NCBI RefSeq assembly: GCF_025136295.1
Contig: NZ_CP062788.1
Coordinates: 2,398,501-2,462,500 of the forward strand
Reading direction: 5' to 3'
Origin: Aestuariispira ectoiniformans
Lineage (GTDB): Bacteria > Pseudomonadota > Alphaproteobacteria > UBA8366 > Aestuariispiraceae
Length of the DNA stretch: 64,000 nt
Shown here: positions 1 through 64,000 of the stretch, one piece after another
Layout of the letters: the number at the start of each line of letters is the position of its first letter
How positions within the stretch are numbered: position 1 is the stretch's first letter
Translations under genes and position numbers: made by a program
Notes under the pieces: model-generated
Database searches by the model: none
Told to the model about the DNA's origin: nothing
What the model saw: the letters and a program-made list of their open reading frames with translations, nothing else

Positions 1-2
1 AT

Positions 3-443
3 GAAGGCATGCCATTTGGAGAGCGGATGCAGGCCATTGTCCTGCCTTGCGGCACGCTGACACTTGTGGTGTTGGCGCATATGATGCGTATGACGCGTGC
101 GGCAATCCTGAATGTGATGTCCTCACCCTATGTGGAAACGGCGGAACTGAAGGGGCTTAGTCCCTTCAAGATCATTGTGCGGCATGCTTTCCCGAACGCG
201 ATTTCCCCGATCATCAATGTGGTGGTTCTGAACCTCGCCTATCTGGTGGTTGGTGTTGTGGTGGTTGAAGTGGTTTTTGTCTATCCCGGTCTGGGTCAGT
301 TGATGGTGGACCACGTGGCAAAGCGTGATATCCCCGTGGTTCAGGCCTGTGGCCTGATTTTCGCCGCGACTTATATCCTGCTCAACATGACGGCCGATAT
401 CCTGTCCATTATCTCGAACCCGCGTTTGCGGCATCCGAAGTGA
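3..443 (+). CDS. Peptide-type ABC transporter permease DppB-like (5' partial)
   Basis: C-terminal part of a BPD_transp_1 inner-membrane permease. The reading frame is open from the window edge, so the start lies upstream. Visible are the cytoplasmic EAA coupling loop (ETAELKGLSPFKIIVRHAFPN, about residues 45-65 of the fragment) and the typical DppB ending with a VVVEVVFVYPGLGQLM segment followed by a last membrane helix. Its TGA at 441-443 sits just ahead of the next permease, so the genes are translationally linked. With the next two genes it forms an importer of the dipeptide/oligopeptide/nickel class; its binding protein is outside the window. Substrate cannot be read from the sequence. 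Confidence 0.9.
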   Translation, partial: EGMPFGERMQAIVLPCGTLTLVVLAHMMRMTRAAILNVMSSPYVETAELKGLSPFKIIVRHAFPNAISPIINVVVLNLAYLVVGVVVVEVVFVYPGLGQLMVDHVAKRDIPVVQACGLIFAATYILLNMTADILSIISNPRLRHPK

Positions 444-451
444 GGTCATCC

Positions 452-1366
452 ATGAGTATTTCAAAAATGCCCTGGAGTGCGCGCATCGGATTGCTGGGCG
501 TGATCATTTTCCTGGGATCCGCGATCTTTGCCCCGTGGCTGGCGCCCTACGGCGAAGCGGACATTGTTGGCGAGGTTTGGGCACCGACGTCAGTTGGTCA
601 GCAATTTGGCTTGATTGTCGATTTGTTCGGTGACCTGTCGTTCAGTGCTTTTATCGATCAAAGCCATGGCCTCTGGGCAGGATCGAATGCCTTCTGGCTT
701 GGCACCGACCAGATCGGGCGCGACATGCTCACCCGTATGCTCTATGGCGCGCGGATGACGATTTTTGTGGCCGGGGCCGCAACGCTGCTGTCCTTCAGCA
801 TGGGCGTTTTCCTTGGCTTCCTGGCGGCAGTGCTTCGGGGCTGGGTGGACCAGACGTTGAGCCGTTTCAATGATCTGATGATGTCGATTCCGACGCTGAT
901 CTTTGCCTTGGTGGTCCTGTCGGTTCTGCCGGTCAATATGGTGACATTGATCCTGGTGATGGCGGTTCTGGATTCCACGCGCGTCTTCCGTATCTCACGG
1001 GCGGTAGCCGTTGATATCGCGGTTCTGGATTTTGTCGAGGCAGCCCGCCTTCGCGGGGAAAAACAGATATGGATCATCTTCCGGGAAATTCTGCCCAATG
1101 CCCTGTCGCCGCTCTTTGCGGAACTCGGCCTGCGCTTTGCCTTTGCTGTTCTTTTCCTGAGTTCGCTCAGCTTCCTGGGCCTAGGCATTCAGCCGCCGGC
1201 CGCGGACTGGGGCAGCATGGTGAAAGACAATAAAGACGGTATCGTGTTTGGTATCTCGGCTGCTCTCATCCCTGCAGGTGCGATTGCCGGTCTCGCGATC
1301 AGTGTCAACCTGGTGGTCGATTGGGTCCTGAACCGAACCTCCAGCCTGAAGGGAGGACGCGGATAA
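452..1366 (+). CDS. Peptide-type ABC transporter permease DppC-like
   Basis: Second inner-membrane permease of the importer, 304 aa. It has one N-terminal membrane helix, a long periplasmic loop with the family motif LGTDQIGRDMLTRMLYGAR, then about five helices and an EAA loop (VEAARLRGEKQIWIIFREIL). It ends with the DppC-type FLGLGIQPPAADWGSM segment. The ATG at 452 is preferred because GAGG lies six bases upstream; a GTG at 440 overlapping the previous stop is the alternative. The loop between the first helix and the LGTDQ motif is longer than usual. Pairs with the upstream DppB-like protein. Confidence 0.92.
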   Translation: MSISKMPWSARIGLLGVIIFLGSAIFAPWLAPYGEADIVGEVWAPTSVGQQFGLIVDLFGDLSFSAFIDQSHGLWAGSNAFWLGTDQIGRDMLTRMLYGARMTIFVAGAATLLSFSMGVFLGFLAAVLRGWVDQTLSRFNDLMMSIPTLIFALVVLSVLPVNMVTLILVMAVLDSTRVFRISRAVAVDIAVLDFVEAARLRGEKQIWIIFREILPNALSPLFAELGLRFAFAVLFLSSLSFLGLGIQPPAADWGSMVKDNKDGIVFGISAALIPAGAIAGLAISVNLVVDWVLNRTSSLKGGRG

Positions 1367-3009
1367 TGTCAAAAGGCCAAGACCTTCTCAAAGTCAAAGA
1401 CCTCAAGATCGAGGCGACTTCCTATCCGCCGGGCGAACCGCCACAGGACGTCGTGCTGGTGGAAAATGTTTCCTTTGAACTGACCAAGGGCCATGTCCTG
1501 GGGCTGATCGGGGAATCCGGTGCGGGCAAATCCACCATTGGCCTGGCGGGCATGGCCTATGGCCGTGGCGGTTGCCGGATCACTGGTGGTGAAGTTTGGC
1601 TGAACGGGGAAAATATCCTCGCTCTCAGTCACCGGGGTGTGCGGAAAATCCGCGGGCGGTCCGTGGCCTATGTTGCACAATCAGCAGCAGCGGCTTTCAA
1701 TCCGTCCCATCGTCTGATGGACCAGGTTGTCGAAGGGGCGCTGGAGCACAACCTTATGTCCCGCGCCGAGGCCTGTGAATTTGCGGTGGAACTGTTCCGG
1801 AAACTGGGGCTGCCCGACCCGGATAATTTCGGCAGGCGCTATCCGCATCAGGTCTCCGGCGGTCAGCTTCAGCGTGCCATGACGGCCATGGCCCTTTGCG
1901 CCAAACCGGACCTGATTGTCTTTGACGAACCGACAACTGCATTGGATGTCACGACACAGATCGATGTGCTAGCGGCGATCAAGGATGCAATCCGGGATAC
2001 GCATACGGCGGCGCTTTATATCACCCATGACCTGGCCGTGGTAGCGCAGGTGTCCGACGATATCCTGGTCTTGCGCAACGGCGGGATGGTTGAATACGGT
2101 ACGACGGAACAGATCATCAACAACCCGCAGGAACAATATACCCGGGAACTGGTGTCCGTTCGTTCCATCCATCACGACGAAGGCGGGGAACTGTCCGAAG
2201 ATCCTGTCTTGAAGATGGATCATATTACCGCTGCCTACGGCAATGGTATTACCGTCCTCGACGACGTTACGGCCCATCTTTATAAGGGGCAGACCCTGGC
2301 TGTGGTGGGTGAATCCGGGTCCGGTAAATCGACGCTGGCGCGCGTTATCACCGGCCTGTTGCCGCAGAAGGAAGGACAGATCATCTTCCAGGGTGAGGAA
2401 TTGCCCAAGGACCTCAAGAACCGCACCAAGGAACACTTGCGGCGCTTGCAGATGATTTATCAGATGGCGGATGTCGCCATGAACCCGCGTCAGACCGTGG
2501 GGCAGATCATCGGTCGCCCGATCGAGTTCTATTTCGGTATTCGCGGTGCGGAAAAGCGCAGGCGCGTCGCCGAATTGCTGGATCAGATCGAGATGTCCGA
2601 CGGCTTTGTCGACCGCTATCCGGCGGAACTGTCCGGTGGTCAGAAACAGCGTGTCTGCATCGCCCGTGCGCTTGCCGCCAAGCCGGATATGATCATCTGC
2701 GACGAGGTTACTTCCGCTCTTGATCCGCTGGTGGCCGACGGCATCCTGAAATTGTTGTTGAGCATCCAGAAGGAAACCCAGGTCTCCTACCTGTTCATCA
2801 CCCATGATATCGCGACCGTGCGTGCCATCGCGGATTCAATTGCCGTGATGTACAAAGGCCATCTGGTGCGTTTCGGTGAAAAGTCCAAGGTTCTCACGCC
2901 GCCATTCGACGACTATACAGACTTGCTGTTGTCGTCGGTTCCGGAAATGGAACTGGGCTGGTTGGAGCATGTGCTCAAACACAGAAAAATGGAATCGGCC
3001 GGTAACTGA
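1366..3009 (+). CDS. Double ATPase of peptide-type ABC importer (DppD-DppF fusion)
   Basis: A 547-aa protein with two complete ABC ATPase domains, equivalent to DppD and DppF in one chain. Domain 1 has Walker A GESGAGKST (about residue 49), signature VSGGQLQRA and Walker [13 protein letters not shown]. Domain 2 has Walker [10 protein letters not shown] (about 315), signature LSGGQKQRV and Walker B MIICDEVTSALD, where Val replaces the usual Pro of DEPTSALD. The ATG overlaps the TAA of the upstream permease by one base, with GGGAGGA at 1350-1356. Fused ATPases are known in this family. It powers the two permeases just upstream and is the last gene of the operon. Confidence 0.93.
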   Translation: MSKGQDLLKVKDLKIEATSYPPGEPPQDVVLVENVSFELTKGHVLGLIGESGAGKSTIGLAGMAYGRGGCRITGGEVWLNGENILALSHRGVRKIRGRSVAYVAQSAAAAFNPSHRLMDQVVEGALEHNLMSRAEACEFAVELFRKLGLPDPDNFGRRYPHQVSGGQLQRAMTAMALCAKPDLIVFDEPTTALDVTTQIDVLAAIKDAIRDTHTAALYITHDLAVVAQVSDDILVLRNGGMVEYGTTEQIINNPQEQYTRELVSVRSIHHDEGGELSEDPVLKMDHITAAYGNGITVLDDVTAHLYKGQTLAVVGESGSGKSTLARVITGLLPQKEGQIIFQGEELPKDLKNRTKEHLRRLQMIYQMADVAMNPRQTVGQIIGRPIEFYFGIRGAEKRRRVAELLDQIEMSDGFVDRYPAELSGGQKQRVCIARALAAKPDMIICDEVTSALDPLVADGILKLLLSIQKETQVSYLFITHDIATVRAIADSIAVMYKGHLVRFGEKSKVLTPPFDDYTDLLLSSVPEMELGWLEHVLKHRKMESAGN

Positions 3010-3024
3010 TACCGCCTCTAAAAC

Positions 3025-3057
3025 GAAAAAGGCTCACATCATGTGGGCCTTTTTTTG
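3025..3057 (+). terminator. Rho-independent terminator of first ABC operon
   Basis: GGCTCAC (3031-3037) pairs with GTGGGCC (3043-3049) around a five-base loop, followed by seven T at 3050-3056. It lies 16 bases after the ATPase stop codon and closes the operon. Confidence 0.9.
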
Positions 3058-3181
3058 TGTGTAGGCCTTTGGCGGGGCTTGGTCCTCCACAGAACGGGTT
3101 TGCGGCGCCCTGACGGATAGCGGGCGCATTAACATGGATTAAGGATGAGGGGGCTTTCTCTATGTTAGGGAGGTGGCGTTC

Positions 3182-3616
3182 ATGCCAGCCAGTCTTAACA
3201 GGGAGACGCGAGAGATGAAAAAGAAAGCCCAAACGCCGACATATGAGTTTGGCGATATTGCGGCATTTGCGCCAATGGCGGCCTTCAACGGCCCCATGTC
3301 ATCGGCGATGATCCGTTCCAGCCAACTTTTCGCCAAAAGCCTGCAGACAATGCCTGCGGAGGTCGCAGGATTTATCGGGCGGCGTGTGGAGGCCGATGCC
3401 AAGCTCTATTCCGATTGTGCCCACTGCGATGATTGGCAGGATTTGGTCACCGTTCAGCAGAAATGGCTGAAGCAGACCAGTGAGGACTATCTGAAAGAAA
3501 TGAACCAGATGATGGCGATCAGCCAGTCGCTGTTCAGTGATGCGGCGAAGGTGGCGACACAGGCGACCAAGGATATGGCGTCTGAGGCCGATGAGAAAGC
3601 CTCGCCAACAGAATGA
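3182..3616 (+). CDS. Phasin family protein (PHA granule-associated)
   Basis: A small, helix-rich, Met/Ala/Gln-rich protein of 144 aa without signal or membrane segments, resembling Phasin_2 proteins that coat polyhydroxyalkanoate granules. The middle (roughly residues 35-115) is amphipathic, with repeated AxxxQxxW/L spacing typical of phasins, and the C-terminus is charged. It lies just upstream of PHA synthase on the same strand, which strongly supports the call. GGGAGG at 3168-3173 is eight bases from the ATG at 3182; a second start at 3215 also has a GGGAG site. The short CAHC motif in the middle is unusual for a phasin and I cannot explain it. Confidence 0.78.
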   Translation: MPASLNRETREMKKKAQTPTYEFGDIAAFAPMAAFNGPMSSAMIRSSQLFAKSLQTMPAEVAGFIGRRVEADAKLYSDCAHCDDWQDLVTVQQKWLKQTSEDYLKEMNQMMAISQSLFSDAAKVATQATKDMASEADEKASPTE

Positions 3617-3730
3617 TCTTTTTCCCGCTTTGACTTAGGTTAATGTGCCGTAACAAAGTGCTGTTACAGTCCCGGTTCGAGGGATGTCCGGGTTGGCTGG
3701 AATCCGTGCTGAGCAGGAGAGCCGGTTATC

Positions 3731-5578
3731 ATGGCTGAAGCAGACCGACGGCAAGACAAGCAAGCGTCCTCCCATACAGATAGAGAACAGGTTGATCGCG
3801 CGGATCTGGAAGAGACCTATCGCAGATGGGCTGAACGTTACGGCCATTGGGAACCGGACTCCTATTCGTCGCGCGCGCTGTTTGAATTGACGGACCGGGC
3901 ATACCACGCCGGGATTGCCCGTTTTACCTTCGGTTTGTCTCCTCAGGCGTTGACCGCGGCCTATCTGGATTGGGCTGGTGGGCTGGCTTTCGCACCAGGT
4001 AAACAACTTCAGCTTTATGACAAGGCCTTCCGTAAATTCCTGCGTTTTGCAGGCTATTCGGGGCGTGTTGCCATGGGGGGCGGTTGTCCGGAATGCATTA
4101 CCCCGCTCGAACAGGACCATCGCTTCACCAATGATGAGTGGAAGAAGCCGCCGTTTAACCTGATGTCGCAGGCTTTTCTGCTGTCCCAGCAGTGGTGGCA
4201 CAACGCAACGACCGGCATTCCGGGTGTGACTCCGGCAAACGAACGCGCCGCTGAATTTGCGGCCCGCCAGATACTGGACATGATCGCGCCATCCAATTTC
4301 GTTGCGACCAATCCGGAGGTTCTGAACGCAACCATCCAGTCCGGCGGCATGAACCTTGTTCAGGGGTACCAGAATTTTCTGGAAGACTGGCAGAGGCAGG
4401 TATCAGGAAGTCCACCGGTCGGTGCGGAAAAATACCGTGTTGGGGAAACGGTGGCCGTGACGCCGGGCGAGGTGGTCTACGAGAATGACCTGATTGAACT
4501 TATCCAATACACCCCGGCAACACCGAAAGTCGACGCCAACCCGGTCCTGATCGTGCCGGCCTGGATCATGAAATATTACATTCTTGACCTGTCGCCGGAG
4601 AATTCTCTGGTGCGCTATCTGGTTGAAAAGGGGCATACGGTCTTCATGATTTCCTGGAAAAATCCGGGGTCAGAGGACCGTGATCTGGGCATGGACGACT
4701 ATGCCCGGATGGGGCCGCTGTCGGCACTGGATACCATCAGTGACATCATGCCTGACCGGAAGGTCCAGGCGGTGGGGTATTGCCTGGGAGGAACCCTGTT
4801 GGCGATTGTGGCGGCAGCCATGGCGCGGGACAAGGACGACAGGTTGGCGTCGCTGACTTTTCTTGCAACGCAGGTGGATTTTGAGGAGGCGGGCGAACTG
4901 TTATTATTTATCAGCACCAAGCAGCTTGCCTTCCTGAACGACATGATGTGGGAGCAGGGCTTTCTCGATACCCGTCAGATGGCCGGGGCATTTCAGATGC
5001 TGCGATCGAACGACCTGATCTGGTCGCGGCTGATCCATGAATATCTGATGGGGGAACGCCGCCCTATGAATGATCTCATGGCCTGGAACGCCGATTTGAC
5101 GCGCATGCCCTATCGTATGCATTCGGAATATCTGAGCGAGCTTTTCCTTCACAATGACCTTGTCGAAAACCGCTATCATGTGGATGGAAAGCCCATCACC
5201 CTGTCCGATATCAGCGTGCCCGTATTCCTGGTGGCGACGGAAAGAGACCATGTTGCCCCCTGGCGGTCCGTTCACAAATTCATTCTTCATGCCAATACGG
5301 AATGCACTTTCCTGCTGACCAGCGGCGGGCACAATGCCGGGATCGTGTCCGAACCGAACCATCCCAGGCGGCATTACAGGGTAGTGACCTGCCAGGGAGA
5401 CGACCGTTATGAAGAGCCGGAAACCCTGATGGACCGTCTGCCTACCGTGACGGGGTCCTGGTGGCCGGAATGGGAAAAATGGTTGTCGGAAAACGGCGGC
5501 GGTAAAGTCGCCCCGCCTGACATGAAGGGGCATGCATCAATCCGACCTGCCCCTGGGAAATACGTTCTCGAACAGTAG
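3731..5578 (+). CDS. phaC: Class I poly(3-hydroxyalkanoate) synthase PhaC
   Basis: Polymerises (R)-3-hydroxyacyl-CoA, mainly 3-hydroxybutyryl-CoA, into storage polyester at the granule surface. It is 615 aa, normal for class I. The N-terminal PhaC domain covers about residues 100-270. The alpha/beta-hydrolase core carries the lipase-like box GYCLGG with catalytic Cys near residue 351, Asp in ERDHVAPW and His in GGHNAGIV. A good AGGAGAG site precedes the ATG. The phasin gene lies directly upstream, while phaB is 8 kb away at 13336, so the PHA genes are dispersed. Confidence 0.96.
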   Translation: MAEADRRQDKQASSHTDREQVDRADLEETYRRWAERYGHWEPDSYSSRALFELTDRAYHAGIARFTFGLSPQALTAAYLDWAGGLAFAPGKQLQLYDKAFRKFLRFAGYSGRVAMGGGCPECITPLEQDHRFTNDEWKKPPFNLMSQAFLLSQQWWHNATTGIPGVTPANERAAEFAARQILDMIAPSNFVATNPEVLNATIQSGGMNLVQGYQNFLEDWQRQVSGSPPVGAEKYRVGETVAVTPGEVVYENDLIELIQYTPATPKVDANPVLIVPAWIMKYYILDLSPENSLVRYLVEKGHTVFMISWKNPGSEDRDLGMDDYARMGPLSALDTISDIMPDRKVQAVGYCLGGTLLAIVAAAMARDKDDRLASLTFLATQVDFEEAGELLLFISTKQLAFLNDMMWEQGFLDTRQMAGAFQMLRSNDLIWSRLIHEYLMGERRPMNDLMAWNADLTRMPYRMHSEYLSELFLHNDLVENRYHVDGKPITLSDISVPVFLVATERDHVAPWRSVHKFILHANTECTFLLTSGGHNAGIVSEPNHPRRHYRVVTCQGDDRYEEPETLMDRLPTVTGSWWPEWEKWLSENGGGKVAPPDMKGHASIRPAPGKYVLEQ

Positions 5579-5591
5579 GACGGGGGGCGCA

Positions 5592-5630
5592 TAAAAAGCC
5601 CCCCTGTGCGGAGGTTGCAGCAGGGGGGGA
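5592..5630 (-). terminator. Terminator of the tctCBA operon
   Basis: CCCCCCTG (5599-5606) pairs with CAGGGGGG (5621-5628). On the minus strand the stem is followed by TTTTT (complement of 5593-5597), placing it about 30 bases after the tctA stop. It has no T-run in the phaC direction, although it lies just past the phaC stop. Confidence 0.8.
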
Positions 5631-5658
5631 GAGGAAGAAGGGAACAATGCCGGTTTGA

Positions 5659-7170
5659 TCAGGCCTGGGAGGTTGCCTCCCGGGCCTTGCGCCGCCTGCC
5701 AAGGATGGCGGGTACGGCGACGATAACCACGGTCAGGCCATAGAAGGCGATACTGTCGACGGATTCGAACAGGATGCTCCAATCCCCCGCAGAAATCGAC
5801 AGCGCCCGGCGCAGGTTGTCTTCCAGAAGGGGGCCGAGAACAAATCCCAGGATCACCGGTGCAAGAGAGAACTCAAGCTTGCGCAGGACCCAACCCAATA
5901 TCCCGAGCAGGACCGTCATATAGAGGTCATGCGGATTGCCGACGACGGAATAGACCCCGATGAAGGCAAGCACGGCGATCATCGGCGTCAGGTATTTATG
6001 CGGGATCGTCAGCAAACGGGCAAAGAGGCCAACCATCGGCAGGTTGATAAACAGCAGTGCCAGGTTGCCTACATACATTGAGGCAATCAGCCCCCAGGCG
6101 ATCTCGGGCCGTTGCTCAAACATCAGCGGGCCCGGCGTTACGTTGAACATCAACAACGCGCCCAGAAGAATGGCCGTTGTGCCGGAACCGGGAATGCCCA
6201 GAGTCAGCATCGGAACCATTGCCCCACCGGCGGCAGCATTGTTGGCGGCTTCCGGCGCGGCAAGCCCACGCGGATCGCCTGTACCGAATTTGTCGGAATC
6301 CGGCAGAATGCGTTTTTCAGAGCCATAGGCCACGGCGGAGGCAACCGATGCGCCGGTACCCGGCAGGATACCGATGAAAAACCCGATGATCGACGACCGC
6401 AGAATGGTCCATTTGACGTCGAACAGGTCCTTCATCGAGACAAAGCTCTTGTCGATTGCCAGGGTCTTGAGGCGGCCGCTGACCTGCTGTTCCACCAGAT
6501 GGATCAACTCTGCCATGCCGAACAACCCGATCACGACCACAAGGAAGTCGATACCGGCAAGCAGGTCGGGAATCCCGAAGGTATAGCGCGCAACGCCGGT
6601 ATTGGCATCAATGCCGATGGATGACAGCATAAGCCCGATCAGCGCCGCCAGCAGCGTCTTGAAGGCATTCTTGCCGACGAGCGAGGCCAGGCATGCAAAG
6701 GCGAATACCATCAGCGCCACATAGTCGGAGGGCGAGAATGTAACGGCATAGGAGGCGAGCAGGGGGCCGAACAATGTCATCAGGACAACCGCGAATGTGC
6801 CACCGATAAAGGAGGCGACGGCGGAAAGCGACAGCGCACGTCCGGCTTCACCCCGTTTGGCCATCGGGTTGCCGTCCAATGTGGTCATGACTGCGCCTGC
6901 ATCGCCGGGCACGTTCAGAAGAATTGACGAAATACGTCCGCCATATTCTGCACCATAGTAAATCCCGGCCAGCAGGATCAGCGCCGATTCAGGCGGCAGA
7001 CCGAGGCTGTAGGCGATGGGCAGCAGGATTGCCACACCGTTGATGGGACCGATGCCCGGCAGGGCGCCGATCAAGGTTCCGGCAAAGCATCCGCCCAGAA
7101 CCAGGAAAAGGTTGAATGGCAGGAGGGTGACGGAAAAGCCCTGCAGTAATCCCTGTACGACGGCATCCAT
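5659..7170 (-). CDS. tctA: Tripartite tricarboxylate transporter large permease TctA
   Basis: Large membrane subunit (503 aa, about 12 helices) of a TTT-family secondary transporter that takes up citrate-like carboxylates with the binding protein TctC and small subunit TctB. Family motifs are present: GALPGIGPINGVAILLP near the N-terminus, the second half-repeat IGFFIGILPGTGASVASA, and PEAANNAAAGGAMVPMLTLG. The ATG ending at 7170 has GAGG nine bases upstream; a TTG nine codons earlier would be a poor start. It overlaps the tctB stop region, showing tight coupling. The transported carboxylate cannot be assigned from sequence. Confidence 0.95.
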   Translation of the reverse strand: MDAVVQGLLQGFSVTLLPFNLFLVLGGCFAGTLIGALPGIGPINGVAILLPIAYSLGLPPESALILLAGIYYGAEYGGRISSILLNVPGDAGAVMTTLDGNPMAKRGEAGRALSLSAVASFIGGTFAVVLMTLFGPLLASYAVTFSPSDYVALMVFAFACLASLVGKNAFKTLLAALIGLMLSSIGIDANTGVARYTFGIPDLLAGIDFLVVVIGLFGMAELIHLVEQQVSGRLKTLAIDKSFVSMKDLFDVKWTILRSSIIGFFIGILPGTGASVASAVAYGSEKRILPDSDKFGTGDPRGLAAPEAANNAAAGGAMVPMLTLGIPGSGTTAILLGALLMFNVTPGPLMFEQRPEIAWGLIASMYVGNLALLFINLPMVGLFARLLTIPHKYLTPMIAVLAFIGVYSVVGNPHDLYMTVLLGILGWVLRKLEFSLAPVILGFVLGPLLEDNLRRALSISAGDWSILFESVDSIAFYGLTVVIVAVPAILGRRRKAREATSQA

Positions 7171-7180
7171 AACTAAAACC

Positions 7181-7621
7181 TCACAAAATAAACTCAAGCA
7201 GACCGGCAGGCAGGTTCAGGTCCAGAAGGACCGTACAAACCAGGTAGCCGACAACGCCTGCAATTGCGCCAAACAGGACGGCCGCCTTCAGACTGGCCCG
7301 CAACATCAAGGACAGTGCCAGACAGAACAGCCAGGTTGACAAAATGAAGCCCAACGGCTGGTAGAGCCATGCATAGGCGGCGAGCATTCCTACAAGGGCG
7401 GCCAGTCGGCCAATTGTCTTGCCGCTTGCCTGCAGGGTGCGGACGTCGGGGCGAAGAAGAATGATGCCGCAACAGATGATTGTCAGGACGCCGACAAGGC
7501 GGGGCCAGGATTCAGGGCCAAGCGGGTCGTATTGAAACGGCGCTTTAATGACTGTGAATGCCATGACGGTGTAAATAGTTGCGACCACAAGCAGCATGCC
7601 GGCGAAAATCCGGTCAGCCAT
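7181..7621 (-). CDS. tctB: Tripartite tricarboxylate transporter small permease TctB
   Basis: 146 aa with four predicted membrane helices, the size and topology of TctB. One helix starts near residue 5 (IFAGMLLVVATIYTVMAF) and the others fall at about 40-55, 75-110 and 115-135. Family-typical sequence YDPLGPESWPRLVG follows helix 1. It lies between tctC and tctA and has the ribosome site GGGAGGAAG before its ATG. It is the poorly conserved small subunit of the carboxylate symporter; assignment rests on position as well as sequence. Confidence 0.92.
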   Translation of the reverse strand: MADRIFAGMLLVVATIYTVMAFTVIKAPFQYDPLGPESWPRLVGVLTIICCGIILLRPDVRTLQASGKTIGRLAALVGMLAAYAWLYQPLGFILSTWLFCLALSLMLRASLKAAVLFGAIAGVVGYLVCTVLLDLNLPAGLLEFIL

Positions 7622-7653
7622 GGCTTCCTCCCGTGGAAATCTGGTTATGGGTT

Positions 7654-7679
7654 ATGGGCGGATGCAAGGATCCGCCCAT
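7654..7679 (-). promoter_or_regulatory. Intercistronic hairpin between tctC and tctB
   Basis: Perfect 10-bp inverted repeat ATGGGCGGAT (7654-7663) / ATCCGCCCAT (7670-7679) with a six-base loop, 16 bases after the tctC stop. There is no T-run, so it is more likely a 3'-end stabiliser or partial attenuator that keeps the binding-protein mRNA in excess over the permease mRNA. Confidence 0.65.
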
Positions 7680-7695
7680 CATACCCTATTATTGA

Positions 7696-8673
7696 TTAGT
7701 TGATGAGACCGGCTTCGCGGGCGATTTCGCGCATATTCTGGACGCGGCCCTTGATCGAGTCGGACAGTTCTTTGCCAGCCATGTTCAGCGGCAGCAGGCC
7801 TTTTTCTTTCTGAACCTTGGCGAAGGCTTCGGTCTTGTAGGCCTCTTTGAAGGCTTTGACCCAGGCATCATAGGCTTCGTCGGAGACGTTTTTGCCCATG
7901 TAATAGCCACGCATGATCACCCATTCCGCGTTGTAGCCGAGTTCCTTGGTCGTCGGAATGTCAGCGAAGGGGGCGGGAAGGCGTTCCGGGGACATAACAG
8001 CCAGAATGCGCATGGTGCCTGCACCAATGTGGGATGCCATTTCTGCAACGTCGCCGGTGTAGACATCAATGCTGCCACCCAGCAGGGCGGCAATAGCCTC
8101 GCCGCCGCCATCAAAGGCGACATAGCGCATGGCCTTCGGATCCAGGCCTTTGGATTTCAAAACCAGAGCGGCTTTCATCCAGTCCTGGGAGCCGACGGAA
8201 CCACCAGCGCCAAAGATGACGGAGCCGGTATCGCTTTCAGCGGCCTTCATCACATCATCCAGGGATTTGTATTTGCTGTCGGCTTTTACGACGATTGCGC
8301 CGTAGTCCGCACCGGCGGTGGCCAGCCAGCGAACGTCATTTTCCGTCCACTGGCCATATTTGCCGGTGGCGATGTTCAACAGGGAACCGGAAGAGAAAGC
8401 AACGATAGCGTTTTCATCATCCGTGCGGGTGGTGTTGAACAGGTTGATTGCAACAGCACCGATGCCGCCGGGCATGAAGCTGACCTGTACCGGTTTCGAC
8501 ATTTCTTCTTTCAGGCCCGCCTGTGCAACGCGGCAGGTCAGGTCAAAACCGCCGCCGGGTTTGGCGGGGGCGATGCATTCCGGTTTTTCAATGTCCGCTG
8601 CGAAGGCGGCGGTTGTCAGAAAAATGGCAAGCGTAGCGGTAGCGATAGACCCAACGGTCCGTGAGATTTTCAT
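7696..8673 (-). CDS. tctC: Tripartite tricarboxylate transporter substrate-binding protein TctC
   Basis: Periplasmic binding protein of the TTT system, 325 aa. A Sec signal peptide (MKISRTVGSIATATLAIF..., cleavage near AFA-AD, residue 25) leads into the Bug/TctC fold. Typical elements are CIAPAKPGGGFDLTCR near the start of the mature protein (the loop that wraps the carboxylate) and FGAGGSVGSQDWM further on. The ATG has GGGAGGATATA in front. It is first in the tctCBA operon and divergent from the TctDE-like regulators. Confidence 0.95.
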   Translation of the reverse strand: MKISRTVGSIATATLAIFLTTAAFAADIEKPECIAPAKPGGGFDLTCRVAQAGLKEEMSKPVQVSFMPGGIGAVAINLFNTTRTDDENAIVAFSSGSLLNIATGKYGQWTENDVRWLATAGADYGAIVVKADSKYKSLDDVMKAAESDTGSVIFGAGGSVGSQDWMKAALVLKSKGLDPKAMRYVAFDGGGEAIAALLGGSIDVYTGDVAEMASHIGAGTMRILAVMSPERLPAPFADIPTTKELGYNAEWVIMRGYYMGKNVSDEAYDAWVKAFKEAYKTEAFAKVQKEKGLLPLNMAGKELSDSIKGRVQNMREIAREAGLIN

Positions 8674-8774
8674 TATATCCTCCCATAATCAGGCTCAAGC
8701 TGACGTTCATGCTCGCCGGTCTCTGTTTTTGGATTTATTGCCGACGAAACACCTCAGCCTGTTATTAAGCAAGC

Positions 8775-8818
8775 GAACTGACCAGAGATTGACCCGAAGC
8801 TGACCTGATGCTGACTCG
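8775..8818. promoter_or_regulatory. Four tandem 11-bp repeats: probable TctD operator
   Basis: Four head-to-tail 11-mers, GAACTGACCAG, AGATTGACCCG, AAGCTGACCTG and ATGCTGACTCG, with consensus RNNYTGACYNG. The TGAC cores start at 8779, 8790, 8801 and 8812, exactly one helical turn apart. OmpR/PhoB-family regulators bind such direct repeats. The array lies about 100 bp upstream of tctC and about 58 bp upstream of the response-regulator gene, so it could activate tctCBA and control its own regulator. Confidence 0.7.
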
Positions 8819-8875
8819 GGTGTCGTTACGCCGTTTTTTCTTAAAGAGGCCGGGGCAAAGGAGTATGAAGAGGCT

Positions 8876-9547
8876 ATGCGCATGCTTCTTGTGGAAGATA
8901 ACAACGACCTGGCGGAGATGATTGTGGATCGGTTTCGTGCCGATGGCCACGCCATGGACCATGAGGTCGACGGCAGCCAGGCAGAGCAGCTTTTGCGGCA
9001 CAGCCGTTTCGATATCATCATTCTGGATATCAACCTGCCGGGGATGAGCGGATATGACGTTCTGCGCACCATGCGGGCGCGTGGGGATGCCACGCCGGTT
9101 CTGGTCCTGACCGCGCGTTCGGAAATTGATGACCGTATCATCGGCCTTGATACCGGGGCCGACGATTATCTTGTAAAGCCGTTTGACTATGGCGAACTGG
9201 CTGCGCGTTGCCGCGCCCTGGTGCGCAGGCGGGCGGGAGAGGCCAGCAACAATTTCCTTTGCGGGAACCTGCAGTATGACCGGGGAGCAAAACGCGCAAC
9301 CGTGGACGGTGTTGATCTGGAACTGCGTCAGCGCGAGATTCAATTGCTGGAAGCTTTTCTGGGCAGTCTCGGGAAGGTGCTGTCCAAGGAAGAAGTTGCC
9401 GACAAAATCTACAGGTTTGATGAGGCCCCCAGTCTGAACGCGGTGGAACAGGCGGTCACCCGCCTGCGTCGGAAATTGAAGGGCTCGCCGCTGACCATCA
9501 GGACAATTCGCGGCCTTGGATATATTGCCAATGCACGGGACGACTAA
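8876..9547 (+). CDS. TctD-like response regulator (OmpR family)
   Basis: Cytoplasmic DNA-binding response regulator, 223 aa. The receiver domain (residues 1-115) has the acidic pair in LLVEDNND, phosphoacceptor Asp51 in ILDINLPGMSG, Thr in VLTARS and Lys in YLVKPFD. The winged-helix domain (about 125-220) ends with TIRGLGYIA, typical of OmpR/PhoB. It overlaps the next gene, a sensor kinase, and is divergent from tctCBA, the classic tctD position, so it probably activates the carboxylate transporter. AAGGAG lies 12 bases before the ATG; an internal start at 8882 is possible. Confidence 0.92.
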   Translation: MRMLLVEDNNDLAEMIVDRFRADGHAMDHEVDGSQAEQLLRHSRFDIIILDINLPGMSGYDVLRTMRARGDATPVLVLTARSEIDDRIIGLDTGADDYLVKPFDYGELAARCRALVRRRAGEASNNFLCGNLQYDRGAKRATVDGVDLELRQREIQLLEAFLGSLGKVLSKEEVADKIYRFDEAPSLNAVEQAVTRLRRKLKGSPLTIRTIRGLGYIANARDD

Positions 9548-10958
9548 GGGAGGAACCGCATATTCCCTGCGGCGGCGGCTCATGGTCGCCATGATGGTGG
9601 GGTTCATCATTATCTTGTCGGTCGTATCCGTAGGCCTATGGGGCTATGCCCGCAATGCCGCCAACAGCACATATGACCTGTTGCTGGACGGGGCATCCAT
9701 TGCCGTTCTGGAACGCATTTCCATGACGCCGGAAGGCGTTGCAATTGATTTTCCGCCGTCGGCACTGGAAATTCTGGGGCTTGCCCGTGAGGATCGTGTC
9801 TTCTATCGGATATTCACGGGAAATGGTCAGACGCTGACGGGCCGGTCCGATCTGCCTTTACCCAGACGAGGGGGCAAAAACCCGGATAGCCAGTTCTACG
9901 ATGCCGACTACAGTGGAGAGACCGTTCGTTTTATCCTGCGCGGACGGCAGATACCCGGGCCGAAAGCACCGCAGTGGATCAATGTGCAGATCGGCCAGAC
10001 GCGTGCCGCCCGCGATGAAATGCAACGGGACCTCTTTTCCAATGGCCTGTTGGGGCTGACAGCCCTTGCGGTGATCGGCCTGATCTTCGTGCGCATCGGG
10101 ATTAATCTGGCCCTGCGTCCCCTGTCGGGGATCGAGGCGGATATCCGCAATCGCGAGCCCAGCGACCTCGCGCCCCTGAAAGCGACGCCGCCGCGCGAGG
10201 TGGAAAGTCTGATCGGCACGATCAACGCCTTCATGCGCCGGTTGGAAACCAGCAAAGACAATGCCCAGACCTTCATTGCCGATGTTGCCCATCAGTTGCG
10301 GACGTCCCTGTCTTCCCTGCGTGGACAACTTGAACTTGCAGCCGAACAGAAAGACCCGAAACTTGCCGCCGCGCGTCTGGAAAAAGCATCCGATCAGGTG
10401 GGGCGCACTATCAGGCTGACCAATCAGTTGTTGTCCCACGCCATGGTAATCCACCGTGCCGACAGCCAATTGCGGGACCGTGTCGATATCGAGGCGCTTG
10501 TCAAAACGGCGCTGGAGGAAATCATCCGGGATGATGTCGATTCCCGCATGGATTATGAGTTCCATATGGATGAGGCACGGGCAGGCGACATGGTGGTGGC
10601 CGGTGATGCAATCGCCCTGCGTGAGGCGCTGCGCAATGTGATTGATAACGCCAGGAAACACGGCGCATCCGGTGGACTTGTGCGGATTGAACTGAGTGAT
10701 CAACTGGTTGCGGGGAACCCTGCCATTGCTATTGCGGTGGAAGATAACGGTCCGGGTGTTGCCCCGGAAGAATACGACAACGTTCTGAAGCGTTTCTATA
10801 CAATCGGGGGAAAAGGAGAGAGCGGCATCGGACTTGCCATAGTGAAAGCCGTCGTCGAAGGGCATGAGGGAACGCTGTCCCTTTCAAGGGCGTCTGGCGG
10901 CGGGCTTCGGGTGCAAATGGTTCTGCCTGTTGGTGAGATCAAGGGAGATCAGGTGTGA
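9531..10958 (+). CDS. TctE-like sensor histidine kinase
   Basis: Inner-membrane sensor kinase of 475 aa, partner of the preceding regulator. Membrane helix 1 (about residues 18-42) is followed by a periplasmic 2CSK_N-like region, helix 2 (about 165-190) and a HAMP region. The HisKA motif ADVAHQLRTSLSSLRGQLE carries the phosphorylated His near residue 254. The HATPase domain shows VIDNARKHG (N box), DNGPGV (G1) and GIGLAIV (G2). The first ATG at 9531 overlaps the regulator by 17 bases; a TTG at 9516 is the alternative. It probably senses an extracellular carboxylate, perhaps with the binding protein encoded next. Confidence 0.9.
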   Translation: MHGTTKGGTAYSLRRRLMVAMMVGFIIILSVVSVGLWGYARNAANSTYDLLLDGASIAVLERISMTPEGVAIDFPPSALEILGLAREDRVFYRIFTGNGQTLTGRSDLPLPRRGGKNPDSQFYDADYSGETVRFILRGRQIPGPKAPQWINVQIGQTRAARDEMQRDLFSNGLLGLTALAVIGLIFVRIGINLALRPLSGIEADIRNREPSDLAPLKATPPREVESLIGTINAFMRRLETSKDNAQTFIADVAHQLRTSLSSLRGQLELAAEQKDPKLAAARLEKASDQVGRTIRLTNQLLSHAMVIHRADSQLRDRVDIEALVKTALEEIIRDDVDSRMDYEFHMDEARAGDMVVAGDAIALREALRNVIDNARKHGASGGLVRIELSDQLVAGNPAIAIAVEDNGPGVAPEEYDNVLKRFYTIGGKGESGIGLAIVKAVVEGHEGTLSLSRASGGGLRVQMVLPVGEIKGDQV

Positions 10959-11992
10959 GACGGCTGACGACAATGGCCCGGATTCTTGCCTGCCTGACCC
11001 TTGCCGGTTGGCCCGTCGGGGATGTTCAGGCAGAGGTCCTGCATATTTTCAGTGCAACGGACACGGCCGCGATCCAACCCGTTATTGATGGTTTCGAGAA
11101 GGCCCATCCTGACCTGACCGTGGACTATGTGGAGTTCAACACCAGCGAACTTCACACGGCAATTCTTGAGGATACATCCGCGCCTGTTGATGTCGTGATC
11201 AGTTCGGCGATGGATCTTCAGGTGGATCTGGTCAACCGCGGGCTGGCACAGCGCTTCACACCCGCCATGGACGCACCGCCGGATTGGGCGCAGTGGCGTA
11301 ACGAGCTTTATGGCTTCACCTTCGAACCGGTCGCCGTGGTATACAACCGCGCTGCCTTTCAGGGGCGTCGTCTGCCACGAACGCGGTCACAGCTTGCCGG
11401 GGCAATCAGGGATGATCCGGCTTTCTATAATGGGCGCATTGGTACTTATGATATCGCACAGTCCGGTGTCGGTTTCCTTTTTGCCGCCCAGGACGCGCGG
11501 CGAGGCTATCAGTTTCCGAGGCTTGTGGAATCGCTGGGGCGGGCACATGCGAAGACCTATTGCTGTTCATACAAGATATTCGATGCGGTGGCCGACGGAA
11601 GTCTCGTGTTCGGCTACAACGTCATGGGGTCCTATGCCCTGGAGCGAACCCAGCGTGACAAACGCCTCGGGATTTATCTGCTTGAGGATTATGCGCTGGT
11701 GATGACCCGCACGGCCTTCATCCCGAAAAGGTCGGAAAACAAGGATGATGCCAAGGCTTTTATCAATTATCTGCTGTCATCGCGCGGGCAGAGGAAAATT
11801 GCGGAAGGGTCTGCCCTGATTGCCATTCGGCAGGAACAAAGAACGGCACCGGGGATCGTCGCATTGACTTCTGGTAAGCCGCTGCTTCCGATCCGGCTTG
11901 GCCCGGGGCTTCTGGGTTATCTGGATAAAATGAAAAAAGAACAGTTTCTGAAAGACTGGCGCACCACAATGGCCGGTCCACCCAATCAATAA
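10955..11992 (+). CDS. Orphan periplasmic substrate-binding protein (COG1840-like) with TctDE
   Basis: 345-aa secreted protein with a signal peptide (about residues 1-27, cleavage near VQA-EV) and the type 2 periplasmic binding fold of the AfuA/FbpA-like family. It begins LHIFSATDTAAIQPVIDGF and contains PVDVVISSAMDLQ. Its GTG start overlaps the kinase stop by four bases (GTGA) with AGGGAGA upstream, so it is co-translated with the two-component pair. No permease or ATPase accompanies it. I infer an accessory ligand sensor for the TctE-like kinase; a binding protein for a transporter elsewhere is the alternative. Confidence 0.82.
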   Translation: MRRLTTMARILACLTLAGWPVGDVQAEVLHIFSATDTAAIQPVIDGFEKAHPDLTVDYVEFNTSELHTAILEDTSAPVDVVISSAMDLQVDLVNRGLAQRFTPAMDAPPDWAQWRNELYGFTFEPVAVVYNRAAFQGRRLPRTRSQLAGAIRDDPAFYNGRIGTYDIAQSGVGFLFAAQDARRGYQFPRLVESLGRAHAKTYCCSYKIFDAVADGSLVFGYNVMGSYALERTQRDKRLGIYLLEDYALVMTRTAFIPKRSENKDDAKAFINYLLSSRGQRKIAEGSALIAIRQEQRTAPGIVALTSGKPLLPIRLGPGLLGYLDKMKKEQFLKDWRTTMAGPPNQ

Positions 11993-12089
11993 TCCGCCTT
12001 TCGGGGGAGCATCAACGGCACCCGGAACGTTGGACAAGATAAAAAATCAGTAATCTACGCAAGCTTTGTTGTATGGGAAGGGTAGCAGC

Positions 12090-13157
12090 ATGGAAAAATT
12101 CGAAAAATATCTCAACCGGGACATGCTGCTGAAACTGGCACTGGCGCTTGCCGTGGGAGGCAGTGGCGGTGTTATCGCCCATTTCCTGCACGTTCCCCTG
12201 GGATGGATGCTCGGGTCCATGCTGGCAACTTTCGTGGCAAGCATGCGTCGGCTGCCTGTTGCGGTTCCCATGCGCCTGCGTGCGACAATGCTGGGGGTGC
12301 TTGGCGTATATCTGGGGTCTTCATTCGGGCCGGAAACATTGCATTATATGGTTGAATGGCCGTTCTCGATGGCCGCCGTCGTGATCTATGTGCCTTTGAT
12401 GACGGCCATTACCGCCTTTTTCTATCTGAAGGTTGCCGGGATGGACCGTGCGACGGCGGTGTTTTCCGCGACACCGGGCGGGTTGACGCCCATGGTCGTG
12501 CTGGGTGGTGCTGCTGGTGGAGACGAGCAGAAAATCGCCGTGACGCAAAGCCTGCGCGTGATGGTGCTGGTCTTTTCCACGCCGTTGATGGTCTTCAATT
12601 TCCTTGATGCGCCAACCGCAGAGGCGGAGGTGGTGCAGCTCATATCATTGGCTGACGCAGCCATCATCGTCGTCGCTGTGATCGCGGGCATCCTGATCGC
12701 CCGGCGCATCGGCATGCCTGCGGCGGAAATGACCGGTGCGATGTTTGTCACGGGTGGCCTATATATTTCAGGCGTGGTTCAGGGCGCCCTGCCGGAATGG
12801 CTGCTGGCAGTGACGTTGCTGGTCCTCGGGTCTGCAATCGGAAGCCGTTTCTCCGGAATTCCGCGAGGTGTCCTGATACGCCTGTCGGGATTTGCCATGC
12901 TGGCTATCGTTTTGATCTTTGCCGTCACTGCAGTTGTCGCAGCCATCCTGTCGTCACTGTTGGGGTTCGATTATATGTCGGTCCTTTTGGCCTTTGCGCC
13001 GGGCGGGGTTGCGGAAATGTCCCTGATTGCGGTGGCACTGAATGTGGAGCCCAGTTTCGTGGCCTTCCATCATGTCGTACGGATTTTCGTTATTTTGCTG
13101 CTGGCGCCCCTGCTTTCGCGCTGGCTTCGTCAGGCCCCGGCCAGACAAGGGGACTGA
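12090..13157 (+). CDS. AbrB-family integral membrane protein
   Basis: 355 aa, about ten membrane helices, in two homologous halves. Half one has GWMLGSMLATFVASMRRLP and FSATPGGLTPMVVLGGAAGGD; half two repeats the pattern with AFAPGGVAEMSLIAVALN. The duplicated (S/F)xxPGG(L/V)xEM(S/V) loops are the AbrB/AimA signature. E. coli AbrB was once called a regulator, but the protein is plainly a membrane protein of poorly known, possibly transport, function. The start at 12090 has GGGAAGGGTAG upstream. It follows the TctDE-binding-protein operon on the same strand after 97 bases. Confidence 0.85.
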   Translation: MEKFEKYLNRDMLLKLALALAVGGSGGVIAHFLHVPLGWMLGSMLATFVASMRRLPVAVPMRLRATMLGVLGVYLGSSFGPETLHYMVEWPFSMAAVVIYVPLMTAITAFFYLKVAGMDRATAVFSATPGGLTPMVVLGGAAGGDEQKIAVTQSLRVMVLVFSTPLMVFNFLDAPTAEAEVVQLISLADAAIIVVAVIAGILIARRIGMPAAEMTGAMFVTGGLYISGVVQGALPEWLLAVTLLVLGSAIGSRFSGIPRGVLIRLSGFAMLAIVLIFAVTAVVAAILSSLLGFDYMSVLLAFAPGGVAEMSLIAVALNVEPSFVAFHHVVRIFVILLLAPLLSRWLRQAPARQGD

Positions 13158-13161
13158 TCCA

Positions 13162-13190
13162 GAGAAGCCTGGGAAAAATCGGGCTTCTTC
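13162..13190 (+). terminator. Possible weak terminator after AbrB gene
   Basis: AGAAGCC (13163-13169) can pair with GGCTTCT (13182-13188) across a 12-base loop, followed only by a T/C-rich stretch (TCCTTAAT). Placed four bases after the stop of the membrane protein; weak without a clean T-run. Confidence 0.35.
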
Positions 13191-13335
13191 CTTAATGCAT
13201 GTTAGTGAAGCGGGAGCATCGTTTCTCCATAAGGGGCAGGCGAACGGATATTGACGTTCGCTTTGTTTCCATCGGCCAGGAAAAACACCAGCAACGAGGC
13301 TGCGTGCTGTGGTGGTCGATCAAGGTTCTGGAGAG

Positions 13336-14079
13336 ATGATGATGCAGGATAAAAATCAACGCGTTGCTTTGGTGACGGGCGGAACACGGGGCATCGGGGA
13401 GGCTGTCAGCCGCGCCCTGTTACAGGCAGGAATGACTGTGATCGCCACTTACCACAGCAATGATCATGCGGCGCAGGCCTTTGCCAGGACAAGCGGTATC
13501 ACCGGCGTCTATAAATGGGATGTCGGTGATTTCGATGCTTGCGCCAAGGGGGTGAAAACAGTCGAGGAGCACCATGGACCCATTGATATTCTCGTAAACA
13601 ACGCAGGGATCACCGCGGATGCGACGCTCCATAAGATGCAACAGGAACAATGGTCCGCGGTCATCCATACAAACCTGAATTCCTGTTTCAACATGTGCCG
13701 CAATGTCATTGAAGGGATGCGGGATCGCCGTTATGGCCGTATCGTGAATATATCCTCGATCAATGGGCAGAAGGGCCAGTTCGGCCAGACCAATTACGCT
13801 GCAGCCAAAGCCGGTATCCTGGGATTTACGAAGGCGCTTGCCCTCGAGACGGCGCATTGCGGCGTGAAGGTTCATGCCGTGGCCCCCGGATATACGGAAA
13901 CCGACATGGTATCCGCCGTGCCTGAGAAGGTCAGGGCGCAGATCATTGAGCAGATTCCCGTTGGTCGCCTCGGCCACCCTGACGAGATTGCGCGTGCGGT
14001 ACGCTTTCTGGCTTCAGAAGATGCAGGCTTTGTGACGGGCGCGACCTTCAGCCTTAATGGTGGTCAGTATATGGCGTGA
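13336..14079 (+). CDS. phaB: Acetoacetyl-CoA reductase PhaB (SDR)
   Basis: NADPH-dependent reduction of acetoacetyl-CoA to (R)-3-hydroxybutyryl-CoA, the monomer for PhaC. 247-aa classical SDR: TGGTRGIG (about residues 13-20) binds the cofactor, NNAG follows strand 4, and the catalytic set is Ser in NISSIN and Tyr/Lys in YAAAK. The stretch GMRDRRYGRIVNISSINGQK is characteristic of PhaB as against FabG. Three in-frame ATGs at 13336, 13339 and 13342 follow TGGAGAG, so the exact start is open by two residues. It stands alone, 8 kb from phaC. Confidence 0.93.
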   Translation: MMMQDKNQRVALVTGGTRGIGEAVSRALLQAGMTVIATYHSNDHAAQAFARTSGITGVYKWDVGDFDACAKGVKTVEEHHGPIDILVNNAGITADATLHKMQQEQWSAVIHTNLNSCFNMCRNVIEGMRDRRYGRIVNISSINGQKGQFGQTNYAAAKAGILGFTKALALETAHCGVKVHAVAPGYTETDMVSAVPEKVRAQIIEQIPVGRLGHPDEIARAVRFLASEDAGFVTGATFSLNGGQYMA

Positions 14080-14163
14080 TGACCTAAACCGGCCCGTCGG
14101 TTGGGGCAGAGGGCGAATTGCCGAAAAGCTCTGCCTCCAGCGAGGGCCGGATTGGGTCTGTCG

Positions 14164-14994
14164 TCAATGATGCACAAACAAAGGGGCCAGGCATTTCTCC
14201 AGAAGCTTTTGCGTCGTAGAACCGAAGAAGTAATCCCTGAGATGGGTATTGCTAAAGGCCCCCATGACCACCATTGATTTGTCACTGCTGTAGTCCAGGA
14301 TCACACTGGCCGGTGCGCCGCGTGTTACTTCACAGGCGACCGTTGCCGTGATGCCATGGCTGCTCAACAGGGCACTGGCATGTGCCGCATGTCTTTTGGC
14401 TTCTTCCTCATTCTTGTCGACGCATAGCAGGGTGACATTCTGTTTTTTTGCCAACCCCAACAGAACGAACATATGCAAGGCGTGCGATGCGCTCAGGCTT
14501 CCGTCATAGGCGATCAGGACGCCGCCACCGGCCGCGGGGGGATGGGAAGACGTCAGTATAATGGGGCGCGGATCGTCCCGGATGAGCCGCACGACCGTAT
14601 CCGACGGACTGTTGTGGCCTGCAAAGTGGAAGGTCGTGTCCTTGCCCACGACGATCAGGTCGTTGCCCTGTGCCTCTTCTTCTATTGTTCCGACCGGTGC
14701 GCCGATCTTTTCAATAAGCTCGAAGGACACCTTTGCTGTCTCGCATTGATCGTCGAAGCTATCCACCAGATCGTGAAGTTTCCGGCTCATGGATTTACGC
14801 AGCGAGGCAACGCGATGTTCGTGATAATAACCGGTTCCGATCGGTCGGGCCCGGGGAGCTTCGATCCAGGGTTTGTCCAATACGGCAAGGCCTTTGATAC
14901 TGGCGCCCAGGCGTTTTGCCAATGCAATGGACAGGTCCTGTGCGACCTGGCTTCCCTTGGTCTCGTCGATTGCAACCAACAAACTCTTCAACAT
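14164..14994 (-). CDS. Tandem universal stress protein (UspA family)
   Basis: Cytoplasmic protein of 276 aa made of two Usp domains. Domain 1 (residues 1-145) starts LKSLLVAIDETKGS and has LIVVGKDT. Domain 2 (about 150-276) has VLIAYDGSLSASHAL and the ATP-binding type motif VVMGAFSNTHLRDYFFGSTTQKLL, with the GxxG-9x-G(S/T) spacing. It probably binds ATP and acts in stress survival; the target is unknown. Ribosome site AGGAGAC precedes the ATG. It is convergent with phaB; the 84-base spacer holds only a weak imperfect hairpin. Confidence 0.88.
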   Translation of the reverse strand: MLKSLLVAIDETKGSQVAQDLSIALAKRLGASIKGLAVLDKPWIEAPRARPIGTGYYHEHRVASLRKSMSRKLHDLVDSFDDQCETAKVSFELIEKIGAPVGTIEEEAQGNDLIVVGKDTTFHFAGHNSPSDTVVRLIRDDPRPIILTSSHPPAAGGGVLIAYDGSLSASHALHMFVLLGLAKKQNVTLLCVDKNEEEAKRHAAHASALLSSHGITATVACEVTRGAPASVILDYSSDKSMVVMGAFSNTHLRDYFFGSTTQKLLEKCLAPLFVHH

Positions 14995-15116
14995 GATATG
15001 GTCTCCTGCCTCCTGAAACCGGTCATTCCATGAATTGCCGTTGATTATAATGCTTTGTCACCTAACAGCATTGATATGGATTACTGCTGTGGGTGTTGTT
15101 GCCGCTGGCCGCCTTC

Positions 15117-15755
15117 TTAGTTCAGAAATGGTTTCATCAGGTCCTGCACTTCCCCGTCGCTGGTCTGAGAGAAGTCGTCATACCATTGTCCGACGCCGAA
15201 AAACGGGTAAGGGGTTGCCAGACAGACCACCCGGTCCGCGATCCTCTGTAGTTCGTCACAGGTCTCGGCGGGGGCGACCGGGATCGCGGCAACTGTTTCT
15301 TTTGCCCCGGCCTGTTTTGTCGCTGCGATGGCGGCCTTCATCGTTGCGCCGGTGGCCACGCCATCGTCAATCAGGATAATCGTCTTGTCCTTGATGGCCG
15401 GTGGGCGGTTCTCCCCCCGGTACAGGGTATTTCGTCGGTCCAGTTCGGCCTTTTCCTCGCTTGTCACCTGATCGAGGGTTTCCTCGCTGACGCCGGAAGA
15501 AACAATCACGCTATCGTTCAGGACCCTGACGTCGCCAAGCGCGATAGCGCCCATTGCCAGTTCCCTATGGCCGGGAAGGCCAAGCTTGCGCACAAGCATG
15601 AGGTCCATCGGCAGGTCGAGGGTTTTTGCAACTTCGGCGGCAACCGGCACGCCGCCCCGGGGCAGTGCCAGAAGCAGAATGTCCGGCTTTCCGGAATAGT
15701 CCTGCAGAGGGTCGGCCAACCGGCGGCCGGCTTCAATTCGGTTGCGAAAAGTCAT
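15117..15755 (-). CDS. Predicted phosphoribosyltransferase (COG1926-like)
   Basis: 212-aa type I phosphoribosyltransferase-fold protein. The PRPP loop is IILIDDGVATGATMKAAI (about residues 122-139), with acidic DD followed by GVATGAT. An upstream conserved segment LLALPRGGVPVAAEVA and VRKLGLPGHRELAMGAI match the COG1926 family often found beside stress and dienelactone-hydrolase genes. The actual base or substrate is unknown. The start at 15755 has AAGGA seven bases upstream; a frame extension to 15800 lacks a good site. It is divergent from the next gene, and with the Usp gene suggests a stress island. Confidence 0.85.
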   Translation of the reverse strand: MTFRNRIEAGRRLADPLQDYSGKPDILLLALPRGGVPVAAEVAKTLDLPMDLMLVRKLGLPGHRELAMGAIALGDVRVLNDSVIVSSGVSEETLDQVTSEEKAELDRRNTLYRGENRPPAIKDKTIILIDDGVATGATMKAAIAATKQAGAKETVAAIPVAPAETCDELQRIADRVVCLATPYPFFGVGQWYDDFSQTSDGEVQDLMKPFLN

Positions 15756-15904
15756 CCTGGTTTTCCTTAATGTTTCCTGCCAGGGATCAGGGGGCGGCAA
15801 CAGGAGATGTCAGCGTCAGTGTATGATTCAGATTAACCCTCAATCTCCGCTGCCATGTTATGATAACGTATTAAATGACATAGCTGAACAAGAGAGATGG
15901 TCTT

Positions 15905-16351
15905 ATGGCTAGCACCAATTGGATCGTTGTTGCAGACGGGGCTCGGGCGCGCATTCTTTCCGCAAAGGACCGGCTTCGCTTTCATGACCTGGCAGTTGTC
16001 GAGGAACTGGAAACCGATAACAGGCCCAGTCGGGAGATTGCGTCGGACAAGCCGGGCCGGACCTATGACAGTGGCGGCGCCGGTCGCCATGCGAAGGAAG
16101 AACCAACCGACCCGCATCGCCACCAGCAGGATGTTTTTGCCGCCGAACTTGCTGAATTGTTGGACAAAAAACGCAAGGCTGGTACCTTTGATGCGTTGAT
16201 GGTTGTGGCTCCGCCAAGGATGTTGGGGGATCTTCGATCGCATATGTCCGCCGAACTCGCACGGATGGTGACGTCGGAAATGAATAAGGATCTGACCAAG
16301 GTTGCTGTTGCCGATTTGCCAGGGCATCTGTCCGATTTCATCGAAACCTGA
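15905..16351 (+). CDS. Host-attachment / baeRF family protein
   Basis: 148 aa, soluble, matching the family annotated as required for attachment to host cells, which is distantly related to archaeal/eukaryotic release-factor-like (baeRF) domains. Visible landmarks are the start TNWIVVADGARARIL, a charged mid-region with GGAGRHAKEE and DPHRHQQDVF, and LMVVAPPRMLGDLR. No signal or membrane segment, so a role on the cell surface is unlikely despite the name. AAGAGAG lies ten bases before the ATG. It stands between stress-type genes and the SLC13 transporter. Confidence 0.82.
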   Translation: MASTNWIVVADGARARILSAKDRLRFHDLAVVEELETDNRPSREIASDKPGRTYDSGGAGRHAKEEPTDPHRHQQDVFAAELAELLDKKRKAGTFDALMVVAPPRMLGDLRSHMSAELARMVTSEMNKDLTKVAVADLPGHLSDFIET

Positions 16352-16375
16352 TTTTCACGGCCTCAAAGGGCTTCT

Positions 16376-18181
16376 ATGACAAATGAACAGTGGCTGATCA
16401 TTGCCGTTCTCGTAGCGACAATGGGCCTTTTCTTGTGGGGGCGTTGGCGTCACGATGTCGTGGCGCTTATTTCTCTTCTGGTCTGTGTGCTGATCGGGCT
16501 GGTCCCGACGTCACAGGCTTTTCTGGGCTTTGGTCATCCGGCGGTTGTCACCGTGGCCTGTGTCCTGGTGCTTAGCCGCGGGCTTTTGAATTCAGGCGTC
16601 GTAGATATTCTGACCCAACGCCTGATCCCCCAGTCCAGCGGCACTGTCGTCACAATAGCGGCGTTATCCTGCCTGGCGGCCGTACTGTCGGCCTTCATGA
16701 ACAATGTAGGCGCATTGGCTCTGCTGATGCCGATTGCTATTCAGATCGCCACTAAACAGGGCGTTGCTCCGGGGCGGTTATTGATGCCGTTGTCCTTTGC
16801 GTCGATCCTTGGGGGCATGACGACCCTGATCGGGACGCCGCCGAACCTGATTGTCGCCGGGTTCCGGGCGCAAAGCGGTGGCGATTCCTTCTCTATGTTC
16901 GACTTCTCGGGGGTTGGGGCATCGGTGGCAATCGTCGGGGTTTTGTTCATCATTCTGGTTGGCTGGCGACTGGTGCCCGAACGGAAACGCCTGGATGCCG
17001 AAGGATTTGATACCGGTGCATATCTGACCGAAATCCGGGTTACGGAAAAAAGCAAGGCTGCGGACAAGGCCCTGGGTGAAATCGAGGCTGTCATGGAGGA
17101 CGCGGGCGCGCAGATCGTCGCCCTGATCCGGAACAATGTGCGGGTGGCAGCCCCCTCGACCCGAAGAAAGGCGAGGGCCGGGGATATTCTCGTTGTGGAG
17201 GCGGAACCGGAAGGCCTGGCCAGTACTCTGGCGAGCCTGGAGCTGACATTGGAAGAAGCGGCGGAAAATCAGGAAGACGAAGAGAAGGACAAGGAGGACA
17301 AGGGCGATGCCGACAGCTCGACCGCCGATCTTGATCTGGCGGAATATGCGGTGTCTCCAACGTCGTCACTGATCGGGCGGTCCGCAGCAAAAATCCACTT
17401 GCGGCGGCGGTATGGTGTCAACCTGCTGGCGGTCTCCCGACAGGGGCAGCGGTCGGTTGCACGGTTACGGGGCATGAGTATACAGGCCGGCGACGTCCTG
17501 TTGATGCAGGGCGTGCCAGAGGCATTGGCGGAATTCTCCAGCGATTTCGGCTGTATTCCGTTGGCGGAAAGATCTTTACGCCTGCCTAGCAAACGTCAGG
17601 GACTTTTCGCGGTTCTGATTATGGCGGCTGCCATTGTTGCAACCGCATTCGGGCTTGTTTCGGCGGCGGTTGCCTTTGTTCTGGGTGTCGTGGCCGCCAC
17701 ATTGACCAATGTGGTGCCGGTCAGGCGGGTCTATGAGGCCGTGGACTGGCCGGTCGTTGTCTTGCTGGGGGCCCTGATCCCCGTGGCAGGTGCGATGCAG
17801 GCAACGGGGGCTGCCGATGTAATCGCGCGCGCCATGCTGACCTTTGTTGCACAGGGGAATGCGGTTGTCGGGCTGGGATTGATCCTGATTGTGACGATGA
17901 CCTTGTCGGATTTCATGAATAACGCCGCCACCGCCGCTGTCATGTCGCCAGTTGCAATCCGGGCGGCCTCCCAATTGGACGTTAATCCCGATGCCTTTTT
18001 GATGGCGGTTGCAGTGGGCGCATCCTGCGCCTTCCTCACGCCGATAGGCCATCAGAACAATACGCTGATCCTGGGGTCAGGCGGCTTTCGTTTTGGCGAC
18101 TATTGGAAGCTGGGACTGCCGGTTGAGCTGATTGTGATCGGGGTTGGTATTCCGATGATCCTCTTCGTTTGGCCATTGTAG
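16376..18181 (+). CDS. SLC13-family anion transporter with two RCK_C domains
   Basis: Inner-membrane Na+/anion (dicarboxylate or sulfate) transporter of the ArsB/NhaD-SLC13 superfamily, 601 aa. The first transport half (about residues 1-200) contains FMNNVGALALLMPIAI and IGTPPNLIVAG; the second half (about 405-601) contains FMNNAATAAVMSPVAI and TPIGHQNNTLI, the paired NN(V/A) re-entrant motifs. Between them lie two TrkA-C/RCK_C domains (about 215-290 and 325-400) separated by a very acidic linker near residue 300. The domains probably bind a regulatory ligand. The start has AAAGGGC upstream, 25 bases after the host-attachment-type gene. Confidence 0.9.
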   Translation: MTNEQWLIIAVLVATMGLFLWGRWRHDVVALISLLVCVLIGLVPTSQAFLGFGHPAVVTVACVLVLSRGLLNSGVVDILTQRLIPQSSGTVVTIAALSCLAAVLSAFMNNVGALALLMPIAIQIATKQGVAPGRLLMPLSFASILGGMTTLIGTPPNLIVAGFRAQSGGDSFSMFDFSGVGASVAIVGVLFIILVGWRLVPERKRLDAEGFDTGAYLTEIRVTEKSKAADKALGEIEAVMEDAGAQIVALIRNNVRVAAPSTRRKARAGDILVVEAEPEGLASTLASLELTLEEAAENQEDEEKDKEDKGDADSSTADLDLAEYAVSPTSSLIGRSAAKIHLRRRYGVNLLAVSRQGQRSVARLRGMSIQAGDVLLMQGVPEALAEFSSDFGCIPLAERSLRLPSKRQGLFAVLIMAAAIVATAFGLVSAAVAFVLGVVAATLTNVVPVRRVYEAVDWPVVVLLGALIPVAGAMQATGAADVIARAMLTFVAQGNAVVGLGLILIVTMTLSDFMNNAATAAVMSPVAIRAASQLDVNPDAFLMAVAVGASCAFLTPIGHQNNTLILGSGGFRFGDYWKLGLPVELIVIGVGIPMILFVWPL

Positions 18182-18289
18182 TCAAATGCGTGAAATTCCA
18201 GATGCCTGGAGGGATGGAATTCGGTAGAGATGGCGGGGGGAATCCGGTAAGTTCAAGCCTCTTTTGAGGATACAGAATAACAAGATTTC

Positions 18290-18787
18290 ATGGGGGCTTT
18301 TGTGGATAGTGGTGATGGGCGTCTCCGCTCCTCGGTGCGGCGGGTTCGCGACGAATGGATTGATTTCAACGGCCATATGAATGTTGGCTACTATGTCATT
18401 GCCTTTGATGAAGTTTCTGTAGAGGTCTTGGGCAATCTCGGCATTGATGATGCCTATCGTGAGGGGCGCAATGCGTCCACATTTGCGCTGGAAATGCATG
18501 TGACCTACGAGCGCGAACTGGTCCCGAATGCACCCTATTTCGTGGTAACGCAGTTGTTGGATGCAGATCACAAGCGCCTGCATCTGTATCATGAGATGTA
18601 TCACGCCGAAGAAGGCTGGCTGGCGGCCACCAATGAGTTGATTACCATGCATATGGATATGAACCAGCGCCGGTCTGCGTCTTTCCCGCCCGACATTCAG
18701 GAACGGGTCGATATCTTGAAATCAGCGCATGCAAGTCTGCCCTGGCCGGAAAGGCAGGGGCGGCAGATCGCAATCAGGCGGAAATAG
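18290..18787 (+). CDS. Hotdog-fold acyl-CoA thioesterase
   Basis: 165-aa 4HBT-type thioesterase. The active-site region DEWIDFNGHMNVGYYVIAFDE carries the Asp-x-x-Gly-His-Met-Asn pattern of the family (here DFNGHMN, about residues 24-30), and the body follows the hotdog fold. Closest in appearance to the betainyl-CoA thioesterase / carnitine-associated group, but no carnitine genes are adjacent, so the substrate is open. No strong ribosome site precedes the ATG at 18290; a GTG at 18302 is an alternative start. It is convergent with the ridA-containing operon. Confidence 0.85.
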   Translation: MGAFVDSGDGRLRSSVRRVRDEWIDFNGHMNVGYYVIAFDEVSVEVLGNLGIDDAYREGRNASTFALEMHVTYERELVPNAPYFVVTQLLDADHKRLHLYHEMYHAEEGWLAATNELITMHMDMNQRRSASFPPDIQERVDILKSAHASLPWPERQGRQIAIRRK

Positions 18788-18816
18788 AAAACGCCCGGCA
18801 AATGCCGGGCGCTTCA
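18788..18816 (-). terminator. Terminator between thioesterase and the ridA operon
   Basis: CGCCCGGC (18792-18799) / GCCGGGCG (18804-18811), loop of four. On the minus strand it is followed by TTTT CTATTT, so it mainly ends the long minus-strand catabolic operon; it may also slow plus-strand transcripts. Confidence 0.75.
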
Positions 18817-18839
18817 TTCGTAACAACTTTACGGGCTGC

Positions 18840-19187
18840 CTAGTCGCAAGCGGCCGTGACCAGGAATTCCACCTTATAGTCCGGCGTTGCCAGTTTGGCC
18901 TCACCGCAGGCACGGGCCGGGGCATGTCCCTCTGCGACCCAGGCATCCCAGACTTCGTTCATTTCCGCAAAGTCAGCCATGTCAGCCATCCAGATGGTAA
19001 CCTGCAACAGCTTGGTTTTGTCGCTGCCGCAGCGGCCCAGCAGGTCTTCGATCTTGGCGAGGCACTGTTTTGTCTGATCCGCAACGGATGCGCCCGGTTC
19101 GCCAACCTGGCCGGCAAGATAGACGGTGTTGCCGTGGATGACGGCCTGGCTCATGCGCTGGCCAATATCAAGTCGTTTGATCGACAT
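18840..19187 (-). CDS. RidA family enamine/imine deaminase
   Basis: Hydrolyses reactive enamine/imine intermediates released by PLP enzymes and amino-acid oxidases. 115 aa, normal RidA length. Family features: start of the core at YLAGQVGE, the segment QTKQCLAKIEDLLG, and the active-site region ending PARACGEAKL...VEFLVTA, which carries the conserved Arg and Glu. It is the last gene of the minus-strand operon. The oxidase and aminotransferase encoded upstream are plausible sources of its imines. Not the housekeeping RidA by context, more likely a pathway-specific member. Confidence 0.9.
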   Translation of the reverse strand: MSIKRLDIGQRMSQAVIHGNTVYLAGQVGEPGASVADQTKQCLAKIEDLLGRCGSDKTKLLQVTIWMADMADFAEMNEVWDAWVAEGHAPARACGEAKLATPDYKVEFLVTAACD

Positions 19188-19216
19188 TCGCTATAGTCTC
19201 CTCAATTTAGCGTTTA

Positions 19217-20506
19217 TCAGGCTTTTATTTCTTCCAGGCCGCACCAGTCGGCCATGAAGAGGGCAAGAACTTCGGCGACTTCCATCATGCTGTCGATGGA
19301 AACGCGTTCATCAATGCCGTGAATATTTTCGGCAACAGGGCCGTAACAGGTTGCCGGTATCCTCCCGTAAAGCTGGAAGAAACGGCAGTCGGTTGTGGCG
19401 GTGGAGGCATAGGGTTCGATGCCCTGACCGGTGACTTCCGCATGAAGATCACTGATCAATGTCATCATTGGATGACGGGGGGCCATTTCACAACCCTCTG
19501 CCTGGAAGCCGCGATAGATGATTTCAATGTTACTGCCGTTGCAGGCGGGATGGTTGTGTCGCGCCTCATCGACGGCTTCCTCGATTGCCTGCCGTACATC
19601 CTCCAGCTTCATGCCAGGATAGAAACCGACGCGGATATCTGCGGTACAGGCACAGGGGACAGTAGATGCCCAATCGCCACCGGCGACCTTGCCCAGATTG
19701 AAATTCACCGGGTGATCGTGGTGGTGATAGCAGTCCGATTTGAAGGTGTCCGTGTTCCACAACGATTCCAGGGTCCGCAATTTGTCAAAGACCGCGTAGG
19801 CCGCCTCAATTGCATTGGAACCGGCGGACGTATCCAGCACATGCGCCGGTTTGCCGGTGATTTCCAACTGGAACCACATCACCCCCAACTGTGCGACCAT
19901 AAGCTGTTGATTAAAGGGTTCGGGGATGATCGCCGCGTCAGCGCGATAGCCAGCGGCAAGGCAGGCCAGCGCGCCATTGCCGGTGCATTCCTCTTCCACG
20001 ACCGACTGCAGGGTCACAGGTGCTGCCGGTTGCAGGCCAAGGTCACGCAATGCGGCAAAGGCGGTACAATAGGCAACGATACCGGCCTTCATATCACCGG
20101 CCCCGCGGCCATAAACCCAGCCGTCCCGTTCCCTCGCCTGGAACGGGGGTGTCTGCCACAGTTTTTCCGGGCCGGTGGGAACCACGTCGATGTGGCCGTT
20201 CAGGATAAGCGAACGTCCTTTGATCTCATTCGGTTCATGCCTGCCGACGATATTGACCCGTCCGTCATAGCTATCCACTACGGGTGGCGAAAAACCGGGC
20301 ATGTCCTGCAGGGCCGCCACATTGATCGGAACCTCATCCACCTTGAGGCCGAGGGCTGCAAAACGTTCCGCCATCAGGGCCTGGGCCGGGGCTTCCTCAC
20401 CCAGAAGGCTGCCGTGGTCGGTAAGGCTTATCAGGTCGGAGACGGCCTGGTCGCGTCGGGCGCGTACAACCTCGCGAATTGCCTGCCTGTCCGTATCGCT
20501 CACCAC
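19217..20506 (-). CDS. M20 family ArgE/DapE-type amidohydrolase
   Basis: Zinc-dependent peptidase-fold enzyme, 429 aa, likely removing an N-acyl group from an amino acid or related amine. The first metal ligands are in LNGHIDVVPTG (His and Asp) and the catalytic Glu pair is in VVEEECTGNGAL; YGRGAGDMKAGIVA supplies the bridging Asp. The dimerisation lid lies at about residues 200-320. The start is a GTG with AAGGGAGA upstream, nine bases after the oxidase stop. It is the second deacylase-like enzyme in the operon besides the acetylpolyamine amidohydrolase; which bond each cuts is unknown. Confidence 0.88.
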   Translation of the reverse strand: MVSDTDRQAIREVVRARRDQAVSDLISLTDHGSLLGEEAPAQALMAERFAALGLKVDEVPINVAALQDMPGFSPPVVDSYDGRVNIVGRHEPNEIKGRSLILNGHIDVVPTGPEKLWQTPPFQARERDGWVYGRGAGDMKAGIVAYCTAFAALRDLGLQPAAPVTLQSVVEEECTGNGALACLAAGYRADAAIIPEPFNQQLMVAQLGVMWFQLEITGKPAHVLDTSAGSNAIEAAYAVFDKLRTLESLWNTDTFKSDCYHHHDHPVNFNLGKVAGGDWASTVPCACTADIRVGFYPGMKLEDVRQAIEEAVDEARHNHPACNGSNIEIIYRGFQAEGCEMAPRHPMMTLISDLHAEVTGQGIEPYASTATTDCRFFQLYGRIPATCYGPVAENIHGIDERVSIDSMMEVAEVLALFMADWCGLEEIKA

Positions 20507-20515
20507 TGATCTCCC

Positions 20516-21667
20516 TTATGCCTGTTCCATTGCATGATCGGGAAGGCGCGCCGGCGAGACGATGGATGCATCAAAGCCCAATTGCGCCAGCCCCTCGGGA
20601 AGGTCCTTGCGTTGTAGCAGGGCGGCAGCCAACTGTCCCATTGCCGGTGCGGTCTGGATGCCATAGCCGCCTTGTCCCGCCAGCCAGAAGAAACCTTCTG
20701 CCTCAGGGGAGTAGCCGACCACCGGTTCACCATCGGCAACGAAGCTGCGCAGCCCGGCCCAGCTTTCGCCGGGACGGCGTACGTCGATCTCGGTCACTGT
20801 CATCAACCGGTCGATTGCAATGGCAATGTCCAGGTCTTCCGGCTGCACATCCTGTGCCGGGACAGGGGTCGCATCGGCGGGGGATAGCAACAGGCGGCCT
20901 GCATCGGGTTTGAAATAGAAATCCTCTTCCACACCGACGACCAAAGGCCATTTGTCGCAATCGACCCCATCAGGCAGGTCGATCATCATGGCGGTGCGGC
21001 GTTTCGGGACGAGGCCGATTTCTGAGACACCGGCCAGTTTTGCAACCTCGTCCGCCCAGGCCCCGGCGGCATTCACAATAACCCTGGCGCTGATCTCATC
21101 GCCGTTTCTTGTCGTGACCTGCCATCCATCGGCGTTGCGTTTCAGTTGGGCCACCTCAGCATTCTGCAGAATATCGCCGCCATGCTTCCGGAAACCGCGC
21201 AGGAACCCCTGGTGCAAGGCATGGACATCCATATCCATGGCATCCCGTTCCAACATCCCAAGTGCGAACATGCCGGGACGCAGGACAGGTACCATGTCCT
21301 CAAGCTGTTTGCCGTCGAGGATGTCTATATGGGCGCCGTTTGCCTTGCTGTCTTCGGCGTGATGCAGAAGTTTGGGGCGCTCTTCCTCGGTTGCGAGGGT
21401 GAGGACGCCGCGCGGCGACAGCAGCGGATAATCTGAAAAACCTTCCGGCGGGTTTTCGAGGAACGGGCGGCTTGCGCTGGACAGTTTACGAATGCCCGCA
21501 GGGCCATAGGTTTCGCTGAACAAGGCGGCTGACCGGCCCGTGCTGTGATAGCCAGGCTGGCTTTCACGTTCCAGAATGCCAACCGTCAACCCGTCGCGGG
21601 CGAGGAAATAGGCCGCAGACGCACCTGCCATGCCGCCGCCGATGATCAAAACATCCAGATTTTGCAT
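20516..21667 (-). CDS. FAD-dependent oxidoreductase (DAO/glycine-oxidase family)
   Basis: Oxidises an amine or amino acid C-N bond, producing an imine or keto product. 383 aa. The Rossmann motif IIGGGMAGASAA is at residues 8-19, the DAO-type RESQPGYHSTGRSA follows at about 36-50, and GQGGYGIQTAPAMG near the C-terminus closes the FAD site. It resembles D-amino-acid dehydrogenase-like oxidases more than sarcosine oxidase, but substrate cannot be told. Its ATG overlaps the stop of the upstream deacetylase by one base, so both are translated together. RidA, two genes on, would clear its imine product. Confidence 0.88.
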   Translation of the reverse strand: MQNLDVLIIGGGMAGASAAYFLARDGLTVGILERESQPGYHSTGRSAALFSETYGPAGIRKLSSASRPFLENPPEGFSDYPLLSPRGVLTLATEEERPKLLHHAEDSKANGAHIDILDGKQLEDMVPVLRPGMFALGMLERDAMDMDVHALHQGFLRGFRKHGGDILQNAEVAQLKRNADGWQVTTRNGDEISARVIVNAAGAWADEVAKLAGVSEIGLVPKRRTAMMIDLPDGVDCDKWPLVVGVEEDFYFKPDAGRLLLSPADATPVPAQDVQPEDLDIAIAIDRLMTVTEIDVRRPGESWAGLRSFVADGEPVVGYSPEAEGFFWLAGQGGYGIQTAPAMGQLAAALLQRKDLPEGLAQLGFDASIVSPARLPDHAMEQA

Positions 21668-22701
21668 TATTGGATTGCCCCTCTTGCCCCCAGAAAACCG
21701 TGCAGCAGACGATACAGGTTTGTGGACAGGACGTCACTGATATAACCGCCTTCCTGGACCAATAGGACCGGTTTCGGATAGGCGCCGATAATTGCTCCGA
21801 TACGCTCAAAACCGTCGCTGGTAACGGCCAGCCCGCCAAACGGGTCCTGCTCGGATGCGTCCAGGCCGGTTGCAATGACCAGCGCATCCGCAGCAAAGCT
21901 TTTTACGCTTTCCATGGCCGTTTCCAGCGCGGCGATGAAGGCGTTGTCACCACTGCCAAGCGGCAGCGGGTAGTTCTTGTTGTAGCCAAGGCCTGCGGCC
22001 TCGCCTCGTTCTGCCTCATGGCCCCAGAAGAAAGGATAGAAATGCCGCGGGTCCGCGTGAATGGACAGGGTCATCACATCGTCGCGGTGGTAGAAGATAT
22101 CCTGCGTGCCGTTGCCATGATGCAGATCGATATCCAGGATGGCGACCCGGGCACATTGCGAGCGAAGGTGCTGTGCGGCAATGGCGCTGTTGTTGAGATA
22201 ACAGAACCCACCGGCGAGGTCCGGCCCGGCATGATGCCCCGGCGGACGGCAGAGCGCGTAGGCTTCTTTTGCCCCGTTGGTGATATCCATCGCGGCGGAA
22301 ACCGCAGTATGGGCACTCCAATAAACCGCGTCCCAGGTGCTCTCAGTGATCGGGCATGCGGTATCGCCCAGGTGATAGCCTGCCTGTCCGACCGCGGAAT
22401 GCGGATAAGTGATATTGCGGTTGCGGGGGTGAATATTGGGAACGACGGTCCCATTACCACCCGCAGCCACCCAGCGTTCATAGGCTGTCTGCAGGAAATT
22501 GAGATATTCCGGTTTATGAATGGCGGCGAGCGGCGACAGGCCGTGGTCGTCGGGCTCGCAGATATCCAGGCCGAGCTTGCTGACGGCGGCCTTCAGATGC
22601 CCGGCACGTTCAGGCACTTCCGGAATGGGTTTCGGCTGTCCGGCGACAAGGAAACTTTCGCCGTGATGTGAAAGCTGTTTCTCGGAAAAGAAAACACGCA
22701 T
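21667..22701 (-). CDS. Acetylpolyamine amidohydrolase-like (histone deacetylase family)
   Basis: Zinc deacetylase of the class II HDAC/APAH fold, 344 aa. Landmarks: CRPPGHHAG (catalytic His pair), GGFCYLNNSAIAA, the metal-binding DIDLHHGNGTQDIFY (Asp-x-His) and the second metal Asp in GLDASEQDP, with the Gly-Gly-Tyr of QEGGY near the end. The N-terminal segment with FFSEKQLSHHGESFL and PEVPERAGHL resembles bacterial acetylpolyamine amidohydrolases. With a Pot-type importer in the same operon, an acetylated di- or polyamine, or another small acetamide, is the probable substrate. There is no reason to infer a chromatin role. Confidence 0.9.
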   Translation of the reverse strand: MRVFFSEKQLSHHGESFLVAGQPKPIPEVPERAGHLKAAVSKLGLDICEPDDHGLSPLAAIHKPEYLNFLQTAYERWVAAGGNGTVVPNIHPRNRNITYPHSAVGQAGYHLGDTACPITESTWDAVYWSAHTAVSAAMDITNGAKEAYALCRPPGHHAGPDLAGGFCYLNNSAIAAQHLRSQCARVAILDIDLHHGNGTQDIFYHRDDVMTLSIHADPRHFYPFFWGHEAERGEAAGLGYNKNYPLPLGSGDNAFIAALETAMESVKSFAADALVIATGLDASEQDPFGGLAVTSDGFERIGAIIGAYPKPVLLVQEGGYISDVLSTNLYRLLHGFLGARGAIQ

Positions 22702-22743
22702 GGAATATCCAACTTACTGTAAACGGTTAGTGCGGGGGCGGGG

Positions 22744-23673
22744 TCAGAAGGCCACCTGATCGCCGCCCTTCAGGTTCAACAACGAACGGGCCTCGTCCGG
22801 CGTGGCTATTTCCAGCGACAGCCCTTCCAGGATTTCCCGGACTTTTCGGACCTGCTCGGCATTGGTTTTCGCCAGTTCGCCTTTGCGCATGTAAAGGTTG
22901 TCTTCCAGCCCGACGCGTACATTCCCACCCAGCGAGGCGGACATGGCCGCCAGCGGCATCTGGTGACGCCCGGCCCCCAGGACGGAGAACTGATAGTCTT
23001 CCCCGAACAGGCGGTCGGCGGTTGATTTCAAATGCATCAGGTTTTCCGGATCGGCACCGATGCCGCCCAGCACACCCAGGACGAACTGAAGGAAGATCGG
23101 GCCTTTGACGAGGCCGCGATCACGGAAATGTGCCAGGTTATAGAGATGCCCGACGTCATAGCATTCGAATTCAAACCGCGTGCCGTTTTTCTCTCCCAGT
23201 TCCGTCAGCAGGGTTTCGATATCGGCAAAGGTGTTTTTGAAGACAAAGTCCTTGCTGCTTTCCAGGAAGTCCTTTTCCCAGTCATATTTCCAGTCGCGCG
23301 GCCGTTCCGCTGCGGGGAAAAGACCGAAATTCATGGACCCCATGTTGAGTGATGCCATCTCCGGTGCAGCGGTCAGGGCCGCCTGCATCCGGTCATTGAC
23401 CGTCATGCTCATGCCGCCGCCGGTAGAGATATTCACGACCGCATCCGTGGACTGTTTGATGCGTGGTAGGAACTGGCCAAAGACGTCGGGTGAGGGGCTA
23501 GGGAAACCGGTTTCCGGGTCCCGGGCGTGTAGATGCAGGATTGCCGCACCGGCTTCTGCGGCCTCAATCGCATGTTCGGCGATCTCATCCGGAGTGACCG
23601 GTAGGTAGGGGCTCATGCTGGGGGTGTGAATGGACCCTGTGATCGCACAGGTTATAACGACTTTCCGGCTCAT
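22744..23673 (-). CDS. BKACE (beta-keto acid cleavage enzyme, DUF849)
   Basis: 309-aa TIM-barrel zinc enzyme of the 3-keto-5-aminohexanoate cleavage family, which condenses a beta-keto acid with acetyl-CoA to give acetoacetate and a new CoA ester. Landmarks: ITCAITGSIHTPSMSPYLP near the N-terminus, metal ligands in ILHLHARDPETGFPS, NISTGGG, and the C-terminal GGNVRVGLEDN with the conserved Arg/Glu. Family members differ widely in substrate. It overlaps the aminotransferase stop by four bases (ATGA), which suggests that enzyme supplies the keto acid. AAGGGGG precedes the start. Confidence 0.93.
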   Translation of the reverse strand: MSRKVVITCAITGSIHTPSMSPYLPVTPDEIAEHAIEAAEAGAAILHLHARDPETGFPSPSPDVFGQFLPRIKQSTDAVVNISTGGGMSMTVNDRMQAALTAAPEMASLNMGSMNFGLFPAAERPRDWKYDWEKDFLESSKDFVFKNTFADIETLLTELGEKNGTRFEFECYDVGHLYNLAHFRDRGLVKGPIFLQFVLGVLGGIGADPENLMHLKSTADRLFGEDYQFSVLGAGRHQMPLAAMSASLGGNVRVGLEDNLYMRKGELAKTNAEQVRKVREILEGLSLEIATPDEARSLLNLKGGDQVAF

Positions 23674-25016
23674 GCTGCCCCCTTATGCGATGCGAGTTCC
23701 TGTTCAAGCTGCGTCAATGATTCATCAAGCGGTTCAAGGATTTCAGAGAAACTGTTGGAACGCAGGTTGAGCGGCGGACAGACCATGATGTGGTCACCAC
23801 GCGCGCCGCCGCGTGTGCGGCGCCAATAGAGGATCAGTCCCTTTTCGTAGGCGATGTCCATCAGGCGGGCGGCGGCCATGGCTGCCGGAGGAAGGGGCTC
23901 CATCGTGTCACGGTCTGCGACCAGTTCCATCGCCAGCAACATGCCCTTGCCGCGCACATCACCAACAATCGGGTGCCGGTCCGCCAGTTCCTGAAGGGAG
24001 GCCTTCAACAACGCGCCGCCGCTGCGGGCATTCTCGTAAAGCTTCTCCTCTTCCAGAACGTCGAGGACCGCATTACCCGCCGCGCAGGCAATCGGGTTGC
24101 CTGCATAGGTGAAGCCATGGATGAAGCCGCCGGCATCGAGAACAGGTTCAACCAGGCGATCCGGGGCCAACATGGCGCCCAGCGGCGCATATCCGGCGGC
24201 CAGCCCTTTGGAGACGGAGATCAGGTCGGGTTTGATCCCCCAATGGTCGGCGGCAAAATAATGTCCGGTCCGTCCGCCACCGGTCATGACCTCGTCATAG
24301 ATCAGCAGAATGCCGTATTGATCGCAGATTTCGCGAATACAGCCGTAATAGTTGTCCGGAGCAACCAGCGCGCCGGTGGACGCACCGCCGACAGGTTCCA
24401 TGATGAATGCCAGAACGGTTTCCGGGCCCTGGCGCAGAATCTCGTCCTCCAGCATGTTGGCGTAATACAGCCCCAATTCTTCCTCGGAACGGCCGTCCCG
24501 ATGCAGGTAGGCCCTTGGAGTCTCGATTTTGGGTTGTTCCTGCATCATCGGGGCAAAGGGAGCCGTCATCGGGGCATAGCCGGTAAGGCCGAGTGCCCCC
24601 AGGGTGGAACCATGATAGCTGGGGAAACGGGAGATGATCTTGTAACGCTGTGCCTGATCAGTCGCCAAGGCGTATTGCCGGGCCATCTTGATACAGCTTT
24701 CAACCGCTTCGGAACCGCCGGATACAAAGAAAACCCGTTCCAGATCACCGGGAGCCAGATCCGCCAGACGGTGTGCAAGCGTTTCCGCCGCGTCGTTTTC
24801 AAAATGCAGGCGGTAGGCGAATGTCGCCTTTTCCATCTGCGCCTGCATCCCGGCCAGAACCTTGGGGTGGCTGTGGCCGATATTGCTGACCATCGCGCCG
24901 CATACTGCGTCCAGATAGCGATTGCCATCCACATCCCACATATAGGGACCTTCGGCCCGATTGATGCGGGGGCGGCGTTGACGTGTTTGATAAAACAGGC
25001 GGGATGCCTTGCTCAT
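23670..25016 (-). CDS. Class III (omega) aminotransferase
   Basis: PLP-dependent transaminase, 448 aa, of the omega-amino acid/diamine group. The PLP lysine is in LISVSKGLAAGYAPLGA (about residue 262), the Asp is in LIYDEVMTGGGRTG, and FVSGGSEAVESCIKMARQ forms the phosphate site. It moves an amino group from a terminal or beta-amine to a keto acid. Located immediately before BKACE, so a beta-amino acid that becomes a beta-keto acid is attractive as substrate. An ATG at 25025 lies only two bases from GGGAG; the ATG at 25016 is better spaced. Confidence 0.92.
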   Translation of the reverse strand: MSKASRLFYQTRQRRPRINRAEGPYMWDVDGNRYLDAVCGAMVSNIGHSHPKVLAGMQAQMEKATFAYRLHFENDAAETLAHRLADLAPGDLERVFFVSGGSEAVESCIKMARQYALATDQAQRYKIISRFPSYHGSTLGALGLTGYAPMTAPFAPMMQEQPKIETPRAYLHRDGRSEEELGLYYANMLEDEILRQGPETVLAFIMEPVGGASTGALVAPDNYYGCIREICDQYGILLIYDEVMTGGGRTGHYFAADHWGIKPDLISVSKGLAAGYAPLGAMLAPDRLVEPVLDAGGFIHGFTYAGNPIACAAGNAVLDVLEEEKLYENARSGGALLKASLQELADRHPIVGDVRGKGMLLAMELVADRDTMEPLPPAAMAAARLMDIAYEKGLILYWRRTRGGARGDHIMVCPPLNLRSNSFSEILEPLDESLTQLEQELASHKGAA

Positions 25017-25085
25017 TGCCTTCATATCTCCCTAGCGCAGCCAGGGACTGACTGCGGTATTGTCTTAAAAACGATGGCGGCGCGG

Positions 25086-26195
25086 CTAGTGGCGGTCTTC
25101 CTCATGGCCGGGAAGCAGGACACAGTCTTCCGGGGCGACATGCAGGGCGACCTGTTGGCCTTCGCTGAAGGGTTGGCGGTGGATCGGGTTGATGACCTGC
25201 CAGTCAAAACCGCCAGCCTGAACGAAATAGCGGGCGTTTTGTCCCAGATAGTCGACTGTTTTGACCTGACCTGTCAGGGAACTTCCGCTTCCTTCTGCAT
25301 TTTCCACGGAGGTCAGTTGAATTTTTTCCGCGCGAACGATGGCGCAGACGCGCCCGTCATCTGGCAGGGCAGAGCCATTGATGGCGGCATTCAGGGCGGT
25401 GCCGTTGCCCAGGTCCACTTCCACGGTGGCCCCGTTCTTGGCCTTTAACTGGCCGTTGTGGATGTTCGAGTGGCCCAGGAAGTTCGCCACAAAAGTGGAT
25501 TTGGGGTCGTTATAGACGTCTTCGGGCTTGCCGACCTGCTCCACGATGCCGTGGTTCATCACCACGAGCTTGTCACTCATCGCCAGGGCTTCGGACTGAT
25601 CGTGGGTCACGAAAACGGTGGCAATGCCCAGCTCCCGCTGGATGCGCTTCAGTTCAACGCGCATCTCCTCACGCAGATTGGCGTCCAATGCGGACAGCGG
25701 CTCATCCAGAAGAAGGACATGCGGTTCGATGACAATAGCGCGGGCCAGCGCAATACGCTGTTGCTGGCCACCCGACAGTTGGCTCGGATAGCGATCCTCC
25801 GCATGGGGAAGCTGTACCAGGTCCAGCGCCTTGCGCACGCGCCCGGCGATATCGGCCTTCGAGACCTTACGGTATTTCAGGCCGAAAGCGACATTGTCGA
25901 AAATGGTCTTATGCGGGAAGAGGGCGTAATTCTGGAAGACCAGGCCCAGGTTCCTTTTATGGATGGGGATCTCGTTGACGCGGTTGCCCTTGATGAGGAT
26001 ATCGCCATCGCTGGCGTCCGTCAGGCCCGCAATCATGCGAAGCGTTGTTGTCTTGCCGCAACCGGACGGGCCGAGGAAGGTGACAAAGCTGCCTTCCGGG
26101 ACGGTAAGGTCCATTTTCTTCACGGCAACGAATTCGCCGTATTTCTTGACCACGTTTTTCAGTTCTACGGCATTGCCTGCGCCTGTCCCACTCAT
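25086..26195 (-). CDS. Polyamine-type ABC transporter ATP-binding protein (PotA-like)
   Basis: ATPase of a spermidine/putrescine-class importer, 369 aa. Walker A GPSGCGKTT (about residue 43), Q-loop QNYALFPH, signature LSGGQQQRIALARA, Walker B LLLDEPLSALD and the H-loop VTHDQSEAL are all intact. The C-terminal TOBE domain (about 285-365) is present, as in PotA. AAGGTAG precedes the ATG. It follows the binding-protein gene after a 101-base spacer that holds a large palindrome, and leads into the catabolic enzymes. Confidence 0.94.
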   Translation of the reverse strand: MSGTGAGNAVELKNVVKKYGEFVAVKKMDLTVPEGSFVTFLGPSGCGKTTTLRMIAGLTDASDGDILIKGNRVNEIPIHKRNLGLVFQNYALFPHKTIFDNVAFGLKYRKVSKADIAGRVRKALDLVQLPHAEDRYPSQLSGGQQQRIALARAIVIEPHVLLLDEPLSALDANLREEMRVELKRIQRELGIATVFVTHDQSEALAMSDKLVVMNHGIVEQVGKPEDVYNDPKSTFVANFLGHSNIHNGQLKAKNGATVEVDLGNGTALNAAINGSALPDDGRVCAIVRAEKIQLTSVENAEGSGSSLTGQVKTVDYLGQNARYFVQAGGFDWQVINPIHRQPFSEGQQVALHVAPEDCVLLPGHEEDRH

Positions 26196-26241
26196 GGATC
26201 TACCTTTCGCAGCTTGGCCTTGATTGTTTCTCGAAAGAATT

Positions 26242-26273
26242 GCGGCCGGTTCTGACCGGTCAGGACCGGCCGC
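26242..26273 (-). promoter_or_regulatory. Large intercistronic palindrome after the Pot-type binding-protein gene
   Basis: Sixteen-base arms (26242-26257 and 26258-26273) pair with a single G-T wobble around the centre GACCGGTC; the outer arm begins GCGGCCGG. It lies 23 bases past the binding-protein stop. It is followed on the minus strand by AATTCTTTCG, not a true T-run, so a partial terminator or mRNA 3' stabiliser is likely. Confidence 0.7.
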
Positions 26274-26296
26274 GAGTTTACCTACTAAAGGGAGGC

Positions 26297-27448
26297 TTAA
26301 TATCCCTTTTGGACACGAGAGAATTTCTTGGACCAGTCGGCTTCGTTCTTGTTCCAGTATTCCGGATCGAAGAAGCTGAGCCCGTTCAGCGTACCACTCG
26401 GGTCGAAGGCCGGAAGCGTCGGTACCTTCTCGCCTACATCGACTTTGGTCGGATCAAGGGCAGGCGGATAGTTCTGGCCCTCTGCCACGGCGATGGCGAC
26501 TTCCGGTTCCAGCATGAAGTTCAGCAGTTCTTCGCAGGCAGCCATCGGGCTGCCTTTCATCACGAACAGGCATTCCTGCCAGCCCAGGCCGCCCGGCGGG
26601 TCCATGTAACCAATGTCATGGCCCTGATCCTGCAGGGCGCGGACGCGGCCCGACCATGCTTCGGTCACATAGATTTCCTCTTCCGCCAGCAGGCTCATCA
26701 GCTCCGCACCGGAACTCCAGTATTTCTTGGCGAGGTCGCGGTGTTCACGAACCTTGTCCCAGACAGCGTCGATATCCTGGATGTTGTTCGGGTCCTGATC
26801 GGACTGCAAGGCACCATACCAGACGCGTGTCTTCCATTCCCCCCAGCCTGCGGTCTTGCCTTTATAAGCCTGATCGATCAGCAGTTTTGCGCCTTTTGCC
26901 TTGGCTTCATCGTCGCTGATGTATTTACGGTTATAGGCAATGCCGGTGGTGCCATAGTCATAAGGAACTGCGGACAGTTTACCGCCGCTGACCTTGCGGA
27001 ACACGTCCTGCAGGCTGACGATGACATTCTTCAGGTTGGGAACGTTGGCTTCGTTGATTTCCGAAGACAGGCCCAGATTGTGATAGCGGGCGTAATCGAA
27101 GACGCCGGACAGATGGGCGAGGTTGAACTCACCCGGCTGGCTGGCCTTCACACGGGCGAGATATTCATCCGCGCCACCGAAGGTGCCATCGACAACCTTG
27201 ATGCCGGTCTTTTCGGTATAGGGGCCAAAGGCGTATTTCCGGAAAGCTTCGGAAACCACACCGCCCCAACCGTCGAAACGGACCTGTTCAACGGATGCAG
27301 CATAGGCACGGGTCAGGCCGGCCATCGGGCCGCCAACGATTCCGGCAGCGGCGCCTGCGACACCTAACAGGCCCAGGAAAGTGCGTCTGTCGATATTCCC
27401 GTCGCGGTAGCGATCAAGCAAATTCTCATAACGTTTCGTGTCGTCCAT
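26297..27448 (-). CDS. Polyamine-type ABC transporter substrate-binding protein (PotD/PotF-like, Tat signal)
   Basis: Periplasmic binding protein, 383 aa. The N-terminus carries a twin-arginine signal, DRRTFLGLLGVAGAAAG (about residues 20-37), with cleavage near AYA-AS (about 50), so it is probably exported folded. The mature part shows the PotD pattern: VRFDGWGGVVSEAFRKY, YDYGTTGIAYN and a C-terminal hinge strand. AGGAGG precedes the ATG at 27448; the frame remains open far upstream over the permease gene but has no good start. It sits between the permease genes and the ATPase gene. Confidence 0.92.
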   Translation of the reverse strand: MDDTKRYENLLDRYRDGNIDRRTFLGLLGVAGAAAGIVGGPMAGLTRAYAASVEQVRFDGWGGVVSEAFRKYAFGPYTEKTGIKVVDGTFGGADEYLARVKASQPGEFNLAHLSGVFDYARYHNLGLSSEINEANVPNLKNVIVSLQDVFRKVSGGKLSAVPYDYGTTGIAYNRKYISDDEAKAKGAKLLIDQAYKGKTAGWGEWKTRVWYGALQSDQDPNNIQDIDAVWDKVREHRDLAKKYWSSGAELMSLLAEEEIYVTEAWSGRVRALQDQGHDIGYMDPPGGLGWQECLFVMKGSPMAACEELLNFMLEPEVAIAVAEGQNYPPALDPTKVDVGEKVPTLPAFDPSGTLNGLSFFDPEYWNKNEADWSKKFSRVQKGY

Positions 27449-27452
27449 GGCT

Positions 27453-28298
27453 TTAAGCCTCCTGCTGTTGCGAGTTGAGTGTTGCCGTGGTTGTCCCGCG
27501 GCTATGCTTTTGTTTTCTTTTTCGTGCTGCCAGTCCGCGTGCCAGGGCGGCGGCGACCAGCGGTAGGGCCACGGTAAAGACCACCATGGCGGCCCCAAGT
27601 GCATTGATCTCGGGGCTGATCGAGTTCCGGAGCATGGCGAAAATCTGGGTCGGGACGGTTTCAACCCCGCCCGGTTTCCAGAACAGCGTGCCGGTAATAT
27701 CGTCAAAGGACACGGTGAAGCTGAACAGCATGCCCGCCATGACGGCAGGCAGCATCAAGGGCAGCGTCACTTCAAAGAATGTCTGGAATGGCGTCGCACC
27801 CAGGCTTTGCGCTGCTTCCTCATAGTCGCGACGAATTGCGACCAGGCGGGCCTGGACCACCAGGATTACAAAGGGCAGGGTGAAGACCACATGGCCCATC
27901 AGAAGCAGCGCAAAGCTCTTTGGCAAGGACAGCCAGCGCAGGAACAGAAGCAGGGCGACGGCGAGGACCACTTCGGGGATCAGGATCGGGGCCATCAGCA
28001 GGGTCGACAATATCTTCTTGCCGGGAAAGTCGTACCGGACAAAGGCAAGGGCCGCCATGACCCCCAGGGTGGTGGAAACGACAGAGGTCAGGAAACCGAG
28101 CAGCAGGGAGGTCTTGAAGGCGCGGACAATGGCATCATTCTCCCACAGGGCCACGAACCAGCGGAAGGAGAAACCCTCGATCGGGAAACTGCCGAACTGG
28201 TTTGCGTTGAAGGCCAACAGGATCACCACTGCGACCGGTGCGAACATGAAGACATAGACCAGGATGGTCATCAGCCGGATAAAGGACCAACCGCTCAT
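27453..28298 (-). CDS. Polyamine-type ABC transporter permease (PotC-like)
   Basis: 281 aa, six membrane helices. The EAA loop is YEEAAQSLGATPFQTFFEVTLPLMLPAV (about residues 155-182), typical of PotC. It starts at 28298 with GGGAG seven bases upstream, overlaps no gene, and lies one base after the PotB-like stop and four bases before the binding-protein gene. Forms the inner-membrane pore with the next permease. Confidence 0.94.
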   Translation of the reverse strand: MSGWSFIRLMTILVYVFMFAPVAVVILLAFNANQFGSFPIEGFSFRWFVALWENDAIVRAFKTSLLLGFLTSVVSTTLGVMAALAFVRYDFPGKKILSTLLMAPILIPEVVLAVALLLFLRWLSLPKSFALLLMGHVVFTLPFVILVVQARLVAIRRDYEEAAQSLGATPFQTFFEVTLPLMLPAVMAGMLFSFTVSFDDITGTLFWKPGGVETVPTQIFAMLRNSISPEINALGAAMVVFTVALPLVAAALARGLAARKRKQKHSRGTTTATLNSQQQEA

Positions 28299-28299
28299 T

Positions 28300-29181
28300 T
28301 TACCGCTCCCGTCCAAAAGATTTGGCAATCTGGTCGACGCCCAGATAACGCGTGTAGACCATGACGACGGCGCCCAGCAGGATCAGCAGCACAAGCGAGA
28401 GAACTGAACCCAGCGGCCAGTCGAGCTGTGTAACCACCGCCTCGAAGACCAGATTGGCAAACATGGCATCCCTCGGGCCGCCAAGGACCAGCGGGGTGAT
28501 ATAGGTACCCGCACCCAGGACGAAGCAAAGCAGGGAACCTGCGGCCAGTCCGGGCAGCGACAGCGGGAAGGTGACTTCCCTGAAGGCCTGCCAGCCGGTG
28601 CAGCCAAGGCTTTGCGCGGCGTCCGTCAGACTTTCGTCAATACCGTCGAGGCTGACATAGACATTCAGGATCATGAAGGGCAGCAGGAAATGCACCAGGC
28701 CCAGGATAACCGTACCCTCGTTGTAAAGGACTTCCAGCGGCTGATTGATGATGCCGAGCCACATGAAAAGTGTGTTCAGCGCCCCTGAGACGCCCAGGAT
28801 ATTAATCCAGGACATGGTCCGGATGATGTAGCTGATCCAAAAGGGCAGCATCAGCAGCAGAAGAAGGACTGCTTTGCTTTTGAGTTTCGTCCGCGCCACA
28901 AAATAGGCCGGAAAATAGCCGATCAGCGCGCATATGACGGTGGAGACCACTGCAATGCGCAAGGTCTGGAACAGAATGTCGTAATAGAACCTGTCCGTCA
29001 GGACGTCTTTCCAGTTGTTCAGGTAAAAGCCGACCTGTTCATCGCCTGTTGCCGTGCGCAGCCAGAAGGAATAGACCACGATAAAGACCATCGGAATGAT
29101 CATCAGGAATGTGACTGTCCCCAGCGCGGGTGCCATTAAAATCCATGGACGGCGTGCTTCCGCCCCACTTACCGTGGCCAT
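28300..29181 (-). CDS. Polyamine-type ABC transporter permease (PotB-like)
   Basis: 293 aa, six membrane helices, first gene of the long minus-strand operon. The EAA loop LTDAAQSLGCTGWQAFREVTFPLSLPGL is at about residues 185-212. The preceding extracellular loop is typical of PotB. The start at 29181 has GGGGAG; a longer frame to 29289 has no ribosome site. Divergent from the LysR gene; the shared 165-base spacer holds the probable control region. Confidence 0.94.
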   Translation of the reverse strand: MATVSGAEARRPWILMAPALGTVTFLMIIPMVFIVVYSFWLRTATGDEQVGFYLNNWKDVLTDRFYYDILFQTLRIAVVSTVICALIGYFPAYFVARTKLKSKAVLLLLLMLPFWISYIIRTMSWINILGVSGALNTLFMWLGIINQPLEVLYNEGTVILGLVHFLLPFMILNVYVSLDGIDESLTDAAQSLGCTGWQAFREVTFPLSLPGLAAGSLLCFVLGAGTYITPLVLGGPRDAMFANLVFEAVVTQLDWPLGSVLSLVLLILLGAVVMVYTRYLGVDQIAKSFGRER

Positions 29182-29317
29182 CTTTGTCTCCCCGAAGATT
29201 GTTACTAGTGATGCCGCGTTTTGAATGTTTTTATTTTGCGCGCAGCATGTTTCTTGGCCGTTGATTACTCTACGCCCCTTTCTTGGCATTTCCCAAATAG
29301 ATAACTAGAATGAATGT

Positions 29318-29334
29318 CATAGCCAATAACTATG
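29318..29334. promoter_or_regulatory. T-N11-A box (LysR-type operator candidate)
   Basis: CATAG (29318-29322) and CTATG (29330-29334) form an inverted repeat seven bases apart, giving a T-N11-A core, the standard LysR recognition form. It lies between the divergent LysR gene and the PotB-first catabolic operon, and just upstream of the LysR start. Confidence 0.6.
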
Positions 29335-29346
29335 CGGGTGACCTCA

Positions 29347-30306
29347 ATGCCAGGGATAGAGCGGCGTTCCTTTGATTGGAACCTCTTGCATACTTTTGCT
29401 GCGATTGTGGAAGAAAAGTCGATTACCGGCGCGGCAGAGCGTCTTTTGCTGAGACAGCCCAGCGTCAGTAACGCCCTGAAACGGCTGGAAGATCAATTGG
29501 GCTGCCAGTTGATTGACCGCAGCCGTGGGCGATTCGAGGCGACAGAGCAGGGGCTGGCGCTTTACAGAGAATGCCGTGAGGTCTGCGGCACTATTGGGCG
29601 TATCGATACGGTGCTGAAAGACAGTGGATCACAGCTCAGCGGTCATCTGCATCTCTGGATGGCGAGCCATGTTGTCTTTCCGCCGTTGGACGAGACGCTT
29701 TCGGATTTTGCGCACCGCCATCCCAAGGTCACTTATGAGATAGATGTCGCAACCTCCAGTACGGTGGTGCAGACGGTGCTGGCACAGCAGGCAAGTTTTG
29801 GCATCTGTCTGGTGAACGAAAAACACCCGCGTCTGGACTATCGCCATCTCTACCGTGAACATTTCGGTTTCTTCTGCGGGCCCCGCCATCACCTGTTCGG
29901 GAAAAAGGATATCTCACTGGCGGATCTGCGTAACGAAGCGTTCGTTTCCTTCAGTACCGACCAGTTAAACGGTGCCTTGTCGTCGGTGGCTGTACTGCGC
30001 GCGCAGGAGCGGCTGAAAGGGAAGGTGGTGGCAACCTCGCCGCATCTGGAAGAGGTGCGCCGACTGATCGTGAATGGTCTCGGGATCGGGCCGCTGCCAA
30101 TCCATGTGGTGGAACGCGATTTGAGGGATGGTTTGATGTGGCGGCTGCCACCCTATGAGGCACCGCCGGCCATCGATATTTTTTTGGTAACCAATCCTCG
30201 TATGTCCCCAAGCCGCGCCGAAAGACTTTTCCTGAGTGACCTTCTGGGGCGTCTTGACGATGCGCCGTTGGGGTATTTCGTTTATCCCGAGGCGGCAGTG
30301 GAATAA
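29347..30306 (+). CDS. LysR-type transcriptional regulator
   Basis: 319 aa. The N-terminal winged helix-turn-helix (about residues 5-65) reads LLHTFAAIVEEKSITGAAERLLLRQPSVSNALKRLEDQLG, interrupted here for description; the effector-binding domain covers about 90-300. Divergent from the ten-gene catabolic operon and the obvious candidate for its control and autoregulation. The ATG at 29347 is chosen because GGTGA lies upstream and because an ATG at 29332 would fall inside the T-N11-A box. The ligand is presumably the operon's substrate or an intermediate. Confidence 0.9.
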   Translation: MPGIERRSFDWNLLHTFAAIVEEKSITGAAERLLLRQPSVSNALKRLEDQLGCQLIDRSRGRFEATEQGLALYRECREVCGTIGRIDTVLKDSGSQLSGHLHLWMASHVVFPPLDETLSDFAHRHPKVTYEIDVATSSTVVQTVLAQQASFGICLVNEKHPRLDYRHLYREHFGFFCGPRHHLFGKKDISLADLRNEAFVSFSTDQLNGALSSVAVLRAQERLKGKVVATSPHLEEVRRLIVNGLGIGPLPIHVVERDLRDGLMWRLPPYEAPPAIDIFLVTNPRMSPSRAERLFLSDLLGRLDDAPLGYFVYPEAAVE

Positions 30307-30377
30307 TCGTCGCGGTTTCGACACAGGCCTGTGCTATTGTTATCGGACATAACAGTTAGCGAGGGTTAGGACGGTCG

Positions 30378-31238
30378 ATGGTCAAATATCTGAACGCCAA
30401 GGAGGCTGACCTGGGGGAATTCACAGTTCGCCGGGTGTTGCCTCATCGTGATCGGCGTATGGTTGGTCCCTTCATTTTCTTTGACCATATGGGTCCCGTT
30501 ACCTTCCAACCGGGGCAGGGCGTCAATGTGCGTCCCCATCCCCATATCGGGTTGGCGACTGTGACCTATCTCTTTGAGGGATCGATTTTTCATCGCGACA
30601 GCCTGGGACATGCACAGGAAATCCGGCCGGGGGATATCAACTGGATGGTTGCCGGGCGCGGAATTGTCCATTCCGAACGGGAAACAGAGGCGGTTCACAA
30701 CGCCGAACATCGCCTGAACGGTTTACAGCTCTGGATCGCCTTGCCGGACGGTCAGGAAGAGATGGACCCCAGTTTTAGCCATCATGCCGCAGAAAGCCTG
30801 CCGGTCTTTGACGTGGAGGGCGTGCAGTGTCGTTTGATGGTTGGCGAGGCTTTCGGGCATAGCTCTCCGGTGCCTGTCTATTCGCCTATGTTCTATATGG
30901 ACTTCACCGCAGGCGACGGGCAGGCCATTCCGCTGCCGGGTGGCGGAATGGAGGCAGGGCTTTACAGCCTGTCAGGGCGCTTCGCTGTGGACGGAGAGAC
31001 CTTTGGAGAGAACCAGTTCGTCTATGTCGGCCCGGATGAGTCGCCGGTCATTCGGGCTGAAGGCGATCTCCGCCTGGCGGTGCTTGGTGGTGTCCCCTTT
31101 GAAACGCGGCGGCATGTCTGGTGGAACTTCGTTGCCAGTTCAAAAGAGCGTATTGAACAGGCCAAAGCCGATTGGAAAGAAGGCCGTTTTGACATGATTG
31201 AAGGGGACGATGAATTCATTCCTCTTCCCGGGAAATAA
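30378..31238 (+). CDS. Pirin family protein
   Basis: 286-aa bicupin protein. The N-terminal cupin carries the pirin metal site in FFDHMGP and RPHPHIGLATVTYLFEG (three His and a Glu), followed by DINWMVAGRGIVHSER; the C-terminal pirin domain starts near residue 150. Bacterial pirins are diverse; some act as quercetinases and others bind enzymes. Function here is unknown. AGGACGG precedes the start. It lies between the LysR gene and doxX with no sign of co-operonic structure beyond orientation. Confidence 0.92.
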   Translation: MVKYLNAKEADLGEFTVRRVLPHRDRRMVGPFIFFDHMGPVTFQPGQGVNVRPHPHIGLATVTYLFEGSIFHRDSLGHAQEIRPGDINWMVAGRGIVHSERETEAVHNAEHRLNGLQLWIALPDGQEEMDPSFSHHAAESLPVFDVEGVQCRLMVGEAFGHSSPVPVYSPMFYMDFTAGDGQAIPLPGGGMEAGLYSLSGRFAVDGETFGENQFVYVGPDESPVIRAEGDLRLAVLGGVPFETRRHVWWNFVASSKERIEQAKADWKEGRFDMIEGDDEFIPLPGK

Positions 31239-31363
31239 TTTAATTGGGCTTGTTTTGGAAACAATAAGTGTCCATTAACGTAAATTGTTTCTGGCGTGAT
31301 GGATTGCTAGATTCGTTGCAGGCATTGGCGATTTACCAATTTTTTTGAAAAAGGATTCAGATC

Positions 31364-31840
31364 ATGTCCAGCAGTGAAGTTGACCAGAACCGTTTGATTA
31401 TCCCGGCCCTGGGCGGCCTTTACGAGGGGCTCTCCAAACTTTCCTATCCATTGATCCGTGTGGCGACGGGCCTGTTCCTGATGCCGCATGGTGCGCAGAA
31501 GCTTTTTGGCTGGTTCGGCGGTTACGGACTGGACGGGACCGGACAGTTCTTCGGTCAGACCCTGGGTATGGAACCCGGCATTCTTTTTGCGCTTCTGGCG
31601 GGCCTGGTTGAGTTCGTTGGCGGTCTGTTTGTCGCAATCGGCCTGCTGACGCGGCCTGCTGCCCTTGGTGTTGCTGTCTTGATGGCCGTGGCAGTCGTCA
31701 CAGTCCATCTGGGTAATGGATATTTCTGGACGAATGGTGGTTATGAATATCCGCTGCTGTGGGGCTTGGTCGCCCTGGCGATCGTTTTCCGTGGCGGTGG
31801 TGCATATTCCGTGGACAGCAAACTCTCCAAAGAGTTCTGA
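31364..31840 (+). CDS. DoxX family membrane protein
   Basis: 158 aa with four membrane helices and the DoxX-type start PLIRVATGLFLMPHGAQKLFGWFGG. It is an inner-membrane protein of the DoxX/SURF4-like group; members are linked to redox or thiol stress but the biochemical role is unsettled. The ribosome site AAGGA precedes the ATG, and a clear terminator follows. The upstream spacer (31239-31363) contains GAAACAAT (31258-31265) and its inverted copy ATTGTTTC (31284-31291), a possible operator. Confidence 0.9.
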   Translation: MSSSEVDQNRLIIPALGGLYEGLSKLSYPLIRVATGLFLMPHGAQKLFGWFGGYGLDGTGQFFGQTLGMEPGILFALLAGLVEFVGGLFVAIGLLTRPAALGVAVLMAVAVVTVHLGNGYFWTNGGYEYPLLWGLVALAIVFRGGGAYSVDSKLSKEF

Positions 31841-31869
31841 TCGCGTAAACGATAGCCCTGTCTTGTTGA

Positions 31870-31903
31870 AAGGCCCCTGGAAACTCTCCAGGGGCTTTTT
31901 GCT
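31870..31903 (+). terminator. Terminator after DoxX gene
   Basis: GCCCCTGGA (31873-31881) pairs with TCCAGGGGC (31887-31895) around AACTC, followed by TTTTT. The next gene is on the other strand and converges, and the complement also has a short T-run (CTTTC), so it may work in both directions. Confidence 0.88.
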
Positions 31904-31910
31904 GCCCATC

Positions 31911-33194
31911 TCAGGAGGCGAGTGTCGCCACGGTATTGAGCAGGACGGTACATCCCTTGTTGATGTCGGCCCAGTCCGTGTCTTCTTCCGTGGAATGGCT
32001 GATGCCATTGATGCTGGGCACGAAAAGCAGACCGGCAGCGGTCAGTTGGGCCATGGATTGTGTGTCATGACCTGCGCCACTGGGCATGGTGATGGCAGGG
32101 ATGCCAAGGCTTTCCGACTGCTTTTTCAGAAGATTGATCATTGTGCTGTCGCAAGGGGCAGGTGGCAGCCAGCTTTGCAACTGAATGTCCCATTGAAGGT
32201 TATGGGCGTTGGCTGCGGCTTCCAGCCTTGCCCAACAGGCATCAGCCAGGGTGCGCATGATATTTTCATCCATATCCCGAAGGATCAGGGAGCATTGGGC
32301 CTCGCCCGGAACGGTATGCGGGAAATTGGGTGTGATATCCACTTTGCCGATTGTCAGGCGGCTTTGGTCCGTACCGTATTCTTTGATGAGCTGTGGGATA
32401 GTACTGGCAAAATCGGCCAGACCGGCAAAGGCGTCGGCCCGCATATCCATCGGCGTGGTGCCAGCGTGATTTGCGAGACCCGTGAGTGTGAGGGACCAAT
32501 TTGCGCAGCCCGAAATACCTGTGACGACTCCGACCGGGATTTTCTTTTCGTCCAGGACCGGACCCTGTTCGATATGAAGTTCCAGAAAGGCGCGAACTGT
32601 TGAGGGTGCGCGCTTGATGATAAGGGCGTCCGCGGCCTCGAGGCCGTGTCGCGCCATTGCGCCCCGGAGGCTGGTGCCGCTGTCGTCCGTTGCATTTTGA
32701 AGCCACTGTTGCGAGACCAACCCGGCAAGCGCCTGACTGCCTAACATGCCGCCAAAGCGGCCTTCCTCTTCGCTGGTGGCAAGGACCTCGATAGGGCACT
32801 TGGGTTCAAAACCCTGGTCCTGGAGGCTGCGGATACATTCCAGGCCTGCAAGCACCCCTAACGTGCCGTCAAGCCTTCCGCCGTCGGGAACGCTGTCGAG
32901 ATGCGAGCCAATGATGACGGCGGGGCCCTGTCCGGCATTCCAGCGTCCGAAGACATTGCCAACCGGGTCCATCCAGGCATCAAGCCCGCTGGCTTCAAGT
33001 TCGGAAATCAACCAGTGCCGTGCCGCCATATCCGCGTCGGAGAAGCTTGGGCGGCAAACACCCTTTCCGTCGTCGGTTCGACCGAAAGCGGATGCGGCGT
33101 CTAAAGTGGCGCGAAGACGTGCCTCGTTTATCTGAAATGGTTTTCTGTTCGTCCCGTCGCCCATGGCGTGATTTTCTGTGGTAGAGTTTTTCAT
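31911..33194 (-). CDS. Zn-dependent M20 hydrolase (N-carbamoyl amino acid / allantoate amidohydrolase type)
   Basis: 427 aa, of the hydantoinase/carbamoylase subfamily that hydrolyses N-carbamoyl-L-amino acids, allantoate or ureidoglycolate. Metal-site motifs: GSHLDSVPDGGRLDGTLGV, EEGRFGG, HIEQGPVL, and the bridging pattern GAGHDTQSMAQ near the C-terminus, all with the ligands in place. Starts at 33194; no strong ribosome site is visible and a GTG at 33206 is possible. Divergent from a peptide-type importer, suggesting that the importer supplies its substrate. Which of the family's reactions it performs cannot be told. Confidence 0.9.
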   Translation of the reverse strand: MKNSTTENHAMGDGTNRKPFQINEARLRATLDAASAFGRTDDGKGVCRPSFSDADMAARHWLISELEASGLDAWMDPVGNVFGRWNAGQGPAVIIGSHLDSVPDGGRLDGTLGVLAGLECIRSLQDQGFEPKCPIEVLATSEEEGRFGGMLGSQALAGLVSQQWLQNATDDSGTSLRGAMARHGLEAADALIIKRAPSTVRAFLELHIEQGPVLDEKKIPVGVVTGISGCANWSLTLTGLANHAGTTPMDMRADAFAGLADFASTIPQLIKEYGTDQSRLTIGKVDITPNFPHTVPGEAQCSLILRDMDENIMRTLADACWARLEAAANAHNLQWDIQLQSWLPPAPCDSTMINLLKKQSESLGIPAITMPSGAGHDTQSMAQLTAAGLLFVPSINGISHSTEEDTDWADINKGCTVLLNTVATLAS

Positions 33195-33226
33195 CGTGGA
33201 TACCACTACTGATTTTGGTGCGTTTA

Positions 33227-33271
33227 TTTATTATGATAAAATGTTGATGATTTTTTATTTATCATTATAAA
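33227..33271. promoter_or_regulatory. Twin palindromes TTTAT-N4-ATAAA in divergent promoter
   Basis: TTTATTATGATAAA (33227-33240) and TTTATCATTATAAA (33258-33271) are each palindromes with arms TTTAT/ATAAA and begin 31 bp apart, about three helical turns. They lie between the divergent amidohydrolase gene and the second peptide-type importer. Cooperative binding of one dimeric regulator, perhaps the FadR-type protein encoded at 38812, is inferred. Confidence 0.55.
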
Positions 33272-33321
33272 TATGCCGTCAGCAATAAAGAATTTGTAAG
33301 AACGCAACAGGGGGAAAGACG

Positions 33322-34896
33322 ATGAAACGACTTTCAAAATTTGTCGCGGCGGCGGCGCTTGGGGCATCGGTGGCCCTGAGTGTGGCTTCCGGGGCCGCAT
33401 TGGCGCAGACGCCACCAAATGTACTGGTTGTTGGGCAGATTGCAGAGCCGAAGTCACTGGATCCGCAAACGGTGACGGCGCTGAACGACTCCCGTATTCT
33501 GATGAATATCTATGACGGGCTGGTGCGCTATAAGGATGGCACCCTGCAGCCTGTGCCGGCCCTGGCCAAATCCTGGACGATCAGTGACGATGGTCTGGTC
33601 TATACGTTCAAGCTTCGCGATGGTGTGAAATTTCACGATGGGTCGCCGTTCAATGCGGAAGCTGTGAAATTCACTTTCGACCGAATGCTGGATGAAAAGC
33701 ATCCCTATCACAATACCGGTCCGTTCCCGCTTTCCTTCTATTTCAGTGCCGTGGACAAGGTTGTGGCAAAGGATGACCTCACGGTCGAATTCACGCTGAA
33801 AGAGCCCTATGCGCCTTTCATGTCCAACCTTGCCCAGCCGACGGGGCTGATCGTATCGCCTGAAGCAGTCAAACAATACGGTAAGGATTTTGGCCGCCAT
33901 CCCTCCGGGACCGGTGCCTTCAAGTTTGCTGAATGGGAAAGCAATGCAAAGGTCGTCGCTGTCCGCAACGATGACTATTGGGGCGGCGCGCCCAAGTTGG
34001 AAGCGGTGGTCTTCCGCCCGATAACCGATGCGAATACCCGCGTCGCCGAAATGCTATCGGGTGGCATTGACATGATGGTCGAAGTGCCGCCGGATAACGT
34101 GGCAACCTTTGCCAGCGACGCCGGATATAAGGTGCAAGAGCAGGCGGGGCCCCATGTATGGTTCCTGATCCTGAATGCGAAAGAAGGTCCGATGGCGGAC
34201 AAACGCGTTCGGCAGGCGGTGAACTATGCAATCGACAAAAAGGCCTTGGTAAGCAACGTTTTGCAGGGCACTGCGGAAGTTGCGGCCGGTCCGACACCGC
34301 CAGCGTTCTCCTGGGCTTACAACGACAGTTTGCAGCCCTATCCCTATGATCCCGAAAAGGCGAAGATGCTGATCAAGGAAGCCGGGCAGGATGGTGCCGA
34401 TCTGACTTTCTATGTGACCGAAGGCGGTTCCGGGATGCTTGACCCCATTCCGATGGGGGCGGCCATCCAGGCGGACCTGGCCAAGGTTGGCCTGAATGTG
34501 AAGATCGAGACCTATGAATGGAATACCTTCCTGGGCAAGGTGAATCCGGGCCTGGAAGGCAAGGCCGATATGGCGGAAATGGCCTGGATGACCACCGACC
34601 CGGATACCCTGCCGTATCTTGCCCTGCGCAGTGCGGCATGGCCGGGCAAGGGGGGCTTTAATTCCGGCTATTATTCCAATCCGAAGGTGGACGAGTTGCT
34701 GGAGAAAGCACGCAGTTCCACAGACCAGAAGGAGCGGGCGCGCCTGTATAAGGAAATGCAGGAAATCGTTCGTGACGATGCGCCTTGGGCCTTTATTGCA
34801 AACTGGAAACAGAATGCGGTTACCAGTGCGCGGGTTGGCGGGTTCTCCCTGCAACCCTCCTTCTTCCTGATCCTTCAGGATGTGACGAAGAGCTAA
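33322..34896 (+). CDS. Peptide-type ABC transporter substrate-binding protein (SBP_bac_5)
   Basis: Periplasmic binding protein, 524 aa. Signal peptide of about 30 residues with cleavage near ALA-QT. The SBP_bac_5 family signature AKSWTISDDGLVYTFKLRDGVKFHDG is split here by naming only its ends: AKSWTISD at about residue 85 and GVKFHDGSPFNAEAV after it. GGGGGAAAGACG precedes the ATG. First gene of a six-gene run (binding protein, DppB, DppC-DppD fusion, DppF, regulator) divergent from an amidohydrolase. Substrates of this family range from peptides to nickel and glutathione. Confidence 0.93.
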   Translation: MKRLSKFVAAAALGASVALSVASGAALAQTPPNVLVVGQIAEPKSLDPQTVTALNDSRILMNIYDGLVRYKDGTLQPVPALAKSWTISDDGLVYTFKLRDGVKFHDGSPFNAEAVKFTFDRMLDEKHPYHNTGPFPLSFYFSAVDKVVAKDDLTVEFTLKEPYAPFMSNLAQPTGLIVSPEAVKQYGKDFGRHPSGTGAFKFAEWESNAKVVAVRNDDYWGGAPKLEAVVFRPITDANTRVAEMLSGGIDMMVEVPPDNVATFASDAGYKVQEQAGPHVWFLILNAKEGPMADKRVRQAVNYAIDKKALVSNVLQGTAEVAAGPTPPAFSWAYNDSLQPYPYDPEKAKMLIKEAGQDGADLTFYVTEGGSGMLDPIPMGAAIQADLAKVGLNVKIETYEWNTFLGKVNPGLEGKADMAEMAWMTTDPDTLPYLALRSAAWPGKGGFNSGYYSNPKVDELLEKARSSTDQKERARLYKEMQEIVRDDAPWAFIANWKQNAVTSARVGGFSLQPSFFLILQDVTKS

Positions 34897-34902
34897 CGGG
34901 AA

Positions 34903-34934
34903 AATAGCCGGACATCGGGTGATGTCCGGCTATT
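34903..34934 (+). promoter_or_regulatory. Hairpin between binding-protein and permease genes
   Basis: Perfect 14-bp stem, AATAGCCGGACATC (34903-34916) and GATGTCCGGCTATT (34921-34934), loop GGGT, seven bases after the stop. No T-run follows. Probably protects the 3' end of the binding-protein message or partly attenuates downstream transcription. Confidence 0.75.
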
Positions 34935-34958
34935 CCTGTCCAAGCGACGCAGGTCATT

Positions 34959-35906
34959 ATGTCCACATATATTTTAAAACGGCTTTTGTTCGCGGTGCCG
35001 GTTCTACTGGGCCTGTCCGTGATCGTTTTCCTTATAATGGCGATGATCCCGGGTGATCCGGCCACGGCCATTCTCGGCTCCTATGCGACACCGGAGAATG
35101 TGGCGCGGGTCAACAAGCAGTTGGGGTTGGATAAATCCTTGGTCGAGCAGTATTTTATCTGGCTCGGCAATATGCTGCATGGTGATTTTGGACGCTCCTA
35201 CAGCCTGAACCGGCCTGTCATTGATGAAGTGCTGGAACGGTTTGGTGCGACCTTGATCCTTGCCGGTACTTCTTTATTGCTTTGTTCCATTTTCGGACTT
35301 CTGGCCGGTGTTTTCTCTGCCGTGCGGCAGTTCGGCTGGGGTGACCGGATTATAACCTTTCTTGTCCTGATCGGTATTTCCCTGCCGTCCTTCTGGCTGG
35401 GGCTTTTGCTTATCCTCGGGTTTGCCGTGCAGTGGAAGTTGCTGCCGGCCAGCGGCATGTTCGCCATCTATGGCGGCGGTGACCTGCCGGATCTTTTACG
35501 GCATTTGCTGTTGCCATCGGTCACTTTGGCGGTTGTGGCGACCGGCGTTGTCGCGCGATTGACCCGTGCGGCGATGCTGGAGGTGCTGCGTCAGGACTAT
35601 ATCCGCACCGCCCGCGCCAAAGGTCTGAGCGAGCGGCGGGTGATCTATCGCCATGCCTTCAAGGCGGCGCTTGTCAACGTGATTCCGGTCATCGGCATCC
35701 AGGCCGGCTTCGTCCTGGGCGGTGCGGTCTATATCGAGACTGTTTTCCAGTGGCCGGGTATTGGCCGGATGCTGGTTCAGGCGATTGCCACCCGTGACCT
35801 GCTTCTGGTGCAGGGCGGGGTGCTGGTTGTGGCGGCCTCCTATGTTTTGTTCAATCTGCTGGCCGATGTGGTTCAGCACAAACTGGACCCGCGGTTGAAA
35901 TCATGA
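34959..35906 (+). CDS. Peptide-type ABC transporter permease DppB-like
   Basis: 315 aa, six membrane helices. The N-terminal ILKRLLFAVPVLLGLSVIVF helix and the GDPA loop are typical of DppB, and the EAA loop is IRTARAKGLSERRVIYRHAFKAAL at about residues 210-233. Its TGA overlaps the ATG of the next gene by four bases (ATGA). AGGTCATT precedes the start. Confidence 0.94.
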   Translation: MSTYILKRLLFAVPVLLGLSVIVFLIMAMIPGDPATAILGSYATPENVARVNKQLGLDKSLVEQYFIWLGNMLHGDFGRSYSLNRPVIDEVLERFGATLILAGTSLLLCSIFGLLAGVFSAVRQFGWGDRIITFLVLIGISLPSFWLGLLLILGFAVQWKLLPASGMFAIYGGGDLPDLLRHLLLPSVTLAVVATGVVARLTRAAMLEVLRQDYIRTARAKGLSERRVIYRHAFKAALVNVIPVIGIQAGFVLGGAVYIETVFQWPGIGRMLVQAIATRDLLLVQGGVLVVAASYVLFNLLADVVQHKLDPRLKS

Positions 35907-37810
35907 CTTCATCTGAGACAAAACGCGGTGGGCGGCCCTCATCCTGGGCTCTGTTCGCCAATAACCGTCTCGCGCTGGCGGGCGCGATCATCCTTGGTAT
36001 CATTCTGCTGCTGGCGCTTGTGACACCCATTCTGCCTTTGGCCTCGCCGGATGAAACAGCCCCGGCACATCGGCTGATCCGCCCGTTTCAGGATGGTACG
36101 ATGCTGGGCACCGATCATCTGGGCCGGGATTTGCTGTCGCGGTTGCTGTGGGGAACACAGGTCAGTATCGGTGTGGGCCTTTCCGCAACACTGGTCGCGG
36201 CCTTTTTCGGGTCGATGATCGGCCTTGTCGCCGGTTATGCCGGTGGCCGCACAGACAATATCATGATGCGTGGCATCGATATGGTTATGGCCTTTCCATA
36301 CATCCTGCTGGCCTTGGCGATTGTCGCCGTGCTTGGTCCGGGATTGATGAATGCGCTTTATGCCATTGCGGTGGTGAATATTCCGTTTTTCGCCAGGAAT
36401 ATCCGGGGAGTGACCTTGGGGCTTGCGCGCCGCGAGTTCATTGATGCGGCAAAGCTGTCGGGCAAAAGCAATACGCGAATACTGCTGACCGAAGTCCTGC
36501 CCAATGTTCTGCCTATCATTGTGATTACCATGTCTACGACAATCGGCTGGATGATTCTGGAAACGGCGGGGTTGAGCTTTCTGGGGCTGGGTGCACAGCC
36601 GCCGCAGGCGGACCTCGGCTCCATGCTGGGCGAAGGGCGCAAACTGTTATTCACGGCACCCCATGTCTCCATCATTCCGGGGTCGATGATTTTCCTGCTG
36701 GTGATGAGCATAAACCTGATGGGGGACGGTATTCGCGATGTGCTTGATCCACGACTGAAATCCGGCGCGTTGAGCCGCCCTGCTGCGGCAACGGCTGTTG
36801 CGCGGACAGACGCGCCCCGTGCCGCCGAAGCCGCGCCGACCAATGCACTGGAGGTGAGGGGGCTTCGCACGGAATTCCATGTGGGTCATGAGGTCTATAA
36901 GGCCGTCGGCGGCGTCAGCTTTGATCTGCGGCCTGGTGAGTGCCTGGGGCTGGTCGGGGAATCCGGTTCCGGCAAGTCGGTGACGGCCATGTCCCTTATG
37001 GGATTGGTGCCGACACCGCCGGGCAAGATTACAGGCGGTCAGGTGCTCTACGGAAAAGAAGACTTGCTGGATGCGCCGGTTAGCCGCTTGCAGCAGTTGC
37101 GTGGTGGCAAGGTCGCCTATGTCTTCCAGGACCCATTGTCCACCCTGCATCCGCTTTTTACCGTCGGGGATCAGATTGCCGAGGCCATCCGGGCCCATCA
37201 GCCGGTGTCCTATCGGCAGGCCTGGGACAGGGCGGTAGAGCTTCTGGATCAGGTTCGTATTCCGAGCGCGGCAGAGCGTGCCAAATGTTATCCCCACCAG
37301 TTGTCCGGCGGTATGCGCCAGCGCGTCGGCATTGCAATGGCCCTGGCCAATGATGCGGAAATCCTGATTGCGGACGAGCCGACAACGGCGCTGGATGTGA
37401 CAGTGCAGGCCCAGATACTCAAACTGTTACGGGAACTGCAGCAGGATACCGGGGCGGCCCTTCTGTTCATTACTCACGACTTTGGCGTCGTGTCTGAAAT
37501 CTGTGACCGTGTGGCCGTCATGTATGCAGGGCGGATTGTGGAGATGGGGGCAACCGATGATGTGCTGGAACGGCCTGCGCATCCCTATACCCGCAAGCTG
37601 ATTGACTGTGTGCCGGTCATGGGCAAGGCGGACAAGCGGTTGGACGCAATTCCCGGGTTGCCACCGGTGGTCAATAAATTGCCGGTCGGCTGTTCCTTCG
37701 CAGACCGTTGCCCGTTCAGCGAAGAGCGTTGCAAATCCAGTGATATTGATCTGACGTCTTTGGGGCAGAAAAGGGCCGTTCGCTGTGTCCGCCCGTTGGA
37801 GGCTGCATAA
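35903..37810 (+). CDS. DppC-DppD fusion: permease plus ATPase in one chain
   Basis: 635 aa joining a permease (residues 1-285) to an ATPase (about 312-635). The permease has [17 protein letters not shown] and the EAA loop [20 protein letters not shown]. An Ala-rich linker (about 286-310) connects to the ATPase, whose Walker A is GESGSGKS (from residue 352), signature [10 protein letters not shown], Walker [12 protein letters not shown] and H-loop FITHDFG. The C-terminal oligopeptide-transporter region with CSFADRCPF contains the Cys motif of DppD/OppD proteins. Fusion of this type is known but uncommon. A frameshift artefact is excluded by the continuous frame. Confidence 0.93.
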
Positions 37811-38790
37811 TGAGAGATACCCTTCTGAAAGCGGAAAACCTGACCCGTACCTTCGGGGGTGGGAAAAACCTGTTCCGGATACCGCAACCTGCGGTTCATG
37901 CGGTCCGGTCTGTGGAACTGGATATTCACCAGGGAGAGACGCTTGGCATTGTTGGCGAATCCGGTTGCGGAAAGTCGACCTTGGCCCGCATGCTGGTTGG
38001 GTTGGATCATCCAACCGGTGGCGATATCCGGCTGGACGGTCAGTCTCTTTCGGCGCTTGCGGCAAAGGACAAGACAGCCTTGGCGCGGCAAATCCAATAT
38101 GTCTTTCAGGACCCGGTGAGTTCGCTTAACCCGCGCAAGACAATTCGCACGATCCTTGAGGCGCCGATGATCCATCTGTTGGGCCTGGGCAAGGCGGAAC
38201 GGGAAAAACGGATGGATGAGTTGATGGACGCGGTCAATCTGCGCCCCGAATTCCTGAGCCGTTACCCCCATGAATTTTCAGGCGGTCAGGCGCAACGGAT
38301 CGGGATTGCCAGGGCGTTGGCCGCCAAACCCCGTATTCTGGTTCTGGATGAGCCGGTTTCGGCGCTGGACGTATCGGTACAGGCGCAGGTGTTGAACCTT
38401 TTGGCTGACCTGAAAGAAGAACTCGGGCTTACTTATGTGTTTATCAGTCACGACCTGTCTGTGGTGGAAAGCATCAGTGACCGGGTTGCGGTGATGTATT
38501 TCGGGCGTGTCGTGGAAACAGCCTCCGCAGACGCGCTTTTCCGCGCGCCCAGGCATCCCTATACCAGATTGCTGTTTAATTCTGTTCCGTTGCCGGGCAA
38601 GAAGGGCGTGCAGGGTGAAGATGGTATGGCGGAACTGCCGGACCCGTTGAACCCGCCGCAAGGATGTGCCTTCGCACCACGTTGCCCTAAGGCGCAAGCC
38701 CGGTGTAAAGAGAGTGAGCCGTCGCTGACCGGTGAGGGCGGGGGGGACCATCTTGCCGCTTGTTATTACCCGTTAGCCGAAGAGAGATAA
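37810..38790 (+). CDS. Peptide-type ABC transporter ATP-binding protein DppF-like
   Basis: 326-aa second ATPase. Walker A GESGCGKST (about residue 54), Q-loop VFQDPVSSLNPR, signature FSGGQAQRIGIARA, Walker B LVLDEPVSALD, H-loop VFISHDLSV. The C-terminal oligopeptide region has CAFAPRCPKAQARC. Its ATG overlaps the TAA of the fusion gene by one base. Pairs with the ATPase half of that fusion. Confidence 0.94.
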   Translation: MRDTLLKAENLTRTFGGGKNLFRIPQPAVHAVRSVELDIHQGETLGIVGESGCGKSTLARMLVGLDHPTGGDIRLDGQSLSALAAKDKTALARQIQYVFQDPVSSLNPRKTIRTILEAPMIHLLGLGKAEREKRMDELMDAVNLRPEFLSRYPHEFSGGQAQRIGIARALAAKPRILVLDEPVSALDVSVQAQVLNLLADLKEELGLTYVFISHDLSVVESISDRVAVMYFGRVVETASADALFRAPRHPYTRLLFNSVPLPGKKGVQGEDGMAELPDPLNPPQGCAFAPRCPKAQARCKESEPSLTGEGGGDHLAACYYPLAEER

Positions 38791-38811
38791 CAATAAGAAA
38801 GTTTGTTGCAC

Positions 38812-39597
38812 GTGAGTGACGATACCAACCGTTCCAGCCTTTCCGGGACCTTGAGACAGCGCAAGGGGCGCAAACGTACGGACGAGATATGTGACCGTAT
38901 AAAGGACTGGATTGTCGACCGGGACATGACGCCCGGTGACCGGCTGCCTCAGGAACAGGCCCTGATTGAGGAGTTCGAGGCATCCAAGGGAACGGTGCGT
39001 GAGGCGCTGAAGTCGCTGGAGACGCAAGGGCTGATCCGCACGCGGACGGGGCCGGGCGGCGGCGCCTTCGTTGCGGAACTGGATGGCGGTCGCGCAATGG
39101 AGCTTCTTGCCAATTTCTTCTTTTTTAAACAGCCGACAATCAGCGACATTTATCAACTGCGCCGCCAGTTGGAACCGGAACTGGCGGCGAGTGTCGCGGG
39201 CCGTTTGAGTGAGGAAGACTTCAAGCGGCTCGAAGAGACGATGCGCCTCTATGATCATCCGGCCGCCAACCGGGGCGAAGAATATGAACAGCGTCTCGCG
39301 GAGCTTGATTTTCATACGGTCCTGGCCGAACTGTCTCCCAATCCGCTTCTGGGATTTATCTGCGGCTTCCTGCAGAACCTTCTGCAGAACCTGACCATTT
39401 GTAAGCACATCTACGAATCGCCCAATCCGGAACTGCGAGAACATGCCCTGCATTATCAGGTTCGCCTGATGCAAGCCCTGCGTGGTGCGAATGCTGAGGC
39501 GGCAAGAACCATCATGTACGAACATATGTGTGCCGCCCAGGCCTATATGGAGGCCTGTGAAGCCGAAGTCCGGCGTGGATTCCTTCGTATCGAATAA
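38812..39597 (+). CDS. FadR/GntR-family regulator with FCD domain
   Basis: 261 aa. The N-terminal GntR winged helix (about residues 20-85) contains DRLPQEQALIEEFEASKGTVREALKSL; the FCD effector domain (about 100-235) follows. Starts at GTG 38812 or TTG 38803, neither with a strong ribosome site. Lies 21 bases after dppF and so probably in the operon, a common layout for a substrate-responsive repressor. The twin palindromes at 33227-33271 are candidate operators, though they do not match the common FCD-type core TNGTNNNACNA. Confidence 0.85.
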   Translation: MSDDTNRSSLSGTLRQRKGRKRTDEICDRIKDWIVDRDMTPGDRLPQEQALIEEFEASKGTVREALKSLETQGLIRTRTGPGGGAFVAELDGGRAMELLANFFFFKQPTISDIYQLRRQLEPELAASVAGRLSEEDFKRLEETMRLYDHPAANRGEEYEQRLAELDFHTVLAELSPNPLLGFICGFLQNLLQNLTICKHIYESPNPELREHALHYQVRLMQALRGANAEAARTIMYEHMCAAQAYMEACEAEVRRGFLRIE

Positions 39598-39657
39598 GAC
39601 ACCGCTCATCTGAGGCCATTATCGCTTGAGGTCGCATTTTCTGTTGTGTTTCCCTAT

Positions 39658-39679
39658 TATATCTATTATTCCAGATATA
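39658..39679. promoter_or_regulatory. ArsR operator candidate overlapping arsR start
   Basis: TATATCT (39658-39664) and AGATATA (39673-39679) form an inverted repeat eight bases apart, similar in form to AT-rich ArsR/SmtB operators. The right arm ends on the A of the arsR ATG, and TATTAT (-10-like) sequences at 39655 and 39664 overlap the site. Repression by occlusion of the promoter is expected. Confidence 0.6.
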
Positions 39680-40032
39680 TGGAAAAGAATGACGCAATAG
39701 AAGCCCTGTCTGCCCTGGCGCAGGACGTGCGGTTGGATGTGTTCCGTCTGCTGGTCCGTGCGGGCCAGGATGGCATGAATGCTGGCGAGATCGCCGATGC
39801 CCTGTCGGTACGGCAGAATACGATGTCGACCAATCTGGCAATCCTGTCCCGTGCCGGACTGGTGAAAAGCGAGAGGCAGGGGCGAAGCATCCGTTATTTC
39901 GCGGATATGGACGGGATGCGCGGCCTGCTGTCCTTCATGATGGAGGATTGCTGCGGCGGACGCCCTGAGCTTTGTGCTCCCGCCCTTCAGGGGATTACCT
40001 GTGGCGGCCCTGAAACATGTGCAAAGGACTGA
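39679..40032 (+). CDS. arsR: ArsR-family metalloregulator
   Basis: 117 aa, winged helix-turn-helix (about residues 5-85) with LSVRQNTMSTNLAILSRAGLVKSERQGRS as recognition region, described in part. The C-terminal tail is Cys-rich, with EDCCGG, ELCAP, ITCGG and ETCAKD, and likely binds As(III) through thiols; the classic ELCVCDL pattern of E. coli ArsR is absent. The same operon encodes GAPDH and ArsJ, so it is taken as the arsenic-responsive repressor. No Shine-Dalgarno sequence precedes the ATG, so leaderless translation is possible; a GTG at 39646 is the alternative. Confidence 0.85.
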   Translation: MEKNDAIEALSALAQDVRLDVFRLLVRAGQDGMNAGEIADALSVRQNTMSTNLAILSRAGLVKSERQGRSIRYFADMDGMRGLLSFMMEDCCGGRPELCAPALQGITCGGPETCAKD

Positions 40033-40036
40033 ATGA

Positions 40037-41047
40037 ATGACTGTTCGTGTTGGCATTAACGGCTTCGGCCGCATGGGTAAGCTTGTTCTGCGCGCGGCCT
40101 GGGGGCTGCCTGACGTCGAGATTGTGCATATCAACGAACCAAAGGGCGGGGCGGCCTGTGCGGCGCATCTGCTGGAGTTCGATACGGTTCACGGTCGCTG
40201 GGCGCATGATATTGCATCCACTGACGACGGTATCGTGGTTGACGGAAAACCTATCACCTTTTCCGAGGAGACTGCACCGGATGCAGTCAACTGGGGAGAG
40301 CGGGGCGTTGACGTCCTGCTGGAATGCTCCGGGAAGTATCGTACCGATGAGGCGTTGCAGCCTTTCTTTGATAGCGGTGTGAAGAAACTTCTGGTTGCCT
40401 GCCCGGTGAAGACAGGCGATGCGCTGAATATCGTCTATGGTGTGAATGATCATCTATACGATCCGGACCGTCATCACATCCTGACCGCGGCTTCCTGTAC
40501 CACCAACTGCCTGGCGCCTGTCGTGAAAGTGATTCATGAGGCCTTTGGCATCAAACATGGATCGATCACGACCATCCATGATGTCACCAATACCCAGGTG
40601 GTGGTCGATGCGCCGCACAAGGACCTGCGTCGTGCGCGTTCAGGGCTTAACTCGCTGATCCCGACGACAACGGGGTCGGCAACGGCAATTACGCTGATCT
40701 ACCCGGAATTGAAGGGCAAGCTGGATGGGCATGCAGTCCGTGTTCCGCTTTTGACCGGATCGCTGACGGATTGTGTTTTCGAATTGTCCAAAGCGACTAC
40801 CGTCGAAGAGGTGAATGCCCTGTTTCAGCAGGCCGCATCGGACGCGCTGGAAGGCATCCTCGGATATGAAGCCCGGCCGCTTGTGTCGAGCGATTTCGTC
40901 AATGATCCGCGTTCCAGCATCATCGACGGCCCCAGCACGATGGTTGTGAACGGCACGCAGCTCAAGGTCTATGCATGGTACGACAACGAGTGGGGGTATG
41001 TCTGCCGGATGACAGATATCCTGCGAAAAGTCGCTGGTGCGATGTAG
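40037..41047 (+). CDS. ArsJ-associated glyceraldehyde-3-phosphate dehydrogenase
   Basis: 336-aa type I GAPDH: Rossmann motif [10 protein letters not shown] at residues 7-16, catalytic Cys154 in [10 protein letters not shown], catalytic His in the TIHDVTN region and substrate Arg in LRRARS. In arsJ operons such an enzyme uses arsenate in place of phosphate to make 1-arseno-3-phosphoglycerate, which ArsJ exports. It lies between arsR (four-base gap) and arsJ, so this dedicated role is much more likely than a glycolytic role. The paired partner is the membrane protein encoded next. Confidence 0.92.
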
Positions 41048-41076
41048 CGCGGTCGGTAAAGAAAGGGCGACAACAA

Positions 41077-42330
41077 ATGACGGACCGGCGGACCTATGCC
41101 GCAGTGACGGCTGCCTATTGGGCTTTTACGCTGACCGACGGGGCCTTGCGTATGCTGGTGCTGTTGCATTTCCATCGGCTCGGGTTTTCGCCTTTTGATC
41201 TGGCCATGCTGTTCCTGCTTTACGAGGCAATGGGCGTGCTGACAAATTTTGTCGGCGGCTGGATCGGATCGCGTTTCGGGTTGCGGATGACCCTGTTTGC
41301 CGGGTTGGCCATCCAGATTGCGGCCCTTGTCATGCTGTCGCTGGTTCACGATGAATGGGCGCTGGGCCTGTCGGTCGCCTATGTTATGGGCGCGCAGGCC
41401 CTGTCCGGTGTGGCAAAAGATCTGACCAAGATGAGTTCGAAAAGCGCGGTCAAGCTTGTGGCAGGCCCGGACAAACCCTCCGGTCAAAGCACCTTGTTCA
41501 AATGGGTTGCCTTGCTGACCGGTTCAAAAAACGCATTGAAGGGGCTTGGCTTCCTGTTGGGGGGCGTGCTTTTGACCTGGGCCGGGTTTGCGCCCTCGCT
41601 ATGGGCGATGGCGCTGATGTTGGGTGGTGTCCTGGCCTTTGCCCTGCTGTTGGTAAAGCAGGACCTGGGCAAGTCAAAATCAAAGATCAAAGGGCGGGAG
41701 CTTTTCTCCAAATCCCGCGAGATCAATATCCTTTCCTTCGCGCGGGTGTTTCTGTTTGCCGCCCGTGATGTCTGGTTTGTTGTTGCCCTGCCGGTGTTTC
41801 TCTATTCGCATCTGGGGTGGAGTTTTGATCAGGTGGGCGCGTTCATGGCCGTCTGGGTGATTGGATATGGTGTTGTACAGGCTTTCGTGCCGCGCATCAC
41901 CCGGCGTGCCAGGGATGCCCATACGGCAGCGATCTCTGCCAGGGTTTGGGGCGCCATTCTTGCAATTATCCCGGCACTGATCGCGTCCGGAATCATAGTG
42001 GCGGGGCAGGGGGGTACTTTCATCTTTACAGCACCACAGGTCCTGATTGGCGGATTGCTGGTTTTCGGTGCTGTTTTTGCGATCAATTCGTCGCTGCATT
42101 CCTATTTGATCGTGGCCTATTCCGATACGGACAAGGTCGCGTTGAATGTAGGGTTTTATTATATGGCAAATGCAGTGGGCCGTCTTGCAGGGACGCTGTT
42201 GTCGGGGATTGTCTACCAGGAAGCCGGGCTGACCGGCTGTCTGGTCGCCTCGACTTTTATGGTTGCCGTCGCTGGCATCTCTGCTTGTTTCCTCTCGCCG
42301 GACAGAAAATCAGTCGGAACCTTCTCCTGA
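41077..42330 (+). CDS. arsJ: Organoarsenical efflux permease ArsJ (MFS)
   Basis: 417-aa major-facilitator protein with about 12 helices. ArsJ-type sequence includes ALTDGALRMLVLLHFHRLG-like start (here TLTDGALRMLVLLHFHRLG), FEAxGVLTNFVGGWIGSRFG and the conserved SGVAKDLTKMSSKSAVK loop between helices. Exports 1-arseno-3-phosphoglycerate made by the adjacent GAPDH, giving arsenate resistance without reduction. A longer frame from 40975 overlaps the GAPDH gene and is not used; GAAAGGGCGA precedes the ATG at 41077. No arsC or acr3 is in the window. Confidence 0.92.
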   Translation: MTDRRTYAAVTAAYWAFTLTDGALRMLVLLHFHRLGFSPFDLAMLFLLYEAMGVLTNFVGGWIGSRFGLRMTLFAGLAIQIAALVMLSLVHDEWALGLSVAYVMGAQALSGVAKDLTKMSSKSAVKLVAGPDKPSGQSTLFKWVALLTGSKNALKGLGFLLGGVLLTWAGFAPSLWAMALMLGGVLAFALLLVKQDLGKSKSKIKGRELFSKSREINILSFARVFLFAARDVWFVVALPVFLYSHLGWSFDQVGAFMAVWVIGYGVVQAFVPRITRRARDAHTAAISARVWGAILAIIPALIASGIIVAGQGGTFIFTAPQVLIGGLLVFGAVFAINSSLHSYLIVAYSDTDKVALNVGFYYMANAVGRLAGTLLSGIVYQEAGLTGCLVASTFMVAVAGISACFLSPDRKSVGTFS

Positions 42331-42377
42331 CAGAGACTGTGTTATTCTTTAGCTTGCGAACAAAAGTAGATCATTTG

Positions 42378-42406
42378 TTGACAGGTTGAAATAATCTTCC
42401 TAAAAC
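42378..42406 (+). promoter_or_regulatory. Sigma70-type promoter of Bcr/CflA gene
   Basis: TTGACA (42378-42383) and TAAAAC (42401-42406) with a 17-base spacer. A short hairpin GGGCC (42420-42424) / GGCCC (42432-42436) follows in the leader, so the hairpin may attenuate, or belong to the arsJ end. Confidence 0.5.
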
Positions 42407-42536
42407 CCTATCTCTTGTCGGGCCTTTACTTGGCCCTCTTTCAGTATTTTTCCCGCTTCTGTTTGGCGCGCATACCTATTTTGGGGTATTCGTGGTGGGG
42501 GCGGTCTTGCAAAAAAACAAAACAAATGGCGGTACA

Positions 42537-43823
42537 ATGACCGAAACGAACAACTACGCTCGTGACGGGGCGATACCCGTTTCTTCCGAGGCGCCGACTG
42601 GTGCCGCAAGGCATGCGCCTTTGGGCTTCTATGCCTTTGTGGCTCTCATTGCGGCGGCGATGGGCCTCAATGCTGTTGCGATTGACATCATGCTGCCTGC
42701 GTTTCCGCAGTTGTCGGCGGCGCTGGGCATTCATGATCACAATGAAATCCAACTGGTGGTCAGCAGTTACCTAGCAGGTTTTGGCCTGTCCCAGTTTTTC
42801 ATCGGCACGCTTGCCGACCGCTTTGGACGCAAGCCGGTCCTGATCGGGGGGCTGATTGTCTATTTGATTGCTGCAGTCGTCTGCGGTTTTGCGGTTGGTT
42901 TTGAATTCCTGTTGGTGGCGCGTTTCGTCATGGGGCTTGGCTCCGGTGCGCCGCGTGTGGTGGTCGTGGCGGTGACCCGCGACTGTTACAGTGGTCGCCA
43001 GATGGCCCGCGTCATGAGCCTGGTCATGACGGTGTTCATGGCGGTGCCCATCTTTGCCCCGCTGATCGGGCAGGCGATCTTGTCCGTATTGCCGTGGCAG
43101 GGGATCTTTGGCTTCCTGTTCCTGTTTTCGCTGACCGTCATGATTGCCAGCATTTTCTTCCTTCCGGAAACGCTGGACCCTGCGGATCGCCGTGAGATCA
43201 GTGTGGCTCGCCTCCGGGAGGCGTTGGCGTCGGTTTTCGGCAGCCGCACGACCGTGGGCTACACATTGGCGGCGGCGACCTTCCTTGGGGCCCTGTTCGG
43301 CTATATCAACTCTGCCCAGCAGGTGATGACCGAGGCAATGGAGCTTGGGGAGTGGTTCCCGGTAACCTTTGCAGGCCTTGCGCTGACAATTGCCGTATCC
43401 TCATTCGTCAACTCGCAGTTGGTGGAACGCATGGGGCAGCGGCGTTTGAGCCATGGGGCTACGATCAGCTTTCTGTTGCTGTCCGTTCTGATGCTGTCGC
43501 TTGAAGAGACCGGTCAGCTGACGACATGGATATTCATGCCCCTGTTTGCCTGCTCGACGCTCATGATCGGGCTGGTCTTCGCGAACTTCAATGCCTTGGC
43601 GATGGAGCCGCAATATCACGTTGCGGGCATGGCGTCATCCATGACCGGGGCGTTCACCGTTTTGATTGGAAGTGGCATTGGTTTCCTCATCGGGCATGCC
43701 TATGACGGAAGCGTCGCGCCCCTCCTGACCGGCTATGTTCTTGCCAGTGGTTCGACGGTTCTGATCCTGCTGGTGACGGAGCGGTGGAAGCTTTTTGGCG
43801 CCATTGAGGCGGAGGCGGGATAG
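42537..43823 (+). CDS. Bcr/CflA-family multidrug efflux MFS transporter
   Basis: 428 aa, 12 helices. The first helix region AAMGLNAVAIDIMLPAFPQL and the motif A loop FGRKPVLIGGL between helices 2 and 3 (ADRFGRKPV) are characteristic of Bcr/CflA drug/proton antiporters. RFVMGLGSGAPRVVVVAVTRD, described in part, is motif-like in helix 4-5. ATG at 42537 is favoured over a GTG at 42492; ribosome site is weak. Substrate unknown; the neighbouring arsenic cassette suggests a detoxification stretch. Confidence 0.88.
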   Translation: MTETNNYARDGAIPVSSEAPTGAARHAPLGFYAFVALIAAAMGLNAVAIDIMLPAFPQLSAALGIHDHNEIQLVVSSYLAGFGLSQFFIGTLADRFGRKPVLIGGLIVYLIAAVVCGFAVGFEFLLVARFVMGLGSGAPRVVVVAVTRDCYSGRQMARVMSLVMTVFMAVPIFAPLIGQAILSVLPWQGIFGFLFLFSLTVMIASIFFLPETLDPADRREISVARLREALASVFGSRTTVGYTLAAATFLGALFGYINSAQQVMTEAMELGEWFPVTFAGLALTIAVSSFVNSQLVERMGQRRLSHGATISFLLLSVLMLSLEETGQLTTWIFMPLFACSTLMIGLVFANFNALAMEPQYHVAGMASSMTGAFTVLIGSGIGFLIGHAYDGSVAPLLTGYVLASGSTVLILLVTERWKLFGAIEAEAG

Positions 43824-43858
43824 CGCGCTTCCTGAGGAATAAAACGGTCAAAACCGTC

Positions 43859-43892
43859 TGGGCCCCCATAGAATTTATGGGGGCCTTTTTTG
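43859..43892 (+). terminator. Terminator of the Bcr/CflA gene
   Basis: GGCCCCCATA (43861-43870) and TATGGGGGCC (43876-43885) with a five-base loop, then TTTTTT. A strong intrinsic terminator 35 bases after the stop. Confidence 0.93.
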
Positions 43893-43984
43893 TGATAATT
43901 TTCCTTCGATTGTTTAAGGGTAGTTGATAACCCCTTAAAGTTGCTTAGAAAAATAAGTTTATTTGAACTAATGCGTTTTTCTAT

Positions 43985-43998
43985 TTACCTATACGTAA
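43985..43998. promoter_or_regulatory. Palindromic operator upstream of SCP2 gene (MerR candidate)
   Basis: TTACCTATACGTAA, an imperfect palindrome of the form TTAC-S-TATA-S-GTAA. A near copy lies before the MerR-family gene (47708). GTAAC-TT-GTTAC partly overlaps and extends it. It is 46 bases before the SCP2 ATG. Confidence 0.6.
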
Positions 43999-44044
43999 CT
44001 TGTTACTAGTATTGGGGAAGTAGCTTGGCGTATAGGAGCCATTA

Positions 44045-44344
44045 ATGAGTGTGGAAGAAGTTGAGAAGCGAATTGAGGCCCTTCTGCCACGGGCGGCGGG
44101 TCTTGATGCTTGTATAAAATTTGATCTGAAGGGTGAGGGCGTCTTTCTGGTTGATGCCACGGAAGACCCTGTGACGCTGAGCCGGGAAGACGAGTCGGCG
44201 GACTGTACGATCACGATCAAATCAAAAGATCTGTTGAAGATGATGAATGGCAAGCTTGATCCCATGTTGGCGTTTTCGATCGGGAAATTGAAAGTGCGCG
44301 GGGATATGGGGTTGGCCATGAAGTTAACCAAACTATTCGACTGA
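44045..44344 (+). CDS. SCP2 sterol-carrier domain protein
   Basis: 99-aa single SCP2 domain, a lipid/acyl-CoA-binding fold. Typical features: FDLKGEGVFLVDAT, the SADCTITIKSKDLLKMMNGK segment and ending GDMGLAMKLTKLF. In bacteria it is often near beta-oxidation genes; in animals the same domain is fused to a dehydrogenase like the one encoded at 54102. AGGAG precedes the ATG. It begins the fatty-acid cluster and probably shares its regulation. Confidence 0.9.
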   Translation: MSVEEVEKRIEALLPRAAGLDACIKFDLKGEGVFLVDATEDPVTLSREDESADCTITIKSKDLLKMMNGKLDPMLAFSIGKLKVRGDMGLAMKLTKLFD

Positions 44345-44515
44345 TACGGTCGTTGGGCTTGGCAGTTAGAAACATTTGCAAAGCAGGCGGCAATAACAAG
44401 CCTGCGCAAAAACAAGAACAGAAGAATATTTGAACAGGGTTCGATCGCGGCACCGTTTCGTGAAATGAATGTCGGCAATGTCCGGCACGGTGTTGACTAG
44501 AGTTTGGGAGGCAAT

Positions 44516-45817
44516 ATGTCAGGAATGCGTAAATCCTTGAAATTCGCCACAGCTTTGGCTGGTGGTGTTCTCGCCGGAACGACCATGGTGCATGCGTCCG
44601 GCTTTCAGTTGAAAGAACAGGGGGCGGGCTCGCAGGGTCTCTCCTTTGCAGGGGCAACGGCCAAAGCCAATGACCTGAGTACATTATTTTTCAATCCTGC
44701 AGGTATGTCCCGGTTGGAGGGAACGCAGGCGGAACTCAATTTGAGCTACGTGAAGCCGTCTGCGGAGTTTACGCCGACATCCGTATCGGGCGGTGGCTTC
44801 AACCCCGTTTCAGCCAGTGATGGTGACGGTGGAGACGCCGGGCAGGGGGCGGTTGTTCCCAGTATTTATGGGATGTATCAGATTAATGACCGAACCCGAG
44901 TGGGGCTGAGCATCAATACGCCGTTTGGCCTTGAAACGGACTATGAAGATGGTTGGGTCGGCCGCTATCATGCCTTGAAATCAGAGCTCAAGACTGTGGC
45001 TGTTTCGCCTATGGTGTCCTACCAGGCGACAAATGCCCTGTCTGTCGGTTTTGGTCCCGTTATCCAATATGCCGAAGGCACACTGACAAAGGCCGTTAAC
45101 TTTGCAGGTCTGGTCGGTGCCGGGCCCGACGGAGAGTCCAAGGTGGATGCCGATGATATCGGCTATGGCGTCCAGGCGGGGCTGCTTTATGAGTTCAATG
45201 AAGACTCGCGCATTGGTTTGTCCTATCGCTCTCAGGTGAAGCATAAACTGGAAGGGGATATTTCTGTAACGAATGTTCCCGGTGCCTTGGCGGGTAACTC
45301 GGCCTTTTCCAATGAAACAGGCTCGATGAATCTGACCACGCCCGATGTTGTGTCCATTGGTGCCTATCATGCATTCAACGACCAATGGGCGATTATGAGT
45401 GATGTGGCCTGGACCAACTGGTCGACCTTTAATGAACTTCGCATCATTGGCGACAATTCGGGAACGGTCCGTACGCTTGTGCGTGAAGAATGGGAAGATA
45501 CATTCTTCGTCTCGCTCGGTGCGGAATATAAACCGACGGAAAACTGGACGTTGCAGACCGGCATCGCCTATGACCAAAGCCCGGTGAAGGATCAATACCG
45601 AACCTTCCGTATTCCGGATTCAGACCGCGTGTGGCTGTCGGCCGGTGTGGGCTATGAGTTGGATGAGAACCTCAGCTTCAACGTGGGCTACACGCATATC
45701 TTTGCAGAAGATGCATCTGTGACACAGGCGCAGGGAAGTGGGGCAGAAGGCACTGTTACCGGCGATTATGACGCCGACGTCAACATCGTCGCCGTGAATT
45801 TCTCATACAAATTCTAA
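44516..45817 (+). CDS. FadL/OmpP1 long-chain fatty acid outer-membrane transporter
   Basis: 433-aa outer-membrane beta-barrel. Signal peptide about 25 residues (cleavage near VHA-SG), then SGFQLKEQGAG and FFNPAGMSRL, the NPAG motif of FadL. The rest alternates as a 14-strand barrel, ending in FSYKF with a C-terminal Phe. Delivers fatty acids to the periplasm for activation by the acyl-CoA ligase encoded next. GGGAGG precedes the ATG at 44516. The 171-base spacer after SCP2 holds an imperfect hairpin (GCAGGC/GCCTGC) without T-run. Confidence 0.92.
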   Translation: MSGMRKSLKFATALAGGVLAGTTMVHASGFQLKEQGAGSQGLSFAGATAKANDLSTLFFNPAGMSRLEGTQAELNLSYVKPSAEFTPTSVSGGGFNPVSASDGDGGDAGQGAVVPSIYGMYQINDRTRVGLSINTPFGLETDYEDGWVGRYHALKSELKTVAVSPMVSYQATNALSVGFGPVIQYAEGTLTKAVNFAGLVGAGPDGESKVDADDIGYGVQAGLLYEFNEDSRIGLSYRSQVKHKLEGDISVTNVPGALAGNSAFSNETGSMNLTTPDVVSIGAYHAFNDQWAIMSDVAWTNWSTFNELRIIGDNSGTVRTLVREEWEDTFFVSLGAEYKPTENWTLQTGIAYDQSPVKDQYRTFRIPDSDRVWLSAGVGYELDENLSFNVGYTHIFAEDASVTQAQGSGAEGTVTGDYDADVNIVAVNFSYKF

Positions 45818-45826
45818 CGAACTGAA

Positions 45827-45858
45827 TAGGGCATTTTCTATTGCGGGAAATGCCCTAA
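45827..45858 (+). terminator. Hairpin after fadL-like gene
   Basis: TAGGGCATTT (45827-45836) / AAATGCCCTA (45848-45857), loop of 11, then AAAATTTC. Probably a weak or partial terminator separating FadL from FadD. Confidence 0.55.
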
Positions 45859-45900
45859 AATTTCAGAATAACCAGATAAGTCATGGGAGTGGTCTGCACA

Positions 45901-47619
45901 ATGAGTGACGTAATGGTAAGTAGTCTTACCGAAGATGCTGGATCGGATCGGAAAATGGAAGTCCCGCGCCGAATTGAGCCCGCAGGCGACTGGGCCCAAT
46001 TCAAATCCGTTGTTGAGATGTTCGATTTCTCCGCCCGGACCTATCCGCATCGCCCATGTCTCGATTTTCTGGGTAAGCAAACGACCTATGCGGAGGTGGC
46101 GACCCTTGTTGACAAGGCTGCTGCCGGTTTTCAGCAGCTTGGTGTGACCAAGGGGACGCGGGTTGGCCTGTGTTTGCCGAATACGCCTTATTATGTGATT
46201 TGTTATTTTGCCTTGCTGAAGGTGGGCGGCGTGGTGGTCAATATCAACCCGCTCTACGTCGAGCGTGAGTTGGAGCATCTGATCAATGACTCCGGTGCGG
46301 AAATCGTTGTCACGCTGGATTTGAAGCAGATCTACCCCAAGATTGCCTCCTGCCTCGAGACGACGACGCTTAAACGCGTTATCGTTTGTGCGATGGAAGA
46401 TATCCTTCCGCCTGTGAAAAGCCTGCTTTTCAGTGTTTTGAAGCGTTCGGAATTATCCGAATTCCCCAGGGACCCGCGTCACCTGTCTTTCACGCGTCTG
46501 ACCAATACGGACGGCAAATACCGGCCGGTGCCAATCGAACCGGAGGCCGATCTGGCCGTCCTGCAATATACCGGCGGCACGACCGGGGTGCCAAAAGGCG
46601 CGATGCTCAGCCATGGCAATCTGGCTGCGAATACCAATCAGATCGGCAATTGGATGCCGGAGCCGAATTTGGGGCATGAGCGGGTCTTGGGTGTCCTGCC
46701 GTTTTTCCATGTTTTTGCGATGACTGTTGTCATGAATACCGGGATTGCACTTGGAGCGGAGCTGATTTTGCTGCCGCGGTTCAATCTGGATCAGGTTTTG
46801 AAGACGATTCACAAGAGAAAGCCGACCTGCTTCCCGGGTGTTCCGACAATCTATTCTGCGATCATGGGGGCAAAAGACCTGAAGAAATATGACCTGTCTT
46901 CCCTGAAATACTGCATTTCCGGTGGGGCCCCCTTGCCGGTGGAGGTGAAGGGTGAGTTCGAGGCGAAAACCGGTTGCACGCTGGTTGAAGGCTATGGGCT
47001 TAGCGAGGCGTCGCCGGTGCTGACCTGTAATCCCTGTCTTGGAGTAAATAAGCCGGGTTCCATCGGTGTGGCGGTAGGCGATACGGAAGTCCAGGTCCGC
47101 AATATTGAAGACCCCTCACAGCCGGTTCCCCTGGGGGAAAAAGGCGAGGTTTGCGGAAAAGGCCCGCAGGTGATGATGGGGTACTGGAACCGTCCGGACG
47201 ATACAAAGCAGGTTTTCGTCGATGGCTGGTTGCGCACGGGTGATATCGGCTACATTGATGAGGACGGGTATATCTTCCTCGTGGACCGGATGAAGGATGT
47301 CATCCTGTGCAGCGGCTTTAACGTTTATCCGCGTATGATCGAAGAGGCTCTTTATCTCCATCCACAAATTGCCGAGGTGACCGTGATCGGCGTACCGGAC
47401 GATTACCGGGGGCAGGCGCCCAAGGCTTTCGTCCGGTTGACGGAAGGGGCGGATAGTATAACCGAGGCCGACCTGAAGAACTTTCTCAAAGACAAGGTGT
47501 CCCGTATTGAAATGCCGAGGGATATCGAATTCAGGGACGAGCTGCCCAAGACCCTGATCGGCAAGTTATCGAAGAAGGAACTTGTCCAGGAGGAGGTTGA
47601 AAAAGGCGCCGCTTCCTGA
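45901..47619 (+). CDS. Long-chain acyl-CoA synthetase (FadD-like)
   Basis: 572 aa, AMP-forming ligase. The AMP-binding motif YTGGTTGVPKGAMLSHGN is near residue 223, with later motifs GYGLSEASPV, the hinge-like YGGRTGDIG-type segment WLRTGDIGYIDEDGYIFLVDR (described in part), and the C-terminal Lys in KTLIGKLSKKEL. Activates fatty acids with ATP and CoA for the beta-oxidation genes downstream. Alternative ATG starts exist at 45883 and 45913; 45901 has GGGAG at a wide spacing. Close to FadL and so a natural uptake pair. Confidence 0.93.
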   Translation: MSDVMVSSLTEDAGSDRKMEVPRRIEPAGDWAQFKSVVEMFDFSARTYPHRPCLDFLGKQTTYAEVATLVDKAAAGFQQLGVTKGTRVGLCLPNTPYYVICYFALLKVGGVVVNINPLYVERELEHLINDSGAEIVVTLDLKQIYPKIASCLETTTLKRVIVCAMEDILPPVKSLLFSVLKRSELSEFPRDPRHLSFTRLTNTDGKYRPVPIEPEADLAVLQYTGGTTGVPKGAMLSHGNLAANTNQIGNWMPEPNLGHERVLGVLPFFHVFAMTVVMNTGIALGAELILLPRFNLDQVLKTIHKRKPTCFPGVPTIYSAIMGAKDLKKYDLSSLKYCISGGAPLPVEVKGEFEAKTGCTLVEGYGLSEASPVLTCNPCLGVNKPGSIGVAVGDTEVQVRNIEDPSQPVPLGEKGEVCGKGPQVMMGYWNRPDDTKQVFVDGWLRTGDIGYIDEDGYIFLVDRMKDVILCSGFNVYPRMIEEALYLHPQIAEVTVIGVPDDYRGQAPKAFVRLTEGADSITEADLKNFLKDKVSRIEMPRDIEFRDELPKTLIGKLSKKELVQEEVEKGAAS

Positions 47620-47707
47620 CGGCGTCCGGTCTGCCCCGTTTCAGATATATTACTTTTGCGTCATTTGATTAAATGTGAGACATTTAACTGTCGTTTTTAC
47701 TTGCAAG

Positions 47708-47742
47708 TGACGTATAGGTAACTTAACTTACGGTATGGGTAA
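47708..47742. promoter_or_regulatory. Palindromic operators at MerR-family promoter
   Basis: TGACGTATAGGTAA (47708-47721) is the reverse-strand form of the TTACCTATACGTAA site upstream of SCP2, with one mismatch; a second related element TTACGGTATGGGTAA follows at 47728-47742 and reaches the ATG. Two spaced sites next to the regulator gene suggest autoregulation. Confidence 0.6.
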
Positions 47743-48170
47743 TGAATGTATTAAAAAATATGTCTGAAACGGACAGCGAGTTTTACACGGTCCCGGAACT
47801 GGCATCTGAACTGGGGATCACACCGCGAGCCATTCGGTTTTATGAGACGAAGGGGCTCTTGTCGCCACAGCGTGCGGGAAACACACGGATTTACACCAAG
47901 AAGGATCGTGCGCGTCTTGTGTTGATCCTGCGGGGTAAGCGGTTGGGGTTTTCTCTGGCCGATATCCGGGAGTTTCTCGATCTCTACGAGGTGGATACCA
48001 GCCAGGTCAGCCAGATCCAGCTTTTGGTAAAAAAAGTTCGGGCGCGTCTTACCGATTTGGAAGAGCAACGCCGGGAACTGAATGTTGTTTTGGGAGAATT
48101 GGGGGACATCGAACAGCAATGTGTTGATGCCCTGAAAGCGAAAGGCGCCGACGTTCCGGGCGAAGACTGA
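47742..48170 (+). CDS. MerR-family regulator of beta-oxidation (LiuR-like)
   Basis: 142 aa. N-terminal MerR helix-turn-helix (about residues 15-80) with ELGITPRAIRFYETKGLLSPQR, then GKRLGFSLADIREFLDLY, then a coiled-coil dimerisation helix at about 95-130. There is no metal-binding Cys loop, so it belongs to the LiuR-like MerR group that controls branched-chain or fatty-acid degradation with palindromic operators; an acyl-CoA ligand is likely. It sits between fadD and the thiolase gene. An ATG at 47760 is the alternative start. Confidence 0.87.
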   Translation: MNVLKNMSETDSEFYTVPELASELGITPRAIRFYETKGLLSPQRAGNTRIYTKKDRARLVLILRGKRLGFSLADIREFLDLYEVDTSQVSQIQLLVKKVRARLTDLEEQRRELNVVLGELGDIEQQCVDALKAKGADVPGED

Positions 48171-48233
48171 CGGGGCGGACGGCGTCACGACACAAACACT
48201 TGCAAAGTTTAAAAAAGACGGAGGCTTTACGAA

Positions 48234-49358
48234 ATGCGGAATGTGGTCATTGCGGGCTATGCCCGGTCTCCTTTCCATTTTGCCAAGAAAGGCGATCTGG
48301 CAAAGACGCGTCCCGATGAAATGGCGGCCGAAGTGGTCAAAGGACTGGTCGCGCGCACCGGCGTCAATGTTGACGATATTGAAGACCTGATCCTCGGGTG
48401 TGCGTTTCCGGAAGGCGAGCAGGGCCTGAATATGGCCCGGCTCGTCGGCCTGATGGCGGGGCTGCCTCAATCGGTTGCCGGTGTTACCGTGAACCGTTTC
48501 TGTGGCTCGTCCATGCAGTCTGTTCATCAGGCCGCCGGCGCCATTCAGATGGGCGCGGGAGAGGTCTTTGTCTGTGCCGGTGTTGAAAGCATGAGCCGCG
48601 TGCCGATGATGGGCTTCAATCCGCTGCCGCATCCCGGTTTCTACAAGTCTCACCCCGAGGCCTATATGGGCATGGGGGATACGGCGGAAAACGTCGCCAA
48701 CAAATATGAAATCTCCCGTGATGAGCAGGAGGCCTTTGCCGTCCTCAGCCATCAGAAAGCGGCCAAGGCGCAGGCCGAAGGCAGGCTGGCCGATGAGATT
48801 ATCGCGATCAGCGGTGTTGAGGCCGACGGCTGCATCCGCGCGGAGACGACCAAGGAAGGCCTCGCCGACCTGAAACCGGCCTTTACCGAAGGGGGATCGG
48901 TGACCGCCGGTACGTCCTCACCGCTGACGGACGGGGCATCGGCCGTATTGGTTTGTTCCGAAGAATATGCGGAAAAGAACGGCCTGGCGCCCATCGTTCG
49001 TATCAAATCCATCGCCGTGGCCGGTTGCGCACCTGAGATTATGGGCATCGGACCTGTCGGTGCCTCGAAGAAAGCGCTGGCGCGTGCGGGGCTGACAGCA
49101 AGCGATCTGGATGTGATTGAATTGAACGAGGCCTTTGCCTCCCAGTCCATCGCCTGCGTCCGCGATCTTGGCCTCGACATTAACAGGGTCAACCTGGATG
49201 GCGGCGCTATTGCGTTGGGCCACCCGCTGGGCGCAACCGGTGCGCGGATCGTCGGCAAGGCAGCCAGCCTGCTGAAACGCGAAGGCGGTAAATATGCGCT
49301 CTCCACCCAGTGCATCGGCGGCGGCCAGGGTATCGCCACGATCATGGAGGCGATCTAA
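48234..49358 (+). CDS. Acetyl-CoA acyltransferase (3-ketoacyl-CoA thiolase, FadA-like)
   Basis: Thiolase, 374 aa, cleaving 3-ketoacyl-CoA. Catalytic Cys90 is in NRFCGSSMQS; the second active-site elements GHPLGATGAR (His) and CIGGGQGIA (Cys) are at the C-terminus; ELNEAFASQSIACVRD, described in part, is also typical. It is the size expected for a degradative thiolase. GACGGAGG precedes the ATG. The TAA overlaps the ATG of the next gene by one base, so it forms the complex-partner pair with the multifunctional enzyme. Also could supply acetoacetyl-CoA for PHA, less likely than degradation. Confidence 0.95.
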   Translation: MRNVVIAGYARSPFHFAKKGDLAKTRPDEMAAEVVKGLVARTGVNVDDIEDLILGCAFPEGEQGLNMARLVGLMAGLPQSVAGVTVNRFCGSSMQSVHQAAGAIQMGAGEVFVCAGVESMSRVPMMGFNPLPHPGFYKSHPEAYMGMGDTAENVANKYEISRDEQEAFAVLSHQKAAKAQAEGRLADEIIAISGVEADGCIRAETTKEGLADLKPAFTEGGSVTAGTSSPLTDGASAVLVCSEEYAEKNGLAPIVRIKSIAVAGCAPEIMGIGPVGASKKALARAGLTASDLDVIELNEAFASQSIACVRDLGLDINRVNLDGGAIALGHPLGATGARIVGKAASLLKREGGKYALSTQCIGGGQGIATIMEAI

Positions 49359-51682
49359 TGGCCGAAATCAACAAAGTAGCCGTTATCGGTGCAGGCGTGA
49401 TGGGGGCAGGTATTGCCGCCCATGTCGCCAACGCCGGTCACGAAGTGCTGCTTCTGGACATTGTGCCGGAAGGGGCATCGGATCGAAGCGCCATCGCCAA
49501 AGGTGCCGTCCAGAAACTGCTCAAGGCGGATCCAGCACCTTTGACCCATAAGGGCAAGGCCAAGCTGATCCAGCCGGGCAATATCGAAGACGATCTGGAC
49601 AAACTGCAGGAATGTGACTGGATCATTGAGGCTGTGATCGAACGCCTTGATATCAAGCATGATCTCTATGCAAAGATCGATGCGGTCCGCAAACCGGATG
49701 CGGTCGTCTCGTCCAATACCTCCACCATTCCGCTGGAACGCCTGACGGAGAAGATGAGTGACACCATGAAGCAACACTTCATGATCACCCATTTCTTCAA
49801 CCCGCCGCGTTACATGCGTCTTTTGGAGCTGGTCGAAGGTGTGAAGACTGACAAGGCTGCAATCGAACGCGTTAGTAAATTTGTCGACTACAAACTGGGC
49901 AAATCCATCGTCACCTGTAAGGACCGTCCGGGTTTTATTGCTAATCGGCTTGGTATTTACTGGGTGCAGATCGCAATCCAGGAAGCCATTGCGCAAGGGC
50001 TGACGGTGGAAGAGGCGGATGCCGTGATTGGCCGCCCCTGCGGTATCCCGAAAACCGGCGTGTTTGCGCTGATGGATTTGGTCGGTCTCGACCTGATGCC
50101 TCATGTGGTCGGCTCCATGCTGGAGGCGCTGCCCAAGGACGATGCCTTCGTGACCAGCTATCAGCCGATGCCCCTGGTGGAAAAGCTGATTGCCGATGGC
50201 TACACGGGCCGCAAAGGCAAGGGCGGATTCTATCGTCTGAACCGTGAAGGTGGTGGCAAGGTTAAGGAAGCCATCGACTTGCAGACGGGTGAATTCCATA
50301 AGTCTGTGAAGGCCCGCCTTGAGAGTGCGAAAACCCGCCCGCAAAAGCTGCGTGATCTGGTTACCCATGAGGATAAGGGCGGGCAATATGCCTGGAAGGT
50401 GTTAGCGAAGACATTGTCTTACGCGGCCATGCTGGTCCCAGAAGCGGCGGATGATGTCGCCGCTGTCGATGAGGCCATGCGCCTTGGTTACAACTGGAAA
50501 TTCGGCCCATTTGAACTGATCGACTTCCTGGGTGTGGACTGGTTCGTCGAGGCCCTGGAAAAAGACGGTATGGCGGTGCCTGCTCTGCTGAAAACGGCGG
50601 CGGGCAAGACCTTCTATCGGGTCGAAGACCAGAAGCTGCAATATCTGACGGTCGATGGTGATTATGCCGACCTGACGCGCCCGGAAGGCGTGATCATGCT
50701 GGCCGATATCAAGCGGACGCGTGAGCCGATCCTGAAAAACAGCTCGGCCTCGGTCTGGGATATCGGGGACGGCGTCGCCTGTTTTGAATTCACCTCCAAG
50801 ATGAACTCTCTGGACCCGGAAATCCTGGGGCTGATCCAGAAGGCCGTCCGCAAGGTGAAGAAAGAATTCAAGGCGCTGGTTGTCTATAATGAGGGCAGCA
50901 ACTTCTCTGCCGGGGCAAACCTTGGGCTGGCTCTGTTTGCGGCCAATATCGCGGCCTGGCCGGAGATTGAGAATATCGTCGAAAGCGGTCAGGAAGCCTA
51001 TAAGGCCCTGAAATATGCACCCTTCCCGGTGGTAGGCGCACCGTCCGGCATGGCGCTGGGCGGGGGCTGTGAAATCCTGCTGCATTGCGATGCTGTTCAG
51101 GCGCATGTGGAAACCTATGTCGGTCTCGTCGAATGCGGCGTCGGTCTGGTGCCCGCCTGGGGCGGTTGCAAGGAAATGCTGGACCGCTGGACCAAAAACC
51201 CGAAATGGCCGAATGGCCCGATGGCGCCGGTCGCCAAGGTCTTTGAGACCGTGTCGACCGCCACGGTTGCCAAGTCGGCGGAAGAGGCGAAATCCCTTCT
51301 GTTCATACGGCCCGACGACGGTATCACCATGAACCGGTATCGTCTGCTAGCTGATGCCAAGGCCCGTGCCCTTAGCCTGGTCGAGGGGTATGAACCGCCG
51401 GAGGCACCAACCTATCGACTGCCGGGCGCAAGCGCCAAAGTGGCCTTCGAGATGGCAGTGGATGGTTTCCACCGGATCGGCAAGGCGACGGACTATGACC
51501 GTGTCGTTGCAGGCGAACTTGGTTTCGTCCTCTCCGGCGGGGAGACGGATGTCACGGAAGAACTTTCCGAGGACGACATTCTGGAACTTGAGCGCGAAGC
51601 CTTCATGCGACTGGCCCGCCGGTCCGGCACGCTGGCCCGTGTGGAGCATATGCTGCTCAAAGGTAAACCCCTGCGGAACTAA
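49358..51682 (+). CDS. 3-hydroxyacyl-CoA dehydrogenase / enoyl-CoA hydratase (FadB-like, HAD first)
   Basis: 774-aa bifunctional beta-oxidation enzyme. The NAD-binding dehydrogenase domain comes first (GAGVMGAGIA near residue 11; HFFNPPRYM region near 145; second C-terminal helical dehydrogenase part up to about 430), followed by an enoyl-CoA hydratase/isomerase domain (about 460-700) with FSAGANLG and VGAPSGMALGGGCEILLHCD, described in part. This is the reverse domain order of E. coli FadB and matches FadN-type proteins. Forms a multienzyme with the thiolase. GGAGG precedes the ATG, which overlaps the thiolase stop. Confidence 0.93.
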   Translation: MAEINKVAVIGAGVMGAGIAAHVANAGHEVLLLDIVPEGASDRSAIAKGAVQKLLKADPAPLTHKGKAKLIQPGNIEDDLDKLQECDWIIEAVIERLDIKHDLYAKIDAVRKPDAVVSSNTSTIPLERLTEKMSDTMKQHFMITHFFNPPRYMRLLELVEGVKTDKAAIERVSKFVDYKLGKSIVTCKDRPGFIANRLGIYWVQIAIQEAIAQGLTVEEADAVIGRPCGIPKTGVFALMDLVGLDLMPHVVGSMLEALPKDDAFVTSYQPMPLVEKLIADGYTGRKGKGGFYRLNREGGGKVKEAIDLQTGEFHKSVKARLESAKTRPQKLRDLVTHEDKGGQYAWKVLAKTLSYAAMLVPEAADDVAAVDEAMRLGYNWKFGPFELIDFLGVDWFVEALEKDGMAVPALLKTAAGKTFYRVEDQKLQYLTVDGDYADLTRPEGVIMLADIKRTREPILKNSSASVWDIGDGVACFEFTSKMNSLDPEILGLIQKAVRKVKKEFKALVVYNEGSNFSAGANLGLALFAANIAAWPEIENIVESGQEAYKALKYAPFPVVGAPSGMALGGGCEILLHCDAVQAHVETYVGLVECGVGLVPAWGGCKEMLDRWTKNPKWPNGPMAPVAKVFETVSTATVAKSAEEAKSLLFIRPDDGITMNRYRLLADAKARALSLVEGYEPPEAPTYRLPGASAKVAFEMAVDGFHRIGKATDYDRVVAGELGFVLSGGETDVTEELSEDDILELEREAFMRLARRSGTLARVEHMLLKGKPLRN

Positions 51683-51699
51683 GTCGGAGGATATGAACT

Positions 51700-53484
51700 A
51701 TGACGACCTATAAAGCTCCGCTGCGGGACATGCGTTTTGTTCTGAATGAACTCCTGCATGCGGAAGAATTGAGCAAACTGAACGGCTATGAAGAGGCAAC
51801 CCCGGACCTGATTGATGCGGTTCTGGAAGAAGCGGCCAAAGTCACTGAGAACGTGCTTTTCCCGCTGAACCGCAGCGGCGATGAGGAAGGCTGTACCTTT
51901 GAAAACGGCGTGGTGCACACGCCCAAGGGTTTCAAGGAAGCCTATGACGCTTTTGTCGAAGGCGGTTGGCCGGGCCTGAGCTGCGATCCGGACTATGGCG
52001 GGCAGGGCCTGCCGCAACTGGTCAATGTTATGGTGTCGGAGATGATCTGCTCCACCAACCTGTCCTTTGGCATGTATCCGGGCCTCAGCCACGGTGCCTA
52101 TTCGGCCCTGCACGCCTATGGCACGCAGGAACTGAAGGACACTTACCTGGCCAAGTTGACTGACGGTACATGGTCCGGGACCATGTGTCTTACCGAGCCT
52201 CATTGTGGCACAGACCTGGGCCTGATCAAGACCAAGGCGGAAGACAGTGGCGACGGGTCCTATGCGATTTCCGGCACCAAGATTTTCATCTCCGCCGGTG
52301 AACATGACCTGACGGAAAATATCCTGCATCTGGTGCTGGCACGCCTGCCGGACGCGCCTAAGGGAATCAAGGGTATCAGCCTCTTCCTGGTGCCGAAATT
52401 CCTGCCGAACCCGGACGGTACGCCGGGGCAGCGCAATGGTGTTCAATGTGGTTCCATCGAACATAAGATGGGGATCAAGGCCTCCTCCACATGCGTCATG
52501 AATTTCGACGGTGCCAAAGGTTGGCTTGTCGGTGAGGCGCATAAGGGCATGCGTGCCATGTTCACCATGATGAACGAGGCGCGTTTGCTGGTCGGTATCC
52601 AGGGCCTGGGCCTTGGCGCGGCGGCCTATCAGGGCGCGGTTGATTATGCCAAGGAACGCCTGCAGGGCCGCTCCCTCAGCGGGGTGAAGCACCCGGATAA
52701 ACCGGCGGACCCGATCATCGTACACCCTGACGTGCGCCGGATGCTGCTCACCATGAAGGCCTATACGGAAGGCTGTCGTGCGCTGGGCGGTTGGGTCGCC
52801 AAGAATCTGGATATCTCCCACGGTCACGCCGATGCGCAGACCCGTGAGGAAGCGGACGACCTTGTGGCGCTGATGACGCCGATCGTGAAGGCGCTATTCA
52901 CTGATCTGGGGTATGAATGCACCAATACGGGTATGCAGGTCTTTGGCGGTCATGGTTTCATCCGTGAGCACGGGATGGAGCAGTTTGTCCGTGATTGCCG
53001 CATTGCCCAGCTTTACGAAGGCACCAACGGCATTCAGGCCTTGGATCTGATCGGGCGCAAGCTGCCGGCTAATGCCGGACGGTCCCTGCGGTATTTCTTC
53101 CATCCGGTGCAGAATTATATCGAAGCCAACGTGGCCGATGAGCAATTGAGCGAATTCGTTCAGCCGCTGGCCAAGGCCTTTGTCCGTCTGCAGCAGGCAA
53201 CCGGCGAGATTGCGCGCCGGGGTCTGTCCAGGCCGGAAGAGGCTGCCTCAATGGCAAGTGATTACCTGCGTCTCTTCGGGCTTGTGGCGCTCGCCTACAT
53301 GTGGGCGCAGATGGCGGAAGTCTCCATGAAGAAACTGGACGGTGACGATCACGCCTTCTATCAGGCCAAGATCGACACCGCCCGCTTTTTCATGGCGAAA
53401 CTGCTGCCGCAGAGCAGTGCCTTGTTCGCAACCATCATGGCCGGTGGGGAAACCCTCATGGCCCTGGAAGAGGACGCATTCTAG
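51700..53484 (+). CDS. Acyl-CoA dehydrogenase (FadE-like, large C-terminal domain)
   Basis: 594 aa FAD enzyme introducing the 2,3 double bond in acyl-CoA. Landmarks: MCLTEPHCGTDLG (FAD and substrate loop), the conserved GFIREHGMEQFVRDC, and YEGTNGIQALDL, whose Glu is the likely catalytic base. The extra C-terminal region (about 470-594) is the acyl-CoA dehydrogenase C-terminal helical domain seen in this subgroup. GGAGG precedes the ATG. It follows the HAD/ECH gene by 17 bases and completes the cycle. Confidence 0.94.
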   Translation: MTTYKAPLRDMRFVLNELLHAEELSKLNGYEEATPDLIDAVLEEAAKVTENVLFPLNRSGDEEGCTFENGVVHTPKGFKEAYDAFVEGGWPGLSCDPDYGGQGLPQLVNVMVSEMICSTNLSFGMYPGLSHGAYSALHAYGTQELKDTYLAKLTDGTWSGTMCLTEPHCGTDLGLIKTKAEDSGDGSYAISGTKIFISAGEHDLTENILHLVLARLPDAPKGIKGISLFLVPKFLPNPDGTPGQRNGVQCGSIEHKMGIKASSTCVMNFDGAKGWLVGEAHKGMRAMFTMMNEARLLVGIQGLGLGAAAYQGAVDYAKERLQGRSLSGVKHPDKPADPIIVHPDVRRMLLTMKAYTEGCRALGGWVAKNLDISHGHADAQTREEADDLVALMTPIVKALFTDLGYECTNTGMQVFGGHGFIREHGMEQFVRDCRIAQLYEGTNGIQALDLIGRKLPANAGRSLRYFFHPVQNYIEANVADEQLSEFVQPLAKAFVRLQQATGEIARRGLSRPEEAASMASDYLRLFGLVALAYMWAQMAEVSMKKLDGDDHAFYQAKIDTARFFMAKLLPQSSALFATIMAGGETLMALEEDAF

Positions 53485-53493
53485 AATGGACAT

Positions 53494-53513
53494 GGGGGAG
53501 CGAATGCTCCCCC
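53494..53513 (+). promoter_or_regulatory. Intercistronic hairpin after acyl-CoA dehydrogenase gene
   Basis: GGGGGAGC (53494-53501) / GCTCCCCC (53506-53513) with loop GAAT, nine bases after the stop. No T-run follows, so a stabilising or partial terminator element is likely. Confidence 0.5.
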
Positions 53514-53535
53514 GTTCCACTCTGCGGTATTTCTC

Positions 53536-54114
53536 ATGTATCCACTGATCCGACTTGCAAAGACCGTTATCGGGGGGCTTTTGGCATCGCGCCTTGAGCC
53601 GGATGGCATATCGCGTGTGTCCTTTCGGGTCTGGCCCAACGATCTGGATGTGAATCTCCATATGACCAATGGCCGATATCTGACCATGATGGATCTGGGC
53701 CGGTTCGATCTGTCGATCAGGGGTGGGCTTGCTGGCATTGCCATTCGCCAGAAATGGGCGCCGGTCCTTGGCGCATCGGCGGTGCGCTACCGCCGATCCC
53801 TGATGCCCTTTACCAAATACCATCTTGAATCGCGGATCGTCGGATGGGACGAAAAATGGTTCTTCATGGAACAGCGATTTGTCCATAAGGGGGATGTTTA
53901 TGCCATTGCGCTGACCAAAGGTCTGTTCAAACGCGGCAAAAGCACTGTTCCGACGCGCGAGGTCGCGGAGGTTCTCGGGGTGGAATACGATACGCTGCCG
54001 CGCCCGGCCTATGTCCAGCACTGGCTGGATATGGAAGAGGGCATGCGGCAGGACTTGAAAAAGACAACCGATGTAAAACAAGATTATGAACAGGAGCGAC
54101 AATGGGCGGGCTAA
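53536..54114 (+). CDS. 4HBT-type acyl-CoA thioesterase (Them6-like)
   Basis: 192-aa hotdog-fold thioesterase with VWPNDLDVNLHMTNGRYLTMMDLGR, described in part, as the active-site stretch (DLDVNLHMTNG), closest to the FadM/Them6 group. It may return excess acyl-CoA to free acid during fatty-acid catabolism. A long charged C-terminal tail is present. It overlaps the next gene (start 54102) and so is co-translated. No strong ribosome site precedes the ATG. Confidence 0.87.
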   Translation: MYPLIRLAKTVIGGLLASRLEPDGISRVSFRVWPNDLDVNLHMTNGRYLTMMDLGRFDLSIRGGLAGIAIRQKWAPVLGASAVRYRRSLMPFTKYHLESRIVGWDEKWFFMEQRFVHKGDVYAIALTKGLFKRGKSTVPTREVAEVLGVEYDTLPRPAYVQHWLDMEEGMRQDLKKTTDVKQDYEQERQWAG

Positions 54115-54920
54115 AGGGAAAAACAATATTCGTGACCGGTGGCAGCCGCGGAATCGGGCTGGAAATTGCCAAACGGGCGGCAAAGGACGGGGCCAATATC
54201 GCCATCGCGGCGAAGACGGCGGACCCGCACCCGAAACTGCCGGGCACCATTTTTACCGCGGCCGGTGAATTGGAAGAGGCCGGGGCAAAGGCTCTGCCTC
54301 TGCAGGTCGATATTCGCGACGAGAACCAGATCGCCGATGCGGTTGAGAAGACCGTCGAGGCATTCGGCGGTATCGATATCCTGATCAACAATGCCAGCGC
54401 CATCAACCTGACCGGCACGCTGGAAACCCCGATGAAACGTTATGACCTGATGCATCAGGTCAACGCGCGCGGTACTTTTGCAACCAGTCAGGCCTGCCTG
54501 CCGCATCTGCTGAAGGCGGAAAACCCGCATATCCTGACACTGTCACCGCCGCTTAACATGCAGCCCCATTGGTTCGAGAACCACGTGGCCTATACCATGG
54601 CGAAATATGGGATGAGCATGTGCGTACTGGGCATGGCGGAAGAGTTCCGGGATGAGGGCGTAGCCGTCAATGCGCTTTGGCCAAAAACGGTTATCGCAAC
54701 TGCTGCAATTGCCATGTTGGGCGGCGCTGTGCAGCCGGAATTCTGCCGGACGCCGGATATCGTGGCCGATGCGGCCTATTGGATTCTGACCCAACCCAGC
54801 CGCAATTGTACGGGTAATTTCTTCATTGATGAGGAGGTCCTGGGCAAGGCAGGCGTTACCGACCTTGATCAATACGCGGTCAAACCCGGCTCAAAGCTTT
54901 TGCCGGATTTGTTCCTCTAG
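54102..54920 (+). CDS. Short-chain dehydrogenase (HSDL2-like SDR)
   Basis: 272-aa SDR. Cofactor loop TGGSRGIG (about residues 12-19), NNASAINL, and catalytic Tyr/Lys in YTMAKYGMSMCV; the catalytic Ser is in LTLSPPLN. Sequence style (LKGKTIFVTGGSRGIGLEIA, AAKTADPHPKLPGTI, described in part) matches the SDR domain of eukaryotic HSDL2, which is fused to SCP2. The separate SCP2 protein at 44045 is in the same cluster. Substrate unknown; a fatty acyl or hydroxyacyl compound is likely. AGGAGC precedes the start. Confidence 0.88.
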   Translation: MGGLKGKTIFVTGGSRGIGLEIAKRAAKDGANIAIAAKTADPHPKLPGTIFTAAGELEEAGAKALPLQVDIRDENQIADAVEKTVEAFGGIDILINNASAINLTGTLETPMKRYDLMHQVNARGTFATSQACLPHLLKAENPHILTLSPPLNMQPHWFENHVAYTMAKYGMSMCVLGMAEEFRDEGVAVNALWPKTVIATAAIAMLGGAVQPEFCRTPDIVADAAYWILTQPSRNCTGNFFIDEEVLGKAGVTDLDQYAVKPGSKLLPDLFL

Positions 54921-55001
54921 ACACAATCCAAATGGTAACTTGACCCGGCGCTGGCTTAACGGAATGCTGTCCCTGCAAATCATTGTGGGGGGAAAGAAGC
55001 A

Positions 55002-56237
55002 ATGCGTTTGGTTGGCGTCGTAGGGGTAATTGCCTGTATTCTCAGTTCCATATCCACTGTCAGCCTTGCCGGAAGCGGGGCTGCGCAAATCGGGCCGAGG
55101 CCCTTCTTCCTGGTTGATCAACTGGAAGAAGGGGAACTGAAGACGAAGTTGCAAAGCTGTTTTGCAGGGCCTTTCAAATCCAGTGACTTTTCGATCGGTC
55201 ATCGCGGGGCTTCATTACAGTTTCCCGAACATACCCGTGAATCCTACGCTGCTGCGGCACGGATGGGGGCCGGGCTGGTTGAATGTGATGTAACCTTCAC
55301 ATCGGACCGGGCGCTGGTCTGTCGGCATTCTCAATGTGATCTTCAACGAACCACCAACATTCTGGAAATACCCGCGTTGGCTGCCAAATGCAGTGAACCG
55401 TTTGTGCCGGCGGATCGGGCCGCCGGTCGTAAGGCGTCGGCAAAATGCTGTGTGAGTGATCTCACGCTGTCGGAATTCCGTCAGTTGTCCGGCAAAATGG
55501 ATGCTGCAAACCCCTGGGCGGAAACAGTGGAGGAATATATCGACAGCACGCCATCCTGGCGGACGGACCTATACAGTCATCCGGGCCAACTCATGACGCT
55601 GGATGAAAACATCGCCTATCTTGAAGAACTGGGGGTGAAACATATTCCGGAACTTAAAAGCCCTGCGGTTTCCATGCCTTATGACGGCGACTTTTCAATG
55701 GCGCATTACGCGCAGGCGATGATTGATGCCTATAAGCGCGCCGGTGTTCCGCCAAAGGATGTGTACCCGCAGTCCTTCGATCTGGATGTCATCCGTTACT
55801 GGCTTCAAAACGAGCCGGACTATGGCAAACAGGCTGTCTATCTGGATGGCCGTGCCGGTCGCAACGGCTTTGACCCCAACGATCCGCAGACGTGGTTGCC
55901 GTCAATGGAAAGTCTCTATGCGGATGGATTACGGATAATTGCGCCCCCTCTGTGGGTTCTTCTGACGGTAGGGCCTGATGGTAATATCGTGCCGTCGGCC
56001 TATGCCAGAGCGGCGAAATCGACCGGTTTGGACATTGTGACCTGGACGTTGGAACGGTCCGGTTCGATGAGCAAGGGTGGGGGATGGTATTATCAATCCA
56101 TCAAGGACAAGATATCGAAAGACAGCGACATGCTTGTTGTGCTCGATGTTCTTGCGAAAGACGTTGGCGTGCGCGGGGTGTTTTCCGATTGGCCGGCGAC
56201 AACCACCTTCTATGCGAATTGTGCGGGTCTCGACTAG
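55002..56237 (+). CDS. Secreted glycerophosphodiester phosphodiesterase family protein
   Basis: 411 aa with a signal peptide (cleavage near SLA-GS, about residue 24). The GDPD active-site motifs are [18 protein letters not shown] (catalytic His, metal Glu), [17 protein letters not shown] (Glu, Asp) and [10 protein letters not shown] (second catalytic His), described separately. Several Cys residues suggest disulfides. It hydrolyses glycerophosphodiesters from phospholipids in the periplasm and may be an extracytoplasmic phosphorus or carbon scavenger. GGGGGGAAAG precedes the ATG. Confidence 0.92.
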
Positions 56238-56252
56238 AAAGTCGTGAAGGGG

Positions 56253-56501
56253 TCATCGCTTCGGGTGGTTGGTCTCCTGCAGGGCTGACCGCCTTTTTTC
56301 CTGCGCCTTTCTCTGCACGGCGACGATGACAATGGCCAGATTGCCAAACAGAAGCAATCCGCCGCCGACCAGCGGCGATTCATGGCTGAGTTTCACGAAA
56401 CCCGCGGCAATGGCGACAATGACCAGGATTGCGGCTGACAGTCTGGCATCGCCAATGAACATGCTGAGCAATTCGCTGAAAACATCCTTGATGATTGTCA
56501 T
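56253..56501 (-). CDS. Small membrane protein, two helices, unknown function
   Basis: 82 aa with two membrane helices (about residues 22-40 and 45-64) and a basic C-terminal tail (RKAQEKRRSAL). Its ATG overlaps the TGA of the upstream gene by four bases (ATGA), so it is produced with that 249-aa membrane protein and is likely its partner. No family assignment. A longer frame extending to 56591 has no evidence. Confidence 0.7.
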   Translation of the reverse strand: MTIIKDVFSELLSMFIGDARLSAAILVIVAIAAGFVKLSHESPLVGGGLLLFGNLAIVIVAVQRKAQEKRRSALQETNHPKR

Positions 56502-57247
56502 TCGACTGCCTCCGCAAGAGAGCGGTGGGCGAGGGCGGCAGCCAGCAGGCCTGCCAACAGAAACAGTCCCGCGAAGAGCAGCAGGGCCCAATCCTGCCCG
56601 GGCCAGTCGATGCCAAGACCTTCACCGGTCCAGAAGACGCCAAAGGCGGACAGCATTACGCCCACACCGAATTTAAGCGTGTTTTCCGGGACCTGTGACA
56701 AGGGCCGGTGTACGATTGCACCAATGCAAAGCACCAGGAGGCAGGCGGCCAGTGCGCCGATACTGGCGGGAACAAGAAGCCCCCGGCCCGCGCCAACGGC
56801 GATCACAATGAAGACAACTTCCAGGCCTTCCAGAAGAACCGCCTTGAAGGCCACAATACCTGCAATCCAGTTCAGCGATTTATGGCGGCGTTGTGCTTCC
56901 TCGTTTAACTCCGACATTTCGGTGGCAAAAATGGCGTCTTCGTCGTGTAGAGGGATAACCCCGCCCGCCCGCAAGGCGGCTTTCCGTAGCCAGCCGACAC
57001 CGAAAAGTAACAACAAAACCCCGATAACAAGCTGTAGAGAATGAAGAGGAACATAATTCAGCACGGGCCCCAACAAGCCGACGATTGCCGCCAGAACCGC
57101 CAGCGCGGCCAGGGTCCCGCCGATGGCAGGCCGCCATCCGCGTAAGGTTGCAACGGCCAGAACAATGGTAAAGGCCTCGACCACCTCAACGACAGAGGCC
57201 AGAAAGGCAGCACTGATGGCGGGCGTCGCCGTCGACCACGGAATCAT
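56498..57247 (-). CDS. Predicted membrane protein (COG4280-like), duplicated acidic-motif transporter
   Basis: 249 aa, about six to seven membrane helices. Two acidic motifs stand out inside helices: SVVEVVEAFTIV (about residues 18-29) and VLLEGLEVVFIVI (about 138-150), reminiscent of the (R)EGLE motif of FTR1 and the E-x-G-D motif of GDT1-type cation transporters. This suggests cation transport, but the assignment is inference. A long polar loop (HDEDAIFATEMSELNEEAQ) lies between the two halves. AGGAGGAGT precedes the ATG. Co-translated with the small membrane protein downstream. Confidence 0.75.
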   Translation of the reverse strand: MIPWSTATPAISAAFLASVVEVVEAFTIVLAVATLRGWRPAIGGTLAALAVLAAIVGLLGPVLNYVPLHSLQLVIGVLLLLFGVGWLRKAALRAGGVIPLHDEDAIFATEMSELNEEAQRRHKSLNWIAGIVAFKAVLLEGLEVVFIVIAVGAGRGLLVPASIGALAACLLVLCIGAIVHRPLSQVPENTLKFGVGVMLSAFGVFWTGEGLGIDWPGQDWALLLFAGLFLLAGLLAAALAHRSLAEAVE

Positions 57248-57647
57248 CGTCTACTCCTCCTGATTAGTCCAATTCAGTATGAGGGAGTTTTCTGACTATA
57301 CCGCCAATTCATTAGGTTGTGAGTATAATTTCTCCAAGTGGAAAATCCTTAAACGGGAATTACTTTTCCTGTTGCAGTTACAGGTAAATATTATAGACGG
57401 GGCGGAACAGGAATGAACGGGGCCTCAATAATATTTTCTCTTGTCCTCTAGAAGAACCTGTTCTCATATATCAGGCAACAAGAATGCGGATCGGTTAACA
57501 AAACCGACGGCTGTGTGAATAGAGACCAGGGATAAGGGGGAAGCGTTACAAGAAATATGAAGAATCCGTAATCGCAAGGCTTTCCGGTATCTGCCGGAGG
57601 CGATTGCGACGGTATCTGCAATATTCGCTAATAATGGGGAGATAGAC
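57248..57647. promoter_or_regulatory. 400-base control region of third peptide-type importer
   Basis: Non-coding spacer between divergent genes. CCTGT (57368-57372) and ACAGG (57380-57384) form an inverted repeat with a seven-base spacer, a possible operator. CGGTATCTGC occurs twice in direct orientation (57585-57594 and 57610-57619), 25 bp apart. No obvious sigma70 pair with good spacing could be fixed by eye. Confidence 0.4.
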
Positions 57648-59249
57648 ATGCGACGCATCATAGCCGGAGCGCTGATTGGGGCTGCTCTGCTTGCCGGCCA
57701 GACACAAACCGTGCTGGCGGATACACCGAAAAATGCCTTGGTGATGGCATATTCCATCGACGACATGATTACCCTTGATCCGGGTGAGATGTTTGAATTT
57801 ACCGGGATGGAGTATAACGCCAATACCTATGACCGTCTGGTTGGTTTCGACCTGGACGATGTCTCGAAAATCAAAGGTGAACTGGCCGAAAGCTGGAGCG
57901 TATCGGAAGACGGTAAAACACTGACTTTCAAAATCCGCGACGGGGTCAAATTTGCTTCCGGTAATCCGGTAACCGCGGATGATGCGGCATTCTCCTTCCG
58001 CCGTGTTATCAAGATGGACAAGTCCCCGGCCTTTATTCTGGGGCAGTTCGGCTTCCGCGCGGATAACGTTGATGATCGCATTCGCGCCACGGACGATCAC
58101 ACGCTGGTAATGGAACTGGACAAACCTTATGCACCGACTTTCGTGCTGTACTGCCTGACGGCGGGTGTTGGCGCCATCGTCGACAAGCAGGTTGTCATGG
58201 ATCACGCCGAGAACGGTGACTTCGGCAACAAATGGTTGCGGACCCATTATGCTGGTTCCGGCGCTTTCTCTCTGAAATCCTGGAAACCGAACCAGAGCCT
58301 GTCGCTGGTTGCCAATGAAGACTATTGGCAGGGCGCACCGGAGATGAAACGTGTCCTGATCCGGCACGTCAAGGAAGCCGCGTCCCAGCAATTGCTGCTG
58401 GAAAAAGGTGATATCGATATCGCCCGTAACCTTGAGGCGGACCAGTTGGCCGCCGTTTCCAAAAATCCGGAGATCAAGTTGCAGCGCGCGCCGAAAGGGG
58501 CGGTGTGGTATCTGGGCCTTTCCCAGAAAAACGAATACCTGAGCAAGCCGGAAGTGCGTCAGGCACTGAAATATCTGGTGGATTACAAGGGCATTGCCAG
58601 CACGATTTTGAATGGTCGTGGTACCGTCCATCAGGCATTCCTGCCGAAAGGTTTCATGGGTGCCCTGGAAGACAATCCGTTCTCCTTGGATGTTGCCAAA
58701 GCCAAGGGCTTGCTGGCGAAGGCCGGTCTTGAAGATGGTTTCAAGGTGACCATGGATACGCGCAACACCACGTTGACGACCCAGATGGCGCAGTCCATCC
58801 AGTCAACTTTTGCGCAGGCAGGGATCGATCTGGAAATCATTCCGGGCGATGGTAAGCAGACGCTGACCAAATATCGTGCCCGCAAGCATGATATCTACAT
58901 CGGTCGCTGGGGCCCGGACTATCAGGATCCGCACACCAATGCCGACACCTTTGCCAGCAACCCGGATAACTCCGACGACGCACGTGCGAAGCCGCTGGCA
59001 TGGCGGAACTCCTGGGATATCCCGGAAATGACCAAGAAAACCCAGGCCAATGTCCTGGAGAAGGACGCCGCGAAACGGGCCGAGGTCTATCGGGAAATTC
59101 AAAAGGAACATCAGCAGGTGTCGCCTTTTGTCATCATGTTCCAGGACATCGAGGTCGCTTCCCTGCGCAAGGACGTGAACAACTTTGTTCTCGGCCCTTC
59201 CTTTGACACCAACTTCTATCGTTTTGTGACCAAATCCGACGCAAACTGA
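57648..59249 (+). CDS. Peptide-type ABC transporter substrate-binding protein (SBP_bac_5)
   Basis: 533 aa, periplasmic. Signal peptide about 24 residues (cleavage near VLA-DT), then SIDDMITLDPGEMFEFTG and the SBP_bac_5 signature AESWSVSEDGKTLTFKIRDG..., noted in part, at about residue 79. GGGGAG precedes the ATG. First gene of the third complete importer in the window (SBP, B, C, D, F). The stop is two bases before the next ATG, so the genes are tightly packed. Substrate unknown. Confidence 0.93.
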   Translation: MRRIIAGALIGAALLAGQTQTVLADTPKNALVMAYSIDDMITLDPGEMFEFTGMEYNANTYDRLVGFDLDDVSKIKGELAESWSVSEDGKTLTFKIRDGVKFASGNPVTADDAAFSFRRVIKMDKSPAFILGQFGFRADNVDDRIRATDDHTLVMELDKPYAPTFVLYCLTAGVGAIVDKQVVMDHAENGDFGNKWLRTHYAGSGAFSLKSWKPNQSLSLVANEDYWQGAPEMKRVLIRHVKEAASQQLLLEKGDIDIARNLEADQLAAVSKNPEIKLQRAPKGAVWYLGLSQKNEYLSKPEVRQALKYLVDYKGIASTILNGRGTVHQAFLPKGFMGALEDNPFSLDVAKAKGLLAKAGLEDGFKVTMDTRNTTLTTQMAQSIQSTFAQAGIDLEIIPGDGKQTLTKYRARKHDIYIGRWGPDYQDPHTNADTFASNPDNSDDARAKPLAWRNSWDIPEMTKKTQANVLEKDAAKRAEVYREIQKEHQQVSPFVIMFQDIEVASLRKDVNNFVLGPSFDTNFYRFVTKSDAN

Positions 59250-59251
59250 TT

Positions 59252-60313
59252 ATGAGCGATGTATCCATACGGAAAGGCGGCCGCACACGCGGCCGCCTTC
59301 TGTCGAGGCGTTTGGGGAAACTGGCACGATTTCTGGTTTCCATCGCCGTTACTTTTTTTGGCCTGCTGTTCGTGACTTTCATGATCGGTCGAATTCTGCC
59401 GATTGATCCTGTGTTGGCTGTGGTCGGCGACCGCGCCCCCGCAGAGGTATACGAAAAAGCACGTATCGCGATGGGGCTGGACCTGCCGCTCTATGAGCAG
59501 TTCTTCATCTATGTGGGGAATGTCCTGCAGGGGAATTTTGGTGAATCCGTCCTGACGGCAAGGCCTGTACTGGAAGATATCAAACGTGTCTTCCCTGCGA
59601 CCATCGAACTTGCGACAGTGGCAACTATTATCGGGGTTCTGCTGGGTGTTCCGGCTGGCGTTGCGGCGGCGGTGTATAAAGGCCGCTGGCCCGATCACCT
59701 TGTACGGATTGTTGGTCTGGTCGGTTATTCCATTCCGGTCTTCTGGCTGGGGCTGATGGGCCTTCTGTTGTTTTATATGAAGCTGGAATGGGTGGGCGGT
59801 CCCGGTCGGCTTGACCTGTTATATGAAGACTTCTTTGAGCCGACGACGAATATGATCCTGATCGATTCATGGATCGAAGGTGATATGGACCTGTTCCTGA
59901 ACGCACTGCATCACATTATCCTGCCTGCGTCGATTTTAGCTTATTATTCATTGGCTTATATTTCCAGGATGACCCGTTCCTTCATGTTGGAACAGCTCAG
60001 CCAGGAATATGTTTTGACCGCCCGGGTCAAGGGCGTGCCGGAATATAGGGTGATCTGGCGTCATGCCTTGGGCAACGTCATGGTGCCTCTGGTGACGGTT
60101 ATTGCATTAAGCTACGCCTCGCTGCTGGAAGGCTCGGTGTTAACGGAGATTGTCTTCGCCTGGCCGGGGCTCGGCCTCTATATCACCAATTCCCTTCTCA
60201 ACGCGGATATGAACGCGGTCTTGGGTGGGACAATTGTTGTCGGTGCCGTTTTCATCGGCGTGAACCTGATCTCCGATCTCTTGTACCGCCTGTTGGATCC
60301 ACGGGCGCGCTAA
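59252..60313 (+). CDS. Peptide-type ABC transporter permease DppB-like
   Basis: 353 aa, longer than usual because of a large periplasmic loop (about residues 175-215) before the EAA helix. Starts MSDVSIRKGGRTRGRLLSRR with a basic N-terminal tail, then the first helix. EAA loop YVLTARVKGVPEYRVIWRHAL is near residue 251-271. The ATG lacks a clear ribosome site, and codons 8-16 coincide with a perfect hairpin (59274-59299). Final segment VFAWPGLGLYITN is typical of DppB. Confidence 0.92.
   Translation: MSDVSIRKGGRTRGRLLSRRLGKLARFLVSIAVTFFGLLFVTFMIGRILPIDPVLAVVGDRAPAEVYEKARIAMGLDLPLYEQFFIYVGNVLQGNFGESVLTARPVLEDIKRVFPATIELATVATIIGVLLGVPAGVAAAVYKGRWPDHLVRIVGLVGYSIPVFWLGLMGLLLFYMKLEWVGGPGRLDLLYEDFFEPTTNMILIDSWIEGDMDLFLNALHHIILPASILAYYSLAYISRMTRSFMLEQLSQEYVLTARVKGVPEYRVIWRHALGNVMVPLVTVIALSYASLLEGSVLTEIVFAWPGLGLYITNSLLNADMNAVLGGTIVVGAVFIGVNLISDLLYRLLDPRAR
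59274..59299 (+). promoter_or_regulatory. Hairpin at the start of the permease gene
   Basis: AAGGCGGCCGC (59274-59284) / GCGGCCGCCTT (59289-59299), loop ACAC, perfect 11 bp, GC-rich. It falls just inside the permease frame, 25 bases after the binding-protein stop. It resembles the hairpins that follow other binding-protein genes here. Confidence 0.65.
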
Positions 60314-60317
60314 TCGA

Positions 60318-61262
60318 ATGGATTTTCAAGCTATGACGGATCTGGCAGAAAAGAACGATGGCTCAACCGGTCTTCGCGGCTGGCTGACCACGAATATTCC
60401 ACAATCCCGCTTCCAGGCCCGGATGGGTCGGCTTTACCTTGGCTGGCTGACTTTCCGGCACAATAAGCTGGCGATGATCGGGCTGATAATCGTACTCGCC
60501 CTTTGCATTCTGGCTGCGCTGGCGCCACTGCTGGCACCTCATAATCCGGTTGCTGCCGACCTGACCAGACGATTGACCGCGCCCGGGGAGATTTCCATCC
60601 TTGGAACGGACCAGCTTGGGCGGGATATCCTTTCACGCCTCATCTACGGGGCTCGCTATACCTTGATGGTGGTCGGACTGGTTGCGATCACCGCCGCGCC
60701 TGTCGGTCTTTTCGTCGGGGCCATCGCCGGGTTTTTCGGCGGCTGGGTCGATGCCGTTTTGATGCGCGTGACCGATATTTTCCTCGCTTTTCCAAAACTC
60801 ATCCTGGCCCTGGCTTTTGTATCGGCCCTGGGGCCTGGCATTGAAAATGCGGTGCTGGCAATTGCGCTGACGGCATGGCCGCCTTATGCGCGGATTGCGA
60901 GGGCGGAGACGATCACCGTCCGAAATGCCGATTATATCGCGGCGGCCCGTTTGCAGGGGGTTTCAAGTCTGCGTCTGATCACAGGGCATGTCATGCCCAT
61001 GTGCATCAGTTCCGTTGTTGTGCGCGTCACACTCGACATGGCGGGCATTATCCTGACAGCGGCCGGTCTTGGGTTCCTGGGGCTGGGGGCGCAGCCGCCG
61101 GCACCGGAATGGGGCGCGATGATTTCGGATGGCCGCCAGTTTCTTCTGGATCAATGGTGGGTTGCCGCGATGCCGGGCATGGCGATTTTTATTGTCAGTC
61201 TTGGGTTCAATCTTTTGGGCGACGGCTTGCGTGATGTGCTTGACCCGCGGGGAGCAGACTAG
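60318..61262 (+). CDS. Peptide-type ABC transporter permease DppC-like
   Basis: 314 aa. LGTDQLGRDILSRLIYGAR follows the first helix and periplasmic loop; EAA loop IAAARLQGVSSLRLITGHVMP near residue 205-225; the end [16 protein letters not shown] is the DppC marker. ATG at 60318 or 60333. Partner of the preceding permease. Confidence 0.93.
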   Translation: MDFQAMTDLAEKNDGSTGLRGWLTTNIPQSRFQARMGRLYLGWLTFRHNKLAMIGLIIVLALCILAALAPLLAPHNPVAADLTRRLTAPGEISILGTDQLGRDILSRLIYGARYTLMVVGLVAITAAPVGLFVGAIAGFFGGWVDAVLMRVTDIFLAFPKLILALAFVSALGPGIENAVLAIALTAWPPYARIARAETITVRNADYIAAARLQGVSSLRLITGHVMPMCISSVVVRVTLDMAGIILTAAGLGFLGLGAQPPAPEWGAMISDGRQFLLDQWWVAAMPGMAIFIVSLGFNLLGDGLRDVLDPRGAD

Positions 61263-61263
61263 G

Positions 61264-62106
61264 ATGACCACCGACAGTTTTTTGGACGTTGAAAATCTCC
61301 GCGTTCGTTTTCAGACCGCGAAAGGACCGGTTGAGGCCGTGCGTGGCGTGTCCTTCTCCCTTGGCCGGGAGCGGCTGGGTATCGTGGGCGAGTCAGGCTC
61401 TGGCAAGTCCCAGACGGGCCGCGCAATCCTGGGGCTGACTGCGGCCAACGGATCGATCGAGGCAGATCGCCTGAGCTTTCATGATCTGGACCTGCGCAAT
61501 CTTTCCGCGCGTGAGTGGCGAAAAATTCGCGGGGCGCGAATTTCCATGATCATGCAGGACCCGAAATATTCCCTGAACCCGGTGATGAGCGTCGGCAAGC
61601 AGATTGTGGAGGCCTATCGGGAGCACCATCGCGTGGGGACGCGTGAGGCGAAAAGCTGTGCGTTGAAAATGCTGGAACAGGTTAAAATCCGTAACCCGGA
61701 ACAGGTTTTCAACAAATACCCGCATGAAGTATCCGGTGGCATGGGGCAACGCATCATGATTGCAATGATGCTGATCCCGGAGCCGGAAATTATCATTGCA
61801 GACGAACCGACTTCGGCGCTGGATGTCACCGTACAGCTACAGGTTCTGGCAATTCTGGACGACCTTGTGCGGGACCGGGGAATGGCGCTGGTGTTCATCA
61901 GTCATGACCTGACGCTGGTATCGTCATTCTGTGACCGCGTTCTGGTGATGTATCAGGGACGGGTTGTGGAAGAACTGGCCGCCGCGGACCTTGAGAATGC
62001 ACGCCATCCTTATACGCAGGGCCTGTTGGATTGTTTGCCGCGCATTGATCGCATGCATACAGACCTGCCGGTCCTCAACCGCGACCCAGCCTGGATAGAG
62101 GTGTAA
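61264..62106 (+). CDS. Peptide-type ABC transporter ATP-binding protein DppD-like
   Basis: 280 aa. Walker [10 protein letters not shown] (about residue 42), Q-loop IMQDPKYSLNP, signature VSGGMGQRIMIAMML, Walker B IIADEPTSALD, H-loop FISHDLT. Shorter than typical DppD, lacking the Cys-containing oligopeptide C-terminal extension. Starts one base after the previous stop, with GGGGAG upstream. The Walker A has SGSGKSQ instead of SGSGKST/S. Confidence 0.93.
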   Translation: MTTDSFLDVENLRVRFQTAKGPVEAVRGVSFSLGRERLGIVGESGSGKSQTGRAILGLTAANGSIEADRLSFHDLDLRNLSAREWRKIRGARISMIMQDPKYSLNPVMSVGKQIVEAYREHHRVGTREAKSCALKMLEQVKIRNPEQVFNKYPHEVSGGMGQRIMIAMMLIPEPEIIIADEPTSALDVTVQLQVLAILDDLVRDRGMALVFISHDLTLVSSFCDRVLVMYQGRVVEELAAADLENARHPYTQGLLDCLPRIDRMHTDLPVLNRDPAWIEV

Positions 62107-62108
62107 CG

Positions 62109-62879
62109 ATGGCGATGATTGAGATATCGGACCTGAATGTCTATTTCCAGGATCTTCATGTCCTGAAGGACGTCTCGCTCAGTGTGGAAACGGAAGGGGC
62201 CTTCGGGTTGGTCGGGGAGTCCGGTTCCGGGAAGTCGACGGTGTTGCGCACCCTGACCGGATTGACCGATGACTGGCATGGCCAGATGTCGGTGAACGGG
62301 CAAACCCTCGGGCGTAAGCGTGACAAGGCATTCTACAGTTTGGTTCAGATGGTTTTCCAGGACCCCTTCGGCTCGTTGCACCCCAGACATACCATTGACC
62401 GAATTCTCACCGAACCGGTGGATGTACACGGTCTGGGTAATTCGGAAATGCGCGTGAAACAGGCGTTGGAACAGGTGGGGCTGGATGCGTCATTCCGTTT
62501 CCGCTATCCCCATCAACTGTCGGGCGGGCAACGACAAAGGGTTGCTATTGCGCGGGCCCTGATCCTGGAACCGAAAGTGCTTCTGCTGGACGAGCCGACA
62601 TCCGCGCTTGATGTGTCCATTCAGGCGGAGGTTCTGAACCTTCTGTCGGGACTGCGGCGTGAGTTGGGGCTTACCTACATCATGGTCAGTCATGACCTCG
62701 CCGTTGTGGCGCATATGTGCGATGACGTGGCCATTATGAACCATGGTCGCATCGTGGAACGCACAACGGCGGAGCAGCTATCTCGTGGTGCTTTGGAGGA
62801 ATCCTATTCTCAACAACTTTTCAAGGCGTCAAGCGGCTATGACCGGGAGGTTGTCGCCGGTTTCTCCGACTGGGAATAG
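62109..62879 (+). CDS. Peptide-type ABC transporter ATP-binding protein DppF-like
   Basis: 256 aa. Walker [10 protein letters not shown] (about residue 36), Q-loop VFQDPFGSLHPRH, signature LSGGQRQRVAIARAL, Walker B LLLDEPTSALDVS, H-loop MVSHDLAVV. Short C-terminus without the oligopeptide region, like its partner. Starts two bases after the DppD stop and ends the operon. Confidence 0.93.
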   Translation: MAMIEISDLNVYFQDLHVLKDVSLSVETEGAFGLVGESGSGKSTVLRTLTGLTDDWHGQMSVNGQTLGRKRDKAFYSLVQMVFQDPFGSLHPRHTIDRILTEPVDVHGLGNSEMRVKQALEQVGLDASFRFRYPHQLSGGQRQRVAIARALILEPKVLLLDEPTSALDVSIQAEVLNLLSGLRRELGLTYIMVSHDLAVVAHMCDDVAIMNHGRIVERTTAEQLSRGALEESYSQQLFKASSGYDREVVAGFSDWE

Positions 62880-62894
62880 ACTTGGCTCCTGGGG

Positions 62895-63491
62895 CTAGTC
62901 AAAGGCGGCCTGGGCGGTGAGTTCGTCGAAATTCAGGAAGACGTATTTGTAGTCGTCAGGCGTGGCATTCAGATGTTTGTCGTAGTGATATCCTGCGTCG
63001 TAGTCGTAGTAGGAGACACTCATGATTGTTACCGCGCCGGTTTTGTGATCCTGAAGCGGCAGTATGATGCGCCTGCCGTTGAGCCTGCTGTCGCTGTTTT
63101 CAAAACTGGACAGGACAAAGAGTATGCTTTTTTCCCTTACCGCATGCAGCCATAGACGGCGGATGGATGAAGCGCGCTGCTCGTCATAAAGCTCGGCGAG
63201 CGTATGTGTTTTCAGGCGCTTGATAAATGAATTCGAAACATCTTCTCCCGCCAGGCGGCAATAAAAGTCACCTTTGGATTCATCCCAGTCAAACAGGGAA
63301 ATATGAGGCATGGAAACTGCGAACTGTGCCGGGTCCATATCCTGTCGGGCGGGCAGATGACCCGATGAGAAAAGAGACAGCCAATGTTGCAAAACCGGCC
63401 TGAGATATTTATGCGACAGCGCGTCCTTTAAAACATAGGACCTATCTTCGAGGTTACGTAACACTGTCATTTGATATATTCGTTCCTTCAT
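62895..63491 (-). CDS. PAS domain-containing protein (PAS_5 type)
   Basis: 198 aa, cytoplasmic, with the PAS_5-like fold found mainly in alphaproteobacteria: YLRPVLQHWLSLFSSGHLPAR, DMDPAQFAVSMPHISLFDW, FYCRLAGEDVSNSF and SILFVLSSFEN, described in separate pieces. No output domain or HTH is present, so it probably senses a ligand and acts through a partner. GAGGG lies before the ATG at 63491; another start at 63470 exists. Divergent from the next gene. Confidence 0.82.
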   Translation of the reverse strand: MKERIYQMTVLRNLEDRSYVLKDALSHKYLRPVLQHWLSLFSSGHLPARQDMDPAQFAVSMPHISLFDWDESKGDFYCRLAGEDVSNSFIKRLKTHTLAELYDEQRASSIRRLWLHAVREKSILFVLSSFENSDSRLNGRRIILPLQDHKTGAVTIMSVSYYDYDAGYHYDKHLNATPDDYKYVFLNFDELTAQAAFD

Positions 63492-63608
63492 ATCCGACCC
63501 TCAACAAGCCGGGATTAGTAAGTTCTTTATAAGATATTTTTTTAAATGTCAGGCTTTGAACCTAGCGGCGAATAGTAAATAACAAACAAAAAAATGGATT
63601 TTTAGTTT

Positions 63609-64000
63609 ATGGACCGTAAGAAAAATCGTGAAATCTATGTTCAGGCGATCGGCTGGGGTGACGCTGAGGTGGAGGCTTTGCCTGTGGACGCTTCTTTTCG
63701 GCGCTATTTTCGTCTGCGGCGTGGTGAATCCACGGCAATTCTTATGGATGCACCGCCGGAGCATGAGAATGTTCCGCTGTTTGTAACCCTGGCGGAGCAT
63801 TTGCGGTTTCTCGGACTTTCAACGCCGGAAGTCCTGGCGCAGGACGATGGGAACGGATTTTTACTGCTGGAGGATTTCGGGCATCAGACCTTCACGCATC
63901 TGCTTGCAGAAGGACATGACGAAAAGCCACTCTATGAGATGGCGGTGGATGTGCTCGCCCATCTGCAGCAAGCACCAAATGTGACTGCGGTGACTGTCGA
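63609..64000 (+). CDS. amgK: AmgK-like phosphotransferase (N-acetylmuramate/GlcNAc kinase family), 3' partial
   Basis: First 130 codons of a frame open to the window end. Motifs VDASFRRYFRLRRGE at about residues 26-40, LMDAPPEHENVPLFV, and GFLLLEDFGHQTF match the aminoglycoside-phosphotransferase-fold kinases that include AmgK, which phosphorylates N-acetylmuramate and GlcNAc during cell-wall sugar recycling. The gene usually precedes a nucleotidyltransferase (murU), which would lie outside. The gene is divergent from the PAS_5 gene. No strong ribosome site is visible before the ATG at 63609. Confidence 0.82.
   Translation, partial: MDRKKNREIYVQAIGWGDAEVEALPVDASFRRYFRLRRGESTAILMDAPPEHENVPLFVTLAEHLRFLGLSTPEVLAQDDGNGFLLLEDFGHQTFTHLLAEGHDEKPLYEMAVDVLAHLQQAPNVTAVTV

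Follow-up and report, generated by a model that had tools for sequence, protein, structure and literature searches.

A phased four-unit direct repeat between tctC and a TctD-like regulator gene of Aestuariispira ectoiniformans as a probable OmpR/PhoB-type operator

The stretch of DNA analysed here (hereafter the window) comprises 64,000 nucleotides of the Aestuariispira ectoiniformans contig NZ_CP062788.1 (positions 2,398,501 to 2,462,500). It contains a tctCBA-type transporter operon and, divergent from it, genes for a response regulator, a sensor kinase and two further proteins:

5659..7197, minus strand: tctA-type large permease (PF01970)
7181..7621, minus strand: tctB-type small membrane subunit (PF07331)
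7696..8673, minus strand: tctC-type substrate-binding protein (PF03401)
8876..9547, plus strand: OmpR/PhoB-type response regulator (PF00072 and PF00486), the proposed binder of the array described below
9516..10958 (longest ORF), plus strand: sensor histidine kinase (2CSK_N (PF08521), HisKA, HATPase_c)
10955..11992, plus strand: extracellular solute-binding protein, with a 4-base overlap with the kinase gene
12066..13157, plus strand: AbrB-duplication membrane protein (PF05145)

The solute-binding protein encoded at 10955..11992 is possibly part of the sensor. It and the kinase are two overlapping genes in the window, unlike in three Rhodobacterales loci (L128 6641-9055, L129 6668-9076 and L130 6668-9067), where they are fused into one frame of 799-804 aa. 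These fused frames have a third hydrophobic segment between the kinase and solute-binding parts, which would return the binding domain to the periplasm. An Azospirillum gene (L132 5647-8229) also covers both the kinase and the solute-binding matches. Genes weakly similar (27-31%) to the AbrB-duplication protein adjoin tctA in four relatives.

Four TGAC cores lie on the plus strand between tctC and the regulator gene, starting at 8779, 8790, 8801 and 8812 in exact 11-bp steps, and a recount on the sequence reproduced the cores and the period given in the original prediction exactly. Each of the four 11-mers spanning 8775-8818 matches RNNYTGACYNG. Framed on the conserved unit derived below, the array reads:

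8778..8788, plus strand: operator unit 1 (tctC-proximal), CTGACCAGAGA
8789..8799, plus strand: operator unit 2, TTGACCCGAAG
8800..8810, plus strand: operator unit 3, CTGACCTGATG
8811..8821, plus strand: operator unit 4 (regulator-proximal), CTGACTCGGGT

The start codon of tctC (8673) is about 101 bp from the start of the array, in agreement with the predicted distance of about 100 bp, and 60 bp separate the end of the last core from the regulator ATG (8876).

Given the frequency of TGAC, chance alone would yield 4.8e-5 exact four-core runs in the window and 3e-3 in the genome (4.36 Mb); scanning the window returned the exact pattern once. With up to three mismatches allowed there were 3 matches (shuffles expect 0.49), two of them being the same array slid by one unit. 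In the whole genome, YTGWCx3 at period 11 was found only in the array (as two overlapping matches), and TGACx3 at period 11 was found at 4 places, two of which are within the array (the reversed control pattern gave 0). The remaining two TGACx3 sites (L003 outside an ORF, L004 inside one) look chance-like, with 0.7 three-core runs expected genome-wide.

We compared the intergenic region with those of 14 close orthologues, whose regulators are 61-74% identical to that of the window and which come from plasmid records (Palleronia, Salipiger, Sulfitobacter, Maritalea) and other genomes; the grouping into close (14) and mid-distance (22) loci was picked by hand. A divergent tctC is present in 14/14 close loci, and tctA as well in the 5 with wider loci examined. 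Lack of the repeats upstream of orthologous tctC genes had been named beforehand as a result that would refute the prediction; same-strand TGWC pairs at 11 bp were kept in 14/14 close orthologues, while each of the other spacings from 6 to 16 was seen in at most 2/14 (shuffle mean 0.22, largest 2). The run of TGWC units is four long in 3 of these orthologues, three in 10, and two in 1 (L115, in which the next two positions are TGAT then TGTC). All ten three-unit relatives have CTGWN at the next position toward tctC, which we read as a decayed fourth unit. On the opposite strand, 4/14 close loci have TGWC pairs at 11 bp; these are read as GACA within TGACA units, because CTGWC gives 0 there.

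In an alignment of the 15 loci (window included), TCA is kept in 15/15 loci in units 2-4 and CA in 15/15 in unit 1, although the anchoring of the alignment itself imposes part of the agreement in units 3-4 and related loci cannot count as independent, L006, L116 and L117 being near copies. Columns past unit 1 agree in only 4-10 of 15 loci, so the near-invariant cores point to more than shared intergenic ancestry. The predicted consensus RNNYTGACYNG fits every 11-mer of the window, but its Y after TGAC does not hold across the close loci (10/15, 8/15, 5/15 and 8/15 for units 1-4), and the full consensus is matched by 1/15, 2/15, 3/15 and 8/15. Its first R is found in 7/15, 11/15, 14/15 and 15/15 loci, its last G in 4/15, 13/15, 12/15 and 14/15, and an A after the G in 13/15 and 15/15 at the starts of 11-mers 3 and 4 (8775-8818 frame). 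The better unit is CTGAC-NNG, usually with A next, and it is clearest in units 2-4. Unit 2 of the Maritalea array is TTGAC, the same as unit 2 of the window.

All fetched regulators were then binned by bit score to the window regulator, and the 250 bp upstream of each was scanned for a CTGWC pair at 11 bp. Such pairs were found for 14/15 regulators scoring at least 250 bits, 28/37 at 190-250 bits and 3/8 at 170-190 bits, and for 0/25 at 150-170 bits and 0/73 below 150 bits (72 valid rows, as L094, at a contig edge with a wrong upstream slice of 3008 bases, was scored negative in this bin). L043, with 30 bases upstream, was left out before counting. The 250-bp count consists of the 200-bp set plus 16 plasmid loci, and the 200-bp version gave 14/15, 21/24, 3/7, 0/23 and 0/73 in falling bins (the pair of L210 sits 199 bases upstream). 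The 9 other regulators of the same genome have no such pair upstream (0/9). Looser cores gave an 11-bp pair for 1/96 (YTGWC) and 3/96 (TGWC) distant regulators, and a spacing of 15 was seen in 3/24 loci of the mid bin. The signal thus tracks relatedness of the regulator and is concentrated at 11 bp, which supports the predicted assignment of the repeats to the TctD-like regulator. The motif is short and the window is one of many scanned by eye, both of which would favour a chance or unrelated repeat; set against the 4.8e-5 runs expected in the window, its presence in 14/14 close orthologues and in 0/98 distant regulators (CTGWC rule) excludes chance in our view, and we give such an origin next to no weight.

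There are exceptions to this trend. The miss in the closest bin is L198 (56% identity), which has no array. In the second bin, the 9/37 regulators without a pair comprise four Azospirillum loci (with the regulator in a same-strand gene run, after a universal stress protein gene), plasmid loci of Burkholderia, Vibrio and Novosphingobium, L008 and L009. By eye, L008 has CTGTC/CTTTC at 11 bp and L212 has CTGTC/CTATC, and both were scored as misses. In the third bin 5/8 regulators are without a pair, and one of the three with a pair, L015, is placed far away on the tree. Among the 22 hand-picked mid-distance loci, 20 have a TGWC pair at 11 bp (absent in L198 and L008). In Bosea, Bradyrhizobium and Phyllobacterium a two-unit site persists even where the divergent gene encodes an ABC ATPase (a by-eye reading in Bosea, annotated in Phyllobacterium), and the motif therefore travels with the regulator.

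The number of units also differs among the groups: 12/15 regulators of the closest bin have three or more YTGWC units, as compared to 0/45 in bins two and three together. Two units are the usual number in mid-distance relatives, and the clade of the window has four, some of them decayed. On the regulator tree, loci with the same array size group together (13 label changes, as compared to a shuffled mean of 35.9). Under the strict YTGWC rule, having three or more units takes 4 changes on this tree, a number that owes something to L189 and L115, whose second units (ATGAC and CTGAT, respectively) break the rule; the tree does not demonstrate a single origin.

The window regulator scores 192.2 bits against the NCBIfam TctD equivalog model NF012023, which is the best of 97 models for it but has a curated cut-off of 337; in a search of the genome with this model it scores 192.4 bits and another regulator of the genome scores 193. 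The divergent tctCBA neighbour expected of TctD is present in the window. With a score far under the cut-off and about the same score for another regulator, the label "TctD-like" used in the original prediction is right by neighbourhood, and the score does not support the plain name TctD.

Put together, the array has what is expected of tandem direct repeats for OmpR/PhoB-type regulators, i.e., a short core repeated at about one helical turn and conserved with such a regulator. We consider it highly probable that the array is a double-dimer operator of the adjacent regulator, most likely activating tctCBA; binding, stoichiometry, activation, autoregulation and ligand are the parts of this reading that we infer from sequence. 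The four CTGAC half-sites lie on the same face of the DNA at intervals of one helical turn, and two head-to-tail dimers of the regulator, presumably in its phosphorylated form, would occupy them; the bound regulator would stand in for the -35 element at the tctC promoter. The kinase, perhaps aided by its solute-binding protein, likely senses the substrate, with activation of tctCBA as the outcome; citrate as the ligand would be a guess from family history. The same array may also set the expression of the regulator itself.

In Pho promoters, the repeats face the target promoter at a set spacing to the -10 element, and the bound regulator takes the place of the -35 element. Read along the tctC strand, the window has GTCAG units, and the repeats point at tctC. 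A weak candidate -10 element lies in the window 8-10 nt past the last unit on that strand:

8762..8769, minus strand: candidate -10 of the tctC promoter (CTTAAT / TAATAA)

The best TATAAT-like hexamers start 8-11 nt past the last unit on the tctC strand, and the mean best TATAAT match peaks there at 3.27 of 6 (15 aligned loci, among the offsets tested); matches at single loci are weak, at 2 to 4 of 6. Published regulation in three species fits this reading: in Salmonella a tctD deletion reportedly leaves tctCBA repressed, in Bordetella bctDE is reported to activate bctCBA and the substrate-binding protein takes part in sensing (both PMC5812351), and TctD of P. aeruginosa regulates its own gene and opdH-tctCBA (PMC4513871).

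The same regulator might instead use the array chiefly to repress or autoregulate the regulator-kinase operon, with only indirect effects on tctC. Such a role is possible because the two-unit sites of mid-distance loci crowd the regulator start: 19/20 mid-group pairs end 10-55 bp before it (120 in L152), where they could block the regulator promoter, and in several of these loci a divergent tctC was not found in the stretch examined. In 14/14 close orthologues, however, the array lies between the divergent genes and the end of its last core is 49-63 bp from the regulator start; its orientation to tctC is Pho-box-like, and a weak -10 recurs at an almost constant offset. TctD and BctD are also reported to act positively on the transporter (PMC5812351). 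We therefore rate a mainly repressive or autoregulatory site as unlikely, though it deserves more weight than the other alternatives. As a separate observation, a -10-like TANNNT occurs shortly before the regulator ATG in 9/15 close and 0/13 mid loci, which hints at a leaderless regulator transcript in relatives; the window has TATGAA in this place (within 8864-8876), which departs from strict TANNNT.

An alternative binder is PhoB, either at a Pho box or, together with TctD, at a composite like the quadripartite box of P. aeruginosa, so that phosphate limitation acts too. The array and the Pho box, in which a 5-nt spacer separates two (T)GTCAT boxes (PMC4513871), share 11-bp direct repeats and a GTCA core. 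The PhoB/TctD box of P. aeruginosa is described in the same paper as a PhoB box plus 22 nt, which by arithmetic equals the array in total length. The array is however without CTGTCAT flanks and its conservation tracks the tct regulator, i.e., a different regulator. Measured against CTGTCAT-N4-CTGTCAT, it differs at 5/14 positions or more (6 on the tctC strand); in the 14 relatives, the best Pho-box place in the 200 bp upstream has 3-5 mismatches, and the array of the window is absent from the 33 matches of the genome at up to 2 mismatches. In addition, the opdH-tctCBA and tctD promoters of P. aeruginosa carry the TctD motif only (PMC4513871). With at least 5/14 mismatches here and a one-mismatch Pho box elsewhere in the genome (G000:C1:1643112-1643129, L215), we hold a Pho box or a PhoB composite to be very improbable. 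The box at L215 lies upstream of a gene that by eye resembles a periplasmic nucleotidase.

The double-dimer operator of the TctD-like regulator can be compared with several known systems. As in P. aeruginosa (PMC4513871, Nucleic Acids Res. 2015), an OmpR/PhoB-type regulator lies beside a tctCBA-type operon; the TctD motif there is found in the tctD and opdH-tctCBA promoters, a small regulon that resembles the situation in the window. Unlike the P. aeruginosa box, the site of the window and its relatives is a single phased array of as many as four units, with no PhoB half apparent; the passages of PMC4513871 and PMC8041468 searched for the TctD motif do not spell out its letters. As in Salmonella TctD-tctCBA and Bordetella BctDE-bctCBA (PMC5812351), the regulator adjoins the transporter operon on which it acts positively in those species, and the divergent arrangement is that of Salmonella. 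Unlike both, the window has a regulator far under the TctD cut-off and an extra solute-binding protein after the kinase. Upstream of a Salmonella plasmid tctD (L213, complement of 2591-3265) there is no CTGWC pair (n=1); by eye, CTTTCAAT occurs twice at 11 bp in the same single sequence, which suggests the same layout with another core. The CenR site of Rhodobacter sphaeroides (TGA-N8-TGA; PMC9275681) is also a tandem direct repeat of an alphaproteobacterial OmpR-family regulator, and differs from the array in having 10 bp between half-site starts, two half-sites and an envelope regulon.

We regard the array as a well-supported case, by the sequence comparisons above, of the established OmpR/PhoB-type operator kind. 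Its modestly new aspects are that it has four units, that this form is concentrated in a single regulator clade and that the unit can be given precisely as CTGAC-NNG; the titles and abstract openings searched name no alphaproteobacterial tct operator, which is weak evidence of absence. A tentative proposal, to which we give somewhat less than even chances, is that an older two-unit operator was doubled in this lineage to give the four-unit array, which would act as a cooperative two-dimer switch common to both divergent promoters; the regulator-side units would be strong, and a weaker tctC-side unit, in decay, would tune the transporter promoter. Related species with two or four units offer a natural series on what extra half-sites add. 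The precise unit and spacing provide a testable operator for a widespread group of alphaproteobacterial regulators encoded next to tripartite tricarboxylate transporters, and the site stays with the regulator where the type of the neighbouring transporter changes.

The original prediction had further suggested that the motif could be used to find the regulon, which was not borne out by the genome scan: the whole genome has 42 CTGWC pairs at 11 bp as compared to 28 for the reversed control, an excess too small to call a regulon, and the motif finds essentially one locus, which points to a local operator and not a visible regulon. Among the 30 pair loci examined (of 42), 3 are in no ORF of at least 80 codons (L166, L176 and L181). 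The best intergenic pair by eye is a GTCAG pair at 11 bp (G000:C1:2538187-2538202; L181 1501-1516) with TATAAA 8 nt later, which is a possible second target; it lies upstream of a gene that, also read by eye, resembles that of a dihydropyrimidine dehydrogenase subunit.
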